In this document: piece after piece, positions 1 through 64,000 of the stretch
Position numbering within the stretch: position 1 is the first letter of the stretch
How the letters are laid out: each line of letters starts with the position of its first letter
NCBI GenBank assembly: GCA_035544955.1
Contig: DASZZN010000044.1
Coordinates: 1 to 64,000, forward strand
From: Candidatus Dormiibacterota bacterium
GTDB lineage: Bacteria > Chloroflexota > Dormibacteria > CF-121
Length of the DNA: 64,000 nt
Reading direction: 5' to 3'
Notes under the pieces: model-generated
The model's database searches: none
What the model was told of the DNA's origin: nothing
What the model saw: the letters and a program-made list of their open reading frames with translations, nothing else
Made by a program: the position numbers and the translations under genes

Positions 1-1317
1 ACCAACGTTCCGGTCAGCGGCGAGATCCGCGCCGACTATCTCAGCCGCCCCGCCCACGATCCGACGATCAAGCTCGACCCGACCGCCGGGGTGACGCTGG
101 ACAACCCGCGTTGGGATGGCACGACCTTCATCGTCGATTACCACGGCCTGCGCGAGAACAGTCTCTACCACGTGGAGCTGGACCAGGACGATTCAGCGCA
201 GGCGGGTGACGGCCAGGAGAACACGAAGCAGACCGGGGAGCAGAAAAAGGGCGGTTCGACGTCCAATAGCGAGCACAAGCAGATCAAGGTGCGCTGGTCA
301 TTTCGCACCGGCACGCTTCACGTGGCAACCCCAACCCCCATCGTCTCCACGCCGACGCCGACGTCGAGGCCAACTCCGACGCTCTCCGTCACGCCGACGG
401 CTTCACCGTCGCCGACGCCAGACCTCATCTGGTACAGCGGCGACAGCATACCGGGAACTGTCGCATCAAATGGCGTCGACTGGAATGGCAAACGACTCAA
501 GACGGCGCGATGGGTCGGTACGCTGCAAGCTCCGGACGGCCGGCTGATCTATAACGCGATCACCCCGAGCACCGACATCTACGATGCCGACGGCACCATG
601 GCCGGATCCATTGCCGCTTCACCAGCGATGTGGGCCGACGATAGCCGCCAGTTCTGCGGGGTCAGCTACCAGGCGGCATCGGCGACGCGCAGCCTTCTCC
701 TGCTGCGGCTGGACGGGACCGTGCATATTGTCGGGCCGGTCGCGCTCCAGGATGGTGGCGGCAAGCCGGTCCAGACCGTGTCGGTTGTGGCCTGCAGCGG
801 CCTGACCGGCCGCGCCGTCGTCGTCGGCTCGTCCGACGGATTCAACTGGAGCAGCGCCATGATCTCACTTACCGATGGCAGCGTCATCTACCAGATGCGC
901 TACCCCAACCCACCGACTCGGTTCGCTGCCAGTCACGATGGCCATTACATCGCCGAACAGATGGGCGGTGGGTCGGCGACGCTGATCCGGGAGTTACCGA
1001 GTGGCACGGTGGTGGGACAGGTCACAGGCATCACGGTGCAGGGGTTCTCCTGGGATGGCACCCTGGTCGCCGGTGGCATTCAGGGCAACAGCGGTTTCAC
1101 CGGCGCCGAGGTCATTCGCTGGCAGGACCGGCAGGTTGTCTGGAACCGATGCGGCTGCCCCTCGCCCTTCCAGGTCAGCGTGATCGCGCAACCGAACGGC
1201 AGCAAAGTCGCCGTCGGGACGCTCGATCAACATCGCATGGGCACGGTCACCATCGTCGATGCCAGCGGCGCGGCCCAGCGAGTCGTGGCCAACAAGCCTA
1301 TCCAGCTGATTTTCTAG
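1..1317 (+). CDS. Surface protein with Ig-like domain, Pro/Thr linker and beta-propeller (5' end outside window)
   Basis: The frame is open from base 1, so the true start lies upstream of the window. The first ~100 visible residues resemble a bacterial Ig-like (SbsA/Big_5 type) domain ending in WSFRTG. A Pro/Thr/Ser-rich linker follows (about bases 330-420, repeated TPTP units), then about 290 residues of repeated Gly/Asp beta-strand pattern (WDGTLVAGG, WADDSRQF) typical of WD40-like or TolB-like propellers. An extracellular or cell-surface role is inferred; no catalytic motif is visible. It converges on the UbiB-like gene, overlapping its end by 4 bases. The specific function is not recognised. 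Confidence 0.75.
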   Translation, partial: TNVPVSGEIRADYLSRPAHDPTIKLDPTAGVTLDNPRWDGTTFIVDYHGLRENSLYHVELDQDDSAQAGDGQENTKQTGEQKKGGSTSNSEHKQIKVRWSFRTGTLHVATPTPIVSTPTPTSRPTPTLSVTPTASPSPTPDLIWYSGDSIPGTVASNGVDWNGKRLKTARWVGTLQAPDGRLIYNAITPSTDIYDADGTMAGSIAASPAMWADDSRQFCGVSYQAASATRSLLLLRLDGTVHIVGPVALQDGGGKPVQTVSVVACSGLTGRAVVVGSSDGFNWSSAMISLTDGSVIYQMRYPNPPTRFAASHDGHYIAEQMGGGSATLIRELPSGTVVGQVTGITVQGFSWDGTLVAGGIQGNSGFTGAEVIRWQDRQVVWNRCGCPSPFQVSVIAQPNGSKVAVGTLDQHRMGTVTIVDASGAAQRVVANKPIQLIF

Positions 1318-2978
1318 GACCGCCCCGAGCGCAGGATGCTCCAGGCGACATACACGCCCAGAATGCTCGCCAGGACGAAGCCAGCAAGCAAGATGGCGGC
1401 GGTTTGGGGATCGCTGCGCACGTGGTAAGCGGCGAGCAGGACCGCGAGTGCCACCACGAACGCCGCGGTGACAATACCAAGCACCAGGCGATTCGCAATG
1501 CGCTCCAGCCGGCGGAGCAAAGGCTCGAACCCGGTGGGCCGGATCGCCAGCTCGAGATCGCCGCGCTGGAGCGAGCTCAGCAGGCGGCGGAGTTGTTGCG
1601 GAAGTTCCACCCCCAGCCGTGCGAGGTCGATTCCGGCCTGGCCAACCGACCGCCCCCAGCCCAAGGGCGAGAAGTGTCGTGCCATCATCCCCTGCGCATA
1701 GGGCACGAGCACGGTCGTGAACTCGAAGCTTGGGTCCAAGCGAGTCACGAGGCTCTCATGCATCAGGACGGTTTTCAGCAGCAGCGCGTAGCCCGGCGGC
1801 AAATGCAATCGATGCCGGCGGACGACGCCGAGGACGTCGTTGACGACTGGGCGGATCGCAATGTCACCGACCGGTCGGCCGTAGTAGCGAGCCCGCAAGT
1901 GTTCTACATCCCGCTTCAATACCGCGCGGTCGACGTGGTGGCCGGCAACGCCCAGTTCGTACAACGCGTCAACCTGACGATCCGGCTCCTCGCTGGTGTA
2001 CGCGAGCAGGGCCCAGACGAGCTGCTCCTGGATGCGCGGCCCGACGATGCCGACCATCCCAAAGTCGACCACCCCGATCCGCTCGTCCGGCTCGATGACG
2101 AAGTTCCCCGGATGCGGATCGGCGTGAAAGAAACGGTCGCGAAAAACCATCTTCAGCACCATCCGGGCTCCGTTCATCGCGATCCGACCACGGTCGACGC
2201 CGGCCGCATCGAGGCCGGCGAGGTCGTCGATCTTGATGCCGACGAGCCGCTCGAGCGTCAGGACGCGGGCCGTTGTCTGCTCCCAGAAGACACACGGGAA
2301 GTGGACGGAGTCATCGCCGGCGAAGTTGGCGCTAAAGCGTTCCGCATTCCTGCCCTCTCGGATGTAGTCCGTTTCGGCCCGCAACGTCTGTGCGAATTCA
2401 TGGACCAGCCCGACCACGTCGTACTCCTCGGCCACCGGCCAGCGCCGGCTCGCGGTCGTGGCCAGGTTGTGGAGGACGCGCAGGTCCAACTCGATCTGGC
2501 TGACGACATCGGGACGCTGCACCTTGACGACGACGGCCGTCCCATCCGGGAGGGTGGCGGCGTGCACCTGCCCGATCGACGCCGCGGCCAGCGGCACTGG
2601 GTCGAAACTGCCGAATACTTCCTCAACCGGCCGCCCGAATTCGGCCTCGATGATCGAGTTGACGAGACCGGTCTTGAGTGATGGCGCGGCATCCTGGAGC
2701 TTGGCCAACTCAACCTGGTACGCAGCGGGCATGAGGTCGGCTCGCGTCGAAAGGATCTGCCCGAGCTTGATGAACGTTGGGCCAAGCTCTTCCAGTGCGC
2801 GCCGGACGTGCTCCGGGCGTGAGAGCGGCTGCTCGTAGTTGCGGTTGAAGATGCGCTGGAACGGAACAAAGCGCTCCAGGCCCGTGATGCTGATGAAGAA
2901 GCCGAGCCCGTGTCGGGCGAGGACACGGCTGATCTGGCGGTAACGGCGGGCCGTTGATTGCGGAGCGATGCTTGCCAG
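1314..2978 (-). CDS. ABC1/UbiB family atypical kinase
   Basis: This is a UbiB/ABC1/ADCK family protein, known as atypical ATP-binding kinases or ATPases linked to quinone and lipid homeostasis. Visible hallmarks are KLGQ of the N-terminal KxGQ motif (about residue 72), the Ala-rich nucleotide loop AAASIGQVHAA, the lysine in VVVKVQRP, the catalytic loop FHADPHPGN and the metal-binding DFGMVG. Two C-terminal transmembrane helices anchor it. The first ATG in frame (2732) would cut off KLGQ and about 80 family-typical residues (RRYRQISRVLARHG). The frame is open back to a TAG at 2997-2999 and contains no ATG, GTG or TTG, so CTG at 2978 is proposed; the start is uncertain. It is divergent from the phosphotransferase gene. 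Confidence 0.85.
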   Translation of the reverse strand: MASIAPQSTARRYRQISRVLARHGLGFFISITGLERFVPFQRIFNRNYEQPLSRPEHVRRALEELGPTFIKLGQILSTRADLMPAAYQVELAKLQDAAPSLKTGLVNSIIEAEFGRPVEEVFGSFDPVPLAAASIGQVHAATLPDGTAVVVKVQRPDVVSQIELDLRVLHNLATTASRRWPVAEEYDVVGLVHEFAQTLRAETDYIREGRNAERFSANFAGDDSVHFPCVFWEQTTARVLTLERLVGIKIDDLAGLDAAGVDRGRIAMNGARMVLKMVFRDRFFHADPHPGNFVIEPDERIGVVDFGMVGIVGPRIQEQLVWALLAYTSEEPDRQVDALYELGVAGHHVDRAVLKRDVEHLRARYYGRPVGDIAIRPVVNDVLGVVRRHRLHLPPGYALLLKTVLMHESLVTRLDPSFEFTTVLVPYAQGMMARHFSPLGWGRSVGQAGIDLARLGVELPQQLRRLLSSLQRGDLELAIRPTGFEPLLRRLERIANRLVLGIVTAAFVVALAVLLAAYHVRSDPQTAAILLAGFVLASILGVYVAWSILRSGRS

Positions 2979-3006
2979 CCTAGCAGCGGCGCTACGCTAT
3001 GCACCG

Positions 3007-3909
3007 ATGGAAGTCGAGCTGCTGAGCGCTTCGGTCCTGGATCGGGTGCCGGGCTGGAGGGGACGGCCGCGGACGGCCGAGCCGCTCGCCGGCGGGATCA
3101 CGAACCGGAACTACCGGGTGGCCGTCGACGGCGAGGTCTTCGTCGTCCGGATTCCCGCCGAGAGTGGCAGCTTGCTGGGCATCGACCGGCGGGTCGAGCG
3201 CGAGGCCAGCCGCCTCGCCGCGGCCGCCGGGGTCGGTCCCGACGTGATCGCCTTCGTCGAGCCGGAGGGCGTGCTGGTCACGCGCTTCATCGAAGGACGG
3301 CCGGTCCACGACCACGCGGTCCACGAGCCGGTCATGCTGGAGCGAATTGCGCAGTCGCTGCGACGCATCCATCAAGCAGGCTCCATCGCCAGCGTGTTCT
3401 CCCCTTTCCGCGTCGTCGAGGCCTATGCGCTGATGGCCACCCGGCACGGTGGACGCCTGCCGGCGGCGCACGAGCGCGCCCAGGCGGTCGCGGTCACCAT
3501 CGAAGGCGCGCTGTCGCCGCAGCCGCCCGTGCTCTGCCACAACGACTTGCTGAACGCCAACTTCATCGATGACGGCGTTTCCATCCGGATCGTCGATTGG
3601 GAGTACGCCGGGATGGGTGACCGCTTCTTCGATTTCGGCAATTTCGCCGTCAACCATCAATTGACCGAGGACGACGAGGCCCGGTTGCTGGCCGCCTACT
3701 TCGGCCGAGTCGCCAGCGCCCAGCACGCCCGTCTCAAGCTGATGCGCCTGATGTCCGACTACCGCGAAGCGATGTGGGGCGTGCTGCAGCAGGCGATCTC
3801 CGAGCTCGACTTCGATTTCTCGGCCTACGCCGCCAAACACTTCGACCGCCTGCTTACCGGCGCCGCGGATCCACGCTTTGGCGATTGGCTGGAGCAGGCC
3901 ACCGCGTGA
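3007..3909 (+). CDS. Choline/aminoglycoside-kinase-like phosphotransferase
   Basis: This is a protein-kinase-fold phosphotransferase of the APH/choline kinase (LicA-like) family, about 300 aa. The Brenner motif HNDLLNANFI carries the catalytic Asp and Asn. IVDWEYAGMGD supplies the metal-binding Asp, and RFFDFGNFAVN after it is the choline/ethanolamine-kinase signature. The N-terminus has the Gly-rich ATP loop (GGITNRNYRV). ATG at 3007 gives the usual family start; an upstream in-frame ATG at 2968 would overlap the divergent UbiB gene. Its TGA overlaps the GTG of the oxidase that follows (GTGA), so the two are probably co-translated. The substrate is inferred to be a small amino-alcohol such as choline, not proven. 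Confidence 0.85.
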   Translation: MEVELLSASVLDRVPGWRGRPRTAEPLAGGITNRNYRVAVDGEVFVVRIPAESGSLLGIDRRVEREASRLAAAAGVGPDVIAFVEPEGVLVTRFIEGRPVHDHAVHEPVMLERIAQSLRRIHQAGSIASVFSPFRVVEAYALMATRHGGRLPAAHERAQAVAVTIEGALSPQPPVLCHNDLLNANFIDDGVSIRIVDWEYAGMGDRFFDFGNFAVNHQLTEDDEARLLAAYFGRVASAQHARLKLMRLMSDYREAMWGVLQQAISELDFDFSAYAAKHFDRLLTGAADPRFGDWLEQATA

Positions 3910-6338
3910 CCTTGCCCGGTCGCGCTCGGGTTGTCATCATCGGCGGAGGCGTCGGCGGTACCAGCATTGCCTACCACCTGGTCCAGCGCGGCTGGCGTGA
4001 TGTCGTGTTGCTCGAACGGGCCCAGCTCACCAGCGGCTCGACCTTCCACTCGGCGGGCCTGGTGGGACAGCTCCGCTCCACCATGCCGCTGACCCGCCTG
4101 ATGATGGACAGCGTCGCGCTCTACGCGCGGCTCAAGGATGAGACCGGTGTCGACGTCGGCTGGCGCCCGGTGGGCAGCCTGCGGCTGGCCTCATCGCGCG
4201 AGCGGATGGAGGAGCTGGAGCGCCAGGCCGGTTGGGCGACCAGCTTCGGCTTGCCGCTCGAGCTCGTCAGCGCCGGCGAGGCGCAGCGGCGTTTTCCCTT
4301 GATGACGCTCGCCGGCGTCATGGGCGCGGCCTTCCTCCCCACCGACGGCTACCTCGATCCCAGCGGCTTGGCCTTGGCGCTCGCGGAAGGTGCGCGGCGC
4401 GGCGGCGCCCGGATCCTCGAGGGCGTGCGCGTGACCGGAATCCAGGTCGATCGCGGCGCGGTGCGTGGCGTCGACACCGAGGGGGGTTCGATCGAGACCG
4501 AGGTCATCGTCAACGCCGGAGGGATCTACGCGCCCGAGATCGGCGCGATGGCCGGGTTGACGCTTCCCATCGTTCCGATGGCGCACCAATACCTGCTGGC
4601 GCGCATCAAGGACGAGATTCCCGAGGAGCTTCCGACGATGCGCGATCCCGACTTGCTCGTGTACTTCCGCCGCGATGCGGGCGGGCTTTTGATGGGTGGC
4701 TACGAACGCGATCCCGCACCGTGGGGCCTCGACGGCATTGCTGCCGACTTCAACAATCGTCTGCTGCCGGAAGACTGGTCGCGGTTCGAGCCGCTGTCCC
4801 AAAACGCCATCACGCGGGTGCCCTCGCTGGAGCACGGTGACGTCATCAAGCTGATCAACGGACCGGAGGCCTTCACGCCCGACAACGAATTCGTCCTCGG
4901 CGAATCGAGCGTCCGCGGGTTGTATGTCGCGGCGGGCTTCTGTGCCCACGGGATCGCCGGCGCGGGCGGGATGGGCCGGGCGATGGCGGAATGGATCGCC
5001 GACGGTGAGCCCAGCCTCGACCTCTGGAAGATGGACCTGCGGCGGTTCGGCGATGCCTATCGCAGCCGCGACTACACGTTGGCGCGCACGGTCGAGGTGT
5101 ACTCGACTTATTACGATATCCATTATCCGAACGAGGAACGCCGGGCGGGACGGCCGCTTCGCCTCTCGCCCACCTATCCGCGATTGACCGAGCTCGGCGC
5201 CTGCTTCGGCGAGAAGTCCGGGTGGGAGCGACCCAACTGGTTTGCGCCGAATGCGGCAGCGATGGATGGGCTTCAGCGGCCGGCGGGCTGGGCCGGTCAT
5301 CACTGGTCACCCGCCATCCCAGCTGAGCACCGCGCAACGCGCGAACACGCGGGCCTCTTCGACGAGACGTCCTTCGCCAAAATCGAGGTCAGCGGTCCCG
5401 GTGCGCTCGCCTTTCTGCAGCGCCTCTGCGACAACGAGATGGATCGCCCCGTCGGAAGCCTGACCTACACGCAGATGCTGAACCGGCGCGGCGGGATCGA
5501 GTGCGACTTCACGGTGACGCGGCTCGACGAGGATCGGTTTTTCATCGTCACCGGGACCGCCTTCGGCAACCACGACCTCAGCTGGATGCGCAAGCATGAT
5601 CCGCGGGACGGCTCGGTCACCCTCGACGATGTCGGCGCCGCCCGTGCCTGCCTCGGCCTCTGGGGCCCACGAGCGCGGGACATCCTGCAGCCCCTCACCG
5701 ACGCCGATCTGTCGAACGACGTGTTTCCCTACCTGACGGCGCAGCAGATCACGGTCACGACGGTGCCCTGCACGGCACTGCGCGTGACCTACGTCGGCGA
5801 GCTCGGTTGGGAACTGTACTGCCCGATCGACCGCGGGCTCGAGCTCTGGGATGCGCTCTGGCGGGCGGGCACGCCGCTCGGGCTAGTCGCGGGCGGCTAT
5901 CGTGCCATCGACTCGATGCGGCTGGAGAAGGGCTACCGCGTCTGGAGCAGCGACATCACCCCAGAAGACAACCCTTATGAAGCCGGCCTCGGATTCGCGG
6001 TGCGCCTTGGCAAGGCGGTCGACTTCATCGGGAAGGACGCCCTCCTCCAGGCGAAGGCGGATGGGGTCAACCGGCGGCTGCGTCCATTGCTCCTCGATGA
6101 TGGGAGCGCGATCGCGCTGGGCGGCGAGCCCGTGCGGATCGATGCTCGCGTCGCCGGGCGCGTGACCAGCGGAGGCTTCGGTTACACGATCGATCGCAGC
6201 ATCGCCTACGCCTACCTGCCGTCGGATCAGGCGACGCCGGGCACAACCGCCGAGGTCCAGGTGTTCGGGCGCTGGGTGCCGGCGACGGTGGCGCGCGAAC
6301 CGCTCTACGACCCGTCTGGTGAGAGGATCCGGTCCTGA
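3906..6338 (+). CDS. Dimethylglycine/sarcosine dehydrogenase-type FAD oxidoreductase with GcvT domain
   Basis: The 810-residue length and two-part structure match the DMGDH/SARDH family. The N-terminal DAO-type FAD domain starts with VIIGGGVGGTSIAYHL. A His follows in SGSTFHSAGL (about residue 48), equivalent to the covalent-FAD histidine of mammalian DMGDH. The C-terminal half (about 430-800) is a GcvT/aminomethyltransferase fold with LGLWGPRARDIL and YVGELGWELY, which in relatives passes the released C1 unit to tetrahydrofolate. The GTG start overlaps the upstream TGA by 4 bases. Longer readings in this frame enter the previous gene and are rejected. It probably oxidatively demethylates an N-methylated amino acid or amine; the exact substrate is unknown. 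Confidence 0.88.
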   Translation: MTLPGRARVVIIGGGVGGTSIAYHLVQRGWRDVVLLERAQLTSGSTFHSAGLVGQLRSTMPLTRLMMDSVALYARLKDETGVDVGWRPVGSLRLASSRERMEELERQAGWATSFGLPLELVSAGEAQRRFPLMTLAGVMGAAFLPTDGYLDPSGLALALAEGARRGGARILEGVRVTGIQVDRGAVRGVDTEGGSIETEVIVNAGGIYAPEIGAMAGLTLPIVPMAHQYLLARIKDEIPEELPTMRDPDLLVYFRRDAGGLLMGGYERDPAPWGLDGIAADFNNRLLPEDWSRFEPLSQNAITRVPSLEHGDVIKLINGPEAFTPDNEFVLGESSVRGLYVAAGFCAHGIAGAGGMGRAMAEWIADGEPSLDLWKMDLRRFGDAYRSRDYTLARTVEVYSTYYDIHYPNEERRAGRPLRLSPTYPRLTELGACFGEKSGWERPNWFAPNAAAMDGLQRPAGWAGHHWSPAIPAEHRATREHAGLFDETSFAKIEVSGPGALAFLQRLCDNEMDRPVGSLTYTQMLNRRGGIECDFTVTRLDEDRFFIVTGTAFGNHDLSWMRKHDPRDGSVTLDDVGAARACLGLWGPRARDILQPLTDADLSNDVFPYLTAQQITVTTVPCTALRVTYVGELGWELYCPIDRGLELWDALWRAGTPLGLVAGGYRAIDSMRLEKGYRVWSSDITPEDNPYEAGLGFAVRLGKAVDFIGKDALLQAKADGVNRRLRPLLLDDGSAIALGGEPVRIDARVAGRVTSGGFGYTIDRSIAYAYLPSDQATPGTTAEVQVFGRWVPATVAREPLYDPSGERIRS

Positions 6339-7105
6339 GCGAGCGCGACGAGGTCCTCGCCTTCGCCCTGGAGCTGGCCGACGCCGCCGACCGCATCTCG
6401 ATGCGATATTTTCGCCGTCGCCCGCGGGTCGATCGAAAGCCGGACCGCACCTTCGTGACCCAGGCGGACACCGCCATCGAGCTGGAGCTGCGGGAGCGCA
6501 TCGAAAAGAAATATCCGATGCATGGGGTGCTCGCCGAGGAATACGGCGACCGCACGTCCGACAAGGAGATCCGCTGGATCATCGATCCGATCGACGCTAC
6601 CCACAGCTACCTGCGCGGCGTCCCGGCGTTCGCGACGCTGATCGCGCTGGAGCGCGCGGGCGTGCTGGAGGTGGGCCTGATGTCCGCGCCCGCGATGCAT
6701 GAGCGCTGGCACGCCGTGCGTGGCGGCGGTGCCTGGGCCGGCAAGCGACGTCTGCAGGTGTCGAAGATCTCGCAGCTCGAGGACGCCCAGGTCTTCTACG
6801 CCTCGCGCAGCGCCTTCGCCGCCGTGGGCAAGGAGCGCGGCTTCGATGCGGTCGTCAGCGGCGCCTGGCGCGACCGCGGGTTCGGCGACTTCTGGGGTTA
6901 CGCGCTGGTGGCGGAGGGCGCCGGCGAAGCGATGTTCGAGCCCGAGCTCTACTCCTGGGACCTCGCGGCGCCGCTGATCCTCGTCGAGGAGGCGGGCGGA
7001 CGCCTGACGGACCTCAAGGGAAATCGGACCTACGCCGGAGGAAACGCCCTGGCAACCAACGGGCTGCTCCACGATGTCATCCTGGAAAAGCTGAACCGGG
7101 CGTAA
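6335..7105 (+). CDS. Inositol-monophosphatase/histidinol-phosphatase-like enzyme, CTG start
   Basis: This is an IMPase-superfamily Mg-dependent phosphatase (256 aa), closest in layout to HisN-type histidinol phosphatases. Motifs visible are LAEEYGD (metal Glu), WIIDPIDATHSYLRG (the DPxDGT metal motif, with Ala replacing the usual Gly) and SWDLAAPLILVEEAGG (second metal site). The first ATG (6401) would remove the conserved helix LAFALELADAADRIS. The only suitable upstream codon is CTG at 6335, which overlaps the preceding TGA as CTGA and has GAGAGG at 6321-6326 at normal spacing. It is the third gene of a coupled trio, so it may dephosphorylate a product of the phosphotransferase. That is inference. 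Confidence 0.8.
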   Translation: MSERDEVLAFALELADAADRISMRYFRRRPRVDRKPDRTFVTQADTAIELELRERIEKKYPMHGVLAEEYGDRTSDKEIRWIIDPIDATHSYLRGVPAFATLIALERAGVLEVGLMSAPAMHERWHAVRGGGAWAGKRRLQVSKISQLEDAQVFYASRSAFAAVGKERGFDAVVSGAWRDRGFGDFWGYALVAEGAGEAMFEPELYSWDLAAPLILVEEAGGRLTDLKGNRTYAGGNALATNGLLHDVILEKLNRA

Positions 7106-7157
7106 CCCCCCGGCCCTCCCCCACCGTGCTTGTGGGGAAGAGTCGGGGTGGGGGGTC
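7106..7157. repeat. GC-rich dispersed hairpin (copy H1)
   Basis: Directly after the IMPase stop lies a C-rich run (CCCTCCCCCAC) followed by its near complement (GTGGGGAAGAGTCGGGGTG), able to fold into a strong hairpin. It resembles the other CCCTCCCCC/GGGGGAGGG elements in this window, but with more mismatches. It may also act as a bidirectional transcription end between two convergent genes. Confidence 0.55.
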
Positions 7158-7160
7158 GGT

Positions 7161-7322
7161 TTAGGAGTGCTGCTCCACCGGCACCGCCAGGGACAGCGCC
7201 TGCTTGCGGGTCACGCCGAGGTGGTGGACCTCCTTCGCGTGCCGCTGCACCTCCGCCACGAGCTCGTCCTCGTTCGCCGACTCGACCGCCCAGCCGCAGT
7301 CGCAGCGCACTCGCATCACCAT
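7161..7322 (-). CDS. Small DUF1059-like protein
   Basis: This is a 53-residue protein. It begins with three closely spaced start codons (ATG 7322, GTG 7319, ATG 7316). It reads RVRCDCGWAVES then a helical segment DELVAEVQRHAKEVH and ends in KQALSLAVP. The CDCGW pair plus the H-x3-H helix is the pattern of DUF1059-type small proteins that are common in actinobacteria and relatives. The function of that family is unknown. No strong ribosome-binding site is visible. It lies downstream of the ABM-domain gene on the same strand, 28 bases away, so the two may be co-transcribed. Confidence 0.7.
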   Translation of the reverse strand: MVMRVRCDCGWAVESANEDELVAEVQRHAKEVHHLGVTRKQALSLAVPVEQHS

Positions 7323-7350
7323 CGCTGACGAACAGGATAGGCCCCCGGGC

Positions 7351-7653
7351 TCACCATTGGTTCCAGCCGGAGTCGGCCCAAACGGTGACCTCAGGCGCCC
7401 CTTCGAACAGACGGCCGAAGAACTCGATGATTTGCGGACTCGAGGCGAACGCGGCCGCTGCCTCCGGCGATTTCCACTCGTCGACGCCCAGGAAATCGCT
7501 AGGGTTCCGGGGGTTGAGGTAGACGTGATGTGAGATGTCGCCCGCCTCCTGCGCCATGTGGCGCGTGGCTGCGGTCACCTCGTCGTGGATCTTCCGAATC
7601 GCTCCCACATCGTTCCCCTTTAGAGTCGCGCGGATCACTATCTTTACTGCCAT
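7351..7653 (-). CDS. ABM-fold (antibiotic biosynthesis monooxygenase-like) protein
   Basis: This 100-residue protein has the ferredoxin-like ABM-fold pattern: a first strand VKIVIRATLK, helix IRKIHDEVTAATRHMAQEAG, strand SHHVYLNPRNPSDFLGVDEW, a helix of PEAAAAFASSPQIIEFF, and a last strand EVTVWADSGW. Such proteins act as small monooxygenases, quinol oxidases or accessory stress proteins. No specific catalytic residue can be assigned. GGAGGTG lies at proper spacing upstream of the ATG. It is divergent from the BTAD regulator, with about 60 bases between starts, so the regulator could control it; that is inference from position. Confidence 0.7.
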   Translation of the reverse strand: MAVKIVIRATLKGNDVGAIRKIHDEVTAATRHMAQEAGDISHHVYLNPRNPSDFLGVDEWKSPEAAAAFASSPQIIEFFGRLFEGAPEVTVWADSGWNQW

Positions 7654-7716
7654 GGTCGAGCACCTCCAACTGAATTTGGCCGATTATCGCAATGCGACCT
7701 TGAGGAATCCTTGGGG

Positions 7717-8469
7717 GTGCTGAGGGTTTACTTGGCGGGGCAACTCAGCATCGAGCTCGACGGTCGTTTCCTGGGCGGCGGCGACATGCCGCTTCGCCAG
7801 GGACGCCTCGCGTTCGCTTATCTGGCGTGCGAGCGCGAGCGAGCCGTACCGCGTGAGGAGCTGGCGCAGGCGATCTGGGGCGATCTTCTCGCTGCCGCCT
7901 GGGACTCCGGGCTCACAGCGTTGATCAGCAAGCTGCGTGCCGCATTCGGCCGCATCGGCCTGGACGGCCGCGCTGTTCTGACGACGACCGATGGCGGCTA
8001 CTGGATGCGCCTGCTGCCGGGCTCGTGGGTGGACCTCGAGATTGCCAGGCACAGCCTGCACAGCGCTGAGAGCGCCGCCGCCGCGGGGTCCTTCAACACC
8101 GCTTACGGTGATGCGGTCGTGGCCGCGACCATCCTTCGACGGCCATTTCTCGAAGGTAACGACGAGCCGTGGATCCACGGCCGGCGCCGAATCCTGCACG
8201 CCCAGCGGGTGCGCGCGCTTGACTGCCTGATCGACGCACTTGCCTGGAACGGCGAGCTCACGCTCGCACTGACCCATGCCGATGAGGTGATCGAGCTCGA
8301 GCCTTACCGCGAGCGCGGTTACCAGCGGCTCATGCGGCTGCACGCACAGCTGGGTGACCGCGCCGAAGCGCTGCGGGTCTTCGAGCGGTGTAGGACGCTC
8401 CTGTCGGAAGAGCTGGGCGTCGACCCGTCGCCCGAGACGATGTCGGTGCACGGAGAGCTGCTCTCGTAG
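7717..8469 (+). CDS. BTAD-domain (SARP-type) transcriptional regulator
   Basis: About 250 aa with the SARP/AfsR arrangement. The N-terminal OmpR-like winged helix (YLAGQLSIELDGR; PLRQGRLAFAYLACERERAVPREELAQAIWG) is followed by a bacterial transcriptional activator domain of TPR-like helices (YRERGYQRLMRLHAQLGDR; FERCRTLLSEELGVDPSPET). It stops after BTAD, with no NB-ARC or TPR extension, so it is a short SARP. The start is either TTG 7711 or GTG 7717; GTG sits at better distance from GAGGA at 7702. Targets are unknown; the divergent ABM gene and the following cupredoxin gene are the nearest candidates. Confidence 0.85.
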   Translation: MLRVYLAGQLSIELDGRFLGGGDMPLRQGRLAFAYLACERERAVPREELAQAIWGDLLAAAWDSGLTALISKLRAAFGRIGLDGRAVLTTTDGGYWMRLLPGSWVDLEIARHSLHSAESAAAAGSFNTAYGDAVVAATILRRPFLEGNDEPWIHGRRRILHAQRVRALDCLIDALAWNGELTLALTHADEVIELEPYRERGYQRLMRLHAQLGDRAEALRVFERCRTLLSEELGVDPSPETMSVHGELLS

Positions 8470-8539
8470 GCCGGTCGCCCGAACGCGCGTAACGCGCGCG
8501 CGTAATCCATTCGAAGAGTCTCCAGGGGGAGGTCAATCC

Positions 8540-9061
8540 ATGCGAAGAGTATTCCTGGCGTTCGCCATCGTCATCCCGGGATTGCTGTTGGAGCCGCTGG
8601 CGGCAAGCGCGGCCAACTCACCGGCGCAGATCGTCAACTGCGCGACGGCTCCAACCTGGTGCTTCAGTCCGAATCCCATCCGCATCACCGCCGGTTCGAC
8701 CGTGACCTGGACCAACGCCACCGCGCCGACGCACACCTCGACTTCCGACACCGGCGTCTGGAACACCGGCAACATCGCGCCCGGCAGCACCAGCAGCGCG
8801 GTCTCCTTCCCGACGGCCGGGACCTTTACCTATCACTGCGCCATCCATCCGAGCATGACCGGGTCGGTGATCGTGTCTGCGGCGGCGCCCACTCCCACCA
8901 GCCCGCCCGTTCGCGGGCTCGCCTCCGGTGGCGGCGGCCCGCAACTCCCGATCGGGGCGGCCCTACTGCTGCTCGGCTTCGGCCTGCTAGCGGCGCGCGG
9001 CATTCGCCGCGACCGGCCGCAACGCGTCCGCGAACGCGTCGATAAACTGCCGCACCAGTAG
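8540..9061 (+). CDS. Membrane-anchored cupredoxin (plastocyanin-like)
   Basis: The protein is 173 aa with a signal peptide (MRRVFLAFAIVIPGLLLEP...ASA), a single cupredoxin domain and a C-terminal transmembrane helix (LPIGAALLLLGFGLLAARG). The type-1 copper ligands are all present: His in TAPTHTSTS, then Cys-His-Met in YHCAIHPSMTG. The chosen ATG follows AGGGGGAGG at ideal distance; reading further upstream in frame runs into the regulator gene. It is a blue-copper electron carrier outside the membrane. Its redox partner is not encoded nearby. The last 75 bases overlap the 3' end of the convergent arginase-family gene. Confidence 0.9.
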   Translation: MRRVFLAFAIVIPGLLLEPLAASAANSPAQIVNCATAPTWCFSPNPIRITAGSTVTWTNATAPTHTSTSDTGVWNTGNIAPGSTSSAVSFPTAGTFTYHCAIHPSMTGSVIVSAAAPTPTSPPVRGLASGGGGPQLPIGAALLLLGFGLLAARGIRRDRPQRVRERVDKLPHQ

Positions 9062-9895
9062 ACCGTCCGGATCGTGGTCCGGATTGATCTCGGTCACGAC
9101 CAGCGCGGCCAGCTTGGGCGATGCGACGAACACGCTCAGGCAGCGCATCGTGTCGCCGAACGACAGCGCATCGTAGTGTGGCCAGTTCCCTAGCGGGATC
9201 TCGGCCGAATCCATCACGTCGACGTCGAAGTGCACGACGATCGCCCGTGCCCGCTCCTCGAGCCGCGCCCGGGCGGCGGCCGCCTGCTCGACCGGTCGGT
9301 CGTCCATCGAGGTAACCGGATATTGCAGCATCGCCGACGTCTCGAGCAGCCGAGCTTCCGCCGGCTCGATCTCGTAGGGCTGAAAGCCAAAGAGGACGAT
9401 CCGGTCTTGCGGGACGAGCGGGAATCGAGGCCCGATGTGGGCCAGCTCGGGATCACCACTGCCGATCAGATGCGACATCCCCATCGAGTCGAGGATGCCC
9501 GAGTGTGTCGTCTCCGGCGTCGTCAGGTCGGCATCGCCGTCGACATAGATCAGGCCGAGGTCGGGTTGGTGACGCAACAATCCAGCGACGACCCCGAGGG
9601 TGATGGTGCAGTCGCCGCCGAGGACCAGCGGAACGAGCTCGCGCTCGACCGCGCCGGCGACGACGTCGGCGACCTGTCGTGCGACCTTGACCACCCGGGG
9701 CTGGCTCTGTCGCTTGCGGTTGTCTTTGTCGGGCGAAAAGCGAACGACCGGGAGATCGCCGAGGTCCTCCACCTCCAGGCCCGTTTCCCGGAGCGCGCCG
9801 AGCAACCCGGCCTCGCGGAGCGTGGCGGGCGCCTTCTCCTGGCCCGGACCGTGGGCGCCGGCGCTGGAGGGAACACCGATCAGGCCGAACTTCAT
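8987..9895 (-). CDS. Arginase/agmatinase/formiminoglutamase family hydrolase
   Basis: The 302-residue protein has the ureohydrolase fold signatures GLIGVPSSAGAHGPG, LGGDCTITLG, YVDGDADLTTPE and VHFDVDVMDS, which carry the Asp ligands of a dinuclear Mn centre. The usual DAHxD is DGDAD here, so one His ligand is replaced and substrate or metal use may differ from classical arginase. ATG 9895 has AGGAGA upstream; a longer reading would absorb the neighbouring gene. The next gene upstream on the same strand ends only 10 bases away, suggesting an operon. The product assignment is to family level only. Confidence 0.82.
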   Translation of the reverse strand: MKFGLIGVPSSAGAHGPGQEKAPATLREAGLLGALRETGLEVEDLGDLPVVRFSPDKDNRKRQSQPRVVKVARQVADVVAGAVERELVPLVLGGDCTITLGVVAGLLRHQPDLGLIYVDGDADLTTPETTHSGILDSMGMSHLIGSGDPELAHIGPRFPLVPQDRIVLFGFQPYEIEPAEARLLETSAMLQYPVTSMDDRPVEQAAAARARLEERARAIVVHFDVDVMDSAEIPLGNWPHYDALSFGDTMRCLSVFVASPKLAALVVTEINPDHDPDGLLVRQFIDAFADALRPVAANAARR

Positions 9896-9905
9896 CGTCG
9901 TTCTC

Positions 9906-10280
9906 CTACGGTACCTCGACCCGCACCAGGACGTGCGAGCCATCTCGAACCATCCGCCGCAGCCCCTCCGGCGTGGTCGCGCCCCACATCCCCCATCGCT
10001 CGACGACCTGGTCCTGGACGGCGGCAGCGAGCTCGGTAGGATCGGTGAACAGCACCCGTCCCTCCACCGACGGACCAACCCCGGGAACCGTCAAACGAAC
10101 CCAAGGATCGTTTCGCCAGCGCGCCACGCGCACCGCGTAGGCGTAATTGAAGAGATAGATGTCGCCCTCGGCGGTGACGATGAACCAGACGCGGACCGCG
10201 CGCTCGCGCCCATCCTCGCGCGAGCTCACCAGCAATTCATCCGCGCCATCGAGCGCTTTGCGGAATACCGGCGGGAGCAC
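9906..10280 (-). CDS. Pyridoxamine-5'-phosphate-oxidase-fold (PPOX-like) protein
   Basis: The protein is 124 aa. It has the split-barrel flavin-binding pattern: DELLVSSREDGRERAVRVWFIVTAEGDIYLFNY, then RWRNDPWVRLTVPG and GRVLFTDPTELAAAVQDQVVERW. It resembles small PPOX/F420-dependent families that reduce unknown substrates. GTG at 10280 is preferred because the earlier ATG (10340) lies inside the divergent phosphodiesterase gene and adds an atypical N-terminus. No clear ribosome-binding site is seen. It sits 10 bases upstream of the arginase-family gene. Confidence 0.7.
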   Translation of the reverse strand: MLPPVFRKALDGADELLVSSREDGRERAVRVWFIVTAEGDIYLFNYAYAVRVARWRNDPWVRLTVPGVGPSVEGRVLFTDPTELAAAVQDQVVERWGMWGATTPEGLRRMVRDGSHVLVRVEVP

Positions 10281-10298
10281 GCACGTCAGAATAGGCCG

Positions 10299-11375
10299 AT
10301 GACCCGCGTGGTCCTGCTCGGATTGGATGGCTTCCCGCATCGCGCCGTCACGGCGGCTCTGACGCCGCGAATGTGGGATCTGGCGCAGCGAGGCGGACGT
10401 GCCCCCGCCGGTGGGTTGACCGACCTCCCCTCCTCAACCGATCCGGGGTTCTGCACTCTGCTGACCGGTTGCAAGCCGCCGACTCACGGGGTACGAACCA
10501 CGGCCTGGCGCTTCGCCAGGCTGCCGGAGTGGGCCGGTTTCGAAACGCCGCGCGTACCGACGATCTTTGACGCCTGCCGCGCAGCCGGCATGCGGACGGC
10601 GGCCATCGTCGCCGACGACCGAGGCCTGTTGTGTACCGGATCGGCCGACGTTCGCTGGCCGCCGGACGGCGCGATCCCACCCGGAACGCCGGTGGACGCG
10701 CACGGCTATCCCACCAATGCCGCCGTTCGACCACAACTGTTGCAGGCGCTACGCGAGGAAGCCAATGCCTTCGTCTTTGGACATTTCAACGAGTCGGACA
10801 CGGCCGGGCACGACTATGGGCCGGAAAGTCAAGCAGCCCGGGCGTGCTACCAGGCCACGGATCAGTTGGTCGGCGAGCTGCTCGACACGCTCGCCGCTAG
10901 CTGGGCGGACACGGTCATCATCATCGTGTCTGACCACGACATGCAGTCGAGGAACGCCTCCGCACCGATCAACCCGCTCGACGACAATGTGGATGGCTGG
11001 TTCGACGTATACATCCCGGACGGTGGCGCCGCGCTGGTTCACGTCGTGCCCGGTGTCGACCTCGCACAAGCGAGTGGGGCCCAGCAGCGGATGGCGGGCG
11101 TCGAAAGCTGCGTGGCGATCAGTGATTCTGTCCTGATGGTCGGTGCCAAACCTGGCCGGATCTTCGCCTACGATGTGCTTCCTGCCGGGGGGTTCCACGG
11201 CGGCCCGCTGACCGCGCGGACGGTCGCGCTGGTCGGTGGTGGGCACCCCGCCGTCACGCAAATCGCCGGGCTGATCAGCGCCGGGCGACCCCATCTCGCG
11301 GACTGGACGCCGACGATCGCCGCCGTGCTCGGCATCGACCTTGGACCGGTCGACGGCGTGAGCCTGCTGCGCTAG
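10299..11375 (+). CDS. Alkaline-phosphatase-superfamily nucleotide pyrophosphatase/phosphodiesterase
   Basis: The 358-residue protein begins VVLLGLDGFPHR, the metal-binding Asp motif of type I phosphodiesterases. It continues with SSTDPGFCTLLTG (Thr/Ser nucleophile region), FNESDTAGHDYG (Asp and His), VIIIVSDHDM (Asp-His) and GGFHGG (final His). These are the two-metal ligands of the NPP/AP superfamily. No signal peptide is seen, so it is probably cytosolic. The substrate is unknown. Its start is 18 bases from the start of the divergent PPOX-like gene, and its end overlaps the MBL gene by 4 bases. Confidence 0.83.
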   Translation: MTRVVLLGLDGFPHRAVTAALTPRMWDLAQRGGRAPAGGLTDLPSSTDPGFCTLLTGCKPPTHGVRTTAWRFARLPEWAGFETPRVPTIFDACRAAGMRTAAIVADDRGLLCTGSADVRWPPDGAIPPGTPVDAHGYPTNAAVRPQLLQALREEANAFVFGHFNESDTAGHDYGPESQAARACYQATDQLVGELLDTLAASWADTVIIIVSDHDMQSRNASAPINPLDDNVDGWFDVYIPDGGAALVHVVPGVDLAQASGAQQRMAGVESCVAISDSVLMVGAKPGRIFAYDVLPAGGFHGGPLTARTVALVGGGHPAVTQIAGLISAGRPHLADWTPTIAAVLGIDLGPVDGVSLLR

Positions 11376-12052
11376 CCCGGCAACGCCGCGGCCGTCTTGC
11401 GGAGCGCGAGGAAGGCGCGCACCGCCTGGTCGGCACCGGCAAGAATGGCCGGCCCGTGGCCAAAGTAGGCGCGCTCATAGTGCAGCGGCTCCAGCCGCTG
11501 CGGCGCGCGCATGGCCCGTTGATGCGAATGATTGACGTTCCAGGGTGGGGTGCGGATGCCGCGTTCGTTGTTCAGGATGTCACCGAGAAAGAGCGCGGAC
11601 TCCGATTCGGAGTGAAGGCCGATGCTGCCCGGCGTGTGTCCTGGCCCGTGGACCACGGTCAGCCCCGCGATGGTTTCGCCGTCCTCGAGCAGACGCGCCG
11701 CCCGGCCCGCGCAGGTGACGACGAACCTGGCCAGCCCTGGTGGCAGTCGGTCGGCCAGGCCCCACAACGTCATGCGTTCCCTTGGCCGGCCTGGCTGCAG
11801 GTATGGCGCGTCGGCCTGGTGCACGGCGAGACGCGCGCCCGTCGCCTGGCAGAGGGCGAGCGCGGTGCCCGCGTGATCGATGTGGTGATGCGTGAGGATG
11901 ACCCAATCGATCGCGCCCAGGCCCTGCTGCTCGACGAATCGACAGACCGCCCGGAAGCTGCCCGTGTAGCCAGGGTCGATGACGGCGATACCCTCGGCGC
12001 CCTGGTGCAGGTATGCCTGTGCGCCGCGCACGCCAGGGATCCGATGGATCAC
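11372..12052 (-). CDS. Metallo-beta-lactamase-fold hydrolase
   Basis: The protein has the MBL zinc motif THHHIDHAGT (HxHxDH), then GPGHTPGSI (third His) and LFLGDILNN (bridging Asp) and a late His in YFGHGPAIL. It resembles glyoxalase-II-like MBL hydrolases of about 225 aa. GTG at 12052 (VIHRIPGVRGAQAYLH) is preferred: a longer reading from GTG 12112 would add about 20 residues encoded by a dispersed repeat at 12070-12128. The substrate cannot be told from the sequence. Confidence 0.82.
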   Translation of the reverse strand: MIHRIPGVRGAQAYLHQGAEGIAVIDPGYTGSFRAVCRFVEQQGLGAIDWVILTHHHIDHAGTALALCQATGARLAVHQADAPYLQPGRPRERMTLWGLADRLPPGLARFVVTCAGRAARLLEDGETIAGLTVVHGPGHTPGSIGLHSESESALFLGDILNNERGIRTPPWNVNHSHQRAMRAPQRLEPLHYERAYFGHGPAILAGADQAVRAFLALRKTAAALPG

Positions 12053-12069
12053 GGCCGCCGGAAGCCTGG

Positions 12070-12128
12070 CTCGGGGCGTCGCCCCACGCGAGTGGCGCGG
12101 GACGTGCCACACGAGCGTTTGAGACGTT
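12070..12128 (+). repeat. Dispersed intergenic repeat, copy A
   Basis: The copy starts CTCGGGGCGTCGCCCC, includes GCGAGTGGCGC and ends GAGCGTTTGAGACGTT. The same blocks recur at 34831-34943 and 48690-48748. GGGGCGTCGCCCC can form a short hairpin. The repeat sits immediately upstream of the MBL gene start and extends that frame if a distal GTG is chosen. No open frame or transposase is associated. Confidence 0.75.
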
Positions 12129-12208
12129 GCCGCCCTAGGGCCCTTTGAAGCCCACCTGCGGCTTGGCCGGGGTTCGGGATCACGGGATCGTTTTCCATCG
12201 CAGTTAGC

Positions 12209-12247
12209 TTAACGTAAAGTTGACAGGCACGCTATAATGTTTACGTT
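12209..12247 (+). promoter_or_regulatory. Promoter flanked by AACGTAAA inverted repeat
   Basis: A near-perfect -10 TATAAT lies at 12233-12238, with TTAACG at 12209-12214 as a possible -35 (18-base spacing). Two exact 8-base arms, AACGTAAA at 12211-12218 and TTTACGTT at 12240-12247, flank the -10 with 21 bases between them. Outer bases GCT/AGC also match. The arrangement suggests an operator for a dimeric regulator overlapping the promoter. It would drive the holin-like/DUF3618/PBP operon. The regulator is unknown. Confidence 0.6.
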
Positions 12248-12294
12248 CTAGCATGGCTCTAGACGGCGGCGACAGGACGGAAGGAGGGCTTCGG

Positions 12295-12729
12295 ATGGAT
12301 TCTGCTTCCCGGGCTTCGGCCACGGAATCGGCGCGGACGGCGACAAACGGAAATGGCACGCGTGGCCTGATCGATCTTGCTCGGCTGGCGGTCGAAGACA
12401 CCGTCCGCCTGGTCCAGCAGGAAATCCAGCTGGCCAAGATCGAGCTCAAGGAGATGCTCCAGAGCAACCTCAAGGCGGCGATCTTCCTGGGGACCGCGGC
12501 GTTCTGCGGGCTGCTCTTCTTCATCATGCTGCTCGTCACGATCGCCCTCATTATTCCGGCGCACGCGCTCGTCGCCGGCATCGAGACCGTTCTCTTCCTC
12601 GTGCTTGCCGTCATCCTCGGCCTGGTCGGAAAGGGCATGCTGAAGATCGGACCGCCACCCAAGACGATGACTACGCTGAAGGAGGATGCCGAGTGGGCCA
12701 AACAAGTACTGAAGCGAAACGGGAAGTAG
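12295..12729 (+). CDS. Phage-holin-III-type (Phage_holin_3_6) membrane protein
   Basis: The protein is about 144 aa. An N-terminal amphipathic segment (LIDLARLAVEDTVRLVQQEIQLAKIELKEML) leads into two adjacent hydrophobic helices (AAIFLGTAAFCGLLFFIMLL and TVLFLVLAVILGLVGKGML) and a charged tail. This is the layout of the chromosomal holin-superfamily III proteins that commonly sit next to DUF3618; the family is not prophage-specific. ATG 12295 follows GGAAGGAGG at the right spacing, so it is preferred over ATG 12253. It is the first gene of an operon with DUF3618 and a PBP. Confidence 0.82.
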   Translation: MDSASRASATESARTATNGNGTRGLIDLARLAVEDTVRLVQQEIQLAKIELKEMLQSNLKAAIFLGTAAFCGLLFFIMLLVTIALIIPAHALVAGIETVLFLVLAVILGLVGKGMLKIGPPPKTMTTLKEDAEWAKQVLKRNGK

Positions 12730-13196
12730 AGCAGACGCGCGCCCACCTCGGGGAGACGCTCGAGGCTCTCCAGCTGCGCGCCAAGCGCAACCTCGACATC
12801 AAGACGCAGCTGCAGACCAACCGCATCCTCCAGCTCTCGGTCGGCACCCTGGTGCTGGCCGTCACCGGCTTTGCGGTGTTCGGTTACCGGCAGCGACGCC
12901 GCCGCTCAACCGCCGAGCAGCTGGTTCGCCGGCTCAAGTTGAATGACCTGCGCGACCGGTTGGGGGACTTCCGCGACGACGCCAAGGCATGGGCCTCCGC
13001 GCAGAAGCGGATCGTCAAGGCCGACGGTAAAAAGAAAGTCGAAGTCCAAGCCAAGGAGAGCATCGGGCGGCGGCTGCTGGTCAGCGCCGCAGAGGCCGCG
13101 CTGACCGCCCTGGCTGCCGGCTATGCACGCCGGCTCGTAAGCGGGTCGAGCACCCCGCACGAGCGCGGGCACGCGGCCGTCTCGAAGAAGCGATAG
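12693..13196 (+). CDS. DUF3618 family membrane protein
   Basis: The 167-residue protein begins with the DUF3618 signature (EVEQTRAHLGETLEALQLRAKRNLDIK), followed by one transmembrane helix (ILQLSVGTLVLAVTGFAVFGY) and a basic, helical cytoplasmic tail. A second hydrophobic patch (LLVSAAEAALTALAAGYARRL) lies near the C-terminus. GTG at 12693 is preceded by GGAGG and overlaps the upstream gene by 37 bases. DUF3618 proteins are associated with the cell envelope, but their activity is unknown. Confidence 0.82.
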   Translation: MGQTSTEAKREVEQTRAHLGETLEALQLRAKRNLDIKTQLQTNRILQLSVGTLVLAVTGFAVFGYRQRRRRSTAEQLVRRLKLNDLRDRLGDFRDDAKAWASAQKRIVKADGKKKVEVQAKESIGRRLLVSAAEAALTALAAGYARRLVSGSSTPHERGHAAVSKKR

Positions 13197-13261
13197 ACAA
13201 GGGCGCACCGACTCCACCTCAGAGCGGGCCCACGACAGGCCCGCGGCCACCGGCACCCGAG

Positions 13262-13312
13262 CCTCCCTCTGGAGCCGGGCAGGGTGGGAATAACGATCCC
13301 TCCCCCAATGGG
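13262..13312. repeat. Possible degenerate hairpin element (H9) in the PBP 5' region
   Basis: CCTCCCTCTGG-AG-CCGGGCAGGGTGGG followed by CCCTCCCCCAATGGGGG resembles the intergenic element at 55154-55187. It lies in the Pro/Gly-rich stretch before the PBP transmembrane helix. Similarity is by eye and could be coincidence in GC-rich DNA. Confidence 0.35.
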
Positions 13313-13447
13313 GGCGCGCAGGGTCCTGAGTCCGCCTCCCCATCTGGAGGCGCACGCCAGCGCGCCTCGGCGGCCAAGCCGGCCGGCTGGCGGCCCGGCT
13401 GGTTTGATGACAGGCTCGAATGGCTCAAGATCCGGCGCAACTGGCTG

Positions 13448-15541
13448 GTGTTGGCGGGCATCGTCTTTGGCCTGATCCTGTTGCTGGTGCTCGGCACCTT
13501 CGCCTACGCCTTCGCCACCCTGCCCGATCCCAGCCGGCTGGATCTGGCCGGGGGCGACATCCAGATCTTCGACCGCAACCACCAGTTGATCGAGCAGCGC
13601 AACGCGCAGGGCGTTCGCGTGATCCCGGTCGACCTGAAGGCGATCAGTCCGAACCTCGTCAACGCGACGATCGCGGTCGAGGACAAGCACTTTTACCAGC
13701 ACCACGGTGTCGACTGGGGCCGCGTCATCAAGGCCGGCATCATCGACGTAATCACGCGCCGTCCGCAGCAGGGGGCCAGCACGATCACCGAGCAACTGGC
13801 CAAGATTGCCATCCTGCAGTCCCCGAAGAAGTCGATCCTGCGCAAGCTGCGCGAGGCGATGGTCGCGACCGCCCTGGAATCGAAGTACAGCAAGGACGAC
13901 ATCCTGAGGCTGTACCTGAACAGCATCTATTACGGGCATCGTGCGACCGGCGTCGAGGCAGCCGTCGAGACCTATTTCGGAAAGCACGCCAAGGACCTGA
14001 CCGTGGGTGAGGCCGCGCTGCTCGCCGGCCTGCCGAACGGCCCAACCTATTTCGATCCGGCACTGCACAAGGACCGCGCGCTCGAGCGGCAGGCGATCGT
14101 GCTCGACGCCATGGTGAACAGCGGCATGATCACCAGCGCCCAGGCTGACCAGGCCAAGAACGAACCCCTCAACTTTGTCTTCAAGGAGAACCGGAGCAGC
14201 CAGGCGCCGCACTTCGTCGACTACGTGTTCGAGCAGCTCGAAGCCAGCTATGGCCCGTCGGCCGTCGCGAAAGGTGGCTTCTCGGTCACGACCACGCTCG
14301 ACCTCAACCTGCAGAAGGCCGCCGAGCAGGCGGTGGCCGTCGGTCAGCAGAAGTTGGGGCCGCTGGGCGCCGACAACGGTGACTTCCTCGCGATGGACCC
14401 CAAGACGGGCCAGATTCTGGCGATGGTCGGCTCAGCCGACTTCCTCAACAACAACATCCAAGGCCAGTTCAATGTCGTGACCGGGCTGCGGCAACCGGGC
14501 TCGTCGTTCAAACCGTACGCCTACGAGCAGGCGTTCAAGTCGCACAGGCTCACCATGGGCAACATGCTCGACGATACCTCGCGTCATTTCGCCAACGGGC
14601 AATTCCATGACTTCGACTACCGCGACATGGGCATGATCACGGCGCACAGGGCGCTGCTGCTGTCCCGGAATATCCCGGCGCTCGAAACGATGCAGGCCAC
14701 GGGCGTCGACAACGTCGTCAATTTCGCCCACGACATGGGCATCACAAACACGCTCAAGAGCGAGGTGACCACGGCCATCGGATCGAGCGAGGTGCGCATG
14801 CTCGACCATGCCGTCGGGTATGGCGTCTTCGCCAGCGGCGGCATGCGCCACGACCCGGTGTCCGTCATCGAGGTGAAAGACCAAGCTGGCAACACGCTGG
14901 ACAAGCCGAACGCGCCCGCGGCCAAGCAGGTGATCAGCGCCCAGGAGGCCTACCTGATCACGTTCATCCTCAAGGACTACGCGAGCCAGTGGAATCTGGG
15001 ATGGAACAAGCCGTTCGCCGGGAAGTCGGGGACGACGAACAACTACCGCGACGCCTGGATGATGGCCTACTCGCCCAACCTGGTGATCGGCGCCTGGGTC
15101 GGCCATACCGGTCCGGGAAACCAGGACATGAACGGGGTCTACGGCAGCATGGTCGGAAGCTCCGTGCTCAAGGACTTCATCAACAACGGCCTGACCCAGG
15201 CGCACTTCAGCGTTGAAGCGTTCAAGCGTCCCGACGGCCTCGTCGACGGACCGCCATGCGCGAATAGCGCGAACGTTTCGCCATCGGCGTCCCCATCCGC
15301 CTCGCCGTCAGCCGCCAGCACCAGTTCCGAGAAGGAGCTCTACCTGCCCGGCACCGAATGCAAGGCAGCCCCGACACCCTCCGCCACCCCATCGCCTTCC
15401 CCGAGCGACGTGCTGTCGCCTGTTCCCTCGATCGTCCCGAGCGGCATCCTACCGAGCTCGAGTCCCAGCCTGACTCCAGCACCGACTCCAGCACCGACCC
15501 CAACACCGACACCCGTGGCAACTGCCAGCGCATCGCCCTAG
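13448..15541 (+). CDS. Bifunctional class A penicillin-binding protein
   Basis: This is a peptidoglycan glycosyltransferase/transpeptidase. One N-terminal transmembrane helix (IVFGLILLLVLGTFAYAF) precedes the GT51 domain, with catalytic IAVEDKHFYQHHGVDWG and QGASTITEQLAKI. The transpeptidase has GSSFK (Ser nucleophile), SRN and KSGTT. The tail is Pro/Ser/Thr low complexity. GTG 13448 is the first normal start, yet the frame is open from 13031 and encodes a plausible cytoplasmic segment (WFDDRLEWLKIRRNWLV) just before it. The real start is therefore probably upstream; ATA at 13193, overlapping the DUF3618 stop, is one unproven possibility. It is third in the envelope operon. Confidence 0.85.
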   Translation: MLAGIVFGLILLLVLGTFAYAFATLPDPSRLDLAGGDIQIFDRNHQLIEQRNAQGVRVIPVDLKAISPNLVNATIAVEDKHFYQHHGVDWGRVIKAGIIDVITRRPQQGASTITEQLAKIAILQSPKKSILRKLREAMVATALESKYSKDDILRLYLNSIYYGHRATGVEAAVETYFGKHAKDLTVGEAALLAGLPNGPTYFDPALHKDRALERQAIVLDAMVNSGMITSAQADQAKNEPLNFVFKENRSSQAPHFVDYVFEQLEASYGPSAVAKGGFSVTTTLDLNLQKAAEQAVAVGQQKLGPLGADNGDFLAMDPKTGQILAMVGSADFLNNNIQGQFNVVTGLRQPGSSFKPYAYEQAFKSHRLTMGNMLDDTSRHFANGQFHDFDYRDMGMITAHRALLLSRNIPALETMQATGVDNVVNFAHDMGITNTLKSEVTTAIGSSEVRMLDHAVGYGVFASGGMRHDPVSVIEVKDQAGNTLDKPNAPAAKQVISAQEAYLITFILKDYASQWNLGWNKPFAGKSGTTNNYRDAWMMAYSPNLVIGAWVGHTGPGNQDMNGVYGSMVGSSVLKDFINNGLTQAHFSVEAFKRPDGLVDGPPCANSANVSPSASPSASPSAASTSSEKELYLPGTECKAAPTPSATPSPSPSDVLSPVPSIVPSGILPSSSPSLTPAPTPAPTPTPTPVATASASP
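15472..15520 (+). repeat. Short tandem repeat encoding the PBP Pro/Thr tail
   Basis: The unit ACTCCAGCACCG and near variants recur four times in the last codons of the PBP gene and encode a TPAPTPAPTPTP tract. It is a coding microsatellite-like repeat in an extracellular, presumably disordered tail, and could vary in length between strains. Confidence 0.65.
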
Positions 15542-15551
15542 AATTGCCGTG

Positions 15552-15833
15552 ATGGCGAAGAAGCCTGCGACGAGCAAATCGGCCCCAAAGAAGGCGAGTA
15601 CCGCCAGTCCGGTAAAGCCGCCGCATAAAGAAAACGCCATCGAGCGCTTTGCCGAAAGAGTCGAGGCCCGATTCTTCGAAGGCGCGGAAATGGCGACGGA
15701 GACGACCTCAGCCGAGACAAACATTGCGCTGGCCGCACTCGCCGCCATCGAAGGCCCTCGAGAGCCGAAGCCCGCGTCGAAGGGGAAACCCGCCAACGCC
15801 AAGCGCAAGAGCCCTCGACCCAAGAAGCGCTAA
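15552..15833 (+). CDS. Small basic Lys/Ala-rich protein, function unknown
   Basis: The 93-residue protein has a Lys/Ser/Pro-rich N-terminus (MAKKPATSKSAPKKAS), a central acidic helix (AIERFAERVEARFFEGAEMATE) and a strongly basic tail (KRKSPRPKKR). The composition resembles nucleoid-associated or nucleic-acid-binding tails, but no domain is recognised. It starts 10 bases after the PBP stop (GTG 15549 or ATG 15552), so it is likely the last gene of the envelope operon. Confidence 0.55.
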   Translation: MAKKPATSKSAPKKASTASPVKPPHKENAIERFAERVEARFFEGAEMATETTSAETNIALAALAAIEGPREPKPASKGKPANAKRKSPRPKKR

Positions 15834-15834
15834 T

Positions 15835-16494
15835 CCCTTCCCCGTCTACGACCGGGAGGTTGCGCGACTCCGGACCCACCTTCGCGCCCTCGACCAGCAG
15901 GGTTGGTCGGCGCGCAGCCACTGTCGCGGCTGGAGCGTCAAGGACGTGGTCGCCCATCTGTCGACCGACGAGGTCTACAACCAGGCCTGCCTGGACGGGA
16001 CGTTGGATGAGCTGCCTGCCAGCGACGGCCTCGGTGGATGGAACGGCCGTGGCGTACGGCTTCGCCGCGCGATGAGCCCGCTGGAGGTGCTGCAGGAGTG
16101 GGAGGCGCGGCAGGCGCTCGTCCGTTGGGCCTGGGGCAAGATCGGTGTCGATGGGCGGATCGAGACGAGTGTCGGCCGCTACCCGCTGCGCCTCCAGGTC
16201 TGGCACCTGGCTCGCGAGTACGCGATCCACGCCGATGACATCCGGGTCCCGATGTTAGAAACCAATCGTCGCGACCAGCTGCGCTGGCGCATCGCGTTCG
16301 GCCTCTTCGCGGCCCGGGAAGAGGGCGAGCCCGTGAATGCCGAGCTCGCCGCAGAGGAGGTCTACCTCCGACTGGACGGAACGCGTCACCGGCTCGAGCC
16401 CGAGACGTTCATTGCCTACTTGACCAACCGCCCCCAGCAACTGACCGATCCGAAGGAGCGGGCACTCGTCCGGCGCTTGGGCGCGACGGGATAA
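15835..16494 (+). CDS. DinB-like / maleylpyruvate isomerase family protein, start codon not found
   Basis: The sequence has the mycothiol-dependent maleylpyruvate isomerase/DinB-like pattern: VYDREVARLRTHLRALD, the C-G-W-S-V-K-DVVAHL helix (HCRGWSVKDVVAHLS) and a metal-site His pair (LQVWHLAREYAIHADDI). The family is typically 200-230 aa and acts in thiol-dependent detoxification or isomerisation. The conserved N-terminus begins right after the previous stop, but no ATG, GTG or TTG precedes it in frame; the first candidates upstream lie inside the previous gene. The start given is only where the frame becomes free. An indel or a non-standard start is possible. Confidence 0.7.
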   Translation, partial: PFPVYDREVARLRTHLRALDQQGWSARSHCRGWSVKDVVAHLSTDEVYNQACLDGTLDELPASDGLGGWNGRGVRLRRAMSPLEVLQEWEARQALVRWAWGKIGVDGRIETSVGRYPLRLQVWHLAREYAIHADDIRVPMLETNRRDQLRWRIAFGLFAAREEGEPVNAELAAEEVYLRLDGTRHRLEPETFIAYLTNRPQQLTDPKERALVRRLGATG

Positions 16495-16506
16495 CCTATC
16501 TATCGG

Positions 16507-16671
16507 ATGCCCAAGCAGCAGTATCTGTGCACGCATTGTGGGCGGCGCGTCTTCGCGGAGCGTGGACCGCTGACCGCGATCAAGCTCTGCCGTTCGTGCT
16601 TCGAGAAGGCGCGCGCGGAACAGCGGTCAGGCCTGCACAAAGACGAAGGCGCGCACGAAGACCGTCCGTGA
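16507..16671 (+). CDS. Small zinc-ribbon protein
   Basis: A 54-residue protein, MPKQQYLCTHCGRRVF then LCRSCFEKARAEQ, with two CxxC knuckles spaced about 20 residues apart. That is a classic zinc ribbon. The C-terminus is charged and hydrophilic. It begins 12 bases after the isomerase-like gene and overlaps the 3' end of the convergent methyltransferase gene by 45 bases. The function is unknown; similar small ribbons act as nucleic-acid or protein adaptors. Confidence 0.65.
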   Translation: MPKQQYLCTHCGRRVFAERGPLTAIKLCRSCFEKARAEQRSGLHKDEGAHEDRP

Positions 16672-17400
16672 GATCTCCTCGCTGAGCCGGAATCCTGTCG
16701 CATCGGCCACGCGCAACCACTCCGATCGCGGGAAGAAATGGAATGCCCCCGGCCCAAAGGCCAAAAGATTCCAGGCGTCGCGTAGGTGCTCGACGAGCAG
16801 GACCCTCCCACCCGGCTTGATCACGCGTGCGAGCTCGCGAAAGAAGGCCTCTTTCGAGGCGGGGCGGCGCAGCTCGTGGGCAACGAAGATCACCGTGACG
16901 AGGTCGGCGGCAGCGGCCTGGAGCGGCAGCTTCCGAAAGTCGGCGTCGACCGAGGCGAGCATGGAGCGCGCCTTACGCCGCGCCCGCGCGATCGACGGCT
17001 CGGGCATCTCCACTGGATCGTAGATGTCGAGGATTGTCACCTCGGCGGCGGGATACATCTCCTGGAGCGCCAGGCTTGTTTCGTCCAGCCCTGCGTGGAT
17101 GTTCACCACGTGCCCCGGATTCGGTGCGATCCGCTCGCGGATCCATTGCCACCGGTAGAGGTCCGAGCGATCGTACACATAGTGCGAGACGGCGAGGGAG
17201 AGCGCGAGCCCGACGAGCGCCGCGATCGCGCCGAGAATCAACAACCCCGCGAGCACGGTCGGCGGATGCGTCACAACGACCAGCCCAACGACGAGCAGGG
17301 AGCCGAAGATCGCGGCGACGTAGAGACTCCAGTTGTAGCGGACGATCTGGAGGACTCCGTCGAATGGGCCGCGCGTCACTCGATCGACGGCAGAGTTCAC
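16627..17400 (-). CDS. Membrane-tethered SAM-dependent methyltransferase
   Basis: About 257 aa. Two N-terminal transmembrane helices (WSLYVAAIFGSLLVVGLVVV and VLAGLLILGAIAALVGLALSL) precede a class-I methyltransferase domain. Motif I is unusual (VVNIHAGLDETS in place of GxGxG). The acidic strand end ILDIYDP, the DLVTVIFVAHEL region and PGGRVLLVEHLRD are family-like. GTG 17400 overlaps the upstream stop as GTGA. It is the last gene of a five-gene coupled operon with a BtaA-like protein, so a lipid substrate is plausible (inference). Confidence 0.78.
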   Translation of the reverse strand: MNSAVDRVTRGPFDGVLQIVRYNWSLYVAAIFGSLLVVGLVVVTHPPTVLAGLLILGAIAALVGLALSLAVSHYVYDRSDLYRWQWIRERIAPNPGHVVNIHAGLDETSLALQEMYPAAEVTILDIYDPVEMPEPSIARARRKARSMLASVDADFRKLPLQAAAADLVTVIFVAHELRRPASKEAFFRELARVIKPGGRVLLVEHLRDAWNLLAFGPGAFHFFPRSEWLRVADATGFRLSEEISRTVFVRAFVFVQA

Positions 17401-18152
17401 GCGGCCTCCCTGAGCCTCTCCACGACCCCGCGCTCCCACCGGTAGGGCACGTTCTCGACGTGAAAGGCGTTCGCCAGGATCGGTGTGACCGTGTTGAACG
17501 GCGGGTGTTCGAGGAAGGTGGCCTTTCGCACGACGACGGAAATCGGCTGCGGCTCCCAGTGCGTGCGGGTGGCCTTGATCATCACGATCGAGTTGGTCTC
17601 CCGCTCGTAGTCAAAGGTGTACGGCAGCGGCCCTGCGAAGCGGCGCGCGTCCTCGAGATTGGTGAAGGGCGAGCCCGCCGGCAGCGGCGCGGGCCGGCTC
17701 GAAAGGTCGGCCACCACGTCGAGATCCGCCGCCGCGCCCGGGCTGGTCACCGTGACGTGGAGGCGGTCACCATCGGTCACCATGGCGGCCCGGCAATGGA
17801 CGTAGCCGTAATGCGTCAGGAGATTTCCGCCAACCGCCATCAGCCGCCGATCGGTGTCGCTACGGAGGATCCTCAACCCGCGGAGCGAGAGCTTGGAAGA
17901 GTACCGGGTGAACAGGCGGTACCCGGTCAAGAAGAAATCGACCCCCAACGCCGACGGCAGAAACGCGGGATGCAGGCGCCGGGTCTGCACCATCGCAATG
18001 GCAATGAACCCGTAGTCACCGTAGGTGTCGACCGCCAGTCCCGGTGGGAGGAGTTGCTGCAGCGTTTTCGCCGGGTAGGCGTAGGTGAGGACGAGCGAGT
18101 GCGTGAAGAAGGCGCTGATGGCGAGCGGGTGGCGGCGAAGGCGATAGAGCAT
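17397..18152 (-). CDS. DUF2071 (YqjF-like) protein
   Basis: About 251 aa. It matches the DUF2071/COG3361 layout: a start near HPLAISAFFTHSLVLTYAYP, PPGLAVDTYGDYGFIAIAMVQ, LGVDFFLTGYRLFTRY and late HWEPQPISVVV. The family is uncharacterised and is thought to have an acetoacetate-decarboxylase-like fold. ATG 18152 overlaps the stop of the upstream gene (TGATG). It lies between the BtaA-like gene and the methyltransferase, so it may bind or modify a related hydrophobic metabolite; this is inference. Confidence 0.75.
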   Translation of the reverse strand: MLYRLRRHPLAISAFFTHSLVLTYAYPAKTLQQLLPPGLAVDTYGDYGFIAIAMVQTRRLHPAFLPSALGVDFFLTGYRLFTRYSSKLSLRGLRILRSDTDRRLMAVGGNLLTHYGYVHCRAAMVTDGDRLHVTVTSPGAAADLDVVADLSSRPAPLPAGSPFTNLEDARRFAGPLPYTFDYERETNSIVMIKATRTHWEPQPISVVVRKATFLEHPPFNTVTPILANAFHVENVPYRWERGVVERLREAA

Positions 18153-19045
18153 CAATGCACCTTCTCGACTGTCAGCCGGCCCCAGAGCATCGAGCGGTCG
18201 CGCGCCGCCCATTCCGTCGACTCGCCCAGCGGCGGCTCCATGAAACTGCGGAGCACCACCACAGCTCCAGCCTGCGCGCTGCGGCGGACGGCCGCCATCA
18301 GGCGCTCGCCGTAGGCCGGCTCCGTGCCGTCCAGAATGTTCGACAGGCTGAACCCGATGAAGGAGGCCGGCGGGCAGCTCTCGAGATAGGCCGCCGCATC
18401 GGCGCACACCAACTCGATCCGCTCTGCAGCCATCGGGGGTGCCGCGTAATCCGGAGGATCGGTCCCGAGGAAGAACCGCCAGGCGTAAGGGTTGGTCCGG
18501 TTGGGATGGAGGGCCCAACAGCGCTCCAGCCGCGCCCGGATGATGCGATCGAAGCGCTTGGGGAGCACCCGCACGAACGTCGAGCTGTAGATGGAGCGCA
18601 AGGCCAGCGGGTTGATCGCCACCGCCAGTGCCGCCTTGAAGCGCGCCGTGTCGAGGCGGGCGTGCCAGAGGCGGACCTGCTCGGATGGATCGGCCAGCTC
18701 GAGGAACTGTCGAATCTTCGATCGACGTAACCCCATCAGCGGAAGGAATCGCCGGCCGGCGGCGAAGAACCGGTCGGCCATCCCGGCGCGCGGCGCTGCT
18801 CCGCTGAGGCGCGAACGGACGTAGTCCACCTGCGCCGGGTTGATGTCGACCGCTGTCACCGCCAGCCCGCGGGCCGCCAGCGCCATGCTGGTACTCCCGG
18901 CCGAGGCGATGCAGAAGACTCGCCCTGACGCCGGCAGCACCTCGGCTTCGATGTCCCAGTCCTCGTACATCTGTCCGAACAGCAGTCGGGGCTTGCCCTG
19001 ACGCGCATCGAGACGACCGCGCTGCCAGGGGGTGGAGGCGCTCAC
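18152..19045 (-). CDS. DUF3419 / BtaA-like 3-amino-3-carboxypropyl transferase
   Basis: The 297-residue protein has DUF3419 features: RLLFGQMYEDWDIEAEVL, an AdoMet site (VFCIASAGSTSMALAARGLAVTAVDINPAQ) and the late FSLSNILDG plus VVVLRSFMEPP. The best known member, BtaA, transfers the 3-amino-3-carboxypropyl group of S-adenosylmethionine to diacylglycerol, the first step of betaine-lipid synthesis. GTG 19045 overlaps the DoxX stop as GTGA. No separate BtaB is obvious; the membrane-tethered methyltransferase at the end of this operon could fill that role. Confidence 0.8.
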   Translation of the reverse strand: MSASTPWQRGRLDARQGKPRLLFGQMYEDWDIEAEVLPASGRVFCIASAGSTSMALAARGLAVTAVDINPAQVDYVRSRLSGAAPRAGMADRFFAAGRRFLPLMGLRRSKIRQFLELADPSEQVRLWHARLDTARFKAALAVAINPLALRSIYSSTFVRVLPKRFDRIIRARLERCWALHPNRTNPYAWRFFLGTDPPDYAAPPMAAERIELVCADAAAYLESCPPASFIGFSLSNILDGTEPAYGERLMAAVRRSAQAGAVVVLRSFMEPPLGESTEWAARDRSMLWGRLTVEKVH

Positions 19046-19395
19046 CGCCGTGCCGTGCTCCAGATCAGGGCGACGAGCGCGAGGTTTTGCGTCACCATGT
19101 TCGCCGGCTCGGCGATCGTGCCGCGGCTGAAGAGCAGGCCGCCGCCATTCATCGCACCAAGCAGGGCCGTCTGCGCCGCAGCCGCGCTCCGAGGCGCGCG
19201 ACCGCTCAGCACCCAGGCCGCCAGCGCAACCTCGAAGGTGCCGACCATCGCCAGCACCTTCCTGGCGTGGGCCGGGCCGACACCGGGCAGATCGGCGACG
19301 ACCCTCAGATGTCGCTCATTCGGGGCAACCAGCTTGCACCAGCCACCCTGGTAGAGCCACACGGCGGCGATCGCCATCCTGGCGAGCACCCTCAT
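19042..19395 (-). CDS. DoxX-like membrane protein
   Basis: About 117 aa with four predicted transmembrane segments. The DoxX-like start VLARMAIAAVWLYQGGWCKLVAP, where aromatic/Gly residues precede a Lys, and GTFEVALAAWVLSG follow the family pattern. ATG overlaps the stop of the upstream gene as ATGA, and its own stop overlaps the BtaA-like start. DoxX-like proteins are often accessory membrane subunits of redox or lipid enzymes. No catalytic residues are evident. Confidence 0.75.
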   Translation of the reverse strand: MRVLARMAIAAVWLYQGGWCKLVAPNERHLRVVADLPGVGPAHARKVLAMVGTFEVALAAWVLSGRAPRSAAAAQTALLGAMNGGGLLFSRGTIAEPANMVTQNLALVALIWSTARR

Positions 19396-19766
19396 CGCGT
19401 CGCCGCAAGGCCAAAGACGATCGCGAGAAAGGCGAAGGCCACGATAAAGACAACGTCGGCCAAGCGGTTTTGCCGTCGGATCTCGGCCGGGTAATAGAGG
19501 AGCTGGATCGGCACCCGAAGCAGCCAGAAGATCGCCAGGAAGGTGCTCAGAAACCGGCCGAGCGGCCGGCCACTGACGAGTTCATCGGGGAACAGCAGCG
19601 AGAGGGCGGCGAAGCCGAGGACGACCAGCACGATGTAGGCGGCGTGGACGTAGAAGATCTGGCGGACAATCTCCGAGGCGCCGGCCAGGTTCTTGCGGTA
19701 CTGGAGCCGGGCGGCGAGCGGCAGATTGGCAATGCCGATGGCCAGCTGGACCGCGCCGGCAAATTT
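19392..19766 (-). CDS. Small multi-pass membrane protein, start unresolved
   Basis: About 125 residues with three to four hydrophobic helices (VQLAIGIANLPLAARL; FYVHAAYIVLVVLGFAALSLLFP; FLSTFLAIFWLLRVPIQLLYY; VVFIVAFAFLAIVFGLAA). It is the first gene of the overlapping minus-strand operon and is linked to DoxX by ATGA. No ATG, GTG or TTG lies in frame near the start of the hydrophobic part; the frame is open to 19964 but that region is antisense to the divergent transporter gene. A non-standard start is suspected. No family is recognised. Confidence 0.6.
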   Translation of the reverse strand, partial: KFAGAVQLAIGIANLPLAARLQYRKNLAGASEIVRQIFYVHAAYIVLVVLGFAALSLLFPDELVSGRPLGRFLSTFLAIFWLLRVPIQLLYYPAEIRRQNRLADVVFIVAFAFLAIVFGLAATR

Positions 19767-19867
19767 GAATCCAGGCCAAGAGCGGGAGCAAGTTGCTGGA
19801 TAGCCTAGCTCGATTCCCGCTAAGCTGTGCGGCAGATTCCCTGACAGGGAAGGAGGGAGAAAGCTCG

Positions 19868-21073
19868 ATGAGAAACGTGGCTCGTGGCATCGCGATCGCC
19901 CTCGCGCTCGCCCTCGCCGCCTGTGGCGGCAGCAGCACGACAGGAACCAGCACCTCGAACTCATACCAGGGCAAAACGATCCAGCTCGGGGCGATCCTCT
20001 CGCTCACGGGCGCCGGCGGCGTCTACGGCCCGAGCTCGAAAAAGGGCATGGACCTGGCCGTGGAGAAGATCAACAACTCGGGCGGCGTGAACGGCGCCAA
20101 GATCGCACTCGATACCCGAGACGACGCCTCGGACAAGATTCAGTCACAGCAGGTGGCGCAGACCCTCTTCCAGCAGGTCCAGCCGTTAGCCCTCCTCGGA
20201 CCCACGCTGTCCAACTCGGCGGTCGCCGTCCATCCACTTGCCGAGAGTCTCAAGATTCCGATCCTGGCCGTCAGCACCACCGGCATCCACATCGTCCCCG
20301 ATTGCAACTTCCCGAAAACGGATCCGTGCACGTACGTCTTCCGCGACAGTCTCGGAGAGGAGTCGGCCATCCCGGCCAACATCAAGGTTTACGCCGACGC
20401 GCACCATCCGAAGACGGCCGTGCTGATGGTGGCCAATGACGACAAGTTCTCAAAGGACGGCGGAACGATCGTCACCAACACGGTTGGCCAGTACGGCATC
20501 CAGCTGCTGGCCACGATCCCCTTCCCCAAAGCGACGGCCGATTTCGCGCCACCGGTGACGCAGGCGGTGCAGAAGAACCCCGACGTCATCTTCATCACCA
20601 GCCTGGGCAACATCCCGGCCAACATCATGCACGAGGCGCGCAAGCAGGGATTCACCGGGCAGTTTCTTGGCGGCAACGGCTTCAACACCGCAGCAGTTTC
20701 AAAGAACGCCGGAGCCGACGGCAATGGCGCGGAGAGCGGTAGCGCCTGGTACATCAACAACACCTTCACCTCGAATGCGGGATTTGTGCAGGCGTACCGC
20801 ACCAAGTACAGCAGCGACCCGGACCAGTTCGCCGCCCAAGGCTATGCCGCGATCCTGATCCTCGCCGACGCGGCAAAGCGGGCGAACCTCACGTTCAGCG
20901 ACGTCGCCGGTGACCGGACAAAGCTCCGCGACGCGATGGAGACGGTCAACATCGACACGCCACTGGGTCCTTTCCAGTTCACGAGCAAGCACGACGTGAA
21001 GCAGACGATCTGGGTGATCAAGATGGACGGCAACGGTGGGTTCACTCTGGTGCAGTCGGTGAAGCCTAGCTGA
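19868..21073 (+). CDS. Branched-chain amino-acid ABC transporter substrate-binding lipoprotein (LivJ/K type)
   Basis: The 401-residue protein has a lipoprotein signal (MRNVARGIAIALALALAACGG, lipobox LAAC) and a Peripla_BP_6 domain: IQLGAILSLTGAGGVYGPSSKKGMDLAV, the disulphide-type segment PDCNFPKTDPCTY and PDVIFITSLGNIPANIMHEARKQG. ATG follows AAGGAGGGAG. Ligands of this family are branched-chain or other hydrophobic amino acids, amides or aromatics; the exact one cannot be told. It heads the liv operon, followed 7 bases later by the permease. Confidence 0.92.
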   Translation: MRNVARGIAIALALALAACGGSSTTGTSTSNSYQGKTIQLGAILSLTGAGGVYGPSSKKGMDLAVEKINNSGGVNGAKIALDTRDDASDKIQSQQVAQTLFQQVQPLALLGPTLSNSAVAVHPLAESLKIPILAVSTTGIHIVPDCNFPKTDPCTYVFRDSLGEESAIPANIKVYADAHHPKTAVLMVANDDKFSKDGGTIVTNTVGQYGIQLLATIPFPKATADFAPPVTQAVQKNPDVIFITSLGNIPANIMHEARKQGFTGQFLGGNGFNTAAVSKNAGADGNGAESGSAWYINNTFTSNAGFVQAYRTKYSSDPDQFAAQGYAAILILADAAKRANLTFSDVAGDRTKLRDAMETVNIDTPLGPFQFTSKHDVKQTIWVIKMDGNGGFTLVQSVKPS

Positions 21074-21080
21074 AAGCGCG

Positions 21081-21995
21081 TTGACCCAACAGGTCCTCAA
21101 CGCGATTTTCATCGGGTCGATCTATGCCCTCTTCGCCGTGGGCTACACGCTGGTTTTCGGCGTACTCGACGTCCTCAACCTTGCCCACAGCGCGGTCTTC
21201 ATGCTCGGGGCCGTCATCACCTATTCGCTGGTCGTCATCCACGGGATGCCCTTTTTGCCCGCTGCGGTCATCGCCGTCCTCGTCTGCGGCCTGCTCGGCG
21301 TGCTGATCGAGTTCGTCGCATTGCGCCCGCTGCGCCGCCGGAACGCCCCGCCCATCGCCGCCCTCATCTCCACCATAGGGCTGGCCCTGATCTTCGTCGC
21401 GATCGTCGAGCAGGCAACGCCGGGCACCTTCTTCAGCTGGCTCTGGCAGGATGGCGCGAACTCCGTCCGCTTTCCGGCAGGAACGGTACCCGACCCGACC
21501 TACCGCCTCGCCGGGCTGACGATCGAGGGCACCAAGCTCGGGATCCTGGCTACCACAGTGGTCTTGATGCTGGTGCTCGGCTACGTCATGCGCTTCACGC
21601 AGGTCGGCCGAGCGCTTCGGGCGGTGGCGGAGAATCGCCGGGCGGCAACCTTGCTGGGGATCAACGTCGATCGGATCTTCGCCTCGACGCTCTTCGTATC
21701 CTCCGTCTTGGGCGGCCTCGCCGGAATCCTCTTTGGGTTGGCGATCTCCGACATCAGTCCGTATATCGGCCGTGACCAGGTCGAGCTGAAGGGTCTCGCC
21801 GTCATCGTCCTCGGCGGCATGGGCAGCATCCCTGGCGCCGTTGTGGGCGGCTATTTGCTGGGGCTGATCGAGGTCTTTGCCTTCGTCCGCTTTGGCGGCA
21901 ACGTCGAAGCGGGAGTGGCCTTTGCCGCGCTCTTCTTGATGTTGGTGGTGCGGCCGCAGGGCCTTTTCGGCGCGCGTCTGCGCGAACGACTCTAG
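21081..21995 (+). CDS. livH: Branched-chain amino-acid ABC permease (LivH type)
   Basis: The protein is 304 aa with about eight transmembrane helices. It starts with TTG as TQQVLNAIFIGSIYALFAVGYTLVFGVLDVLNLAHSAVFMLGA, the LivH hallmark. The EAA-like loop GRALRAVAENRRAATLLGINVDRIF contacts the ATPase, and GLAVIVLGGMGSIPGAVVGG is a conserved late motif. It pairs with the next gene as the heterodimeric channel. Confidence 0.92.
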   Translation: MTQQVLNAIFIGSIYALFAVGYTLVFGVLDVLNLAHSAVFMLGAVITYSLVVIHGMPFLPAAVIAVLVCGLLGVLIEFVALRPLRRRNAPPIAALISTIGLALIFVAIVEQATPGTFFSWLWQDGANSVRFPAGTVPDPTYRLAGLTIEGTKLGILATTVVLMLVLGYVMRFTQVGRALRAVAENRRAATLLGINVDRIFASTLFVSSVLGGLAGILFGLAISDISPYIGRDQVELKGLAVIVLGGMGSIPGAVVGGYLLGLIEVFAFVRFGGNVEAGVAFAALFLMLVVRPQGLFGARLRERL

Positions 21996-22013
21996 TGACG
22001 CGCTAGGTCAGGC

Positions 22014-22934
22014 GTGGACTTCTTCGTTCAGCTGTTCACCAACCCGGTCGGCTTCTACAACGCGCACGAGCTCCTGATCGCGCAGATGGGCATCAACGCC
22101 ATCCTGGCGCTCGCCATTTTCGTCACGTTCTACTCCGGACAGCTCACCCTTGCCAATGCCGGCTTCATGGCGATTGGCGCCTACACCACCGTCATCATGA
22201 ACACGTACTTGCCGACGCCGCTGCCGCTCGACATGCTGGCGGGCGCGTTGCTGGCGGGTGCGGTCAGCGTCCTGGTGGGCCTGCCGGTGCTGCGCCTGCG
22301 CGGGGTGTTTCTCGCGATCGCCACCATCGGCTTCGTCGAGGCGCTTCGGCTGGGCGTCATCCTCAACCTACCGATTACCGGTGAAGGCCAGGGCTTGAAG
22401 AATGAGACCGCGGATCCCCTGGGCGGCATTGTCCCGATCTTGATCTCTTTGCCAATCCTGACCTACCTCGTGTGGCGGCTGACGCGGACGCGGCTCGGGC
22501 AGGCCTGGGCGGCGATCCGCGAGGACGAGCTGGCGGCTTCCAGCAATGGGATCAACGTGCCCGTCTACAAGATGATCGCCTTCATCATCAGCGCCATCCT
22601 CGCCGGCTATGCCGGGGCACTCGAGACGCACATCAATTTCTTCGTCGACCCCACCGAGTACAGCGTGACCCGCACGATCCAGATCCTCACCTTCGCCGTG
22701 GTTGGAGGAACAACCAACGTGATCGGCCCGATCGTGGGCGCGGTTTTCCTCACCGCGTTGCCAGAGATCGTGCGACAGTTTGCCGCCTACCGAGACGTCG
22801 TCAACGGCGTCATCCTGATCCTCGTCATCATCTTCCGGCCCCAGGGGATCGTCGGCCGGGGTGGCCTCGCCATCATCGCGCCTCGCTGGTGGACGCGCTG
22901 GAGAGCGCATGAACGCCCTGCTGCAGCTCACTAA
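22014..22934 (+). CDS. livM: Branched-chain amino-acid ABC permease (LivM type)
   Basis: The 306-residue, multi-pass protein has the LivM features LIAQMGINAILALAIFVTFYSGQLTLANAGFMAIGAYT, PVLRLRGVFLAIATIGFVEALR and the coupling loop TRLGQAWAAIREDELAASSNGINV, then FAVVGGTTNVIGPIVGA. GTG is the start. Its final 26 bases overlap the ATG of the fused ATPase gene. Together with LivH it forms the membrane channel. Confidence 0.92.
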   Translation: MDFFVQLFTNPVGFYNAHELLIAQMGINAILALAIFVTFYSGQLTLANAGFMAIGAYTTVIMNTYLPTPLPLDMLAGALLAGAVSVLVGLPVLRLRGVFLAIATIGFVEALRLGVILNLPITGEGQGLKNETADPLGGIVPILISLPILTYLVWRLTRTRLGQAWAAIREDELAASSNGINVPVYKMIAFIISAILAGYAGALETHINFFVDPTEYSVTRTIQILTFAVVGGTTNVIGPIVGAVFLTALPEIVRQFAAYRDVVNGVILILVIIFRPQGIVGRGGLAIIAPRWWTRWRAHERPAAAH

Positions 22935-24480
22935 CGTCAACCGTTCGTTCGGCGGCGTGCATGCCGTCGACGACGTGTCGCTGGAGATCGAGGAAGGGAC
23001 CATCTTCGGCTTGATCGGTCCCAACGGCGCCGGCAAGACGACACTTGTCAACCTGGTAACCGGCTACATCCGTCCGCAGTCGGGCAGCATCCGATTGCAG
23101 CGGGGCGGAAACGGCACCGAGCTGGCGCGGCGACCGCCGCACGCCGTCGCGGGCCTGGGTGTGGCGCGCACCTTCCAGACGCTGCGCCTTTACCGCAACC
23201 TGACGGCAATCGAGAACGTCCTCGTCGGCATGCATCTCCGCCGGCGTGATGACACGCTGCAGCAGCTGATCCCCATCCCGGCACTGCTCAAGGAGGACCA
23301 CCTCCGGTTGAAGCAGGCACGTGAGCTGCTGGCGCGCGTCGGCCTGCCGCCCGAGTCGTTCGGCGACCGGCGGGCCGCCACCCTGTCGTACGGCGACCAG
23401 CGGCGGCTCGAAGTCGCGCGGGCGCTCGCGCTCAATCCGCATCTGCTGATCCTCGACGAGCCCGCCGCCGGAATGAACCCGGCCGAGAAGGACCGAGTTC
23501 GCGCGCTGATCCAGCAGCTCAACCAGGATGGCTTGACGGTGCTGCTCATCGACCACGACATGAGGCTGGTGATGAGTGTCTGCCGCCACATCGCGGTTCT
23601 CAACTTTGGACGGAAGATCGCGGACGGTCCGCCCGCCACGGTTTCCCAGGACCCCACCGTGATCACGGCGTATCTCGGGAGCCAGGCCCAGAAGACTGCG
23701 GCGCACGTCCCCGGGTCCGAAGAGATGGACGTGGCGGCCACCTCGACGGCCGTCGCCGCCGAGCCGGCCTCTCCCCTCCTCGATGTTCGCGACCTCCAGG
23801 TTTCGTATGGCGCGATCCAGGCGGTGCGTGGCGTCTCGTTCGGCGTCGGCAAGGGGGAGATCGTCGCCCTCATCGGAGCGAATGGAGCCGGGAAATCGAC
23901 CATTCTCAATTCGCTGTCGGGCGTGCTGCGGCCGCATTCGGGCGTGGCGCGATTCGGCGAGCTCGATCTCACGACGGCGCCGCCCGACCGGATCGTCCGG
24001 CAGGGGCTGGTCCAGGTACCGGAGGGGCGCGAGATCCTGGCGCGTTTGACGGTCCGCGAAAACCTCGAGCTCGGCGCGTGGGCGCGACGAGACGGCCGCT
24101 CGGCCCATCGCGAGATCGAGGGATTGATGGAGCAGTTCCCGATCCTGGGCCAGCGGCGGGATTTGCCGGCCGGGCAGCTCTCCGGAGGCGAGCAGCAGAT
24201 CCTCGCGATCGCGCGCGGACTCCTGGCGCAACCCAAGCTCTTGCTGCTGGACGAACCATCGCTGGGGCTCGCCCCCCAGATGGTGGACACCGTCTTCGAG
24301 GTGATCCAGCGCATCCACAACGACGGCGTCACCATCCTGCTGGTCGAGCAGAACGCCTTACGCGCGCTCGAGATCGCGGATCGGGCCTACGTCGTCGAGA
24401 CCGGCCGCATCCTGCTTAGCGGAACCGGAGCGGCGCTTCGACGAAATCCCGAGGTCCAGAAGGCGTACCTTGGCGGTTGA
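22909..24480 (+). CDS. Fused LivG-LivF ABC transporter ATPase
   Basis: One 523-residue protein carries two complete ABC ATPase domains. Residues ~1-260 are LivG-like: Walker A GPNGAGKT, signature LSYGDQRRLEVARAL, Walker B LLILDEPAAGMNP and H-loop LIDHDM. After an Ala/Thr-rich linker, ~290-523 are LivF-like: GANGAGKST, LSGGEQQILAIARGL, LLLLDEPSLGLAP and VEQN. In most bacteria these are separate genes. The first signature has Tyr-Gly-Asp where LSGGE is usual, as in many LivG. ATG 22909 is chosen within the LivM overlap. It powers the LivHM channel. The fusion forces a 1:1 ATPase pair. Confidence 0.92.
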   Translation: MNALLQLTNVNRSFGGVHAVDDVSLEIEEGTIFGLIGPNGAGKTTLVNLVTGYIRPQSGSIRLQRGGNGTELARRPPHAVAGLGVARTFQTLRLYRNLTAIENVLVGMHLRRRDDTLQQLIPIPALLKEDHLRLKQARELLARVGLPPESFGDRRAATLSYGDQRRLEVARALALNPHLLILDEPAAGMNPAEKDRVRALIQQLNQDGLTVLLIDHDMRLVMSVCRHIAVLNFGRKIADGPPATVSQDPTVITAYLGSQAQKTAAHVPGSEEMDVAATSTAVAAEPASPLLDVRDLQVSYGAIQAVRGVSFGVGKGEIVALIGANGAGKSTILNSLSGVLRPHSGVARFGELDLTTAPPDRIVRQGLVQVPEGREILARLTVRENLELGAWARRDGRSAHREIEGLMEQFPILGQRRDLPAGQLSGGEQQILAIARGLLAQPKLLLLDEPSLGLAPQMVDTVFEVIQRIHNDGVTILLVEQNALRALEIADRAYVVETGRILLSGTGAALRRNPEVQKAYLGG

Positions 24481-24490
24481 AGGCAAAACG

Positions 24491-25024
24491 ATGAACCGTG
24501 CGCTCCTCGAGCTGTATCGACACAAGACCTGGGCGACCCTGCGAGTGATCGAGTTTTGCCAGGGCCTCGTCGGCGACCACCTGGACGCCACCATCCCCGG
24601 CACCTATGGGACGGTTCGCGAAACACTGCGGCACCTGGTCGATTCAGAGGAGGGCTACCTCTCGATCGTGACCCGCCATCCGTTCCGTACCAAAGAGGCG
24701 GCCGCCGCCTTCACCCGACCCGACCAAATGCCTGATGGGCCGATTCCACTGGATGAGCTCGCAGAGCGCATCCGACGCATGGGTCCGCAATGGGAGACGC
24801 TAGCCCAAGACTCGGACGTGCCGGACCGCGAGGTCACCGCGACGAACGGCTGGCGTTTGCCGGCGGCGGTGCCGATGGCACAGGCGATCCACCACGGCGA
24901 CGTTCACCGCGCCCATGTCCTCTCGATCCTTGGCGCGCGTGGGCTCGAGGTTCCAGAGCTGGACGTCTGGGAATACGATCGGTCGGTGGCCCCGTGGCAG
25001 GAGCTACCCGGCGCCTCGCCCTGA
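24491..25024 (+). CDS. DinB family protein
   Basis: The protein is 177 aa with the DinB/YfiT four-helix pattern: LLELYRHKTWATLRVIEFCQGL, the metal-site His in RETLRHLVDSEEGYL and the HxxxH-like pair AIHHGDVHRAHVLSIL. These give a three-His metal site. Such proteins are thought to be thiol S-transferases or damage-inducible proteins. It starts 10 bases after the transporter ATPase, possibly by read-through of that operon, and ends next to the convergent NHL gene. Confidence 0.82.
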   Translation: MNRALLELYRHKTWATLRVIEFCQGLVGDHLDATIPGTYGTVRETLRHLVDSEEGYLSIVTRHPFRTKEAAAAFTRPDQMPDGPIPLDELAERIRRMGPQWETLAQDSDVPDREVTATNGWRLPAAVPMAQAIHHGDVHRAHVLSILGARGLEVPELDVWEYDRSVAPWQELPGASP

Positions 25025-25025
25025 T

Positions 25026-26279
25026 CTAACTGGCTGCCGTTGTAATGATGCCGCTCGAAATCTGTAGCACGCGGAGACGGCGGCCGGCGCCTTCGGCGAT
25101 GTAAAGCTTGTCACCCGCGATGCCGATCCCGACCGGATCGAAGATGTCGGCCTTGGTTCCGGGCCTGCCATCACCACTGAATCCAACGGCGCCGGTCCCG
25201 GCAACTGTTGTGATGAGTCCATTTCGGTCGATGCGCCGAATCCGCTGGTTGTTCGAGTCGGCAACGTAGAGATTCCCGGCGGAGTCGAAGGCAAGGCCGG
25301 AGGGATTGTCGAGCTTGGCAGCGGCGGCCGGTCCGCCATCCCCGCCGAAGCCGCACATGCCAGTTCCAGCCACGACGGTCATGACTCGAGCTGGGCTGAC
25401 ACGGACGATCCGGCATCCGCCGATCAGGCTACCCATTGAAGGAACCGGCGCGCCGTCGGCCACGTACAGGTTGCCGGCAGCGTCGAATGCCAGGTAACGC
25501 GGCAACCACGGCCGCACCGGCAGCGACCACGCCTCGAGACTAGTGACCGTCCCATCCGGGGTTATCCGGCGCACCCGAGCATTGTTCGAGTCCGCCACGT
25601 ACAGAGCGCCACTGTGATCGAACGCCAGGCCGAGCGGGCCGAAGAACCCGGCGGCGGTCGCCGGACCGCCATCACCCGAGAAGTTGCCGTTTGGATCGGG
25701 CTGCGAGGGGCTTCGGCTGAGGCCGGTCGGACCGCTCCCGGCAATCGTGGCGATGGTTCCGCTGGAGTCAATCCGCCGGACCCGATCCCCCCAGAAGTCG
25801 GCCACGTAGAGGTTGCCGTGGCGGTCGAAGGCCATGCCCGCAGGCGCCTGAAGATCCGCCTTCGTCGCCCGGCCACCATCGCCGCCTTCCGCAAAAGTGC
25901 CGCTACCGGCCACGATCGCGACGCGCCCATTCGTCTGCAACCGGAAAACACGTAGGGCCGCGTAATCCGAGACGTACACGCTACCGTCGGCTCCGATCGC
26001 AATCCCTTCGGGTTTCATGAACGTATGCTGGGGCACGACGGTTGGGAGGATCTTCGGCGCAGCCGCGCGATGCTGAACCGCCCAGATCTGGACGAACCCG
26101 ATGCTCGCGATCGTGACGAGCGCCAGGCCCAGCGCCAGAACGGCCTGCGGGCGCCGCCAGCGACCGGGATGCTGCTGCCAGGTGCGCGCCGCCCGGTCGA
26201 GAATGTGCCTTGCCTCACTCTCGGGCACCGCGTCTGCCCGCGCGTGAATGTAGTGGCGGAGTTCGTCGACGTTCTTCAT
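25026..26279 (-). CDS. Membrane-anchored NHL-repeat beta-propeller, co-translated with an ECF sigma factor
   Basis: Of the 417 residues, the first ~60 are cytoplasmic (DELRHYIHARADAVPESEARHILDRAAR), followed by one transmembrane helix (AVLALGLALVTIASIGFVQIWAV) and about six NHL repeats outside (each like PSGLAFDSAGNLYVADSNNQRIRRID). ATG overlaps the sigma factor stop as ATGA. The topology, with a short cytoplasmic domain, one helix and an outer sensor, is that of a sigma-factor regulator, although the N-terminus is not a recognised anti-sigma zinc-binding domain. A sensory role is inferred. Confidence 0.8.
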   Translation of the reverse strand: MKNVDELRHYIHARADAVPESEARHILDRAARTWQQHPGRWRRPQAVLALGLALVTIASIGFVQIWAVQHRAAAPKILPTVVPQHTFMKPEGIAIGADGSVYVSDYAALRVFRLQTNGRVAIVAGSGTFAEGGDGGRATKADLQAPAGMAFDRHGNLYVADFWGDRVRRIDSSGTIATIAGSGPTGLSRSPSQPDPNGNFSGDGGPATAAGFFGPLGLAFDHSGALYVADSNNARVRRITPDGTVTSLEAWSLPVRPWLPRYLAFDAAGNLYVADGAPVPSMGSLIGGCRIVRVSPARVMTVVAGTGMCGFGGDGGPAAAAKLDNPSGLAFDSAGNLYVADSNNQRIRRIDRNGLITTVAGTGAVGFSGDGRPGTKADIFDPVGIGIAGDKLYIAEGAGRRLRVLQISSGIITTAAS

Positions 26280-26815
26280 CGCGTCACCTGCTCGCTGGGC
26301 GCCGAATAGCCTGCTAGGGAGCCCTCAAGTCGCCGTAGCGCTTCATAGAGGCGGGTTTTCGCGGTGCCCTCTGGAATGTGAAGTTCGGTCGCGACTGCCT
26401 TAAGCGTCAGGTCTTCGAAGAAGTGCAGAAAGATGACGGCACGCAACTGCGGGGACAGCCTGGCGACCGCGCGCCCAACGTCCAGACTCTGCGTGGCATC
26501 GGGCTGAGGCTCCCGGCTCACGACGTGCTCCGTGAGCGTCAGCCAGCGAACCCATGGACGCCGTCGCCAGCGCAGGCACTCGCGAAGGACGATCCGGCGC
26601 AGCCATGGGCCGAATGCGGATTCCTCCCGCAAGCTTTCCCGACGTTGCCAGGCAATCACAAAGGCCTCCTGGACAGCATCTTCGGCGGCGCTGAGATCAT
26701 GGAGGACAAAGTCCGCGTACTGGAGCATGGAGCGAGCGTATTTCCGCAATGACGCCTCAAAGGCTGTGGAATCATCCAGCTTCTTTCCCTGCTCTTCTTC
26801 CACCATGGCGGTCAC
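26276..26815 (-). CDS. ECF-type RNA polymerase sigma factor
   Basis: The protein is about 179 aa. Region 2 is seen in ARSMLQYADFVLHDLSAAEDAVQEAFVIAWQRRESL. Region 4 is LSPQLRAVIFLHFFEDLTLKAVATELHIPEGTAKTRLYEALRRL, a standard helix-turn-helix. Starts at ATG 26815 or 26806 are both possible. It is directly upstream of the membrane NHL protein with a 4-base overlap, so the pair probably forms a trans-membrane signalling unit. Target promoters are not identified. Confidence 0.88.
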   Translation of the reverse strand: MTAMVEEEQGKKLDDSTAFEASLRKYARSMLQYADFVLHDLSAAEDAVQEAFVIAWQRRESLREESAFGPWLRRIVLRECLRWRRRPWVRWLTLTEHVVSREPQPDATQSLDVGRAVARLSPQLRAVIFLHFFEDLTLKAVATELHIPEGTAKTRLYEALRRLEGSLAGYSAPSEQVTR

Positions 26816-26819
26816 CCTA

Positions 26820-27608
26820 TTAGAGGGCTTGGCGGCCCGGAAAAGTTTGGGCGGCTACCGCAACAGGTTGGCCGTCGCTCGCGCTGATCCGGATCGAACC
26901 AGTGCGGGTCGCCCGCCCGCGCGTCTTCGTCGCCGTCAGCACGCAGCTAACCCGCGGATCGCTGGCGACCCACTTGAGGATGGCCTGGGGCCATGTGCGA
27001 ACGCCAAAAGTCTTGATCACCTCAGGACTCGGCGGCCGCTCGAGCACGCCGTAGCGGGGGGACTATGCGTAAGGACACCCAGACCCAGCTCGGCGGCGAG
27101 TGGGAGGACGCGGCGCTCCGCCTCGCGGCGACGCGGGTTGTATGGAACCTGGACCATGTCGAGGCGCCTGGTGCTCATCAGGTCGCAGAGATCGTCGAAG
27201 CCGCTCGGGTCGTAGTGGGTCGCCTCGGCTGCAACAACCTTCGCCTCCCCTTTCAGCTGCTCGAGCAAAACGGAGTTGCGCCGGCCAGTTGACGAGGTTG
27301 TGCACCTGGTAGATCTCGACCCGGCCGAACAGGCGCAGCGCGTGATTGGCCTGCTCCCGCCCCTCGGTCGGGCTGCTCGTCCAGATCTTGGTGGCGATGA
27401 TCGCCCGATCCCGGCGACCCTTGAGGGCCGTCGCCAACGTCTGCTCCGCCCGACCGTACATGGGCGACGAGTCGAAGAGGTTCATGTCGACCGAGAGCGC
27501 CTCGTCGACGATCGGGGCGCGGTCGTCATCGGTATCGAAGGTCTGCCAGGTGCCCATGCCAATAACCGGCACCTGCAGCGAGGTAAGGCCGAGCTTACGT
27601 CGTTCCAG
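26820..27608 (-). pseudogene. Aldo/keto reductase, broken by two frameshifts
   Basis: Aldo/keto-reductase sequence is spread over three frames. Frame one: [38 protein letters not shown] with the catalytic Tyr, [14 protein letters not shown] and [12 protein letters not shown]. Frame two: [18 protein letters not shown]. Frame three: [37 protein letters not shown]. The breaks map to a T4 tract (plus-strand A run 27267-27270) and a C6 tract (plus-strand G run 27057-27062); single-base changes there would restore one frame. CTG 27608 is the only start matching the family N-terminus. It could be a true pseudogene or an assembly error. Confidence 0.75.
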
Positions 27609-29562
27609 CGGGCTGCTTGAGATTCTCGATCGGCACCGGCTCGATCGGATCAGCTAGGGGGAAGCCGAAGACCTTCGAATAGAAGTAGAGCTCGGCCTCG
27701 AGCGAGCGCTTGATGTTCTTCGCGATGCGGAAACCGTGCTGCTCGCCCTCGAAGGGAATGTAGGCGACCGGCAACCCCTTCTTGCGCAGCGCCGCGACAA
27801 TGAGCTCCGCCTGGTTGGGCGGCACGATCTTGTCCTCCAACCCCTGGAAGAGGATCACGGGCGCGGTGATCCGATCGACGGAGTGGATCGCCGACCGCTC
27901 GCGATAGATGTGTCGATCCTGCGGCCACCGACCCAGCAGGCTCTGGTCATACATCGACTCGAACTTGTGCGTGTCGCTGTGAAACACTTCCAGGTCGCTG
28001 ATGCCGAAATGGCTCGCCCCGGCTTTGAAGAAATCTGTGGAGGTCAGGGCTCGCAGGACCGTGTAGCCGCCGGCGCTTCCGCCGGTGATCGTGACCCGGT
28101 TGGGGTCGACCAGGCCACGTTCGATCAGGTAACGGGCGCCATTGACGGAGTCGTTGACGTCGACCACGCCCCACTGGCCGTTGAGGCGTTGCCGGTATTC
28201 GCGGCCGAACCCGGTGCTGCCACCGTAGTTCACCACCAGATAGGCGAAGCCGCGGGTCGTCCAGAACTGGTCGCTGATGTCGAGCGCATTCGACACCGCG
28301 CTCGTCGGGCCGCCGTGGACGTAAACGATCAACGGCGGGAGCTCGCCGGCAGGTGCGTCGTACTCCGGATTGACCGGCGGATAGAAAAAGGCGTGCGCGG
28401 TGACCCCGCCCTCGGTGGGAAATTCGATCGCCTTCGGCACGGAGATATAGGTTGGATCGACGACGCGTTCGGCGGAACGGCGCAGCAGCTCCACGCTCCC
28501 GCTCTCGAGGTCGAGGGCGATGAGGGTCATCGGCTCGGTTGGTGACCCGGCGATGGTGAACACACGCCCGGAGCGTGCCTGAATGTACGGCGAGAATGCC
28601 GCAAAGGGCGTATGGATCGCATGGAGATGTCCACTCTGCGAGTCGATGGTGGCCAGGTGGGCAACGCCCTTGGATCGGACCTGGCAGACAATGCGACGCT
28701 CGGATTCGAACGCATAGGTCGACATGGCGAATACCCATTGCCCGGCACCGAGCTCGGCGGCCGTTTCTACCACCGGTTCGCCATTTGGTGTGCGCCAGCG
28801 GTACAGGTTCCACCAGCTGGTCCGGTCGGAAACGAAGAACAGCACACCGTCCGGCGACCAGGCGGGTTGGAAGATCGATTCGTGTTCACCTCCGGCGACT
28901 TTGCGAGGTGCGTGGAGCCCGTCCTCGCTCAACTCCGCGACCCAGAGTTCTGTTCCGTCCCACGGCATGTTCGGGTGGTTCCAGGTCAGCCAGCTCAAGT
29001 GCGTACCCGAGGGGCTGACCCGCGGCGAAGCGTAGAAATCGTTGGCCTGGACGAGGGTTCGCGCCGGCGTCTTGCCTATCGGATCGAGACTGACGATGCT
29101 GTTGACCGCCGACGGCAAGTCGGTGGTGTGGTTCTCGCGAACCGCGATCAATCGTTGATGCCGGTGGTCGAAGACGAGATCGGCATGCCGGATGTCTTGC
29201 GCCGGCGTGATGGCGACGGGTGATTTCCCGGGATCCTGCCGGTAGAGACGCTGATCTTTGAAGTTCGAGAACCAGACGGTGCCCTCGCGCACCAGGTAGG
29301 CACCGCCGCCGTACTCGTGCGCGCGGGTGCGCACGTTGTACTCCGCCGGTGTGATGTCCGTGATGCTGCCGCCAGGGCGGCGCCGGACAACGACATTGCG
29401 GCCGGCCTCGGCGGGCCGCTGTTCGACCCAATAGATGTCATCGCCGTCGAGCTGGATCTGGCCGAGTCCAATGACCCCGGCGACGATCGCGTCGGCCGTG
29501 ACAGGCGAGCGCCAGGAGCCATACGGGCCTGTTTGGCGTCGCGTCGACACGGGTCGGGCCAT
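27595..29562 (-). CDS. S9 family prolyl-oligopeptidase/acylaminoacyl-peptidase
   Basis: The 655-residue protein has an N-terminal beta-propeller (about 1-400) with many [11 protein letters not shown]-like blades and a C-terminal alpha/beta-hydrolase domain. [13 protein letters not shown] marks the oxyanion region. [13 protein letters not shown] holds the Ser nucleophile, [11 protein letters not shown] the Asp and FEGEQHGFR the His. ATG 29562 ([17 protein letters not shown]) is chosen; longer readings enter the divergent gene. No signal peptide is seen, so it is probably cytosolic and degrades short peptides. It ends 14 bases inside the aldo/keto reductase pseudogene. Confidence 0.88.
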
Positions 29563-29598
29563 TCCCGACAAGGCTACCTGACCCCCTAGACTTGCCGA

Positions 29599-30126
29599 GT
29601 GCGGATCGAGAGTCCGGCGTTTACGGAGCGCGAGATGTGGTCGTTCCTCGATGAGATCGTGGATTTCGAGCGGCGCCGGCTCGCCGATCGGCTGGAAGCT
29701 GACTCGGCCAGGCTGGCGGATCTCGTTCGGGACATTCCAACCAGTTCCGTCGGTGGGTCGGGTGCTGAGTGGACTGGCCACGACATCCTCGCCCACATCG
29801 TCGTCCTGTCGAAGTTCTACGGCGTGCTCACGTCGCAGATCGGCTCCGGCAAACTGGCGGAGCTGGAGTTGCTGCCCCAGGTCAAGCAGCGCGACGTCGC
29901 CAGCGAACAGCTGAGCTCGCTACCGCCCGACCAGTTACTCGCCTTCGCCCAGCGCGATCACCAGCGGACCATCGCCTACCTCCGCTCGGCCGACGCCGAG
30001 GCGATGCGCCGACGGGCGGTCCTCTACGAGGGTTTTTCCATGAGCGCCGAGGAGATCGCCTCGATGCCGCTCTGCGCACACCTCGAACTCCATCTCGATC
30101 AGCTTGAACGGACGTTGCGCCCCTGA
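29599..30126 (+). CDS. DinB-like / maleylpyruvate-isomerase-like protein
   Basis: The 175-residue protein is a helical bundle with EMWSFLDEIVDFERRRLADRLEAD, WTGHDILAHIVVLSKFYGVL (metal-site His) and LCAHLELHLDQLERTL (two His), the DinB_2/MDMPI arrangement. GTG is the start. The stop overlaps the CTG start of the following MaoC gene (CTGA), so they are probably co-translated. The substrate is unknown. Its start is 37 bases from the divergent S9 peptidase start. Confidence 0.7.
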   Translation: MRIESPAFTEREMWSFLDEIVDFERRRLADRLEADSARLADLVRDIPTSSVGGSGAEWTGHDILAHIVVLSKFYGVLTSQIGSGKLAELELLPQVKQRDVASEQLSSLPPDQLLAFAQRDHQRTIAYLRSADAEAMRRRAVLYEGFSMSAEEIASMPLCAHLELHLDQLERTLRP

Positions 30127-30566
30127 CTCGCTACTACGAGGACTTCCAGGTCGGCGAGCTCATCGACCTCGGCAGCATTCAGGTCAGCCAGGCGGACATC
30201 ATCGGGTTCGCGCAGCAGTACGATCCGCAGCCGATGCACCTCGATCCCAACGCGGCGAGCTTCACGATCTACGGCGGGCTGATTGCCAGCGGCTGGCACA
30301 CGGGCGCCCTCTTCATGGGCCTGCTGGTGCGGAACCTGATCGCGCAAACCAGCAGCTTTGGTTCGCCCGGAATGGAAGAGTTGAGCTGGCCGGCTCCGGT
30401 GCGGCCCGGCGATACCCTGACCGGACAGATCGAGGTGCTTGCGGCCCGTAAATCGAACAGCCGGCCGATGGGGATCGTTCGCTGGCGCGGCCACCTGCGC
30501 AACCAGAACGGCCAGCTGGTGATGACCGCCGTCGGCACCAACTTCTTCGGCCTGAAGCCGGCCTAG
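30123..30566 (+). CDS. MaoC-like dehydratase (hot-dog fold), CTG start
   Basis: The 147-residue single hot-dog domain contains RYYEDFQVGELIDLG, QVSQADIIGFAQQYDPQPMHLDP (the hydratase-2 Asp-x4-His region), YGGLIASGWHTGALFMGLLV and WPAPVRPGDTLTGQIEV, all MaoC hallmarks. The first ATG (30234) would remove the catalytic Asp and the whole first strand. CTG 30123, overlapping the preceding TGA as CTGA, is the only suitable codon. It probably hydrates an enoyl-CoA; no CoA pathway partner is adjacent. Confidence 0.85.
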   Translation: MTRYYEDFQVGELIDLGSIQVSQADIIGFAQQYDPQPMHLDPNAASFTIYGGLIASGWHTGALFMGLLVRNLIAQTSSFGSPGMEELSWPAPVRPGDTLTGQIEVLAARKSNSRPMGIVRWRGHLRNQNGQLVMTAVGTNFFGLKPA

Positions 30567-31954
30567 CCGGCGATTCGCGAGAAGAAGACGTCCGTGGGGC
30601 CGTGCCGGCTCGATGGCGTCGCCTGGACGAAAGCCGCCGCGAAGCCGTCGGGTAGGCCAACCAGCCCCATGTAGTCGCCGATGAAGCGGCCGTAGCGGAC
30701 GGCGGGCGCGGAACGCAGATCGAACGGCCCGGCCGCTCGGCGTTCGGTCCAGTGGACGCCGCGATCGCGCGACGTGCTGAACCAGACCTCGGTGTCGAGC
30801 ACCGGGCTGCCTTGCGTGAAATGGCGGAAGTCGTACCAGAGCAATCCGACCGTGGCATCGCCGGCCACCGCCAGCGTGGGTAGAAAGGCTTCGGCCTTCT
30901 CACGCACTACGCGCTGCGGTGCGCGCCAGTGAACCCCGGCGTCCTCGGAGCGAGCGACCTGGATCGTTGAGAAATCCGCGTGGTCTTCGAACCAGGCGAC
31001 GTACACGGCATTGCCAGCCGACGTGGCGGTAATATCCTGGCCGCTGAAACGAAGCTGAGCACCGCTGCCCGGATCGACGGCGTTCGTGTAGGTGAACGTC
31101 GCCGCATCAACCGGTGCCGACCAGGTCTTTCCCTGGTCGGTCGAGCGGATCAGCCGGATCTTGACCGGCAACGGCGGCGGATGCGGCGTGCCAGGCAGCG
31201 AGGGAGCTTCGGCGAAGACATCGAGCAGCACGCCACCGGCGGTCATCAGCAGCTGGTTCTGCTGGGCTTCGTCGTTGCCACTGTAGATCGCGGCCGGGGT
31301 CGACCAGGTGTGGCCCCCATCGCTGGTGCGCGAGAACATCACCTTGTCGACCGACGGCTCGACGCCGCTTAAGACCCGGTAGTCGACCCACACCGCATAC
31401 GCGGTTGCGGGACGCCGCGGATCGGCCAGGATCGCCTCTTTGTCAGGTTGGAGCGGCGGCGCGGTCCCGCTCTCGACGACAACGGGCGCCTCCCAACTGG
31501 CCCCATGATCGCGCGAGACACTCACCACGACGTCGCGAGTGGTACCGGTCGAGGTGGCCGGCTGGGAAGCTAGACCGGCGACATAGATGATGCCGTCCTG
31601 TCCGATCGACACCCAGGGGTCGCTCGTATGGGCGTAGCGGCCACCGGCGCAGCTGAGCAAACCTGGGAGGGCCGATCGACTCCAGGTAGCGCCCCCGTCA
31701 TGGCTGACGGCGACGATTGTGCCCACCGCATTCTCCAGCCAGCTCGCGACCAGCTGCCGTGGATCACCAGGATCGGCCGCGAGCGACGGCTCAGTCGGCG
31801 CCGGCGGCGACGGGCCGGTACAGCCGGCTGCCAGTGGGACCGCACCGCTGATCACGCTTGGCGGAGGCAAGCTTGGCTCGTTCGGCGGCGGGCTGCTGTC
31901 GCAACCGGTGAGTGCGAGCAGCACCCCCAGTGTGGCCGCCCGGCGGGCACGCAT
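30563..31954 (-). CDS. Sialidase-fold (BNR/Asp-box) lipoprotein
   Basis: The protein is 463 aa with a lipoprotein signal (LGVLLALTGCDSS) and a Pro-rich spacer. Its six-bladed propeller is marked by Asp-boxes: VSHDGGATW, VSRDHGASW, RTSDGGHTW, RSTDQGKTW, RSEDAGVHW and TSRDRGVHW. The arginine triad of true sialidases cannot be confirmed by eye, so glycosidase activity is uncertain. It overlaps the MaoC gene end by 4 bases and is transcribed towards it. Confidence 0.83.
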   Translation of the reverse strand: MRARRAATLGVLLALTGCDSSPPPNEPSLPPPSVISGAVPLAAGCTGPSPPAPTEPSLAADPGDPRQLVASWLENAVGTIVAVSHDGGATWSRSALPGLLSCAGGRYAHTSDPWVSIGQDGIIYVAGLASQPATSTGTTRDVVVSVSRDHGASWEAPVVVESGTAPPLQPDKEAILADPRRPATAYAVWVDYRVLSGVEPSVDKVMFSRTSDGGHTWSTPAAIYSGNDEAQQNQLLMTAGGVLLDVFAEAPSLPGTPHPPPLPVKIRLIRSTDQGKTWSAPVDAATFTYTNAVDPGSGAQLRFSGQDITATSAGNAVYVAWFEDHADFSTIQVARSEDAGVHWRAPQRVVREKAEAFLPTLAVAGDATVGLLWYDFRHFTQGSPVLDTEVWFSTSRDRGVHWTERRAAGPFDLRSAPAVRYGRFIGDYMGLVGLPDGFAAAFVQATPSSRHGPTDVFFSRIAG

Positions 31955-31978
31955 AGGCGTGCATCTTAAGTGACGAGC

Positions 31979-34732
31979 CTACGCGCTCATACGCCACGCG
32001 GGCGGCAGCTGCCGCCCCGTGCCGCTCTGGATGCACGATGCCAGCAGCGCCTCCATCGCCTCGTACTCGAGGGGCTTGGAGAAGTAGAAACCCTGGCCTG
32101 CGTTGCAGCCCATCGCGTTCAGCGCGGCCAGCTGATCTTGCCGTTCGATACCCTCCCCAATCGTCATCAAGCCCAGGCTGTTGGCGAGCCCGATGATGGC
32201 GCGCAGGATGGCGCCGTCGGCCATGCCGCGTCCAATGCCGGCCACGAAGGACGCATCCATTTTGAGGATGTCGACCGGGAAGTCCCGCAGGTGCCCGAGC
32301 GACGAGTAGCCGGTGCCGAAGTCGTCGAGCGCGAGGCGGAAGCCAAGGCTCCGGAGTTCCTGCAACGTGCGAGCCACCGGCTCCGTGTCGGCAATCAGCA
32401 CGCTCTCGGTCAGCTCGAGGATCAACGATTGGGGGTCGAGACCGGCGGCGTCGACCGCGTCGACGACTTCCTTGATCAACTCGGGACGCTCGATCTGCCG
32501 CCCGGAGAGGTTGACGCTGATCTGCATCGGCGGCACCGACGGAAAGCGCACCTGCCAGCGGCGCCCGTCGCGGGTCGCCTGTTGCAGCACCCAGCGCCCG
32601 AGGTCGACGATCAGCCCGCTCTGCTCAGCGACACCGATGAAATCTACCGGGGACAGGAGGCCCCGGCGTGGATGGTTCCACCGCACCAGCGCCTCGACGC
32701 TGTGAACCGCGCCGGATTCGAGCATGATCACCGGCTCGTACTGCAACACGAACTGCTTCTCTTCGAGCGCGCTTCGCAGGTCGTGCTCGAGTTCCATCCG
32801 CTCGATCGCCGCGTTCGCCAGCGAGGCCTCGAAGTGGACGAAGCGCGCCTTGCCTTTCGCCTTCGCGATGTACATCGCGACGTCCGCATTCTTGAGGAGC
32901 TCATCCGCCGCCTCCTGCCCCGACACCAGGCCGGCGATGCCAATGCTGGCCCGTATGGAGATCTCCTTCCCTCCAATCGCGAAGGGCGGCAAAAGCTGGC
33001 GCGTGATCCGTTCGGCGACCCGCTCGGCGATCTGCTCGTCCTCCATCCTCTTCAGCAGGACCGCGAATTCGTCACCGCCCAGGCGCGCAACCGTGTCGCC
33101 AGGTCGTAGCGTGGACGCGACGCGAGCACCGACCGCGACCAGTAACTGATCGCCGATGTTGTGGCCCAGCGTGTCATTCACGGCCTTGAAATCGTCGAGA
33201 TCGAGGAAGAGAACCGCGATCCGCCCCTCGGCGCTCCCACTCAAGGCGTGGTCCAGGCCGATCCGGAAGGCAGCCCGGTTGGGCAGGTTGGTGAGCGAGT
33301 CGTGGAACGCCTGGTGCGTGAGCTTTTCTTCCAACGCCTTGCGCTCGCTGACGTCGCGAGTGTTCAGAACGAGGCCGCGGACCGCGGGCAGCTCGAGGAG
33401 ATTGGTGATCGTGATCTCGGCAAGGCAGTAGGAGTCGTCCACCCGCCGCAGCCGGCACTCGGCGGAAATCGGCGGTCCGACGATATTGATGGCCTCGTCG
33501 ATCTTCCGGAGCAGTTGGGTGCGGTCCTCTGGGTGCACCAGGTCTCCGAACGGCTTGCCCAGGAGCTCGTCCTCCTTATACCCGAGGATCCGCTCGACGG
33601 AGGCGCTCTGATACCTGATCGAGCCGTGACGCCCGATAAGCGTAATCACATCCGACGAGTTTTGGACCAGTGCGCGAAAATGCTCTTCCCTCTTGGCGAG
33701 GTCGGCCGCGTTCGCTTCCAGCCGTCGGTTGAGGAGCTGGTTGTCGGTGAGCATCAGGTATTGCCGAAGGACGACGCCCACGATCAGACCCATCACAGAC
33801 CAGAACACCACCGGGTCCAGCTCTCCGGGCAGCGACTCCTCGACGACGGCGACGATGGCCGCCGCCGCGATCGGCACGTAGGGTAGCGCCAGCCAGATCC
33901 GACCGGGTGTGCCATCGCTCGCGGCCGGGCTCGCCGCGCGAGTCGTGGCCGCCCGAAGGCCCGCGATCGCGATCAGCAGGTAGCCGGCGGCCCAGCCAGT
34001 ATCGGTTGGATTGCCGGTTCCGTAGGTGTTGGTGGTCGTCAGGTAGGCGAACGCGCTGTCGGACAGCAGGTTGGCGATCAGCCCTCCGGTCAGCAGGAGA
34101 AAGGGCAGGCGGTTGGCGCGACCGGCCCTGGACGCCACGATCAGCAGGATGGTCGCGATCACGATGTCGCCGGCGGGGTAAGCCAGACCGATCAGTTGCG
34201 ACACCAGACCGCCCGAGCCGGCTCGGTAGACCGTGCCGAGGACCGTCGCCCAGCTGATGATGAAGAGCGAGCCGGCGATGAGGAGCGCGTCCAGGATCGT
34301 CCTGAGCAGGGAGGTGGCTCGGTTGGGCGCCGAGGGGAAGGACAGCACGCCGGCGACCGCGAGCGGCACGGCGGCGAGATATCCGAGATCAGCCAGGGAA
34401 GGGAACGGAGTCTGCTGGGCCTTGACCAGCTCGTAGTACGACCAGACGGCCTGGCCCAGACCCCAGCACAGCGCGGAGGCGCCGATCAGCGCCCAGGCGA
34501 TCCGGGTTCGGCGCTGATGACGCCAGGCGGCGACTCCGCAGGCCGCGGCCGCGACGAGGGCGGCCAGGGTTTCCCCGATGTCGTCGAACCGACGAGTTGC
34601 CGAGCTACCACCCCAGTGGAAGTACAGCCAGGCGGCGAAAAACACGGCAAAGCCAGCCCATCCACTGAGCACGATGAAAAGGCGCCGGTTGCTTGCCATT
34701 CTGGTCGCGGGATCTCCCGCACCTACAGTCAT
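31979..34732 (-). CDS. Membrane GGDEF-EAL protein with PAS domain
   Basis: The 917-residue protein has about nine N-terminal transmembrane helices (to ~residue 330), then a PAS domain (FRALVQNSSDVITLIGRHG), a GGDEF domain with intact RLGGDEFAVLL, and an EAL domain with EALVRWNHP, NLSGRQIE, LELTESVL, DDFGTGYSSL and the late QGFYFSKP. Both cyclase and phosphodiesterase signature residues are retained, so it could make and degrade cyclic di-GMP. The input signal is unknown. ATG 34732 or 34699 may be used. Confidence 0.9.
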   Translation of the reverse strand: MTVGAGDPATRMASNRRLFIVLSGWAGFAVFFAAWLYFHWGGSSATRRFDDIGETLAALVAAAACGVAAWRHQRRTRIAWALIGASALCWGLGQAVWSYYELVKAQQTPFPSLADLGYLAAVPLAVAGVLSFPSAPNRATSLLRTILDALLIAGSLFIISWATVLGTVYRAGSGGLVSQLIGLAYPAGDIVIATILLIVASRAGRANRLPFLLLTGGLIANLLSDSAFAYLTTTNTYGTGNPTDTGWAAGYLLIAIAGLRAATTRAASPAASDGTPGRIWLALPYVPIAAAAIVAVVEESLPGELDPVVFWSVMGLIVGVVLRQYLMLTDNQLLNRRLEANAADLAKREEHFRALVQNSSDVITLIGRHGSIRYQSASVERILGYKEDELLGKPFGDLVHPEDRTQLLRKIDEAINIVGPPISAECRLRRVDDSYCLAEITITNLLELPAVRGLVLNTRDVSERKALEEKLTHQAFHDSLTNLPNRAAFRIGLDHALSGSAEGRIAVLFLDLDDFKAVNDTLGHNIGDQLLVAVGARVASTLRPGDTVARLGGDEFAVLLKRMEDEQIAERVAERITRQLLPPFAIGGKEISIRASIGIAGLVSGQEAADELLKNADVAMYIAKAKGKARFVHFEASLANAAIERMELEHDLRSALEEKQFVLQYEPVIMLESGAVHSVEALVRWNHPRRGLLSPVDFIGVAEQSGLIVDLGRWVLQQATRDGRRWQVRFPSVPPMQISVNLSGRQIERPELIKEVVDAVDAAGLDPQSLILELTESVLIADTEPVARTLQELRSLGFRLALDDFGTGYSSLGHLRDFPVDILKMDASFVAGIGRGMADGAILRAIIGLANSLGLMTIGEGIERQDQLAALNAMGCNAGQGFYFSKPLEYEAMEALLASCIQSGTGRQLPPAWRMSA

Positions 34733-34808
34733 AAGTCAGGGTCGCGGCTTTCCCGCATGGCTTGTATCGCTCGTTGATCGGACTGCGACACGGCCGTTTC
34801 CAGGTTCG

Positions 34809-34830
34809 CCCACCCGACCCTCTCCCGCAA
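34809..34830. repeat. Partial GC-rich hairpin element (copy H2)
   Basis: CCCACCCGACCCTCTCCCGC matches the left half of the dispersed CCCCCACYCTGACCCTCCCCCGC element. It abuts the second repeat family at base 34831. The right half is not present in its usual form. Confidence 0.55.
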
Positions 34831-34943
34831 GCCGGGCCCGTCGGCCCACGCGAGCGGCGCTCGGGGCGTCGCCCCTCGCGAGTGGCGCTTTAGTGCCATA
34901 CGAGCGATTGAGACGTTAGTGCCAGGCGAGCGTTTGAGACGTT
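34831..34943 (+). repeat. Dispersed intergenic repeat, copy B (longest)
   Basis: The copy contains GCCGGGCCCGTCGGCCCACG (shared exactly with copy C), CTCGGGGCGTCGCCCC and GCGAGTGGCGC (shared with copy A), then two tandem units: GAGCGATTGAGACGTT at 34902-34917 and GAGCGTTTGAGACGTT at 34928-34943, each preceded by TAGTGCCA. It fills most of the gap between the GGDEF-EAL and HtrA-like genes. No coding potential is evident. Confidence 0.8.
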
Positions 34944-34957
34944 CGGGGTGAGGGCCG

Positions 34958-35845
34958 TTAGCGGCCGGCCTCGCCCACCGTCACCGGGATCTCCTTCACC
35001 TCGCCGGCACGGACGACCTTGACGGTCTGGGTGGCGCCGACCTTGATCTTCCGCAGCCCCGAATACAGGTCTTCCAGGCTCCTGGTTGCGGTCCCGTCCA
35101 GCGCGACGAGCGTGTCGCCCTGCATGAGCCCCGCCTTGTCCGCCGGGCTCTGCGGCTCGACCGCCACGATCAGCAGCCCGCTGTCCTGGTTGACCCGGCC
35201 CTTGACGGCGTCGGGCAGGGGCACTTCCTGGGTGCCGATCCCCAGGTAAGGACGCTTGATCCGGCCCTCGGACCGAAGGCTGGCCACGACGCGCTCGGCC
35301 ACGTCCATCGCAATCGCCCGCCCGTCTCCGCGGCCGAAGACCCAGCTGTTCATGCCGACGACACGACCGTCGACGTCGACCAGGGGACCGCCACTGAACC
35401 CGGGATAGAGCGGGGCGTTCGTCTGGATCAGGTGCTCGATCTCGCTTCCGCGCCATCCGCGCCAGGACGATGAAACGGCGCTGATCGTGCCAAAGGTCGC
35501 CTTGAGGCTGCCGGGCCGCCCGATCGCCAGCACGATCTGCCCCGGCTTGAGGTCTTCCACTTTCGCACGCGGCAGCGCTGGGGCCGTCAGGCCTTCGACC
35601 TTGAGCAGCGCCACGTCGGTCGCCGGGTCACGGCCCACCAGCGTCGCCTTCGTGCTCTTGTCGTCGACGACCACCGCGATGTCATCCTCCTGCTCGACCA
35701 CGTGGTTGGCCGTCAGGATGAGACCGGTGTCCCAGACGATGCCGGTGCCCGCCCGGCCCCTCCGAGCGTCGACCCGGACCACGCTCTTGCTCGCTTTCTC
35801 CACCAGCGCTTCGATGTCGTTAGAAAGGTCTTTGAGAGTCGCCAT
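34958..35845 (-). CDS. HtrA/DegP-like S1C serine protease with PDZ domain
   Basis: The 295-residue protein has a trypsin-like domain with His (LILTANHVV), Asp (DPATDVALLKV) and Ser (YPGFSGGPLVDVDG), followed by one PDZ domain (GLLIVAVEPQSPADKAGLMQGDTLVALDG). ATG 35845 follows GGAGAAAG at good spacing. With this start there is no signal peptide or transmembrane anchor, unlike most HtrA proteins; a longer reading from 35959 does not add a convincing one. It may be a cytosolic protease or scaffold. Confidence 0.87.
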   Translation of the reverse strand: MATLKDLSNDIEALVEKASKSVVRVDARRGRAGTGIVWDTGLILTANHVVEQEDDIAVVVDDKSTKATLVGRDPATDVALLKVEGLTAPALPRAKVEDLKPGQIVLAIGRPGSLKATFGTISAVSSSWRGWRGSEIEHLIQTNAPLYPGFSGGPLVDVDGRVVGMNSWVFGRGDGRAIAMDVAERVVASLRSEGRIKRPYLGIGTQEVPLPDAVKGRVNQDSGLLIVAVEPQSPADKAGLMQGDTLVALDGTATRSLEDLYSGLRKIKVGATQTVKVVRAGEVKEIPVTVGEAGR

Positions 35846-35879
35846 GATGTTGCTTTCTCCTTGTGCCGATCTCCAAAAT

Positions 35880-35910
35880 CTCCCTCCCTCTCGAGGGGTC
35901 GCGGTGGGGG
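35880..35910. repeat. Degenerate GC-rich hairpin (copy H8)
   Basis: CTCCCTCCCTCTCGAGGGG followed by GTCGCGGTGGGGG reads, on the other strand, as a divergent version of the CCCCCAC...ACCC...GAGGG element. It lies in the leader of the HtrA-like gene, about 35 bases before its start. Confidence 0.4.
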
Positions 35911-36031
35911 TTGCTCGGCTGCTGTCACGGTACGACTGAAACGAGATCGGCGCCTTCACCCGGACGGCGAGGACGCGACCCGGACGTTCGGTGAGGACGG
36001 CGCGCTGCCTAGCCCTTTGGGGAGGAGAAGC

Positions 36032-36466
36032 CTAAACCGGCTTTAGGCTGGCGTACGCGAGAGTCCCCGGATAACCAGCCTTCCGCCTCGAGACGAGACC
36101 GTCGAGGGCGGCAGCGTGCACCGCGAATTGGGGATCTTTCCAAATTTGCCGGATGATGTTTCGCGCCTGGACCCTATTCGGATAGAACACAAGCTCCACC
36201 CAGAGGTCCTCTTCGGGTCTCAAGGCAAGCGTGGCCCTTAGCCGCCTGGTCTTAGGATCAGGCGGATCGGGGTCGACAATGAACACCCAGGGGCCGCTTC
36301 CTCCTCCGTCCTGGGTAATCCGACGGGCAACGGTGTAGCTTCTTCCAAGGATCCGGCTTGCGCGCGTTCGGTCTTTACGAAGGGTGACCCACAGTTCGAG
36401 GTGCATCAGAGGCAGCGGTTGAACACGCCGCGGCCGAGACGCCGGCGATCTATTCGTCCGTTTCAT
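36032..36466 (-). CDS. Hypothetical protein, 144 aa
   Basis: No family is recognised. The central part alternates short strands and charged loops (RSYTVARRITQDGG; WVFIVDPDPPDPKTRRLRATLAL; EDLWVELVFYPNRVQARNIIRQIWKDP), suggesting a small alpha/beta domain. The C-terminus is Ala/Gly-rich (HAAALDGLVSRRKAGYPGTLAYASL). ATG 36466 overlaps the esterase stop as ATGA, supporting this start and co-translation. A later ATG (36406) is also possible. Confidence 0.6.
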   Translation of the reverse strand: MKRTNRSPASRPRRVQPLPLMHLELWVTLRKDRTRASRILGRSYTVARRITQDGGGSGPWVFIVDPDPPDPKTRRLRATLALRPEEDLWVELVFYPNRVQARNIIRQIWKDPQFAVHAAALDGLVSRRKAGYPGTLAYASLKPV

Positions 36467-37530
36467 CGCTTTGAGGGAGTCAACCGCTCCGCCAAATACT
36501 TGATCGCGATCGGGTATCGGTACTCGATGGCGTCGTGGGTCGCATCGATGAGCTCGAAGAAGACGTCGGTCACCCCGATCGCCTCCAGCGCCCGGCGGAA
36601 GGCCTCTGCGCCCAGGTCGAGATGATACTGGTCGCGTTTGCCGGCGTCGATATAGATCGCCTTCATCGCTCGCAGTGCGTCCGCGTGGCGCGGCACCATC
36701 CGCACCGGGTCCCAGCGCAGCCAGCGCTCCCAGACCTCCGGGATGAGCTGGCCGGTTGCGGTGTCATACGGCAGGTGGACGGTCCCGTCATCGTCGGCGG
36801 AGTAGCAGGCCGCCATGCACCAGTCGTTGAGGAGCTCGCCGTCGCCCTCCCTGGTGAAGGCGGTCCGGCTGCGGAAGTCCGTCCAGAACTCGTCGAAGGA
36901 GCCGTGATAGTGGTCACGAAGTGTCCGCACGGACTTTGGAAAGTCGTGCGCGTAGCACATCTCGAAGAGCGCGTCGCCCGCGTGAGTCGCCAGGCCCCCA
37001 AACAGATCCGGCCGGAGCATGGGCGTGATCATGGCGCCATATCCGCCACTCGACTTGCCGGCGATGCCGCGATGACGGGCCTGCGGCAGCGTTCGATAGC
37101 GGGCGTCGACCCAGGGGACGATCTCATCGCAGAGATAGGTGTGATACTGGCCGGTGCCGGGCGAGTCGACAAACTGGCTGCCACCCACCGAGGTCCAGCA
37201 GTCGACATAGACAAGGATGCACGGCTTGGCGGTGCCGGCCGCGAACTGGGCGTCGGCCAGCTCCGGGAAGTTTCGCCGGAACGCGGGGCGGTTTCGCCAC
37301 ATGTCGATCTGGCCGGTGAGCCCCTGGATCACGTAAATGCTCGGGTAGCGGCGCTGCGGGTCCGCGTCGTACCCGGGCGGCAGGTAAACCCAGAGCGGGC
37401 GGCGATGAGGATCGCCGAGCGGATTGCCTTTCAGCACCGCGCTCTCGAAGAGATGCTCGTCGTAGCGTCCCTTGGGCTCGAAGAACCATGGCGGGAGGTC
37501 GGGCACGATGCGACTATAAGGTGTGGCCAT
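36463..37530 (-). CDS. Esterase family alpha/beta hydrolase (Esterase D / Fes-like)
   Basis: The 355-residue protein belongs to the putative esterase (PF00756) family. It shows RRPLWVYLPPGYDADPQRRYPSIYVIQG, the oxyanion and core strands, GIAGKSSGGYGAM with the Ser nucleophile, IYIDAGKRDQYHL (Asp) and ELIDATHDAIEYRYP (His). No signal peptide is seen. The ATG overlaps the divergent Tag gene start by 8 bases. The substrate is unknown; relatives hydrolyse S-formylglutathione, siderophores or mycolyl esters. Confidence 0.83.
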   Translation of the reverse strand: MATPYSRIVPDLPPWFFEPKGRYDEHLFESAVLKGNPLGDPHRRPLWVYLPPGYDADPQRRYPSIYVIQGLTGQIDMWRNRPAFRRNFPELADAQFAAGTAKPCILVYVDCWTSVGGSQFVDSPGTGQYHTYLCDEIVPWVDARYRTLPQARHRGIAGKSSGGYGAMITPMLRPDLFGGLATHAGDALFEMCYAHDFPKSVRTLRDHYHGSFDEFWTDFRSRTAFTREGDGELLNDWCMAACYSADDDGTVHLPYDTATGQLIPEVWERWLRWDPVRMVPRHADALRAMKAIYIDAGKRDQYHLDLGAEAFRRALEAIGVTDVFFELIDATHDAIEYRYPIAIKYLAERLTPSKR

Positions 37531-38086
37531 TCAGCGATGCGGCTGGGCGGAGGGAAACCCCTTGATGCTCGAGTACCACGACCGAGAGTGGGGTGTGCCG
37601 GTCCACGACGACCATCTCCTCTTCGAGTTCCTGGTCCTCGAGGGCGCCCAGGCCGGGCTGAGCTGGATGACGATCCTGCGGAAGCGCGAGGCCTACCGGA
37701 AAGCGTTCAAGGACTTCGACCCAGCAGCGGTCGCCCGCTTTCGCGAGACGACTGTCGACGGTCTGATGACCCTGCGGGCGATCGTCCGAAACCGGCGCAA
37801 GATCGAGAGCGCCGTCCGAAATGCCCGCGTGGTCCAGGCGATCGCGAAGGAGCAGGGCAGTTTCGATCGCTACGCCTGGTCCTTCGTCGGTGGCCGGCCA
37901 CGGCGCAACGCGTGGAAGACGATGGGCGACATTCCCGCGGAGACCGCCGAGTCACGGGCGTTGAGCAAGGACCTGATCGCGCGCGGCGCGAACTTCGTCG
38001 GACCGACGATCTGCTACGCGTTCATGCAGGCGACCGGGCTGGTGAACGACCACCTGGTCAGGTGCTTCCGCTACCCAGAGCTCTGA
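37523..38086 (+). CDS. tag: DNA-3-methyladenine glycosylase I
   Basis: The 187-residue protein has the Tag signature throughout: RCGWAEGNPLMLEYHDREWGVP near the N-terminus, FEFLVLEGAQAGLSWMTILRKREAYRKAFKDFDP, and the late FVGPTICYAFMQATGLVNDHLVRCFRY. The Cys and His at the N-terminus with the late His and Cys form the zinc snap of E. coli Tag. It removes 3-methyladenine from DNA. GTG 37523 is used; a TATAAG box at 37515-37520 just upstream suggests a very short or absent leader. Confidence 0.93.
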   Translation: MAIQRCGWAEGNPLMLEYHDREWGVPVHDDHLLFEFLVLEGAQAGLSWMTILRKREAYRKAFKDFDPAAVARFRETTVDGLMTLRAIVRNRRKIESAVRNARVVQAIAKEQGSFDRYAWSFVGGRPRRNAWKTMGDIPAETAESRALSKDLIARGANFVGPTICYAFMQATGLVNDHLVRCFRYPEL

Positions 38087-38093
38087 GTTCAAT

Positions 38094-38939
38094 TCATGCG
38101 GCGAGGCGGTCAACGTCGATCCCTCTTGAGGCCGCCAACCATTTCAGCCAGGACATCAGCGCGTTCATCGAAAACATGAACAAGCCGACGAGGGAGCCGA
38201 CAAGTAACGCGATAAACGGAATTAGAGCGAAGTTCGGCGAATCCACCGTCTGCATTGACCCCACGCCCGGCAGACTCACCTCCGTCACGTGGCCATTCCA
38301 GGAGGTTAGGACAACGCGGTTCCCCGGAATGAGGCTCTGCCACACGTCGTATGCGGTTGCGACCTGAATTGCCTGGTTTTGGCCGAGCACAGTCACCGCA
38401 ATCCAGTGTCGCCCCCCTGAACTCTCGGCCCACCTTCGGACGAATCGTGCGTCAGCCTGGCTACGACACGAACTGCTGGAGACAGTTGCGCAACTTGGAG
38501 CGTGCTGGTAGGCCGACTGGTCACCAAGGCCCTGAACGAGTCCGAGCGCGCAGGCCACGGCTGCGATCAGGCAGACCGCAGCAAAGACACCGAAGAGGCC
38601 CATGGCGCCGAGGTTGACCGCTGCCTCCTGATCGATTTCGGTCCGCCGCTCGCGGTGGGCGAACCGCCAGGCGAGCGCGATCGCCAGCATCAGCCCCACC
38701 AGGACAACGACGAACACCGTGCAGCCGATCACGACCGGGAAGAGATCCGGCGCGCCCCTCGGGTTGACGACAAGGTAGACGAGGCCGACCACGAGGACAC
38801 CGGTGGATCGGAGCCACATCGACCTGTCCCAGCGTTTTCCACCCAGTGCGGGCGTCGATACCGCCGCGAGCAGGATCACACCGACCAGGCAAGCCGCCTC
38901 GATGATGAACTTGACGGTGGGGTCCATCCGTCCATGCAA
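38094..38939 (-). CDS. Multi-pass membrane protein, unknown function
   Basis: About 281 aa. The N-terminal part has four transmembrane helices (FIIEAACLVGVILLAAV; STGVLVVGLVYLVV; LFPVVIGCTVFVVVLVGLMLAIALAW; LGAMGLFGVFAAVCLIAAVACAL). A soluble loop of about 100 residues with two Cys (PSCATVSSSSC) is followed by a last helix (FALIPFIALLVGSLVGLFMF). No family is recognised. It is convergent with tag, separated by 7 bases. The start is ATG 38939 or 38927. Confidence 0.6.
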   Translation of the reverse strand: MHGRMDPTVKFIIEAACLVGVILLAAVSTPALGGKRWDRSMWLRSTGVLVVGLVYLVVNPRGAPDLFPVVIGCTVFVVVLVGLMLAIALAWRFAHRERRTEIDQEAAVNLGAMGLFGVFAAVCLIAAVACALGLVQGLGDQSAYQHAPSCATVSSSSCRSQADARFVRRWAESSGGRHWIAVTVLGQNQAIQVATAYDVWQSLIPGNRVVLTSWNGHVTEVSLPGVGSMQTVDSPNFALIPFIALLVGSLVGLFMFSMNALMSWLKWLAASRGIDVDRLAA

Positions 38940-38980
38940 CGGATGCCGCCCCGCTCTCCGGCAGGAACCCTCCTAGCCGC

Positions 38981-39781
38981 TTATGACCAGGGGGTCACCG
39001 GCCTGGCTTGTACCTCGCCGTCCACGTAGACGGCATCGACCTTCTCATCGTAGAAGCACAGGAGATTCTCGATCTTCGGACACTCTGGGATTGGCGCCGG
39101 ATAGCCCCAGACGATATCGGTGAATTCCTTGCCGCCGACGTTGACGGTCCAGTAGGACGCCTTGCCTTTGTAGGGACAGCGCGTCGACGTGTTGGTGGGC
39201 GTCAGTAGGTCCAGTCGCACGTCCACCTTCGGAATGTAGTAGCGGGTGGGCAAGCCGGTCTCGAACAGGAGGCGGGGCTGGGTGGTCTCGGCGACGACCT
39301 CACCGCCGACGATGACCTTCACGTGGCGAGAGCTGTTCAAGACGTCCACCCGATGGTAGGGATCGCGGGGATGAACGAAGACCTCGTCGTCCTCCTCGAA
39401 CCAGGCATCCATCTTGTCCCAGTAGAAGGCAACGTAATCCTTCAGGTCAGGGCGCTCGGGTTGCAGGTAACGCCAAGCGGCCTTTTCCGCGACCCGGTCT
39501 CCGACCTTGACGGAGTAGAAGCTCGCTTCGCCCTTACCCGCATGGGAGCTTTTATAGTTCGTTGGCTGGAGCAGATCCATTCGGACGTCTTTCACCGGAA
39601 AGTAGTAGATCGCCAGCCGCTTCTTCTCGAGCACCAGCATCACGGCGCGGCTGTCGGCGCTCGTGGTACCACCGAACATCACCCGGACACGCCGGTCGGT
39701 CGGCACCAAGACGATGTCATCGGCCGCGTTGGGCCGCGGCTCTACGTTTTCGACGATCCGGTCTTCAAGAGCCTTTGCCAT
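38981..39781 (-). CDS. Tandem DUF427 protein
   Basis: The 266-residue protein has two DUF427 domains in tandem. The first has [27 protein letters not shown]...[12 protein letters not shown] and the second [23 protein letters not shown]...[16 protein letters not shown]; both end in a Tyr-Asp/Trp-Asp helix region ([26 protein letters not shown]). DUF427 proteins are small beta-rich proteins of unknown function, common in actinobacteria. It starts inside the last 40 bases of msrA, so the two are translationally linked. Confidence 0.85.
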
Positions 39782-40305
39782 AGCGAGGTTCCTCCCTGGA
39801 CTTTCGGTCCGGCATCAATGACTGGCTGATCCGACTTGAGGCCGACGTGACAGCTGGCCTGGCCGCGCTTCTCGAGGTACTGCTGGTGGTAGTTCTCCGC
39901 CGGGTAGAAGGCGGACGCCGGAGTGATCTCGGTCACGATCGGCTTGCGGCGTGTTTCCTGCCGCGTCAGAAGCGATGCCGTCGCGGCGGTCTGCTGCGCG
40001 GGGTCGGTAGAAAAGATTGCGGAACGGTACTGGGTGCCCAGGTCCCAACCCTGACGGTTCAGCGTCGTCGGATCGTGGCTGGCCCAAAAGACATCCAAAA
40101 GCTGCTCGTAGGTCACCTGGTCGGGGTCGAAATCGACCTGCACCGCCTCGGCATGGCCGGTGTTTCCAGTACAGACCTGACGGTACGAGGGGTTCTCCGT
40201 CGTGCCGCCGGTGTAGCCGACCGTGGTCCGTGTCACACCAGGTATTTCGCGAAACGCCGCCTCGACGCCCCAAAAACAGCCGGCGGCGAAAATGGCTTGT
40301 TTCAC
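39742..40305 (-). CDS. msrA: Peptide-methionine (S)-S-oxide reductase
   Basis: The 187-residue protein opens with [23 protein letters not shown], the MsrA catalytic GCFWG, and has [43 protein letters not shown] and [10 protein letters not shown]. It repairs methionine-S-sulfoxide. GTG 40305 follows GAGGG; earlier in-frame starts belong to the neighbouring DoxX region. A short C-terminal extension overlaps the DUF427 gene. No additional resolving-Cys pair is evident beyond one Cys near the end (QASCHVG). Confidence 0.93.
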
Positions 40306-40342
40306 GCCCTCAAGAACCAGCCGCAGCCCGGCTATGTTCCAT

Positions 40343-40735
40343 TCAATCGAGAGCCAGTACCAGCAACCCGCCAAGGATAGCGGTGTTCTTGAGGAACTGC
40401 ACCCGCTGCTGCGAGCGCTTGCCCGGGTCGTCGATCTCCCAGAAGGGGTGACCGGCGATGGTGGTCGGCACCATTGACACCGCAAGCGAAAGGGCGGCGA
40501 GCCGCGACATCACGCCGGCGGCCAGGAGTACCCCGGCGCCAAGGTGGACCGCCGCGTTCAACCTGACCGCGTCAATCGGATCTGTGGGCGCGAAGGGCAC
40601 GACAGAGGCGACCTTGTCGACCACGGGCTTTGCCGCCTTCGCCCGCGGCTCAGAATTCGCCAGCACCTCGAGCCCTGACGCGATGAAGAGGCTTGCCACC
40701 AATGGGCGGGCTACCGTTCGAGCGAGCCTCACCAT
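40343..40735 (-). CDS. DoxX family membrane protein
   Basis: The 130-residue, four-helix membrane protein has the DoxX start [18 protein letters not shown], followed by a Pro-rich linker, [41 protein letters not shown] and a last helix. It lies 37 bases upstream of msrA on the same strand, which suits a role in thiol/redox homeostasis reported for some DoxX proteins; this is inference. Confidence 0.8.
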
Positions 40736-40904
40736 TCCACTGTATTAGGCGCGGTGCGTCGCTGGCAACCGGCCGAGTGGTCGACGTGCCAAAAAGGGCG
40801 GGGCGCCCCGTATTCAGACTTGACCTCAAGACTACACCTTTCCCTACAGCTACGCTATCATTTTTGGTGATGTCGCAAGCCGTATCGCCACAAGCCGCTG
40901 CCTG

Positions 40905-43046
40905 ATGCCCCGACGCCGTCTGTCCCGCTATTCCCTGCACCGCCGGCTGCGGTTGCTTCGGAAGAGCCAGCGCCGCATCAAGAGCCGGCGCGTCTTCATC
41001 CTGGTGGCGGTCTTCATGCTCGCCCTTCCGTTGATGGTGATCCCGGCGTTCGCGGCCGAATCCGTCGGGAACCTCCCCGCGGTCGACGGCCTCTCCGCCA
41101 GTGGCCTCAACCAGGACATGCTCATCTTCGATCGGCACGGCACCCTCATCGACGACATTGGCGACCATGGCGACCACCGGATCGTGGTGCCTCTGAAGTC
41201 CATGTCACCGTTCATCAAGCAAGCGACGATCGCGATCGAGGACAGGACCTTCTACGACAACAAAGGCGTCGACGTGGGCGGCATCGTGCGGGCGGCGGTT
41301 GCCGATTACTCGCATCACCGTATCGCGCAGGGCGGGAGTACGATCAGTCAGCAGCTGGTCAAGCAGGTGTTCATCGGCCCGAACCCCCCGCCCACGATCC
41401 AGCGCAAGCTCCGCGAGGCGGTGCTCGCCGTCGACCTCAACAGCCGCTACTCGAAGGACCAGATCCTCGAGCTCTATCTGAACACGATCTATTACGGCGC
41501 GCAGAGTTACGGCGCGGAGGCGGCGGCCAGGGGCTTCTTCCACACGAACTCGCACGACCTGACGCTCGGCCAGGCCGCGATGCTGGCCGGGTTGCCGCAG
41601 GCGCCGACGCAGAATAGCCCGCTGGTCAACCCCACCCAGGCCAAGGTGCGGCAAGCGGAAGTGCTCAACGCGATGGTGTCGCAGAGAATGATCACGCCCG
41701 AGCAAGCGTTGGCTGCCGAGAACGAGCAACTGCAGTTCTTCTATCCGACCAACCAGCTGCAGGCTCCCTACTTCGTCGAGAAGTACGTTCTCGACGTCCT
41801 CGACAAGCAGTTCCACATCCGCCCGAGCGATCGCAAGGGTTATCGCGTCTACACGAGCCTTGACCTCAACCTGCAGCACCTGGCGGAGGCGGTGGTCCGC
41901 AACCAGATCAACAGCCAGGGCAATTACTACGACTTCCACGACGGCGCGCTGGTGGCCATGGATCCAAGGACGGGCGAGGTGCTGGCCATGGTGGGTGGGG
42001 ACGACTACTACAGTCCGGGCGGTCAGATCAACATGGCGACCACGACCACCCGCCAGCCCGGATCGTCATTCAAGATGTTCACCTACACGGCGGCGATCGA
42101 GAGTGGCCGGCTGAACATGACCAGCCCGATCCTCGACCAGCCGATGGTGTTTCCGCTGGGCGGCGGCACCGATGGGCTGAAGCCGTATGCCCCGCTTAAC
42201 TATGACCAGCACTTCCACGGCACGATCCCGCTGAAGATGGCGATGGGTAACTCGCTCAACATCCCGGCGATCAAGGTCGAGCTCACCACCGGAATCCCGG
42301 CCGTGCTCGACACCGCGCGGCGGATGGGCGTGACCAGTCTCAATCAGGCCGACAACCATTACGGCATGAGCCTGACGCTGGGCGGCTACGGCGTCTCACC
42401 GCTGGACATGGTCACCGGGGCCTCGACGCTCGCCAACCTCGGCCTCCGTCATCGGCCCGCACCGGTGTTGCGCATCGAGGACGGGCTGGGCAAAACCGTT
42501 TTCGCCTACGACCCGACGAAGAACGAGTTCCGTGCCATCAGGCAGCAGGTCGCCTTCATCATCGATTCGATCATGTCGGACGACCGCAACCGTTGCATGT
42601 CGTTCGGGTGCGGCGGCGACCTGACGCTCCGCGGCCGCCACGTCGGCGCCAAGACCGGCACCACCCAGGACTTCCGCGACAACTGGACGGTGGGCTTTAC
42701 GCCATCGCTGGCCACGGCCGTCTGGGTTGGCAATCCCGATTACCATCGGCTCGCCCACAACTCAACGGGCATCGTGGGAGCCGCCCCCATCTGGCACCAG
42801 TTCATGGCCCAGGCGCTCGCCGCGCAGCCGGACGAGTGGTATGCCGTCCCTGGCGGCGTCGACCAGGTGGGCGGGAACTATTACCTGCCGGGGACTGAAT
42901 CCTTGCCGCCGACGCTGGCTGCCCCGTGGCCGAGCTGCCGCTTCACGAACTTCAACCCCTACACCGTCACGGACGCGCAGTTGACCGTCAACGGACTACC
43001 CTGCGTCCTCAATTACGCGCCGCGCGACATCCGCGGCGAGGGCTAG
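40905..43046 (+). CDS. Bifunctional class A penicillin-binding protein (second copy)
   Basis: The 713-residue protein has a very basic cytoplasmic N-terminus (MPRRRLSRYSLHRRLRLLRK), one transmembrane helix, a GT51 domain (IAIEDRTFYDNKGVDVGG; GGSTISQQLVKQ) and a transpeptidase with GSSFK, SLN and KTGTTQDF. In the GT motif the usual His before GVD is Lys, with Asn one position earlier. The C-terminus is short, without the Pro-rich tail of the other PBP. It is monocistronic, followed by a terminator. Confidence 0.9.
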   Translation: MPRRRLSRYSLHRRLRLLRKSQRRIKSRRVFILVAVFMLALPLMVIPAFAAESVGNLPAVDGLSASGLNQDMLIFDRHGTLIDDIGDHGDHRIVVPLKSMSPFIKQATIAIEDRTFYDNKGVDVGGIVRAAVADYSHHRIAQGGSTISQQLVKQVFIGPNPPPTIQRKLREAVLAVDLNSRYSKDQILELYLNTIYYGAQSYGAEAAARGFFHTNSHDLTLGQAAMLAGLPQAPTQNSPLVNPTQAKVRQAEVLNAMVSQRMITPEQALAAENEQLQFFYPTNQLQAPYFVEKYVLDVLDKQFHIRPSDRKGYRVYTSLDLNLQHLAEAVVRNQINSQGNYYDFHDGALVAMDPRTGEVLAMVGGDDYYSPGGQINMATTTTRQPGSSFKMFTYTAAIESGRLNMTSPILDQPMVFPLGGGTDGLKPYAPLNYDQHFHGTIPLKMAMGNSLNIPAIKVELTTGIPAVLDTARRMGVTSLNQADNHYGMSLTLGGYGVSPLDMVTGASTLANLGLRHRPAPVLRIEDGLGKTVFAYDPTKNEFRAIRQQVAFIIDSIMSDDRNRCMSFGCGGDLTLRGRHVGAKTGTTQDFRDNWTVGFTPSLATAVWVGNPDYHRLAHNSTGIVGAAPIWHQFMAQALAAQPDEWYAVPGGVDQVGGNYYLPGTESLPPTLAAPWPSCRFTNFNPYTVTDAQLTVNGLPCVLNYAPRDIRGEG

Positions 43047-43050
43047 AAAC

Positions 43051-43087
43051 AAAAAACCCGGCGACTACCGGGTGGCAGTCGCCGGGT
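43051..43087 (-). terminator. Intrinsic terminator
   Basis: A perfect 11-base stem, ACCCGGCGACT at 43056-43066 with AGTCGCCGGGT at 43077-43087, is flanked on the plus-strand left by A6. On the minus strand the hairpin is therefore followed by a U-run, a textbook rho-independent terminator for the small gene at 43105-43251. It may also stop the PBP transcript from the other side. Confidence 0.85.
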
Positions 43088-43104
43088 CGTGAAGGGATCG
43101 CCCG

Positions 43105-43251
43105 CTAGGGCCCGCCGCGACGACTGTTGTAGAAGCCGAAGCCGCCGCCGAACAGACCGAGGATGATCAGGATGATCCCGATCAAGGTGTAGCCGAGTAC
43201 GAGGGCAACAATCCCGAGCACGATAAGTAGTCCGCCTCCACCGAAGTACAC
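43105..43251 (-). CDS. 48-residue hydrophobic Gly-rich protein
   Basis: The protein starts GTG after a perfect AAAGGAGGTG ribosome-binding site. It reads YFGGGGLLIVLGIVALVLGY then TLIGIILIILGLFGGGFGFY and ends NSRRGGP: one or two short membrane-spanning segments with glycine clusters at each end. It resembles small YtxH/DUF-type hydrophobic proteins but no family is certain. A strong terminator follows directly, supporting it as a real single-gene unit. Confidence 0.72.
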   Translation of the reverse strand: MYFGGGGLLIVLGIVALVLGYTLIGIILIILGLFGGGFGFYNSRRGGP

Positions 43252-43390
43252 CCTGCACCTCCTTTCTGAGAAATCCAGGACGGGGTACCCGTCGCTGCTC
43301 CACCATAGGATGCTGGGGCCTCGACTGTGAAGAGCGCGAGTTGCAAATGCAGGCTTGGAGCTGGTCTTCAGGCCGCCGCCGTACAGGGGC

Positions 43391-43407
43391 TATGATACTG
43401 GGTATCA
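43391..43407 (+). promoter_or_regulatory. Fur-family-like operator over the -10 of znuA
   Basis: A perfect 15-base palindrome TGATAC-TGG-GTATCA (43393-43407) lies directly before the ATG at 43409 and overlaps a -10-like TATGAT (43391-43396). A -35-like TTCAGG is at 43367-43372 (18-base spacing). The transcript would begin at or next to the ATG, so it is probably leaderless. The palindrome has the TGAnA...TnTCA form of Zur/Fur sites, and a Fur-family gene is convergent with this operon. Confidence 0.65.
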
Positions 43408-43408
43408 A

Positions 43409-44302
43409 ATGACTCGGGTTATCAAGACGCTGATCGTCGGCGCACTCCTCGCCCCCCTGGCCGCCTGCGGCGCACCTGCCACGGGCGCCGGGTCGGGCAC
43501 CCTGCAGGTGATAGCGGGCGAGAACTTCTGGGGGAGCATCGCGGCCCAGCTGGGCGGCTCGCATGTCACGATGACCAGCATCGTCACCAACCCAAACACC
43601 GATCCCCACGAATACGAGAGCAGCGCCATCGATGCCCGCGCCTTCGCGACGGCCGACTACGTGGTCCTCAATGGCGCCGGCTACGACGCCTGGGCCAGCA
43701 AACTGCTATCGGCAAACCCCAACCAGAACCGCAAGGTGTTCACCGTCGCCGACCTTCTGAACAAGAAAGCGGGCGACAACCCGCACTTTTGGTACAACCC
43801 CGAGTGGGTCGACACGGTCGCTGACAAGATCACAGCGGACTATCGCGCACTCGATTCGGCAGACGCTGCCTATTTCACCCAGCAGCGTGAGGCGCTCGCG
43901 ACCGCACTCAAGCCATACCATGACGCGATCGCGCATATCCGAGCCACCCACACTGGCGTCGCTGTTGGCTCGACCGAAAGCATCTTCGTCAACCTGGCGC
44001 ACGCATTGGGCCTCAACCTGATCTCGCCGGCGGAATTCATGCAGGCGATCTCTGAGGGCACTGACCCGCCAGCGCAAACGGTGGCCCAATTCCAGGACCA
44101 GATCTCGCACCGCCAGATCAAGGTCCTCGTCTATAACACGCAGACCTCGACCCCGATCACGGACAACCTCAAGCAGCTGGCGACGCAAAACGGTATCCCG
44201 GTAGTCGGCATCTCGGAAACGGTCCAACCGGCGACCGCCTCCTTCCAGGACTGGCAGATCAGACAGCTGAATTCCCTCCAGGCCGCTCTCCCCCGACAAT
44301 AA
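43409..44302 (+). CDS. znuA: Zinc/manganese ABC transporter substrate-binding lipoprotein (ZnuA/TroA type)
   Basis: The 297-residue protein has a lipoprotein signal (LLAPLAACGAP) and the TroA fold. Metal-ligand regions are DPHEYESS (His), NPHFWYNPEW (His) and the late Glu-Phe/Asp area (SPAEFMQAISEGTDPPA; LVYNTQTSTPITDNLK). It lacks a long His-rich loop. The ATG follows the operator by one base. Zinc is favoured over manganese by the neighbouring Zur-like gene, but the metal is not proven. Confidence 0.85.
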   Translation: MTRVIKTLIVGALLAPLAACGAPATGAGSGTLQVIAGENFWGSIAAQLGGSHVTMTSIVTNPNTDPHEYESSAIDARAFATADYVVLNGAGYDAWASKLLSANPNQNRKVFTVADLLNKKAGDNPHFWYNPEWVDTVADKITADYRALDSADAAYFTQQREALATALKPYHDAIAHIRATHTGVAVGSTESIFVNLAHALGLNLISPAEFMQAISEGTDPPAQTVAQFQDQISHRQIKVLVYNTQTSTPITDNLKQLATQNGIPVVGISETVQPATASFQDWQIRQLNSLQAALPRQ

Positions 44303-44310
44303 CGGGCAGC

Positions 44311-45114
44311 ATGGCCCGTTCGATCACTCCCGCCATCGTCGCCGATGGCCTGGCGGCCGCCTACGGCGACCAGCTGATCTGGCGAAACGCCCGCTTCACC
44401 GTGAATACGGGAGAGTTCGTGGCCGTGCTGGGCCCGAACGGCAGCGGGAAGTCCACGCTCCTGCGGTTGTTGCTCGGCCTCATGCCTCCCGCTGCGGGTA
44501 GCCTCCAGGTTCTTGGCAAGCGACCGCATCGCGGCAACGCCGACGTCGGCTACGTTCCCCAGCGCCGCAACATCGACCGCGACCTGCCCGTGCGAGGCCG
44601 CGACTTCGTTCACCTGGGCATCGACGGCGCCCGGTGGGGAATCGAGCTGGGCAACAATCCGACGTACCATGAGCGGGTCGACCAGGCGATCACGTCGGTC
44701 GATGCGCAGGCTTATGCGGACCGCCCAATCGGGCGGTTGTCGGGCGGGGAGCAGCAGCGCTTGCTCCTGGCGCAGGCATTGGCCGGCCGCCCACAGATGT
44801 TGCTCCTCGACGAGCCGCTGGCCAGCCTCGACCTGCGCAACCAGATCGTCATTGCCGAGCTGGTCGCGGACCTGGCGCGTGCGAACGGCCTCACCGTCCT
44901 CCTGATTGCGCACGACATCAACCCGCTGCTGCCCGTCGTCGATCGCGTGCTGTATGTGGCGCACGGCGGCGTCGCGATCGGAAAGCCGGCCGAGGTCATC
45001 ACGACCGAACAGTTGAGCCGCCTCTACGATGCGCCGGTCGAGGTGCTCCACGACAGTCACGGCCACATGTTCGTCGTGGGCCTCGAGGCGGAGAGCGCCC
45101 ATCACGATGCCTGA
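44311..45114 (+). CDS. znuC: Metal ABC transporter ATPase (ZnuC type)
   Basis: The 267-residue protein contains Walker A GPNGSGKST, Q-loop VGYVPQRRNIDRDLPVRG, signature LSGGEQQRLLLAQAL, Walker B LLLDEPLASLDLRNQ and H-loop LLIAHDINPLLP. The Q-loop wording and position match the Mn/Zn importer subfamily. Eight bases separate it from znuA, and it overlaps the permease by 8 bases. Confidence 0.9.
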   Translation: MARSITPAIVADGLAAAYGDQLIWRNARFTVNTGEFVAVLGPNGSGKSTLLRLLLGLMPPAAGSLQVLGKRPHRGNADVGYVPQRRNIDRDLPVRGRDFVHLGIDGARWGIELGNNPTYHERVDQAITSVDAQAYADRPIGRLSGGEQQRLLLAQALAGRPQMLLLDEPLASLDLRNQIVIAELVADLARANGLTVLLIAHDINPLLPVVDRVLYVAHGGVAIGKPAEVITTEQLSRLYDAPVEVLHDSHGHMFVVGLEAESAHHDA

Positions 45115-46024
45115 GCATTACCTGGCTGCCGCACCGTACTTCGGTTGGGATCTGCTGCGTGACGTCCAGGAACTCCTGCGCTACGCCTTTATGCAGCACG
45201 CCTACGAGGCCGGGACGATCGTCGCGCTATCGGCGGGCATCATCGGCTACTTCGTCGTCCTGCGCGGCCTCTCCTTTGCCGCCCACGCGCTGTCGCACAT
45301 CGGCTTCGCCGGCGCAACCGGGGCGGTCCTGTTGGGAGCCGCGCCGATCGCCGGACTGCTCGCCTTCACGATGTCAGCCGGCGCCGTTATGGGCGCCCTC
45401 GGCCAGCGGCTTCGCGGCCGCGATGTGACGATCGGCCTCGTGATGGCGTGGTCGCTGGGCCTCGGCCTTCTCTTCACCGCCCTCTACAAGGGGTCGGCCG
45501 GCCTCGCCATTGGCATCCTGTTCGGTCAGATCTTCGGGATCACGAGTGACGAGGTCGCCGTGACGCTGGTCGCCGGATTGCTCACGGTGCTGGCGCTGGT
45601 CGTCGTTTACCGCCCGCTGCTCTTTGCCACTCTCGACGAGGAGGTCGCTGAAGCCAAAGGCGTGCCGGTTCGCGGTCTGTCCATTGCGTTCATGGTCATC
45701 CTGGCGATCGCCGTCTCGGAGGCGGTGCAGGTCGTCGGGGTCCTCCTGATCTTTGCCCTGATCGTGGCGCCTGCCGCGATCGCTGAGCGCTTCACGACTC
45801 GTCCAAGCCGCGGGGTGCTGCTATCAGCGCTGCTCGCGGTGCTCTTCACCTGGTCGGGCCTGACCGTCGCCTACTACTTTCCCTACCCGGTTGGCTTCTT
45901 CATCACGACGATCGCTTTCTGGAGCTATATCTTGGCGCGGTTAGTTGCCCCCACCCTGACCCTCGCCCGCAAGCGGGGGAGAGAACCCCGCGCGCGTGAG
46001 GAACAGGTCCGGCACTCACCGTAG
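45107..46024 (+). CDS. znuB: Metal ABC transporter permease (ZnuB type), 3' end from a repeat
   Basis: The protein is 305 aa with about eight transmembrane helices and ABC-3 family motifs: YEAGTIVALSAGIIGYFVVLRGLSFAAHALSHIGFAG, GQIFGITSDEV and QVVGVLLIFALIVAPAAIAE. ATG 45107 is chosen; it overlaps znuC. The last 27 or so residues (PTLTLARKRGREPRAREEQ) are encoded by the GC-rich hairpin element at 45948-45988, not by typical permease sequence. The gene overlaps the convergent fur-like gene by 100 bases. Confidence 0.87.
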   Translation: MPEHYLAAAPYFGWDLLRDVQELLRYAFMQHAYEAGTIVALSAGIIGYFVVLRGLSFAAHALSHIGFAGATGAVLLGAAPIAGLLAFTMSAGAVMGALGQRLRGRDVTIGLVMAWSLGLGLLFTALYKGSAGLAIGILFGQIFGITSDEVAVTLVAGLLTVLALVVVYRPLLFATLDEEVAEAKGVPVRGLSIAFMVILAIAVSEAVQVVGVLLIFALIVAPAAIAERFTTRPSRGVLLSALLAVLFTWSGLTVAYYFPYPVGFFITTIAFWSYILARLVAPTLTLARKRGREPRAREEQVRHSP

Positions 46025-46419
46025 AAGTCGAGGGTCGCGTGGTCGACGCGGAAGCCGCGCTGGCGCGCGATCGTCTCGGCCAGCGGCGCGACCGACTCTT
46101 CGTCGAGGTCCTCGACCGTCCGGCAGGTGGTGCAAATCAGGTGATGGTGGTGGCCGGGCTCACACCAGACGTAGGCGGAGACGTGACCGGGTCGCTCGAG
46201 CCGCTGCGCCAGACCGGCGGTGACCAGGGTGTCGAGCGACCGAAAGACCGTCGCCCGGCCGATATAGGCATGCTTCCTGCGGACTCGCTCGTACAGTTCC
46301 TGCGCCGACGTCTCTTTCCCCGTCTGCGCCAGCACGGTAGCGATGGCCAGCCGCTGTGGGGTCAGGCGGACGCCTGTCTGCTGGAGCGCGGCCTGGGCGC
46401 CTGTCTCAACCACAACCAA
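45925..46419 (-). CDS. Fur-family metal regulator (Zur-like), 3' end from a repeat
   Basis: The 164-residue protein has a winged helix (VRLTPQRLAIATVLAQTGKETSAQELYERVRRKHAYIGRATVFRSLDTL) and a dimer/metal domain with CEPGHHHHLICTTCRTVEDLDE (regulatory His cluster and first CxxC) and DFYGECRTC (second CxxC). The four Cys suit a structural zinc site. After GECRTC the last ~25 residues come from the hairpin element and the znuB antisense. Its convergent position and the palindrome before znuA suggest it is the zinc repressor; Fe or Mn is not excluded. Confidence 0.87.
   Translation of the reverse strand: MVVVETGAQAALQQTGVRLTPQRLAIATVLAQTGKETSAQELYERVRRKHAYIGRATVFRSLDTLVTAGLAQRLERPGHVSAYVWCEPGHHHHLICTTCRTVEDLDEESVAPLAETIARQRGFRVDHATLDFYGECRTCSSRARGSLPRLRARVRVGATNRAKI
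45948..45988. repeat. GC-rich dispersed hairpin (copy H3) spanning convergent gene ends
   Basis: CCCCCACCCTGACCCTCGCC followed by CGCAAGCGGGGGAGAG forms a GC hairpin with the same left arm (CCCACCCTGACCCTC) as the copies at 58848 and 59420. It is read in frame by both convergent genes, znuB and the Fur-family gene, and supplies their C-terminal residues. Confidence 0.75.
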
Positions 46420-46441
46420 ATGATACGGCGAACCACACCTT

Positions 46442-46473
46442 CTGCCAGAGGGCAGGGTGGGGGTTTTTACCCC
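46442..46473. repeat. Partial GC-rich hairpin element (copy H4)
   Basis: CTGCCAGAGGGCAGGGTGG then GGGTTTTTACCCC. On the minus strand it reads CCCCCACCCTGCCCTCTGG, matching the element consensus. It fills the gap between the Fur-family start and the HD-GYP gene. GGGGTTTTTACCCC can itself form a small hairpin just before the HD-GYP start. Confidence 0.55.
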
Positions 46474-46484
46474 GTTATGTTGAT

Positions 46485-47936
46485 GTGGCCACCGCCGCTG
46501 CCCTTTCGCGTCCCTGGATCAGACGGGCCACTCCGGCGGCGGCGCTCGGCTCCCTCCTCTTCCCTGCCGGCACCTTCGCCTGGCTGCTGGCGCATCCCGC
46601 CGCTGATGCCAACATCGTCGTGCCGTGGCAGCATTTCATCATCGTTACGGTGGTGTCGTTGCTGGCATTCGGGCTCGCGGTGCTGCTCGCGATTGCCGCG
46701 GTCCAGATCGCCCAGTATCGGGTCCTCTTCCTCTGCCTCGGGTTTATGGCGATGGGTGGCATCTTCGCGGTCCACGGCATCGATACCCCGGGCATCCTCC
46801 AAGGCGGTGAGGCGGGCACCTATGCCGGCGCTGTCGTCGGAGTCTCGGCCTACCTCAGTCTCTTCGTTCCCGCACTCTTCTTCGCCGCATCCTACACGCC
46901 GCTGACCGCCGCCTTCGAGCGCCGTCTTCCCTTCTCGCCGGCAGGCTGGCTGATCGTCTTGCTGGGAACGGCGGTCGCGATTTACGGCATCCTTGCCGTG
47001 GCCAGCACGGAGGTGATCGCCGAGCTGCCCTTTGGCGTGAAACCCTACTCGACCATGATGGGCTTGACGACCATCGCCTTGTTGCTCTTTTCAGCGTGGC
47101 GCCAGGCCGCTTCCTACCTCGTCGCACGCCTGCCGCTCCAGGGCGTCCTCGTGCTCGCCTTCCTCCTCCTCGCCGAGGCGCAGGGCATCATGATGCTGGG
47201 CCAGGTCTGGCGACTCTCCTGGTGGGAATATCACGGGCTGATGCTGGTTAGCGTGGGGCTCGCCGTCTGGTCACTGGCGGCGCAGCGGGCCAAGGGCCTC
47301 TCGTTCCGCGCGGTGATGGAAGCCACGCTCGCGCTCGAAGTCAAGGTCGGCATCGAGCTCGAACATGCCGAGTCGATCGCCGCGTTGACGGCCGCCGTCG
47401 AAGCCAAGGACGAAAACACCAAGGGCCACAACACGCGAGTGGCGGAGCTCGCGGTTCTCATCGGACGCGCGATGGAGCTGCCCACGGATAAGCTGCGGAC
47501 GCTCGCGCGCGCCGGGCTTCTCCACGATGTCGGCAAGATCGGCATCCCCGATGCCATCCTCAACAAGCCGGGCCCGCTCGATCCTGACGAGTGGACGGCT
47601 ATCAAGCGACACCCAGCGCTGGGGCACGACATCCTCTTGCGGGTGCCCAGCCTGCGCCATGAGGCCGACATCGTGATCGCTCACCACGAGCGCATCGACG
47701 GCAGCGGCTATCCTCGCGGACTGCGGGGTGAGCAGATTCCGCTCGAGGCCCGCATCCTGGCGGTCGCCGACACCTACGATGTCCTGATTTCCGACCGACC
47801 GTACCGTCAGGCCTTCGACAATGAGCGCGCGCTGCGCATCCTAGGCGAGGAGTCCGGGACCCATCTCTGGGAGCCAGCCGTTCGCGCCCTCCTCCGCAGC
47901 CTGGGCGAGCGTCTCGACGACCAGGCGGCCGCCTGA
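46485..47936 (+). CDS. Membrane HD-GYP cyclic-di-GMP phosphodiesterase
   Basis: About 483 aa. Seven to eight transmembrane helices occupy the first ~270 residues and have no recognised sensory family. The HD-GYP domain follows: KDENTKGHNTRVAELA, LLHDVGKIGIPDAILNKPGPL (HD), IKRHPALGHDIL, AHHERIDGSGYPRGLRG (GYP) and ILAVADTYDVLISDRPYR. All metal and GYP residues are intact, so it should hydrolyse cyclic di-GMP. GTG 46485 is chosen as the first start after the upstream hairpin element. Confidence 0.87.
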   Translation: MATAAALSRPWIRRATPAAALGSLLFPAGTFAWLLAHPAADANIVVPWQHFIIVTVVSLLAFGLAVLLAIAAVQIAQYRVLFLCLGFMAMGGIFAVHGIDTPGILQGGEAGTYAGAVVGVSAYLSLFVPALFFAASYTPLTAAFERRLPFSPAGWLIVLLGTAVAIYGILAVASTEVIAELPFGVKPYSTMMGLTTIALLLFSAWRQAASYLVARLPLQGVLVLAFLLLAEAQGIMMLGQVWRLSWWEYHGLMLVSVGLAVWSLAAQRAKGLSFRAVMEATLALEVKVGIELEHAESIAALTAAVEAKDENTKGHNTRVAELAVLIGRAMELPTDKLRTLARAGLLHDVGKIGIPDAILNKPGPLDPDEWTAIKRHPALGHDILLRVPSLRHEADIVIAHHERIDGSGYPRGLRGEQIPLEARILAVADTYDVLISDRPYRQAFDNERALRILGEESGTHLWEPAVRALLRSLGERLDDQAAA

Positions 47937-47952
47937 TCAGCGATTTTCAACG

Positions 47953-48600
47953 TTAGTCGGTGAAGACGGCGGAGATGTACATCTTTCCGGAGTCGATCGC
48001 CGTGCCGATGCCGACCTGGCGGAAATGCGCACCGAGAATGTTGTCTCGATGCTCCGGTGAGTTCATCCACCAGACGTCGGCCGAGGAGATGGCGTCGTCG
48101 AATGGCGGCCCGCCCGACCAGAAGATGTTCTCGCCGTTCCACATGTAGGTGACGCCATTCTGGTGGAGCAGTTCCGTGACGGCCATCACGGTGCGACCCG
48201 GTCGCATATGGGTGAGCCCGTCCGTCACCATCTGCTGGGCGCGCGTCGACGCAATCGCGTCAAGTGTCAGGGATTCGTTGAGTGATGGGAGCCCGGCCGC
48301 GGCTCGATCACGGTTGAAGAGCGCGACCGCCGCCTGCGGGAGTCCGCCAGAGCTTGGCGGGAGCGTGGCGATTTGCGGGGGGTCACTCTGGTTGGCAAGG
48401 CGAAGCGACCGGTGGTCGTTCAGGCGCAGCGGCACCCCGATCATCGGCCGGTTGGCGACCGGGACGCGGGCGGCAGTGGCCGTCGCAGCCCCGACCTGCG
48501 GGTCGCCCAGCCAGATGGCGACGGCCGCCAGGCTGGCGATCGCGCCAAGCAGGGGCAACCGGGAGGCGCGGCGTGCCGCGAATTGAGAGTAGTGGATCAT
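47953..48600 (-). CDS. Secreted CAP (SCP/PR-1) domain protein
   Basis: The 215-residue protein has an N-terminal signal/anchor ([18 protein letters not shown]) and a CAP domain: AAVALFNRDRAAAGLPSLNESLTLDAIASTRAQQMV, THMRPGR (His), NGENIFWS (Glu) and WWMNSPEHRDNILGAHFRQVGIG (Glu-His). These are the conserved cavity residues. Secretion is likely. Bacterial CAP proteins have varied or unknown roles. A low-GC stretch upstream (48601-48645) likely holds its promoter, with TATACT as a possible -10. Confidence 0.85.
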   Translation of the reverse strand: MIHYSQFAARRASRLPLLGAIASLAAVAIWLGDPQVGAATATAARVPVANRPMIGVPLRLNDHRSLRLANQSDPPQIATLPPSSGGLPQAAVALFNRDRAAAGLPSLNESLTLDAIASTRAQQMVTDGLTHMRPGRTVMAVTELLHQNGVTYMWNGENIFWSGGPPFDDAISSADVWWMNSPEHRDNILGAHFRQVGIGTAIDSGKMYISAVFTD

Positions 48601-48689
48601 GCGTTCCCATTACGCATAACGTGATAACTAGTATATCAAATCCTGAGTTTTCCCCCTGGGGGTGAAACGAGGATTTCTGTCCCGCGCTT

Positions 48690-48748
48690 GCCGGGCCCGT
48701 CGGCCCACGCGAGCGGCGCGCTAGTGCCGGGCGAGCGTTTGAGACGTT
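48690..48748 (+). repeat. Dispersed intergenic repeat, copy C
   Basis: The copy begins GCCGGGCCCGTCGGCCCACG, identical to copy B, then GCGAGCGGCGC, TAGTGCC and GAGCGTTTGAGACGTT. Compared with B it lacks the CTCGGGGCGTCGCCCC block and has only one terminal unit. It lies between the phosphoesterase stop and the CAP gene promoter. Confidence 0.8.
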
Positions 48749-48765
48749 CAGCCCAGGGTGGAGTG

Positions 48766-49656
48766 CTATCCGCCGGTCGGGCTTGAGGCGGCAGCAGCCT
48801 CGAGCCGCGGCTGCAACGAGGTCGCGTCCTTGGCAAGGCCGAGCCGCGCCACATTCAGCTGGTCGGCAATTGTCGCCAGCAGCGAGTAGTGATTCAAGGG
48901 CATCGTCAGCTGGCCACGTAGATTCGGGGTGATGACCAGCAAGGCGACCCGGCCGCCGGCGGAGCTGGATTCGTCCCACACGACGAACAGCGCCCCGCCC
49001 TGCTTCCACGCCGGCGAGCTCGTGATCTGGGGAACGAACTGCGCGAGCCAGCGATCGGACGTCGCGACTCCGCAGTCGTGCCCGTCATTGCACATTCCGG
49101 GCGTGATCCACGAGAGTTGCGGCGTGTCTCCGGTCAGGTCCGGGGCGAGGTCGGTCATGGGCACGACGTTCGTCGGGCAGGCGCCGCCGTAATAGGCGAA
49201 GGGATTGTGTTTGAGTGCGTAGGGATAGGGGCTGTTAAAGCAGTCTCCCGTGAATCCCTCCATGTAGGCCTTCCAGGAGATGCTCGCGTCGCTCATCTGC
49301 TGTCCCAACCCGGTCGCCGGCAGCTGGTGGTAGTTATCGTCGCGGATCCCCCAGGTCGAGCCCGAGGTCATCGCCAGGTAGTTCGGGAGGCTGGGGCTCC
49401 CGACCTCGGCATAGTTTGTCGCCACTGCGTACTGCTTCGCCAGGCTGGCGATGTAGGGCTGGCGCAGCGCGAGCTGGTAGGAGGTGTTCTCCAACACGAT
49501 GACGAACACGTGCTTGGCGGCCGCCGGGGTCGGCGACGAGGACGCCGACGCTGCAGATGACGCGGCCGGACTCGATCCGGGCTTGGATTGGGCCACCGGC
49601 TGACACGCCGTCATTAGCAGCAGGGCGACCAGGGGCAGCGCCGCGCCGCGGCCCAT
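48766..49656 (-). CDS. Phosphoesterase-family (acid phosphatase-like) lipoprotein
   Basis: The 296-residue protein has a lipoprotein signal (LVALLLMTACQP) and a Ser/Pro/Ala spacer, followed by a PF04185-type phosphoesterase domain: HVFVIVLENTSYQ (Glu-Asn metal site), SPSLPNYLAMTSGST (Ser/Thr), DDNYHQLPATGL, WKAYMEGFTGDC, and late ALFVVWDESS and NHYSLLATI. The family includes AcpA and phospholipase-C-like enzymes. It probably acts on phosphate esters outside the cell. The start gives an ideal lipobox. Confidence 0.82.
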   Translation of the reverse strand: MGRGAALPLVALLLMTACQPVAQSKPGSSPAASSAASASSSPTPAAAKHVFVIVLENTSYQLALRQPYIASLAKQYAVATNYAEVGSPSLPNYLAMTSGSTWGIRDDNYHQLPATGLGQQMSDASISWKAYMEGFTGDCFNSPYPYALKHNPFAYYGGACPTNVVPMTDLAPDLTGDTPQLSWITPGMCNDGHDCGVATSDRWLAQFVPQITSSPAWKQGGALFVVWDESSSAGGRVALLVITPNLRGQLTMPLNHYSLLATIADQLNVARLGLAKDATSLQPRLEAAAASSPTGG

Positions 49657-49702
49657 CTTGCTAGCAGCGATGTCAGGAATGCTCCCACACGAAGGTAAAT
49701 TG

Positions 49703-49830
49703 AGCCTGAAGGGCGAGTGAGAAAAGGTTAAGGGTCAGGCTGTCGGTCTTCGAGGATCAAAGCACGCAGGGGTCGTCCGGTCAGGGCCCAGCGATGCAAC
49801 GGCTTACCGAGCAATGAGTTGCCTCGGTAA
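49703..49830 (+). promoter_or_regulatory. Leader with two inverted repeats before the histidine kinase
   Basis: Between the phosphoesterase and kinase genes lie two exact inverted repeats: AGCCTGA (49703-49709) with TCAGGCT (49735-49741), and TTACCGAG (49804-49811) with CTCGGTAA (49823-49830, 11-base loop). The second ends 15 bases before the GTG start. They could be RNA stems or operator dyads. They match no riboswitch class I recognise. Confidence 0.45.
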
Positions 49831-49845
49831 CCGGTTCTAGCAACA

Positions 49846-51705
49846 GTGAGCCAGGGCGGTTTCATTACGGCCAGCCAGTACGCCACCACGGCGGCCTTCG
49901 CCGTGATCGCGGTGCTAACGGTCCGCGAATGGCTCGTCACCCACGACAGGAGCCGGATGTACCTCGCCCTGGCGATCGCCTCCCTTGCCGCGGTATCCAT
50001 TCTCAGTCAGGTTGGCAAGGTCCTCGGACCTTCGTTCACTGCCGCCACCGCCTACGTCACCATCACCATCTTCCTCGTATCGGGACTTGCCCTTCTCTTA
50101 TTCCGGCACGCGGTCATTCCGCTCAAGCCCCGGACCCTGAGGGTGGTCTTCGCCATCGTCGCCGCAACGGGCCTGCTAGAGATTGGGGTTTCGGCGATCT
50201 TCGGGCAGACCGCTCCCAGGCCGCTCCAGCTGATCGCCACCGCCGCGTTCGTCCTGGTATGGAGCGGCTGCGTGGGCGAGCCAAGCATGCGACTCTGGTT
50301 CGCCGCCCGCCGCCGCACCGTGGTGCAACGCGCCCGGATGCGCGCGCTCAGTCTCGGATACCTCGCGATCGTTGCCCTTCTCCTCGCCACCGTCTTCACG
50401 ACCTCCCTGGCCACCCAGCCCGTTATACAGCTCGTTTTCGCCCTTGCGACGATCGCCATCGTCCCCTTGCTCTACGCGGGATTCGTGCCACCGGCCTGGC
50501 TCCGGCGGACCTGGCGTCAGTCCGAGGAAGCGAAATTCCAGCAAGCCACCCGCGACATCGTGATGTTCGCCTCAGACCCCCTCGCCCTCGCCAGGCGCTC
50601 ACTCGACTGGGCAATTCGGCTCACCGGTGCTGATGCCGGTCTCTTTCTGAGCGGACCGTTCACCATCCTCGCCACGCAGGGCCTTGCCGCTGATGACGCG
50701 GCGACGCTACAAGCCGCCGTCGCCGGCGCTGGAGATCGCACGGTCATTCCGCTCGGCGGTACCCCTCCGCGCAGCGTCATGATCGCCCGCCTTGTCAACG
50801 ATGCCACCATCGTCCTGCTGGGCGGGCCCTTCACTCCGGTCTTCAGCACCGACGAGGAGGCCTGGCTCCAGCAATATGCCGCGACGGTGAGCACGGGGCT
50901 GGAGCGCGTCCGGCTTGTCGAGGCACTCGCGCGGACCAACGGCCAGCTGGAGGGCAAGATTCGCGAAGTTACCGAGCGAACGCAGCAGCTCGAGGCCGCG
51001 AATCACGAGCTCGAGGCCTTCTCCTACACCATCTCGCACGACCTTCGCGCGCCGTTGCGGGCCATCAGCGGTTTTACCGCCATCCTCTCTGAGGAATATG
51101 CCGATGCCATGCCGGCGGAGGCACGCGGCTATCTGAAGCGGGTCAAGGACAGCGGCGCGCACATGGGCCAATTGGTCGACGACCTGCTCGCCTTTTCGCG
51201 GCTGGGCCGGCAGGCGATGCGCACCCAGTCGGTCAGCATCAGGGGGATCGTCGATCGCTCCCTGGAGCAGCTTGCCCCGGCGCTCGAAGGGCGGCAGGTG
51301 GAGGTGGTGATCGGCGAGCTACCAGACGCCGAGTGCGACGCCGCCCTCCTCGAACAGGTCTTCGTCAACCTTCTAAGTAACGCGTTCAAGTACTCGCGAA
51401 AGAACGAACAGGCCCGGGTCGAAGTTGGCGTCCTCCAGACTAACCCCACGGAAGGCCCGACGTACTTCGTTCGCGACAACGGGGCCGGGTTCGACATGGA
51501 GTACGCCGGCAAACTCTTCGGAGTATTTCAGCGAATGCACCGCAGCGAGGATTTTGAAGGCACCGGCGTGGGTCTGGCCATCGTCCAACGGATCGTCGAG
51601 CGACACGGGGGGCGGGTTTGGGCCGAGGCAAAGGTTGACGCCGGCGCCACCTTCTACTTCACATTGAAAGGAGCGCAGCAATGGCGAACAGCGACGGCCG
51701 CGTAG
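49846..51705 (+). CDS. Membrane sensor histidine kinase
   Basis: The 619-residue protein has six to seven transmembrane helices in the first ~225 residues, then a GAF-like region (~240-370). A coiled-coil segment ([29 protein letters not shown]) leads to HisKA with phospho-acceptor His in [18 protein letters not shown]. The HATPase has [14 protein letters not shown] (N box), [10 protein letters not shown] (G1) and [18 protein letters not shown] (G2). It is organised like phytochrome-type kinases that pair with Rcp1-like regulators. Its end overlaps the regulator start by 25 bases. Confidence 0.9.
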
Positions 51706-52114
51706 ACATTCTCATGGTCGAGGACAACGCCAACGACGAGGCGCTAACCCTTCACGAGCTCGCCAAGTATCACCTGACGAACCGGATCCAGGTGGTGCGG
51801 GATGGCCAGGAGGCGCTCGAGTACGTCTTTTGTACGGGTCGTACGACCACCCCAACGTGATCATGCTCGACATCAAGCTCCCCTTCATCGACGGGCTCGA
51901 AGTTCTCGGGCGGATCAAGCAGGATCAGAGAACCCGTACCATCCCGGTGGTCATGCTGACCTCGTCACGCGAGGAGAGCGACCTGATCGAGAGCTACCGG
52001 TTGGGCGTGAACTCCTACATCGTCAAACCGGTCGACTTCGACCAGTTCAAAGAAGCGGCCCGCAGCCTTGGCATGTACTGGCTGCTCTTGAACCGCCCCC
52101 CTAAAGCCGCCTAA
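51681..52114 (+). pseudogene. Rcp1-like response regulator with a frameshift
   Basis: Frame one starts at ATG 51681 after AAAGGAG and reads [16 protein letters not shown]...[13 protein letters not shown]. The rest of the receiver domain, [17 protein letters not shown] (phospho-Asp), [13 protein letters not shown] and [12 protein letters not shown] (Lys), lies in another frame from 51830. The break coincides with TTTT at 51828-51831; one extra T would give a normal ~145-aa single-domain regulator. It may be a real inactivating indel, an assembly error or programmed frameshifting. It belongs with the upstream kinase. Confidence 0.82.
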
Positions 52115-52950
52115 CTGCCGCCGACGTCGCGCCGCTGGAAGATCAGCACGCTGAGGACGGTAAAGGCGACCAGGTAGACCAGCAGCGTGATCACGCCTCG
52201 CCCGGCGCTAACGAGCTGCGCCTGTCCCCCGGAGTCACGGATCGTTGCCGGGAAAGCCGCGGTGACGGCGTCGCCGTTGATTCCAGGTAGGAACTTCAGC
52301 ACGTCCTTCACCACCGGCGTGTTGCGAAGCAAACTGCCCAGGAGCGCTTCGCCGACGAAGAGGTAGGTCAGGCCGCCGCCGATCGCGGCGGCCGCACTCC
52401 GGAAGGCGATCCCAAGAAAGGCACCGAAGGCGGTCCACACACCGAGTTGGAGGACGAGCGCGCCAAAGGCCTTCAGCATCACCTCCCACGTCGGCCAGCT
52501 ACTCGAGCTGCCATCGAGCGTCACCGCGGCATAGGACGCGAGCGCCGCGGCGGCAAGCATCGCTACGCCGATCAGGAGCGTGGCGACACCGAGCCCAAGC
52601 AGCTTTCCGCCGAGCACCGCGACTCGCGAGGGCTTCTGAATCAAGATGGTTTGCACCGTCAGCCAACCGAACTCGCTGGCGGTACTGAGCCCTCCGAAGA
52701 TCAACATGATGGCCGCTCCGATCGTCGAGGCGGCACTCAGGACGGTGGGCACAAAGTTCTCGGGAAAGAGCCGCCGCTTGAGCTCGCTCGCCGGCACCGG
52801 GCCCTGGATGCTCTTGGGCGACAGCGTCACCACCAGGAAGAACGTCAAGTAGATCAGCAGGAGGATCCACGCGAGAAGAATGCCGATGAGGATCCAGTTG
52901 GCCCAGCGCTTTCGAGTCTTCAGGTTCTCTGCGCGGAAGCTGGCGATCAT
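52111..52950 (-). CDS. ABC-2 type transporter permease
   Basis: The 279-residue protein has six transmembrane helices: one near the N-terminus ([22 protein letters not shown]), then a long loop, four central helices ([63 protein letters not shown]) and a last near the end ([19 protein letters not shown]). [26 protein letters not shown] is the ABC-2 coupling-type segment. It is coupled by ATGA to the ATPase gene upstream. Confidence 0.82.
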
Positions 52951-53870
52951 GCCTTCGGCCCCTGGGGGTTCTCCGTCAATTGCAGGAAGACGTCTTCGAG
53001 CGATTGCTCGGAGACGCGTAGCTCGCTGACGTCGATCCCGTCGGCGACGAGCCGCCGGTTGATCGATGCCGCCTGCGAGGGATCGACCGACAGGACGAGG
53101 GCGCTGCCATCGACCCGGACTTGCTCCGGTTTGAGAACGGACTCGAGCAATCGGCGAGCCTGGTCCAGCGGCGTGGCCCGGACGAGAAGCGCGATCCCGC
53201 CGCTGCGCGCGCGCAGCTCATCCACGGTTCCCTCGGCGACGAGCTTGCCTTTCGCGATCACGCCCACGCGGTCGCAGGTCAACTCCACCTCGTTGAGTAG
53301 GTGGCTCGAGAGGAGGACGGTGCGGCCGCCCTGCTTCAGCTCCTTGATCAACGCCCGCATCTCGATGGTGCCCTGCGGATCGAGACCGCTGGTGGGCTCG
53401 TCGAGGATCAACAGGTCGGGTCCCTTGAGCAGCGCGGCGGCGACCCCGAGGCGCTGCTTCATTCCCGTCGAGTAGGTCTTGAATTTGTAGCGCGCGCGGT
53501 CGGTCAGGTCGACCAGTTTCAGAACGGGCTCGATGCGCGATTCCGGGATGCTGGCATAGCGTGCGATCACCCGCAGGTTGTCGCGTCCCGAGAGGTACGG
53601 ATAAAAGGCCGGCGTCTCCACCATCGCGCCCATGCGGGCCAGGCTCGCCGGACTCCCGGGCGCGGCCCCCGCGACGATGGCCGTGCCGCTGGTCGGATGC
53701 AGCAGCCCGGACAGGAGCCGCAGGGTCGTGGTCTTGCCCGCGCCGTTCGGCCCCAGGAAGCCGTACACTTCCCCGGCCCTCACTCGAAGGTCGAGGTTGT
53801 TCACTGCGAGCACGCCGGTCGAATATCGTTTGGTTAGGCCGTGGGTTTCCACGGCGAGGGCTTCTGCCAA
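52947..53870 (-). CDS. ABC transporter ATPase (drug/Na+ export-like, CcmA/NatA type)
   Basis: The 307-residue protein contains Walker A GPNGAGKTT, the Q-loop/LARMGAMVETPAFYPYLSGRDNL pattern, signature YSTGMKQRLGVAAALL, Walker B LLILDEPTSGLDPQG, H-loop VLLSSHLL and a C-terminal extension typical of exporter ATPases. TTG 53870 has GAGGAGGGG at ideal spacing and gives AEALAVETHGLTKRY; an upstream GTG is less suited. With the ABC-2 permease it forms an exporter of unknown substrate. Confidence 0.88.
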   Translation of the reverse strand: MAEALAVETHGLTKRYSTGVLAVNNLDLRVRAGEVYGFLGPNGAGKTTTLRLLSGLLHPTSGTAIVAGAAPGSPASLARMGAMVETPAFYPYLSGRDNLRVIARYASIPESRIEPVLKLVDLTDRARYKFKTYSTGMKQRLGVAAALLKGPDLLILDEPTSGLDPQGTIEMRALIKELKQGGRTVLLSSHLLNEVELTCDRVGVIAKGKLVAEGTVDELRARSGGIALLVRATPLDQARRLLESVLKPEQVRVDGSALVLSVDPSQAASINRRLVADGIDVSELRVSEQSLEDVFLQLTENPQGPKA

Positions 53871-53953
53871 ATACCACCCCTCCTCGCCAGTGAATTTTAT
53901 CGGCTGAACCTCGTTTCCCACGCGCGCATATTCAAGCTAAGGAGGCCCTAAGG

Positions 53954-53986
53954 ATGAAGTGGCTCGAGCGTCCGGGGCTCCGCTGA
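53954..53986 (+). CDS. Possible 10-residue leader peptide upstream of the MFS gene
   Basis: ATG AAG TGG CTC GAG CGT CCG GGG CTC CGC TGA encodes MKWLERPGLR. It has the better ribosome-binding site (AAGGAGG, 53939-53945, 8 bases before ATG), and its stop overlaps the MFS ATG as TGATG. Translation of the transporter may depend on re-initiation after this peptide. The alternative is that the MFS gene starts at GTG 53959. Confidence 0.4.
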   Translation: MKWLERPGLR

Positions 53987-55152
53987 TGTCTCGCGACGTC
54001 GCGCTCATCCTGGCTGCCCGCCTGCTGCGCGCCTTCGGCTTCGGGCTGGCGGCGGTCCTGATCGGGCTTCATCTGGAGCGCCGCGGCCTCGGTGCCGGCG
54101 CCATCGGCGTCGTCCTCACGGTGGGCTTGCTGAGCGCGGCCATCGCCGGCGTGATCGCGGCTGCACTCTCATCGCGTATCGGCCGCCGATATACCCTCGC
54201 GGGCGCGGGTCTGCTGATGGCGATCGCGGGATTGGATCTCGCGCTCGCGAACTCGCCGCTGTTGCTGGGCGTCGCTGCTGCCACCGGAATGCTCGGTGCC
54301 GCGAGTGTCGACCTGGGGCCCTTCGCCTCGATCGAGCAAGCCGCGCTCGCCGAGTCCGTCGAGCCAGGCCGGCGCAACCTTGCCTTCGCGCGCTATTCGC
54401 TGACCGGCGGGCTCGCCGCCGCCGCGGGTGCCTTGCTCGCGGGAACGGCCGCGGATCTCAACGGCGGCCGCCTCCTGTTCGCGGTCTATGCGCTGATCGG
54501 CTTGATCACGGCGGTGCTGGCGATGCTCCTCTCCCCTCGCGCCGAGGCGCCCGTGCGCTCGGCGGCCTTCACTGCGACCGAGATTCGCAGACTGGCGCCG
54601 CTCTCGGCGCTCTTCGCGATCGACGCCCTGGGCGGTGGCCTGGTCGTCAATGCCGTGATCGCCTACTGGCTCCACGTCCGCTTCGGCGCGCCGGCGAACG
54701 TCCTCGGTCCGGCCTTCGCGGCGATCGCAGTGCTGCAGGCCGCGTCGTACGAGGCGTCGGGCCGGCTCGCCAACCGCATCGGCCTGATCCGCACCATGGT
54801 CTTCACCCATATCCCCAGCAACATCCTGCTGCTGCTGGTGCCACTCAGCCCATCGCTGCCGTGGGCGATTGGCCTCCTCCTGGCACGCTTCAGCCTGTCC
54901 CAGATGGATGTCCCGGCTCGCCAGGCCTACGTCGTGTCGATCGTCCCACCGGCTGAGCGTGCCGGCGCGGTGGCCTTCACCGGCCTGGTGCGCGGAGTGG
55001 GCCAGGCCGCCGGCCCAATCCTTTCGGGTGTCGCGATCCAGAGTGCCGCGCTCGGGTTGCCCTTTTTCCTGGCCGGCGCGCTCAAGCTCGTTTACGACGT
55101 GAGCCTTTACGCCGCTTTTCGGTCACGGCGCGCGGAACACGAGATTCCATAA
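53986..55152 (+). CDS. Major facilitator superfamily transporter
   Basis: The protein is about 388 aa with 12 transmembrane helices. It starts SRDVALILAARLLRAFGFGLAAVLIGLHLERRGL; the MFS loop-2 motif is seen as SRIGRRYTLAGAG, and a late loop as ASGRLANRIGLIRTMVFTHIPSN. There is no obvious substrate signature. ATG 53986 is chosen because it begins just before the first helix and sits on a TGATG junction with a short leader; GTG 53959 is the alternative. Confidence 0.83.
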   Translation: MSRDVALILAARLLRAFGFGLAAVLIGLHLERRGLGAGAIGVVLTVGLLSAAIAGVIAAALSSRIGRRYTLAGAGLLMAIAGLDLALANSPLLLGVAAATGMLGAASVDLGPFASIEQAALAESVEPGRRNLAFARYSLTGGLAAAAGALLAGTAADLNGGRLLFAVYALIGLITAVLAMLLSPRAEAPVRSAAFTATEIRRLAPLSALFAIDALGGGLVVNAVIAYWLHVRFGAPANVLGPAFAAIAVLQAASYEASGRLANRIGLIRTMVFTHIPSNILLLLVPLSPSLPWAIGLLLARFSLSQMDVPARQAYVVSIVPPAERAGAVAFTGLVRGVGQAAGPILSGVAIQSAALGLPFFLAGALKLVYDVSLYAAFRSRRAEHEIP

Positions 55153-55153
55153 T

Positions 55154-55187
55154 CACCCTCCCCCTCTGGGGGAGGGCAGAGTGGGGG
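55154..55187. repeat. GC-rich dispersed hairpin (copy H5)
   Basis: CACCCTCCCCCTCTGGGGG followed by AGGGCAGAGTGGGGG begins two bases after the MFS stop. The perfect stem CCCTCCCCC-TCT-GGGGGAGGG is the clearest example of the element; its outer arm reads CCCCCACTCTG on the other strand. It may terminate transcription of the MFS gene. Confidence 0.75.
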
Positions 55188-55239
55188 CATCAGGTCATGC
55201 CCTTGCCGGTATCAGGTCCTGAGCGGTCCCAGGGTGGGC

Positions 55240-55845
55240 ATGAATATAGGTATGAAGACCATGCAGCGACCAGCCAGGTCCGCGGCGCCGACCGTAACGT
55301 TTCGTCGCCTGCCTGCCAGTGGTAACACCGCGCTCGCCGCCTCCGCGCTGATCCAGGCCGCCCTCGGCATCGAGTTCTTCCTCTCCGGGCTCAACAAGTT
55401 CGCCGATCCGAACTTCGTGCGCAACTTCAAGCTCTTCGTCAACGCCAGCCCGGGGACGCACGACGGCCTGCTGGCCCCGGTGATCCGCACGTTCATCCTG
55501 CCGAACATCGCGCTCTTCGCGGGCCTGACCAGGTACATGGAACTTGGTCTCGGCATCGTGCTTCTGCTGGGCGCGGTCGAGGTTGGGCGCCGCCGTCTGT
55601 CAGGTCGGGTCGGCGCCGAGCGTGGCTATGAAGCCCCCGTTGCCCTGATCGCCGCCCTCGCCGGACTGGCCGCGGCGGGTCTTTCCCTCTCGATCGCGCT
55701 GCTGATGGGTGAGCAGCTGCCGACGATTACGCCAGGGCGGGCCCTGACCACCGCGATCCCGGTCGAACTCTTGCTGGTGCCGATGGGCATCGCCGTCGCG
55801 TGGATGGAAGCCGGTCGGTTCTGGGTCCTGCGCCGAACGCACTGA
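55240..55845 (+). CDS. DoxX-like multi-pass membrane protein
   Basis: About 200 aa with four to five transmembrane helices (ALIQAALGIEFFLSGLNKFADP; NIALFAGLTRYMELGLGIVLLLGAVEVG; LIAALAGLAAAGLSLSIALLMG; TTAIPVELLLVPMGIAVAWMEAG). The first helix with FLSGLNKF is like DoxX-family membrane proteins. Several close starts exist (GTG 55234, ATG 55240, 55252, 55261). It is followed 24 bases later by a TMEM175-type channel gene on the same strand. Confidence 0.65.
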   Translation: MNIGMKTMQRPARSAAPTVTFRRLPASGNTALAASALIQAALGIEFFLSGLNKFADPNFVRNFKLFVNASPGTHDGLLAPVIRTFILPNIALFAGLTRYMELGLGIVLLLGAVEVGRRRLSGRVGAERGYEAPVALIAALAGLAAAGLSLSIALLMGEQLPTITPGRALTTAIPVELLLVPMGIAVAWMEAGRFWVLRRTH

Positions 55846-55869
55846 GCGAGCAGCTATCCTCGGAGCGTG

Positions 55870-56481
55870 ATGAGCAAGGGGCGCGTCGAGGCGTTCAGCG
55901 ACGGGGTATTCGCGGTGGCGGCGACCCTCCTGATCTTCAACATCCAGATCGACAAGACCGCGCCGGGAGGGTTGCTGGCTGCGCTCCTGGCCGCCTGGCC
56001 GAAGTATGCGGCTTACATCGCGAGCTTTCTCACAATCGGGGTCATGTGGATGAACCACCATGGCCTCTTCGGGCGCATCGTCCGCCTCGATCGCGTTCTA
56101 GTCTTCCTCAATTTGCTGCTCCTGATGGCGATCGTCTTCATCGCCTTCTCCACCGCCGAGCTCGGCGCCAATATCCTGGTGCCGCGTGATGCCAATACCG
56201 CCGCCAGCGTCTATGCGATCAACGCTTCCGTAATCGCGATCCTTTTCGGCGCCGTCTGGTTGTACGCGCTGGCGCACCCCCATTTACTGTCGCCGGATGT
56301 GGATCGGGAGGCGGCGAGGCAGGCATGGCCCCGCTTCTCCGTCGGCACCGTCGTGTACCTCGCCTGCATTCCGCTCGGCCTGCTCAGCCCGATCGCGGTC
56401 GTCGTCGTTTGCGCTGCGCTCGCCGTCTACTACGCATTCGAGCGGCTGCCCGACATCACGCGCCAGCCGGCGATCAAATGA
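55870..56481 (+). CDS. TMEM175-family (DUF1211) potassium channel
   Basis: The 203-residue, six-helix protein has the hallmark RVEAFSDGVFAVAATLLIFNI in helix 1 (the FSD and selectivity-filter region of bacterial TMEM175). It continues YIASFLTIGVMWMNHHGLFGRI and further helices, ending RLPDITRQPAIK. Bacterial members form tetrameric potassium-permeable channels from one such repeat per chain. ATG 55870 follows GGAG. Confidence 0.88.
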   Translation: MSKGRVEAFSDGVFAVAATLLIFNIQIDKTAPGGLLAALLAAWPKYAAYIASFLTIGVMWMNHHGLFGRIVRLDRVLVFLNLLLLMAIVFIAFSTAELGANILVPRDANTAASVYAINASVIAILFGAVWLYALAHPHLLSPDVDREAARQAWPRFSVGTVVYLACIPLGLLSPIAVVVVCAALAVYYAFERLPDITRQPAIK

Positions 56482-56484
56482 CGG

Positions 56485-57489
56485 CTACTGTATCGGAAAC
56501 GGAAGCTGCCACCACGAAGGCAGCTCGTCGATCGTGATCGTGGTCACCCACTTCACCCACCAGTAACCACGGCGGTCTGGCGCGACGAGACGAACCGGGA
56601 AGCCATGGCCCGGGTCGAGCGACATCCCGCCCAGCCGCGTCGCAACCAGGAGCCAGTCAGCATCGCGGGCCCGGAACCGCCGGTCATAGCCAGTCAACGA
56701 CCGTATATGCAGGCTCTCGCCGGCATAACCGGCGGGCAGCAGCCGGCTCAGCCATACGCCCGACCAGTCCTGCGTCGAGTAAAAACCGCCGGTGCAATCG
56801 AGCGTCGCCCGCACCGGGTCGTCGAAGGCGAGCAGCTCCTCATAGGTCCATTGCTTGATCGTCGTTCCCATCTGCACCGTCAGTCGCCAGGTCGCCGGAT
56901 CGATGGCCGGCACCGCGTCGAACATCCACTGGGTTACCGGCAGCTGGGCGGGCTGCAAAGAGCCGTACTCATAGGAGCCGGTGAAGCGCCGCGTCGAGCC
57001 CGGCAGGCTAAACAGCCGGACGGCAGCTTCACCCGCGCCATAAGCAAGCCCCGCGCCGCCTAACAGGGCGCCCGCCCGTAGCAGACTCCGGCGTGACAGA
57101 TCGACGGCGCGTAGCGGAATGCGGCGCGCGAGGACGTGCCAGGCGACAAAGGGGATCGCGGCAAGCGCGGCGCCGACGTGAACCGTCATGGCGCTGAACG
57201 GACCGAACGCGAGCACCAGTCCTGTCGAATGCATGATGCCCGCCCCGATCGACACAACCACCAGGCCGGTGAAAACCAGTGACGCCCACCAGCCGGGACG
57301 GCGACGCTGGATGCCGCGCGCGGCGATGACCGCTTTCCACGGCGTCAGCGCGACGATCGCGTAGCCGCTGGCCGCGTGAAGGATGAGGGATGCGCGCGAC
57401 GGTGCGGTGCCGTAGAAGAACGCCACCCAGCCCGTGGTAAACGCCAGGCCCAGCAGGACAAAAAGCGCGAGGTTCGTCCAGCGTTTCAT
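56485..57489 (-). CDS. Molybdopterin oxidoreductase fused to a membrane domain
   Basis: About 334 aa. The first ~125 residues form four transmembrane helices with conserved His (LILHAASGYAIVALTPWK; MHSTGLVLAFGPFSAMTVHVGAALAAIPFVAWHVLARR), like a cytochrome-b-type or YedZ-like anchor. A twin-Arg-like segment (LSRRSLLRAGALLGGAG) leads to a sulfite-oxidase/MsrP-fold domain with the Mo-ligand Cys in TLDCTGGFYSTQDWSGV and DPGHGFPVRLVAPDRRGYWWVKW. It may accept electrons at the membrane and reduce or oxidise a sulfur or amino-acid substrate. ATG 57489 or GTG 57492; both overlap the HAD stop. Confidence 0.85.
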   Translation of the reverse strand: MKRWTNLALFVLLGLAFTTGWVAFFYGTAPSRASLILHAASGYAIVALTPWKAVIAARGIQRRRPGWWASLVFTGLVVVSIGAGIMHSTGLVLAFGPFSAMTVHVGAALAAIPFVAWHVLARRIPLRAVDLSRRSLLRAGALLGGAGLAYGAGEAAVRLFSLPGSTRRFTGSYEYGSLQPAQLPVTQWMFDAVPAIDPATWRLTVQMGTTIKQWTYEELLAFDDPVRATLDCTGGFYSTQDWSGVWLSRLLPAGYAGESLHIRSLTGYDRRFRARDADWLLVATRLGGMSLDPGHGFPVRLVAPDRRGYWWVKWVTTITIDELPSWWQLPFPIQ

Positions 57490-58172
57490 CACCGTCCCCG
57501 CTTGCGCGCCCCGCTGGCCTCCTTGATGACTTCGCGCAGTGGCAGGGCTTCGAGCGTCAACAGGCGCAGGTCAGCCTCGGTGAGATCCAGGTCGACGGTC
57601 AGCAGATTGGGCACGACGACGCAGTAGAGTCCGGCCGCCTTCGCGGCGTGAATCCCGTTGCTCGAGTCCTCGAAGGCGATCGCCTCGTCTGGCCGCGCGC
57701 CGAGCCGCTCGAGCGTTGTCAGGTAAAGATCGGGGTCTGGCTTGGTCCGCTTCACATCTTCTCGACACACGATGGCATCGAAGTGCCCGCCGATCCCGAA
57801 ACGGTTGAGGTGATCCATCACCCACTTGCGCGTGGAGCTCGATGCGACGGCAGTCTTGAGCCCGAGCTGGCGGGCCGCGACCAGGTAATCGATGACCCCG
57901 GGCAGAAGCTGTTGCAGGGCAGTGGCCTCCTGATAGTAGAGAACCTCGAGCGCCTTGAGCTCCGCCTCGTCGAGTTTGGTGCCGGTTTTCCTGGCCAGGT
58001 CAATCACGGGATCGAAGGGCCCGGATGCGGTGCCAATGATCGTGAGCCACCGTTCCAAGGGCAGCTCCTGGCCATGCTCGCGATAGATCCGTTGCCACGC
58101 CCGAAAGATCGGCACCTCCGTGTCAACGATCAGCCCATCGAAGTCGAAGATTAACGCCCTGATGGCCGCCAT
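57489..58172 (-). CDS. HAD-superfamily phosphatase (beta-phosphoglucomutase-like)
   Basis: The 227-residue protein has HAD motif I DFDGLIVDTE, motif II VASSSTR, motif III Lys in REDVKRTKPDPDLYL and motif IV AFEDSSNGIHAA. The cap-domain region PLERWLTIIGTASG suits subfamily I phosphatases or beta-phosphoglucomutases. ATG overlaps the S9 peptidase stop (TAATG), and its own stop overlaps the oxidoreductase start. The substrate is unknown. Confidence 0.85.
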   Translation of the reverse strand: MAAIRALIFDFDGLIVDTEVPIFRAWQRIYREHGQELPLERWLTIIGTASGPFDPVIDLARKTGTKLDEAELKALEVLYYQEATALQQLLPGVIDYLVAARQLGLKTAVASSSTRKWVMDHLNRFGIGGHFDAIVCREDVKRTKPDPDLYLTTLERLGARPDEAIAFEDSSNGIHAAKAAGLYCVVVPNLLTVDLDLTEADLRLLTLEALPLREVIKEASGARKRGR

Positions 58173-60325
58173 TACAGATTGCGCTGAAAGAACTCGAGGA
58201 TGCGCCGCTCCATATCGACCCGATCGTGCTCGGACCGCGGCATGTGCCGTTCGTTGGGGTAGAGCAGCGATTCGAACGGCTTGCCGGCATCGATCAGCGC
58301 CTGCATCAGGCGGGCCGTATGCCGGAAGTGGACGTTCTCATCGATCATTCCGTGGATGACGAGCAGCTTTCCCTGCAGCCGGTCGATGTGCGTCAATGGC
58401 GAGCCGAGCCGGTACCCCTCCGCATTCTTTTGGGGCGTGCCCATGTATTTTTCGGTGTACGCGGTGTCATACCCCTCCCAGAACGTGACCGGCGCCCCGG
58501 CCACTCCTGCCCTGAAAACGTCCGGCGCCGTGGCCAGCGCCATCATGGTCATATAGCCGCCGTAGCTCCATCCGTAGATCCCAACTCGAGAAATATCCGC
58601 GAAGCCGAGCGTCTCCAACCAGCTCACACCCTCGGCCTGATCGCGCACTTCGATCTGGCCCATGCGGCGGGCGATCGGCGCCTCGAATGCCAGGCCGCGC
58701 CGCGCTGAGCCCCGGTTGTCGACCTTGAGGACGACGAAGCCCTGCTGAGCCAGCATCTGCGCCCGTAAATCCACCGTCTGCGCCCAGCTGTCGCTGACCA
58801 TCTGCGGCCCCGGCCCGCCGTAGACCGAGACGATCACCGGCGCGCCGCCCCCACCCTGACCCTCCCCCGCGCGCGGGGGAGGGGAATCTGGGCTCGGTCG
58901 ATAGATGGCCGCGTGCAACGCAACGCCGTCGCTTGCCCGAAATGCGTGCAACTCGGGTGGCGGTAGATCGAGATCGACCGGCGCTGCCTCATGGATGACG
59001 TGCTGTGGCACACCGGTCATGCTCCGCACCGTGATGCTCGGCGGATGCTCCCGGCTATCCCAGACGTCAACGAAGCTCGAGAAGTCCGGCGCGATCGCCA
59101 CGCCATGCATCCCCGGCTCCGATGTCAGCCGCTCCGGCTCCCCGCCGTCGAGCGAGACGCGGAAGAGGCGGCGCTCGAGTGGGCTCTGCTGCCAGCCGAC
59201 GAAATAGAGCTGCCGCCCTTTTTGGTCCAGGGCCACCGTCGCCTCGGCCGGCCACGCGCCCGTGGTCAGCTGCCTGACGAGTGTCCCATCGGGCCCATAT
59301 AGAAATAGGTGTCGAAAGCCACTCCGCTCGGACGACCAGGTGAACTCACCGGTCGACTCGATGACGCGCAGATCGTTGTGCAGGTTGATCCAGGGCTCCT
59401 GGTTCTCGATCAGGAGCGTCCCCCACTCTGACCCTCCCCCGCGAGCGGGAAAGGGAGAATAAGCACGGAGCTCGAGGCGTTTCCAGTCCCGGGAGAGCCA
59501 CTGGACCAGCAGGCGACCATCGGGATGCCAATCGACCCGTGCGATATAGCCCTCGTCGCTGCCGAGGCCCAGGAAGGTCGCCGCACCGCCGTCGACGGAG
59601 ACCACGCCCAACCTGACTCGGGCATTCTCCGCTCCGGCAAATGGATAGCGGTGCTCCTCGATCTCGAGCGCCGCCTTGGCCTGGTGCACGATCGGAAAGA
59701 CCGGAATGCGCGACTCGTCGACCTGCTCGAAGGCGACCATGTCCCCGCGGGGCGAGGGCCAGTATCCGCTCAAACGATCGAGCTCCTCCTGGGCCACGAA
59801 CTCGGCCAGCCCGTTGGTCGTGCCGGGTGGATGCGAGGTCAACCGGCGTTCCTGGGCCCGCTCGATGGTCCAGACATCGCCCTCGCGAACGAAGAAGATC
59901 CGACGGCCGTCATCCGTGATCGTGGGATCGATGACCCCCCCGCCCGCGAGGCGTGAGACCGACCCCTCGGCCCAGCCGTAGAGCTCGCCCCGCAGTGGTA
60001 GCAGCATGACGTTCGCCTTCTCGGCCCAGATGTAGTCGGTGATGCCCGTCTCCCGCAAGCGCAGACGTTCGCGCCGAAGCGTCTCCTCGTGAGAGATGTT
60101 CTCCTCGGTCACCGTCTCGCCGGGCGGCGAGAGAAACCGCTGCCTTCGTCCGCTGGCAAGGTCCAGGCTCCACAGATCACGGGCCAGGTCGCCACGCTCG
60201 CTGAACAAATAGGTGATGAAGGTTGCGTCCGGCGAATACCGGATCTTGCCGGGGATCGCCATCCCGGGTCGTGGAAAGTGCGCGACCTGTTCGGGGGTGA
60301 TCTGACTTCGCGCTGCCGTTTTCAT
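58172..60325 (-). CDS. S9 (DPP-IV-like) peptidase carrying two hairpin elements in frame
   Basis: The 717-residue protein has the DPP-IV-type N-terminal propeller with the substrate-anchoring Glu pair in AEFVAQEELDRLSGYWPSP. The catalytic domain has VIVSVYGGPGPQMVSD, GWSYGGYMTMMAL (Ser), HGMIDENVHF (Asp) and PNERHMPR (His). Two Pro/Gly-rich insertions, SPFPARGGGSEW in the propeller and PSPDSPPPRAGEGQGGGGAP just before the catalytic domain, are encoded by the hairpin elements at 59420-59457 and 58848-58884. The frame is preserved in both, so the protein should still be made. It heads an operon with HAD and the oxidoreductase. Confidence 0.87.
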   Translation of the reverse strand: MKTAARSQITPEQVAHFPRPGMAIPGKIRYSPDATFITYLFSERGDLARDLWSLDLASGRRQRFLSPPGETVTEENISHEETLRRERLRLRETGITDYIWAEKANVMLLPLRGELYGWAEGSVSRLAGGGVIDPTITDDGRRIFFVREGDVWTIERAQERRLTSHPPGTTNGLAEFVAQEELDRLSGYWPSPRGDMVAFEQVDESRIPVFPIVHQAKAALEIEEHRYPFAGAENARVRLGVVSVDGGAATFLGLGSDEGYIARVDWHPDGRLLVQWLSRDWKRLELRAYSPFPARGGGSEWGTLLIENQEPWINLHNDLRVIESTGEFTWSSERSGFRHLFLYGPDGTLVRQLTTGAWPAEATVALDQKGRQLYFVGWQQSPLERRLFRVSLDGGEPERLTSEPGMHGVAIAPDFSSFVDVWDSREHPPSITVRSMTGVPQHVIHEAAPVDLDLPPPELHAFRASDGVALHAAIYRPSPDSPPPRAGEGQGGGGAPVIVSVYGGPGPQMVSDSWAQTVDLRAQMLAQQGFVVLKVDNRGSARRGLAFEAPIARRMGQIEVRDQAEGVSWLETLGFADISRVGIYGWSYGGYMTMMALATAPDVFRAGVAGAPVTFWEGYDTAYTEKYMGTPQKNAEGYRLGSPLTHIDRLQGKLLVIHGMIDENVHFRHTARLMQALIDAGKPFESLLYPNERHMPRSEHDRVDMERRILEFFQRNL
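58848..58884. repeat. GC-rich dispersed hairpin (copy H6) inside the S9 peptidase
   Basis: CCCCCACCCTGACCCTCCCC then CGCGCGCGGGGGAGGGG. This is the full element with a perfect CCTCCCCCGCG/CGCGGGGGAGG stem, in coding sequence and read without frame change. It encodes the Pro/Gly-rich loop before the catalytic domain. Confidence 0.8.
59420..59457. repeat. GC-rich dispersed hairpin (copy H7) inside the S9 peptidase
   Basis: CCCCCACTCTGACCCTCCCC then CGCGAGCGGGAAAGGGAG. The left arm is nearly identical to copy H6, and the right arm has decayed by a few changes. It lies in the propeller-coding part and keeps the frame. Confidence 0.78.
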
Positions 60326-60353
60326 CGCCCACCCGTGAGCTTAAGAAATCGGC

Positions 60354-60674
60354 TTAACTGACGCGGACCTCCGCGAGCTCGCGGCGGGCCGCCTCATCCC
60401 CAAGCTTGCAGGCGGCATACCAACCGATCTTTCCGTTGACGAGCGACCGGGTTATCAGCTGGCCGCAGGTGAGCAAAAGCGCGAGCGGCCGGTCGCTCAT
60501 GTCCTTCGGGGCGAACGGCTGCGGCCGGAACGTCGGGCACTTATCGAAACCCTCAGGAAACGGCCGCGCGAACGGACATTCGTCGGCCGGTCGGAGTGAG
60601 CCAGCCGGCTTTCCGTCGGGTGGGTGCGGCCCCTCCAACACGTGTGACCCCTCGCCCAAGCGGTGCTCAGCCAT
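60354..60674 (-). CDS. Small Cys-containing protein, function unknown
   Basis: About 106 aa from ATG 60674. The pattern ADECPFARPFPEGFDKCPTF, LTCGQLITR and GWYAACKLGDEAARREL has four well-spaced Cys that could bind a metal. A helical charged C-terminus follows. The segment CPxF...CGxL...CxLGD looks conserved in style, but no named family is recognised. It is preceded by a probable promoter and lies just upstream of the S9 peptidase. Confidence 0.55.
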   Translation of the reverse strand: MAEHRLGEGSHVLEGPHPPDGKPAGSLRPADECPFARPFPEGFDKCPTFRPQPFAPKDMSDRPLALLLTCGQLITRSLVNGKIGWYAACKLGDEAARRELAEVRVS

Positions 60675-60694
60675 TAGGGCCTCTGTTGCGCTGT

Positions 60695-60722
60695 ATTTTA
60701 CGCAAAAAAAGCCGCAAAACAA
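60695..60722 (-). promoter_or_regulatory. Probable promoter of the small Cys-containing gene
   Basis: On the minus strand TTGTTT (plus 60717-60722) and TAAAAT (plus 60695-60700) are spaced by 16 bases, in a locally AT-rich stretch that contrasts with the flanking GC-rich DNA. The predicted start lies about 13 bases before ATG 60674. Confidence 0.55.
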
Positions 60723-60729
60723 GGGCTTT
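60704..60729 (-). terminator. Intrinsic terminator of the aldo/keto reductase gene
   Basis: AAAGCC (60708-60713) pairs with GGCTTT (60724-60729) around a 10-base loop. On the minus strand the hairpin is followed by a U-run (plus A7 at 60704-60710). It begins 12 bases after the aldo/keto reductase stop and overlaps the promoter of the next gene. Confidence 0.65.
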
Positions 60730-60740
60730 CCTCGAACGAG

Positions 60741-61766
60741 CTACTCCCTGCTAGAGGTGGCCCAGAGGTTGATGCCACTGTCGGTGGCGTAGCGGTCGAT
60801 CTCCCGGAGTTCGTCCGCCGAGAACTGAAGGTTGTCGAGCGCACCGATGTTCTGCTCCAGCTGGGCGACGCTGCTCGCGCCGACCAGCGTCGAGGTCACC
60901 CGAGGGTCGCGGATCGTCCAGGCGAGCGCCATCTGGGCCAGGGTCTGACAGCGCCGCTGCGCGATCTGGTTCAGTGCCTTGACCCTGGCGAGCGTCTCCT
61001 CTGTCAGCAGGTCCTTTGAAAACGAGCCCGATTGGCTGGCTCGCGAGCCGGCGGGGATCCCCTTCAGATAGCGGTCGGTCAGCAGGCCCTGCGCCAGCGG
61101 CGAGAAGGTGATGCAGCCAACTCCTTCCATGCCCAGGACGTCGAGGAGATCCTTCTCGATCCACCGGTTCAGCAGCGAGTAGGACGGCTGGTGGATAAGC
61201 AGCGGCATCCCCAGCTGGCGCAAGATGGCAGCCGCCTCTTTCGTGCGACCCGCCGAGTAGGAAGAGATGCCCGCATAGAGCGCCTTGCCCTGGCGCACCG
61301 CGGTGTCGAGCGCGCCCATCGTTTCCTCGAGCGGGGTCTCCGGGTCGAACCGATGCGAATAGAAGATGTCGACGTAGTCGAGCCCCATCCGGCGGAGGCT
61401 CTGGTCCAGGCTGGCCAGCAGGTACTTCCGCGATCCCCAGATACCATACGGCCCCGGCCACATGTCGTACCCGGCCTTGGTGGAGATCACGAGCTGATCG
61501 CGGCGCCCCGCGAGGTCGACTTGAAGAATGCGGCCGAAGTTCTCCTCAGCGGAGCCATAGGGCGGGCCATAGTTGTTCGCCAGGTCGAAGTGGGTGATGC
61601 CAAGGTCGAAGGCGCGGCGGATGATGGCACGCTGCGTCTCGATCGGGCGGTCACCGCCGAAGTTCTGCCAGAGGCCAAGCGCGATGGCCGGCAGCACGAG
61701 ACCGCTGCGACCGCTTCGCCGGTAGGGCATTTGGGCGTAGCGATCGCCGTCCGGCATCATGTCCAT
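60741..61766 (-). CDS. Aldo/keto reductase (GAP-reductase YghZ-like)
   Basis: The 341-residue protein has the AKR barrel with LGLWQNFGGD, FDLANNYGPPYGSAEENFG (Asp and catalytic Tyr), VISTKAGYDMWPGPYG (Lys), DYVDIFYSHRFDPETPLEETM (His) and SPLAQGLLTDRYLKGIP. The MWPGPYG insert and length match the YghZ/Kv-beta-like L-glyceraldehyde-3-phosphate reductase branch. It uses NADP(H) in relatives. The start (ATG 61766, 61760 or 61757) is 8 bases from the divergent PfkB gene. Confidence 0.88.
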   Translation of the reverse strand: MDMMPDGDRYAQMPYRRSGRSGLVLPAIALGLWQNFGGDRPIETQRAIIRRAFDLGITHFDLANNYGPPYGSAEENFGRILQVDLAGRRDQLVISTKAGYDMWPGPYGIWGSRKYLLASLDQSLRRMGLDYVDIFYSHRFDPETPLEETMGALDTAVRQGKALYAGISSYSAGRTKEAAAILRQLGMPLLIHQPSYSLLNRWIEKDLLDVLGMEGVGCITFSPLAQGLLTDRYLKGIPAGSRASQSGSFSKDLLTEETLARVKALNQIAQRRCQTLAQMALAWTIRDPRVTSTLVGASSVAQLEQNIGALDNLQFSADELREIDRYATDSGINLWATSSRE

Positions 61767-61774
61767 AGCTCAGC

Positions 61775-62677
61775 ATGGTAGTCGTGTGCGGCGAGGCGCT
61801 CATCGACCGGATTCCTGGCACCGACTCCCCAGGTGGCGGGCCCTACAACACCGCCAGAGCCCTCGCACGCCTGGGAATTCCAACCCAATTTCTCGGGCGC
61901 CTCTCGACCGATGCTCTCGGCCGGCGGCTGCGCGACTTGCTGGCGGCCGACGGCGCCGACCTCTCCCTCACCAGCTTTGGTCCCGAGCCGTCCACGCTCG
62001 CCATCGCCGATGTCGACCCCGACGGCCACGCTGCCTATCGCTTCATCATCGATGGGACCTCCGCTCCCAACTTGACCCGGCAGATGCTGCCGGCTTCGCT
62101 TTCCTCCGGTGTCCGCGCGCTGCATGTCGGCACCCTCGGCCTGGTGTTCGAACCGATCGCACCGACCATCGCCGGACTGGTCGAGCGTGAGCACGAGAAC
62201 CTACTCGTGATGGTCGATCCGAACATCCGGGCGGCAGCCCTCAACGGGACGGCAGGCTATCGAGCGCGGTTAGAGCGAATCATCGCGGAGAGCACGATCG
62301 TCAAGGCGAGCGATGCCGACATGGCCTGGCTCTATCCGGAGGTCGAGCTCGTATCAGCCGCCCGTGCCCTGCTGGCTCACGGCCCCAGCCTTGTCGTAGT
62401 GACCCTCGGGGCGGATGGGGCCTTCGGGGTCTGCGCCGGCACGGAAGTCCGCGTGCCAGCTCCGATGGTTGACGTCGTCGATACCATCGGCGCCGGGGAC
62501 GCCTTCGGCGCCGGCCTGCTTGCCTGGCTCTTCGACCACGACCGCCTGAGCCGGGATCTGCATCTGGAGCGCGAGGAACTCGGTGCCGCCCTCGAGTTCG
62601 CCTGCCTGGTCGCCTCGATCACCTGTACCCGGGCCGGCGCCGACCCGCCGCGTCGCACCGAGCTGCACTTCCCCTAG
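61775..62677 (+). CDS. PfkB-family sugar kinase (fructokinase-like)
   Basis: The 300-residue protein has VVVCGEALIDRIPG and GGPYNTARALARLG (PfkB signature 1 region), and the late DTIGAGDAFGAGLLAWL (signature 2 with catalytic Asp and anion hole). VTLGADGAFG is the ATP-site strand. It phosphorylates a sugar, probably fructose or a related ketose, by similarity to fructokinases. A -10-like TACCAT for the divergent reductase lies over its start codon. Confidence 0.87.
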   Translation: MVVVCGEALIDRIPGTDSPGGGPYNTARALARLGIPTQFLGRLSTDALGRRLRDLLAADGADLSLTSFGPEPSTLAIADVDPDGHAAYRFIIDGTSAPNLTRQMLPASLSSGVRALHVGTLGLVFEPIAPTIAGLVEREHENLLVMVDPNIRAAALNGTAGYRARLERIIAESTIVKASDADMAWLYPEVELVSAARALLAHGPSLVVVTLGADGAFGVCAGTEVRVPAPMVDVVDTIGAGDAFGAGLLAWLFDHDRLSRDLHLEREELGAALEFACLVASITCTRAGADPPRRTELHFP

Positions 62678-62725
62678 CCCGTGGTGATTGCAGGTGCTCG
62701 AAGAGTAACCAGGCGTTTAACTCAG

Positions 62726-64000
62726 CTATATCGGTTCGGCTCGCAGCGGAGGCGATTCCGTTAGGCGGGCATAGCGGCCGGTCAGGTAGGCGGCGACATA
62801 GCTCGCGTAGGGAAGCGTCACCAGCACGCCGACCGCCAGCGCGACGAGGCCGATGAACCCGATGGTCGCGAGCGCGAAGACCAACGCGCCGACCACGAGA
62901 CTCAGCGCCAGGTTGACGCGTGCGCGGCGGACGACGGCCACCGGGTTCAAGGCACCGAGAAACCCGCGGTCCATGTACTGGCTGATGATGGCGGGCTCCA
63001 GCAGGGTCACCAGCAGCCCCCACACGCTGCCGGCTGCTGAGACAGCGCCGGCAACCTCGCCAGCGACAGACGACTGGTCGCTGACGACGGTGGACGGGAT
63101 GCTGAGGAGGACGGACGGAATAATCCAGATCAGCACGATGACAAAAAATTTGAAGCCCTCCTTGGTGAGCTGCCAGCGATGATCCCAGGGTGGAAGCTCA
63201 TGGGAGCCGGCCCGCACCACCCTCGTGATCCTCACGGAATAGCCGGTCAACAGCAGAAAGGGAACGATCAGCCAGAAGAACAGGATGCAGGCCGCGCCGG
63301 CGAGCAGCTTGCGAACCCAGTGCTCGGACCGGACGACAAAGGTGAGGGCCTCCCCCAGGTCGAGGTCGGCGGAGGGCCGCGTGGTCCGCGCTTCCGGCAG
63401 TCCCTGGGCGATAAGCAGCGCGGCGACCACCGTGATCAGCTTGTCGGGGAGATCGACGGCAGCCTCACCAAGTAGCGCGGCGATGACCCGCGGGGCATGG
63501 GCACCGTTGAGCGCGTTATAGACGGAGTCACCGAGTCGGACGCCGCTCTTGCCGCCGCTGATCAGAAAGTTGAGTGGCGTCGACACCACGGATGCGATTA
63601 CGAAGGTGATCAACCAGAGCGCCACCCAGCCGCTCGCCCGCTTCTGCCAGTTGAGATAGCGAGCCAGCCCGGCGACGAAGCCGACCGCGAACGAGACGAT
63701 GCTGTAGGGCGCCGCAATCGGGTCGACGGTGTTCGAGCTGACCAGGTTGCTGATGAATCCCACGCTGCCGCCCACCCAGGGACCGCCGACGACGCCGGCC
63801 AGCACGGTCCCGATCGAATCGAGAAAGAGCGGAAGCCCAAAGGTGACAGCGATCGCGCGACCGGCAAAGTTCAGGCCGAGGCACGCAAGGATGATGACGA
63901 CCCCGACCGAGCCGAGGCTGAATCGTAGCGGGCCGGTCCAGCCCGCCGCCTGGAGCGACGCCAGCGTCCGCCGCAACGGGGCGCGCGCCAGGAAGAACAC
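62726..64000 (-). CDS. Membrane protein with ECF-S-like N-terminus and DUF4013-like C-terminus (5' end at window edge)
   Basis: At least 424 aa; GTG at 64000 is possible but the gene may start outside. The N-terminal ~190 residues have six helices with LNFAGRAIAVTFGLPLFLDSIGTVLAGVVGGPWVG, resembling ECF transporter substrate-binding (S) components. The C-terminal ~200 residues (DHRWQLTKEGFKFFVIVLIW; PAIISQYMDRGFLGALNP) resemble DUF4013 membrane proteins. No ECF ATPase or T component is nearby. The function is uncertain. Confidence 0.65.
   Translation of the reverse strand: MFFLARAPLRRTLASLQAAGWTGPLRFSLGSVGVVIILACLGLNFAGRAIAVTFGLPLFLDSIGTVLAGVVGGPWVGGSVGFISNLVSSNTVDPIAAPYSIVSFAVGFVAGLARYLNWQKRASGWVALWLITFVIASVVSTPLNFLISGGKSGVRLGDSVYNALNGAHAPRVIAALLGEAAVDLPDKLITVVAALLIAQGLPEARTTRPSADLDLGEALTFVVRSEHWVRKLLAGAACILFFWLIVPFLLLTGYSVRITRVVRAGSHELPPWDHRWQLTKEGFKFFVIVLIWIIPSVLLSIPSTVVSDQSSVAGEVAGAVSAAGSVWGLLVTLLEPAIISQYMDRGFLGALNPVAVVRRARVNLALSLVVGALVFALATIGFIGLVALAVGVLVTLPYASYVAAYLTGRYARLTESPPLRAEPI

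Follow-up and report, generated by a model that had tools for sequence, protein, structure and literature searches.

Five genes lie on the minus strand between positions 16627 and 19766 of the window (the whole 64,000-nucleotide stretch that was analysed) and form a compact set of ~3.1 kb (Table 1). Inspection of the reading frames agreed with the preliminary description in that neighbouring genes overlap at all four junctions, the junction letters being ATGA, GTGA, TGATG and GTGA; the same four junctions also overlap in the relative L009 (ATGA, ATGA, TGATG, GTGA). The earlier conclusion that the proteins are made in fixed ratio is not implied by these overlaps, which allow translational coupling at most. 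The protein set was recovered as claimed, with all Pfam scores above the curated cut-offs (DUF3419, 60.1 bits against 28.2; DoxX_3, PF13781, 70.5 bits against 25 over the whole model; DUF2071, 52.3 bits; Methyltransf_11, 42.6 bits), and the small membrane protein matched no Pfam family.

Table 1. Genes of the cassette, in order of transcription
Feature	Coordinates	Strand	Properties
Small membrane protein, gene 1	19392..19766	-	~125-140 aa, several hydrophobic segments; no Pfam family; Streptomyces homolog E 1e-13
DoxX_3 membrane protein, 117 aa	19042..19395	-	Pfam DoxX_3 1.9e-19
Short-form DUF3419 (BtaA-family) protein, 297 aa; candidate SAM-dependent 3-amino-3-carboxypropyl transferase	18152..19045	-	Pfam DUF3419 2.9e-16
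DUF2071 protein, 251 aa	17397..18152	-	Pfam DUF2071 7.7e-14
Class I SAM methyltransferase, N-terminal hydrophobic region, 257 aa	16627..17400	-	Pfam Methyltransf_11 1e-10

The start assigned earlier to gene 1, at 19766, does not hold, as the codon at this position is AAA and no in-frame ATG, GTG or TTG is present from 19766 to 19964. In three relatives (L009, L010 and L011) the gene begins with a TTG that aligns to position ~19791 of the window, where it is out of frame because the window carries one extra nucleotide near 19761-19766. This insertion reflects a sequence error or else a recent frameshift, and the remainder of the frame still looks conserved despite it (dN/dS of 0.13-0.15 against the three relatives). 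Comparison with congeners gave dN/dS values of 0.08-0.19 for all five genes, which are under purifying selection. Since most of the Chloroflexota genomes used are drafts, several of them metagenome-derived, both the frameshift and a gene fusion in G065, where DUF3419 is joined to DUF2071 by an in-frame deletion of ~75 nt, may be assembly errors.

An Rfam scan of positions 15500-21000 revealed no riboswitch, and a promoter scan found no promoter. In the window, the cassette is neighboured by branched-chain amino-acid transporter and mycothiol-isomerase-like genes. The flanking genes vary from genome to genome, and the cassette therefore stands alone.

Distribution of the full and reduced cassettes

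The same gene order was looked for elsewhere, as had been suggested, and was found in congeners, in another family of the class (four genes) and, with the small membrane protein gene last, on a Streptomyces plasmid. This conservation, together with the low dN/dS values, indicates that the operon is more than chance. Among 110 genomes of the class, the short DUF3419 protein is present in four genomes of the genus, counting this one, and in three genomes of another family; the one weak extra match is a different DUF3419 type. The DUF2071 profile matched six of these seven genomes, plus one weak match elsewhere among the 110, and in the seventh (G058) the contig ends inside the DUF3419 gene. Members of the second family carry DoxX, DUF3419, DUF2071 and methyltransferase genes in the same order within contig limits, at 36-56% identity, and no small membrane protein was seen beside their cassettes.

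On plasmid NZ_CP098484 of Streptomyces sp. Caat 7-52, the DoxX, DUF3419, DUF2071 and methyltransferase genes are followed by a gene for a 140-aa homolog of the small membrane protein, and the DUF3419 homolog is labelled “BtaA family protein” by NCBI. In the plasmid collection, close matches to the methyltransferase, the DUF2071 protein and the small membrane protein came from the same six Streptomyces records, one of which also carries DUF3419 and DoxX; the other five carry only the three-gene set. An ArsR-family gene precedes this reduced cassette in both of the records read. Because the reduced form occurs without DUF3419 and DoxX on five Streptomyces plasmids, its three genes can evidently make up a separate unit. 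Spread of the cassette in Actinomycetota is known from plasmid records; overall it is patchy and was probably brought about by horizontal transfer. A literature search turned up nothing on the cassette or on what it makes. An anti-phage defence role was rejected, PADLOC having given only a marginal generic match, for P0001.

The short DUF3419 protein and the methyltransferase

The DUF3419 match (PF11899) is divided into two stretches, at profile positions 8-68 and 133-339. In a tree of 20 DUF3419 proteins, the six cassette proteins form one clade (support 100/100), separate from the clade of two rhizobial BtaA-type proteins (100/100), with which they do not group, and apart also from the remaining DUF3419 proteins of Chloroflexota and plasmids. 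One rhizobial reference, from R. leguminosarum, was classed as BtaA because it adjoins a class I methyltransferase, a layout known from the characterised btaAB operon; the other groups with the first. The two sets differ in length after SAM motif II, where the next conserved glycine follows at a distance of 4 residues in the cassette proteins compared with 53-62 in all 14 others, so that the domain is not of full length. In the C-terminal half, a position occupied by an aromatic residue (Trp/Tyr) in 14 of the 14 other proteins is Gly in all cassette members, and an Arg found in 12 of the 14 is replaced by Val or Ile in every one of them. The SAM-site residues ED, G50, D67, N69 and G88, as expected of BtaA, are kept in all cassette proteins, as are DUF3419-typical residues beyond motif I (ED at 28-29 and D-R near the C-terminus). 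In short, the protein keeps its SAM half, and the remainder, where the acceptor should sit, is altered. The earlier BtaA-like reading thus stands as regards family and SAM-site residues and fails as regards clade, missing segment and C-terminal changes: by the tests applied, the protein is a shortened relative of BtaA and not BtaA itself.

The predicted model of the DUF3419 protein (pLDDT 88) was compared with the PDB using Foldseek. It matched class I methyltransferases, and NAT, the nocardicin aminocarboxypropyl transferase (PDB codes 8zhv and 8zhu), came at ranks 2, 3, 5 and 12. NAT is matched with low TM-scores (0.21-0.36), no different from those of ordinary methyltransferases. The fold matches thus support a class I fold for the model, and are only a hint of its chemistry. 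Against viral models, the best Foldseek match was a 632-aa Yasminevirus protein. PDB sequence searches with the DUF3419, DUF2071 and small-membrane-protein profiles gave nothing useful, and IMG/VR scans with the DUF3419 and DUF2071 profiles returned no relatives.

The methyltransferase displays an N-terminal hydrophobic region with a strong peak at residues 49-67, compatible with the two membrane helices assigned previously. Motifs AHELR, EHLRD and GPGA(W/F)HF.PR are conserved in the cassette methyltransferases. The Methyltransf_11 match begins at Pfam profile position 25 and leaves motif I outside, and the closest NCBIfam models are quinone methyltransferases, which score far below their cut-offs. 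A pair of ordinary methyltransferases with a membrane quinone or lipid as substrate, and no aminocarboxypropyl transfer, would be in keeping with these NCBIfam matches, with the class I fold and with the predominance of methyltransferases among the PDB structures matched by the DUF3419 model; the ED and D-R residues retained beyond motif I argue against this arrangement, which we regard as improbable.

No significant similarity was detected between the cassette enzyme and the class I methyltransferase adjoining R. leguminosarum BtaA. Its identification as BtaB was rejected on this ground, and the cassette therefore has no adjacent BtaB methyltransferase. The proposal that the methyltransferase finishes a BtaA-type pathway is weakened by this dissimilarity and by its occurrence without BtaA on plasmids: because DUF2071, methyltransferase and small membrane protein genes occur together without BtaA or DoxX on five of the six plasmid records, the methyltransferase need not follow a BtaA-like step. 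The same observations bear on canonical betaine-lipid synthesis, in which the DUF3419 enzyme would make diacylglyceryl homoserine, the methyltransferase would convert it to DGTS and the rest would be accessory. The DUF3419 score with a methyltransferase alongside, the conserved SAM site and the NCBI name of the Streptomyces homolog favour such a route. Nevertheless, the separate clade, missing segment and altered C-terminal positions of the DUF3419 protein, a methyltransferase unlike the BtaB-type neighbour and its conservation where BtaA is absent make the canonical BtaA/BtaB pathway unlikely here.

The membrane proteins and the DUF2071 protein

The family of the small membrane protein has no name, and its other members recur with MBOAT_2 acyltransferases. 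They lie directly behind MBOAT_2 genes in overlapping operons (L096 and L097) or are fused to the acyltransferase (L108); such a fusion is present in three Chloroflexota genomes outside the congeners (L112-L114). In G060 and G066, both congeners, an MBOAT_2 gene is overlapped at its end by a relative, and in both a second family member comes next; the same MBOAT_2-membrane protein arrangement was seen by reading-frame inspection on a short contig of G054. With the cassette profile, an MBOAT_2-fused protein scores 53 bits and a free MBOAT -2 bits, a contrast that speaks against a match to transmembrane segments in general. Judged by gene order and fusion, the family is thus connected with lipid-modifying enzymes by a route that does not depend on DUF3419.

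The DoxX_3 protein has a 48% identical Streptomyces homolog that adjoins the BtaA-like gene. DoxX proteins are linked to oxidative stress in mycobacteria, and an ArsR-family regulator gene precedes the reduced cassette; both would suit a response to membrane or redox stress, with a stress compound as the substrate of the SAM enzymes. We consider this very improbable, as no redox partner was recognised as a common neighbour of the cassettes and the flanking genes differ between genomes.

The DUF2071 protein is 52-56% identical to distant cassette members. Alignment of eight cassette DUF2071 proteins revealed no invariant lysine, and the Schiff-base lysine of acetoacetate decarboxylase is lacking. 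The DUF2071 family has been placed in an acetoacetate-decarboxylase-like fold, with the catalytic Schiff-base lysine lost family-wide (PMC4520260). The predicted model of the cassette protein is of unusably low confidence (pLDDT 41).

These proteins also bear on the proposal that the DUF3419 enzyme acts on a small molecule other than a lipid, by passing an aminocarboxypropyl group to a soluble acceptor or as a SAM cyclase, within an accessory pathway of natural-product synthesis or signalling, with the membrane proteins serving export or resistance. The loss of a segment present in all other compared DUF3419 proteins, the varied gene clusters in which other DUF3419 clades sit, the presence of the small-molecule enzyme NAT among the fold matches and the patchy, partly plasmid-borne distribution are all consistent with this proposal. 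A hydrophobic N-terminus on the methyltransferase, two membrane proteins, the lack of a transporter gene in the cassette and the MBOAT association of the small membrane protein family are not, and it seems fairly unlikely.

Proposed pathway and comparison with known systems

The best explanation, held tentatively and at somewhat below an even chance, is that the cassette modifies a lipid at the membrane in a SAM-dependent manner and centres on a short-form aminocarboxypropyl transferase. Beyond the operon and its conservation, selection, family assignments, SAM-site residues and MBOAT link that were observed, we infer two SAM reactions, their acceptor and the order of the steps. The short DUF3419 enzyme would take the 3-amino-3-carboxypropyl group from S-adenosylmethionine and attach it to a hydroxyl on a membrane lipid or another hydrophobic acceptor. 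The methyltransferase, which its N-terminal hydrophobic region would keep at the membrane, would methylate a lipid-linked group, which could be this homoserine head group or a separate site. The DoxX_3 and small membrane proteins may provide a membrane platform, and the DUF2071 protein, probably with an acetoacetate-decarboxylase-like fold devoid of the catalytic lysine, may bind or process the hydrophobic substrate.

In favour of lipid modification are the gene order shared by two families of the class and Streptomyces, the occurrence of short DUF3419 and DUF2071 subfamily matches in nearly the same few of the 110 genomes at the cut-offs used, the low dN/dS values (0.08-0.19) with a conserved SAM site and a confident model that has NAT among its fold matches, and the position of small-membrane-protein relatives behind or fused to MBOAT_2. 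Against it are the low TM-scores to NAT, a methyltransferase match that excludes motif I, the second family without the small membrane protein, and the reduced ArsR-DUF2071-methyltransferase-small membrane protein cassette, which lacks BtaA and DoxX, so that a linear BtaA-to-methyltransferase route is not required. Of the lipid pathway suggested in the preliminary description, the general idea is supported by the MBOAT link and the BtaA-related DUF3419 protein, but the pathway is not BtaA/BtaB by the tests applied; a variant or new route is sound as a possibility and unproven. More specifically, the product could be a new ether-linked amino or betaine lipid, made by the short-form DUF3419 enzyme and membrane-anchored methyltransferase with DUF2071 and two membrane proteins, through a head-group pathway spread between Chloroflexota and Actinomycetota, a reading that is possible and on present evidence rather unlikely.

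Aminocarboxypropyl-lipid chemistry is known mainly from BtaA. If the lipid-modification hypothesis is correct, a distinct short-form enzyme extends this chemistry to soil Chloroflexota and Streptomyces, and three uncharacterised components (DUF2071, DoxX_3 and the unnamed MBOAT-fused membrane family) acquire functions.

The cassette resembles the BtaA/BtaB (DGTS) system in combining, in one operon, a DUF3419 SAM enzyme with conserved SAM-site residues and a class I methyltransferase. It differs in its short DUF3419 protein, which lacks the 53-62 residue segment and forms its own clade, in a methyltransferase without significant BtaB-type similarity, and in three extra genes. NAT, among the closest solved folds, is a class I methyltransferase fold that performs aminocarboxypropyl transfer; however, fold alignments give only 11-20% identity with low TM-scores, and the NAT acceptor is a soluble small molecule. 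The Chloroflexota MBOAT_2 acyltransferase operons share the small membrane protein family, overlapping or fused, but acyl transfer rather than SAM chemistry is expected of them and the other four cassette genes are absent beside them. The Streptomyces plasmid cassette of ArsR, DUF2071, methyltransferase and membrane protein genes has three genes of the same subfamilies in the order of the full Streptomyces cassette, where the membrane protein gene comes last, with an ArsR-family regulator in place of DUF3419 and DoxX.

Frame and gene joining within the cassette

At the start of the first cassette gene in the window, one extra base relative to three congeners places the reading frame out of register with the TTG start. 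In the congener G065, an in-frame deletion of ~75 nt joins the DUF3419 protein and DUF2071 in a single open reading frame, and the conserved C-terminal D-R-S motif is lost with it; this joining reflects either a real fusion or an assembly error.

Locations of the features described
Feature	Locus	Positions
Extra base, first cassette gene	window	19761-19791
DUF3419-DUF2071 joining, G065	L010	6001-7578
Reduced cassette, ArsR-DUF2071-methyltransferase-membrane protein, S. lavendulae and S. yangpuensis plasmids	L037; L038	7618-9960; 7630-9978
MBOAT_2 operon (congeners) or fusion (other Chloroflexota)	L096; L097; L098; L108	6117-9029; 23-1969; 2403-3457; 469-1896
DUF3419 genes adjoining redox-enzyme or ferritin-/carrier-protein-like frames	L069; L068; L015	5470-8187; 4216-6445; 

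Small membrane proteins and MBOAT_2

In congeners of the window genome, a MarR-family regulator, an MBOAT_2 acyltransferase and small membrane proteins form an overlapping operon; in other Chloroflexota MBOAT_2 and the membrane domain, which has no Pfam family, are joined in a single protein.

Other DUF3419 proteins and a viral fold match

Another DUF3419 clade (L029, L030, L034, L035, L066) sits in a gene cluster that, on a Roseinatronobacter plasmid, encodes UbiA-type prenyltransferase, PEP/pyruvate-binding and AMP-binding proteins; Chloroflexota members have, as judged by eye, similar neighbours. DUF3419 genes are adjoined by iron-containing redox enzymes on Mycobacterium riyadhense and Deefgea plasmids, and by frames resembling, by eye, ferritin and carrier proteins in genome G023. 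L069, L068 and L015 are candidate small-molecule aminocarboxypropyl pathways.

The fold search of viral models (BFVD) with structure model m3ecae098b1a2 returned Yasminevirus protein A0A5K0UB36 as top match (E 2.6e-10); the length of this protein, 632 aa, would fit a fused betaine-lipid synthase.

Follow-up and report, generated by a model that had tools for sequence, protein, structure and literature searches.

The S9 peptidase gene and its two repeat copies

The window, the whole 64,000-nucleotide stretch of DNA that was analysed, belongs to a draft MAG of Chloroflexota (3.67 Mb in 52 contigs; the source genome below), and its GC content is ~66% at the stretch described here. An S9 peptidase gene of DPP IV type lies on the minus strand at 58172..60325 and, as the preliminary description had stated, is intact around both of its repeat copies: it forms one open frame of 717 aa without a stop. 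The protein is identified by its propeller and hydrolase domains, its Ser/Asp/His residues and its fold. Pfam places the DPPIV_N propeller domain at residues 130–429 and the Peptidase_S9 domain at 518–717; S587, D662 and H694, which we take to be the S9 catalytic triad, are invariant in an alignment of 27 sequences; and the structure predicted from that alignment (mean pLDDT 90.1) matches bacterial DPP IV (5yp4_D) with Z = 45.1 over 683 residues (rmsd 2.1).

Two copies of a palindromic element, both on the plus strand, are read through in this gene, one in the propeller and one ahead of the catalytic domain, where they had been placed before. The copy in the pre-catalytic linker (core 58848–58886, 64.5 bits with a covariance model) is assigned a 42-nt unit, 58847..58888, whose extent is carried over from the debranching-enzyme comparison described below; on the minus strand it is read as DSPPPRAGEGQGGG, at about residues 480–493, ahead of residue 518. 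The copy in a propeller turn (39-nt core, 59420..59458, 56.8 bits) is read on the minus strand as SPFPARGGGSEWG in a different frame, at about residues 290–302, within 130–429. The shared sequence first noticed in the two is CCCCCACYCTGACCCTCCCC, exact in both from 58848 and 59420 and followed in each by the other hairpin arm. The GC hairpin had likewise been ascribed to both copies. It is strong as single-stranded DNA in the pre-catalytic copy (–13.2 kcal/mol, z = –2.49), but imperfect and not clearly above shuffles in the propeller copy (–6.5 kcal/mol, z = –0.88).

In the predicted structure, stretches of at least three residues with pLDDT below 50 are confined to residues 1–5, 295–297 and 487–491. 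The first is the N-terminus and the other two are the element loops, each flanked by two strands in the model. The low pLDDT at these loops is consistent with tolerated surface loops, and the thin alignment (27 sequences) may partly account for it. Three more element copies were found in the window by the covariance model. One at 45948..45986 (plus strand, 46.6 bits) sits towards the 3' end of a reading frame, to which it would add a C-terminal extension; one at 55153..55187 (minus strand, 34.6 bits) was not called in a gene; and a weak one at 7111..7154 (minus strand, 27.7 bits) falls under the 28-bit cut and is excluded from the counts.

The repeat family and the search for a transposase

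The element is a GC-rich asymmetric palindromic repeat of ~39–42 bp with a consensus close to CCCCCACCCYGACCCTCCCCCGCAAGCGGGGGAGGGARA, laid out as an unpaired 12-nt lead and then a hairpin of 10–11 bp. Allowing up to 2 mismatches, the 20-mer CCCCCACYCTGACCCTCCCC has 42 matches in the source genome, and the reversed pattern has 0. The covariance model, built from 16 full-length copies and used with an E cut-off of 0.05 (its E-values are rough), gave 129 matches at 112 distinct places once overlapping two-strand matches were merged; the 107 copies of at least 28 bits were counted and the remaining five places, all below 28 bits, were left out. Target site duplications, the mark of a MITE of a DDE transposon, showed no excess over shuffles at 2–8 bp in 82 copies, the ends of which are uncertain by a few bases. 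Positions 58600–59700 gave no Rfam match up to E = 1. A literature search yielded no description of the element, and among the matches listed for a DNA-word search none was on bacterial repeats by title. The source genome also holds a second repeat family, GTGCCAGGCGAGCGTTTGAGACGTT and its neighbours, at 17 places (up to 3 mismatches; reversed control 0), four of them in the window (12104–12128, 34893–34917, 34919–34943 and 48724–48748). A copy of this second family stands next to an element half near 1919–2020 of locus L023, in an open frame that resembles Ku by eye.

With one mismatch allowed, the 20-mer occurs in 30/61 genomes, namely 18/18 of the family of the source genome and 12 of one other family of the class. 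In a sample of the phylum it has matches in 67/400 genomes, and the high counts are scattered over a few families. Lone matches in these surveys may be chance, the reversed pattern giving single matches in 3/61 and 9/400 genomes.

One alternative is that a RAYT, an IS200/IS605-type tyrosine transposase, mobilised the element as a REP in the manner of GTAG REPs, with the gene missed, unassembled or lost. The hairpin and the size of the element are REP-like, the family genomes are incomplete drafts, and REP families can outlive their transposase, missing REPtrons being noted in the part of the intragenic REP catalogue that concerns them (PMC3733652). Against this, neither the Y1 transposase model (PF01797, Y1_Tnp) nor the NCBIfam RAYT model NF047646 matched in the drafts of the family (0/18 genomes each), while the positive controls gave matches in 5 and 6 of 14 named genomes. 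Nor was there any sign of a link between element and Y1_Tnp in the phylum sample: Y1_Tnp was found in 5/19 genomes with at least 10 element matches, 8 of which belong to the element's own family, vs 154/381 others (P = 0.24). The GTAG tag, moreover, is not in the consensus (GTAG or CTAC occurs anywhere in 16/107 copies). We regard mobilisation by a RAYT as rather unlikely, whether its gene was missed, has since been lost from the family genomes or lies in their unassembled part. In four distant Chloroflexota genomes (G144, G282, G318 and G349) the element pattern matches between 42 and 125 times and Y1_Tnp not at all; they would be good places to seek the copying enzyme.

Copies inside genes: frames, sites and borders

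In-gene copies were scored among the 107 by codon usage on both flanks, the element itself being excluded. Further in-gene copies across the genome, which the preliminary description had suggested looking for, do exist, though most copies lie outside genes: 31/107 are internal to an open frame with coding support (21 strong calls and 10 weaker ones, the pre-catalytic S9 copy among the latter), 13/107 lie at C-termini and 22/107 at called N-termini. By the same test, 2428/3000 random positions in the same loci (81%) are in genes, a depletion of copies with P ~6e-30. The result was replicated with three further genomes (two from the genus, one from the family), where 28/62 copies (3 near contig ends left out) vs 1271/1500 random positions are in genes. 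Most insertions into genes thus seem to have been purged.

The copies that remain are found in a range of unrelated proteins. Besides the peptidase, 26 open frames have internal copies; a Pfam family was assigned to 20 of them and none to six. The assigned hosts include a DNA primase, the glycine cleavage T protein (GcvT), an ABC transporter, two 2-oxoacid dehydrogenase acyltransferases (E2), a glycogen debranching enzyme, an FAD-binding monooxygenase-like protein and an AMP-binding enzyme. Some inserts are interdomain, as in the ABC transporter, with its membrane part extending to residue 418, the insert at 454–467 and the ATPase from 486. In locus L156, an open frame of 839 aa (1089–3605, minus strand) has a luciferase-like domain at 198–490, a UbiA domain at 560–795 and an element copy at 524–535 between them; perhaps two genes were fused or read through by the element. 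Another frame (L192, 3–2642, minus strand) is of E2-E1 fused 2-oxoacid dehydrogenase type and has two element copies in linkers.

All six reading frames are represented among the 31 in-gene copies, and they are not used equally. In the commonest (13/31) the gene runs antisense to the CCCCC strand and the peptide resembles PPPLAGEGQGGG; the second frame accounts for 8. This bias has P ~0.005 after correction for six frames, and 0.025 for the 21 strong copies, in a set that includes the S9 copies that raised the question. The same frame was found in 13/28 copies of the three other genomes (P = 2.3e-4 vs one sixth), which makes 26/59 when both samples are pooled. These counts exclude the C-terminal (13) and N-terminal (22) copies, the latter because a start may have been misread in such calls. 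Independence of the samples is incomplete, as some genes carry two copies and the same kind of gene, D-Ala-D-Ala ligase-like or E2-like (named by eye), recurs in two genomes. The dominant frame points to selection against harmful frames. Purging by frame is the simplest reading, since an inserting agent can hardly know the frame of a gene.

Comparison among relatives gave filled and empty sites in the same genes, and S9 peptidases without the loop exist at both sites. Of 11 family genomes scored at the pre-catalytic site, 4 are filled (the source genome, G001, G008 and G013), 6 are empty with a 5-residue linker each, and G012 has a short stretch that is perhaps a remnant. G013 seems to carry two units at this site, in another frame. 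The propeller site is filled in 2/8 genomes (source genome and G001) and empty in 6/8. Elsewhere in the genus, the loop is filled in 4/7 genomes for the FAD monooxygenase-like protein, 2/12 for the debranching enzyme (a doubtful G013 being scored empty), 2/10 for the ABC transporter, 4/13 for GcvT (one of them degenerate) and 1/13 for an FAD oxidase (GlcE-like). The DnaG and MFS panels do not enter these counts, since rearrangement of their linkers prevents scoring by eye; pieces of the element seem to be present in several DnaG rows. In GcvT of G006 (L258), four tandem 33-nt element-like units stand in one loop and add ~39 residues. At the S9 loops, the close relatives with filled sites carry element-like DNA and not unrelated DNA.

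In a tree of joined flanks, the source genome stands beside G003, G010 and G012 (support 92), several other nodes having support of 57–66. G003 and G012 retain a native-looking propeller turn, and the propeller copies of the source genome and G001 are different sequence types; two separate gains are therefore likely at this site, separate insertion being the likelier account than shared ancestry as far as these sequences indicate. For insert-bearing relatives at the two S9 sites in general, either shared ancestry or separate insertion would serve. The genomes compared are all drafts of different species, and so any present mobility is conjectural.

The borders were expected to coincide with the element ends, and related peptidases to have short linkers at both sites. 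Short linkers were found at the pre-catalytic site, where the net difference is 12 codons (17 vs 5), within one codon for a 39-nt unit and two codons short for a 42-nt unit, so that the gap nearly matches the element. Neither expectation holds at the propeller site: relatives without the insert have ~8–9 residues there, which means that about eight native residues are missing, and the net difference is 5–6 codons. In the debranching enzyme, the source genome differs from the sister clade G003/G010 by exactly 14 codons at one point, corresponding to a 42-nt unit. The net difference is 11 codons in the FAD monooxygenase-like protein, 9 in GcvT and 5 in the ABC transporter. Borders are thus mostly not exact, the net insert being smaller than the element at most compared sites. 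Exact insertion of 39 or 42 nt at every site is rejected, as the debranching enzyme alone fits exactly among the sites compared. At the other sites, insertion seems to have been accompanied by the disappearance of native loop residues, whether at once or afterwards.

Whether the host might keep or favour such Pro/Gly-rich linkers, because they improve or tune its proteins, was also weighed. Adaptive loops would account for the preference for one frame in both of the separate samples and for the recurrence of inserts in the same loops across several species. But all six frames occur, copies are depleted in genes, and relatives with empty sites keep open genes; the frame bias itself needs no benefit, since purging of bad frames explains it. 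We consider an adaptive role quite improbable. Low-complexity Pro/Gly linkers are encoded by codons rich in C and G where the GC content is 66%, and might look like the palindrome through chance or convergence, with no element in the genes at all. This reading is rejected as barely credible: the reversed pattern has 0 matches in the genome, exact DNA is shared in different frames, and orthologues differ by presence and absence. An assembly artefact is equally far-fetched, for although repeats can mislead assemblers and may be misplaced into genes of a 52-contig draft, no frame is interrupted and both flanks have coding support, usual sequencing reads are longer than a 40-bp repeat, and the orthologous loops are filled in two separately named MAG records, in CF_106 at both sites and in CF_80 at the pre-catalytic one.

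Proposed course of events and relation to known repeats

Our preferred reading, held with considerable confidence, is that the S9 loops are copies of a short palindromic repeat that has multiplied in a Chloroflexota family and persists in genes as tolerated predicted linkers. Copies would insert at more or less random places, and those that break genes would be removed by selection. The copies that persist would be the ones that fall at a surface turn or in a linker between domains, keep the frame by their length and have a harmless Pro/Gly-rich reading, and they would be tolerated as linkers; loops relaxed in this way may then gather repeated insertions, tandem duplications and losses of neighbouring residues. 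The hairpin suggests a single-stranded DNA intermediate, on which some non-RAYT enzyme, or one that has since disappeared, might act. The element had been called 'selected or tolerated' as protein-coding. Toleration fits the loop positions, while selection enters just as frame-dependent purging of bad insertions.

More speculatively, and with a good deal of doubt, the element might represent a third, untagged class of REP-like repeats that has spread independently of RAYTs through several Chloroflexota lineages. Its 42-bp unit, with 14 codons, no target duplication and mostly open frames, would then be inherently fit to enter proteins and would keep reshaping core-enzyme loops in one species after another. 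Rickettsia and some REP-rich genomes already provide examples of in-frame palindromes; the present ones come from another phylum, and the 18 genomes of one family allow filled sites to be set against empty ones for each gene. If the proposal is true, three questions become open to testing: how mobile DNA is accommodated by proteins, in which frames and loops it is tolerated, and what multiplies REP-like elements in genomes that yield no RAYT.

REPINs are REP pairs in inverted orientation, and the element is unlike them in that only 6/107 copies lie within 200 bp of another, as three pairs of which one is inverted. With GTAG REPs it shares a short hairpin, a high copy number (112 places) and a location mainly outside genes and sometimes inside; it differs from them in having no GTAG tag, no RAYT found in the family genomes and few close pairs. 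Among the bearers of GTAG elements is T. roseum, presumably a member of Chloroflexota as well. The GTAG elements of T. roseum are described as clustered at few loci in the pertinent part of the 2013 catalogue of intragenic REPs, which distinguishes GTAG and CGTC families and lists most intragenic copies in Opitutus terrae and Rickettsia conorii (PMC3733652). According to that catalogue, CGTC REPs occur within genes and are apparently without a dedicated transposase (PMC3733652). The element is like them in both respects and unlike them in sequence, with no CGTC tag in its consensus (CGTC or GACG occurs anywhere in 5/107 copies). The intragenic MITE-like sequences of enterobacteria (RU elements), as outlined in sections of PMC2759123 and PMC2229807, are small non-autonomous repeats of 103–168 bp that lie within genes and add peptides. 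Our element resembles them as a small repeat within genes, but it is 39–42 bp long and no target duplication was detected.

The closest parallel had been drawn with the Rickettsia palindromic elements (RPEs). These are presented, in the parts of PMC3733652 and PMC10969869 devoted to them, as palindromic repeats in frame within unrelated genes that are thought to survive where the protein tolerates them; a CGTC tag at one end is given for RPEs, RPE-4 and RPE-6 being CGTC-tagged (PMC3733652), and a size of ~150 bp, often in frame, is given in the 2024 review (PMC10969869). The likeness holds for a palindromic element that stands in frame within many protein genes, as loops, with orthologues lacking the insert. 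It does not extend to size (39–42 bp), the CGTC tag, the Chloroflexota host or the location of most copies, which lie outside genes. The element is set apart from both RPEs and REPs because its consensus has neither tag, its length falls short of that of RPEs, and the family genomes yielded no RAYT. Apparently, then, it works like the RPEs without being a member of that group, as an untagged and seemingly RAYT-less variant.
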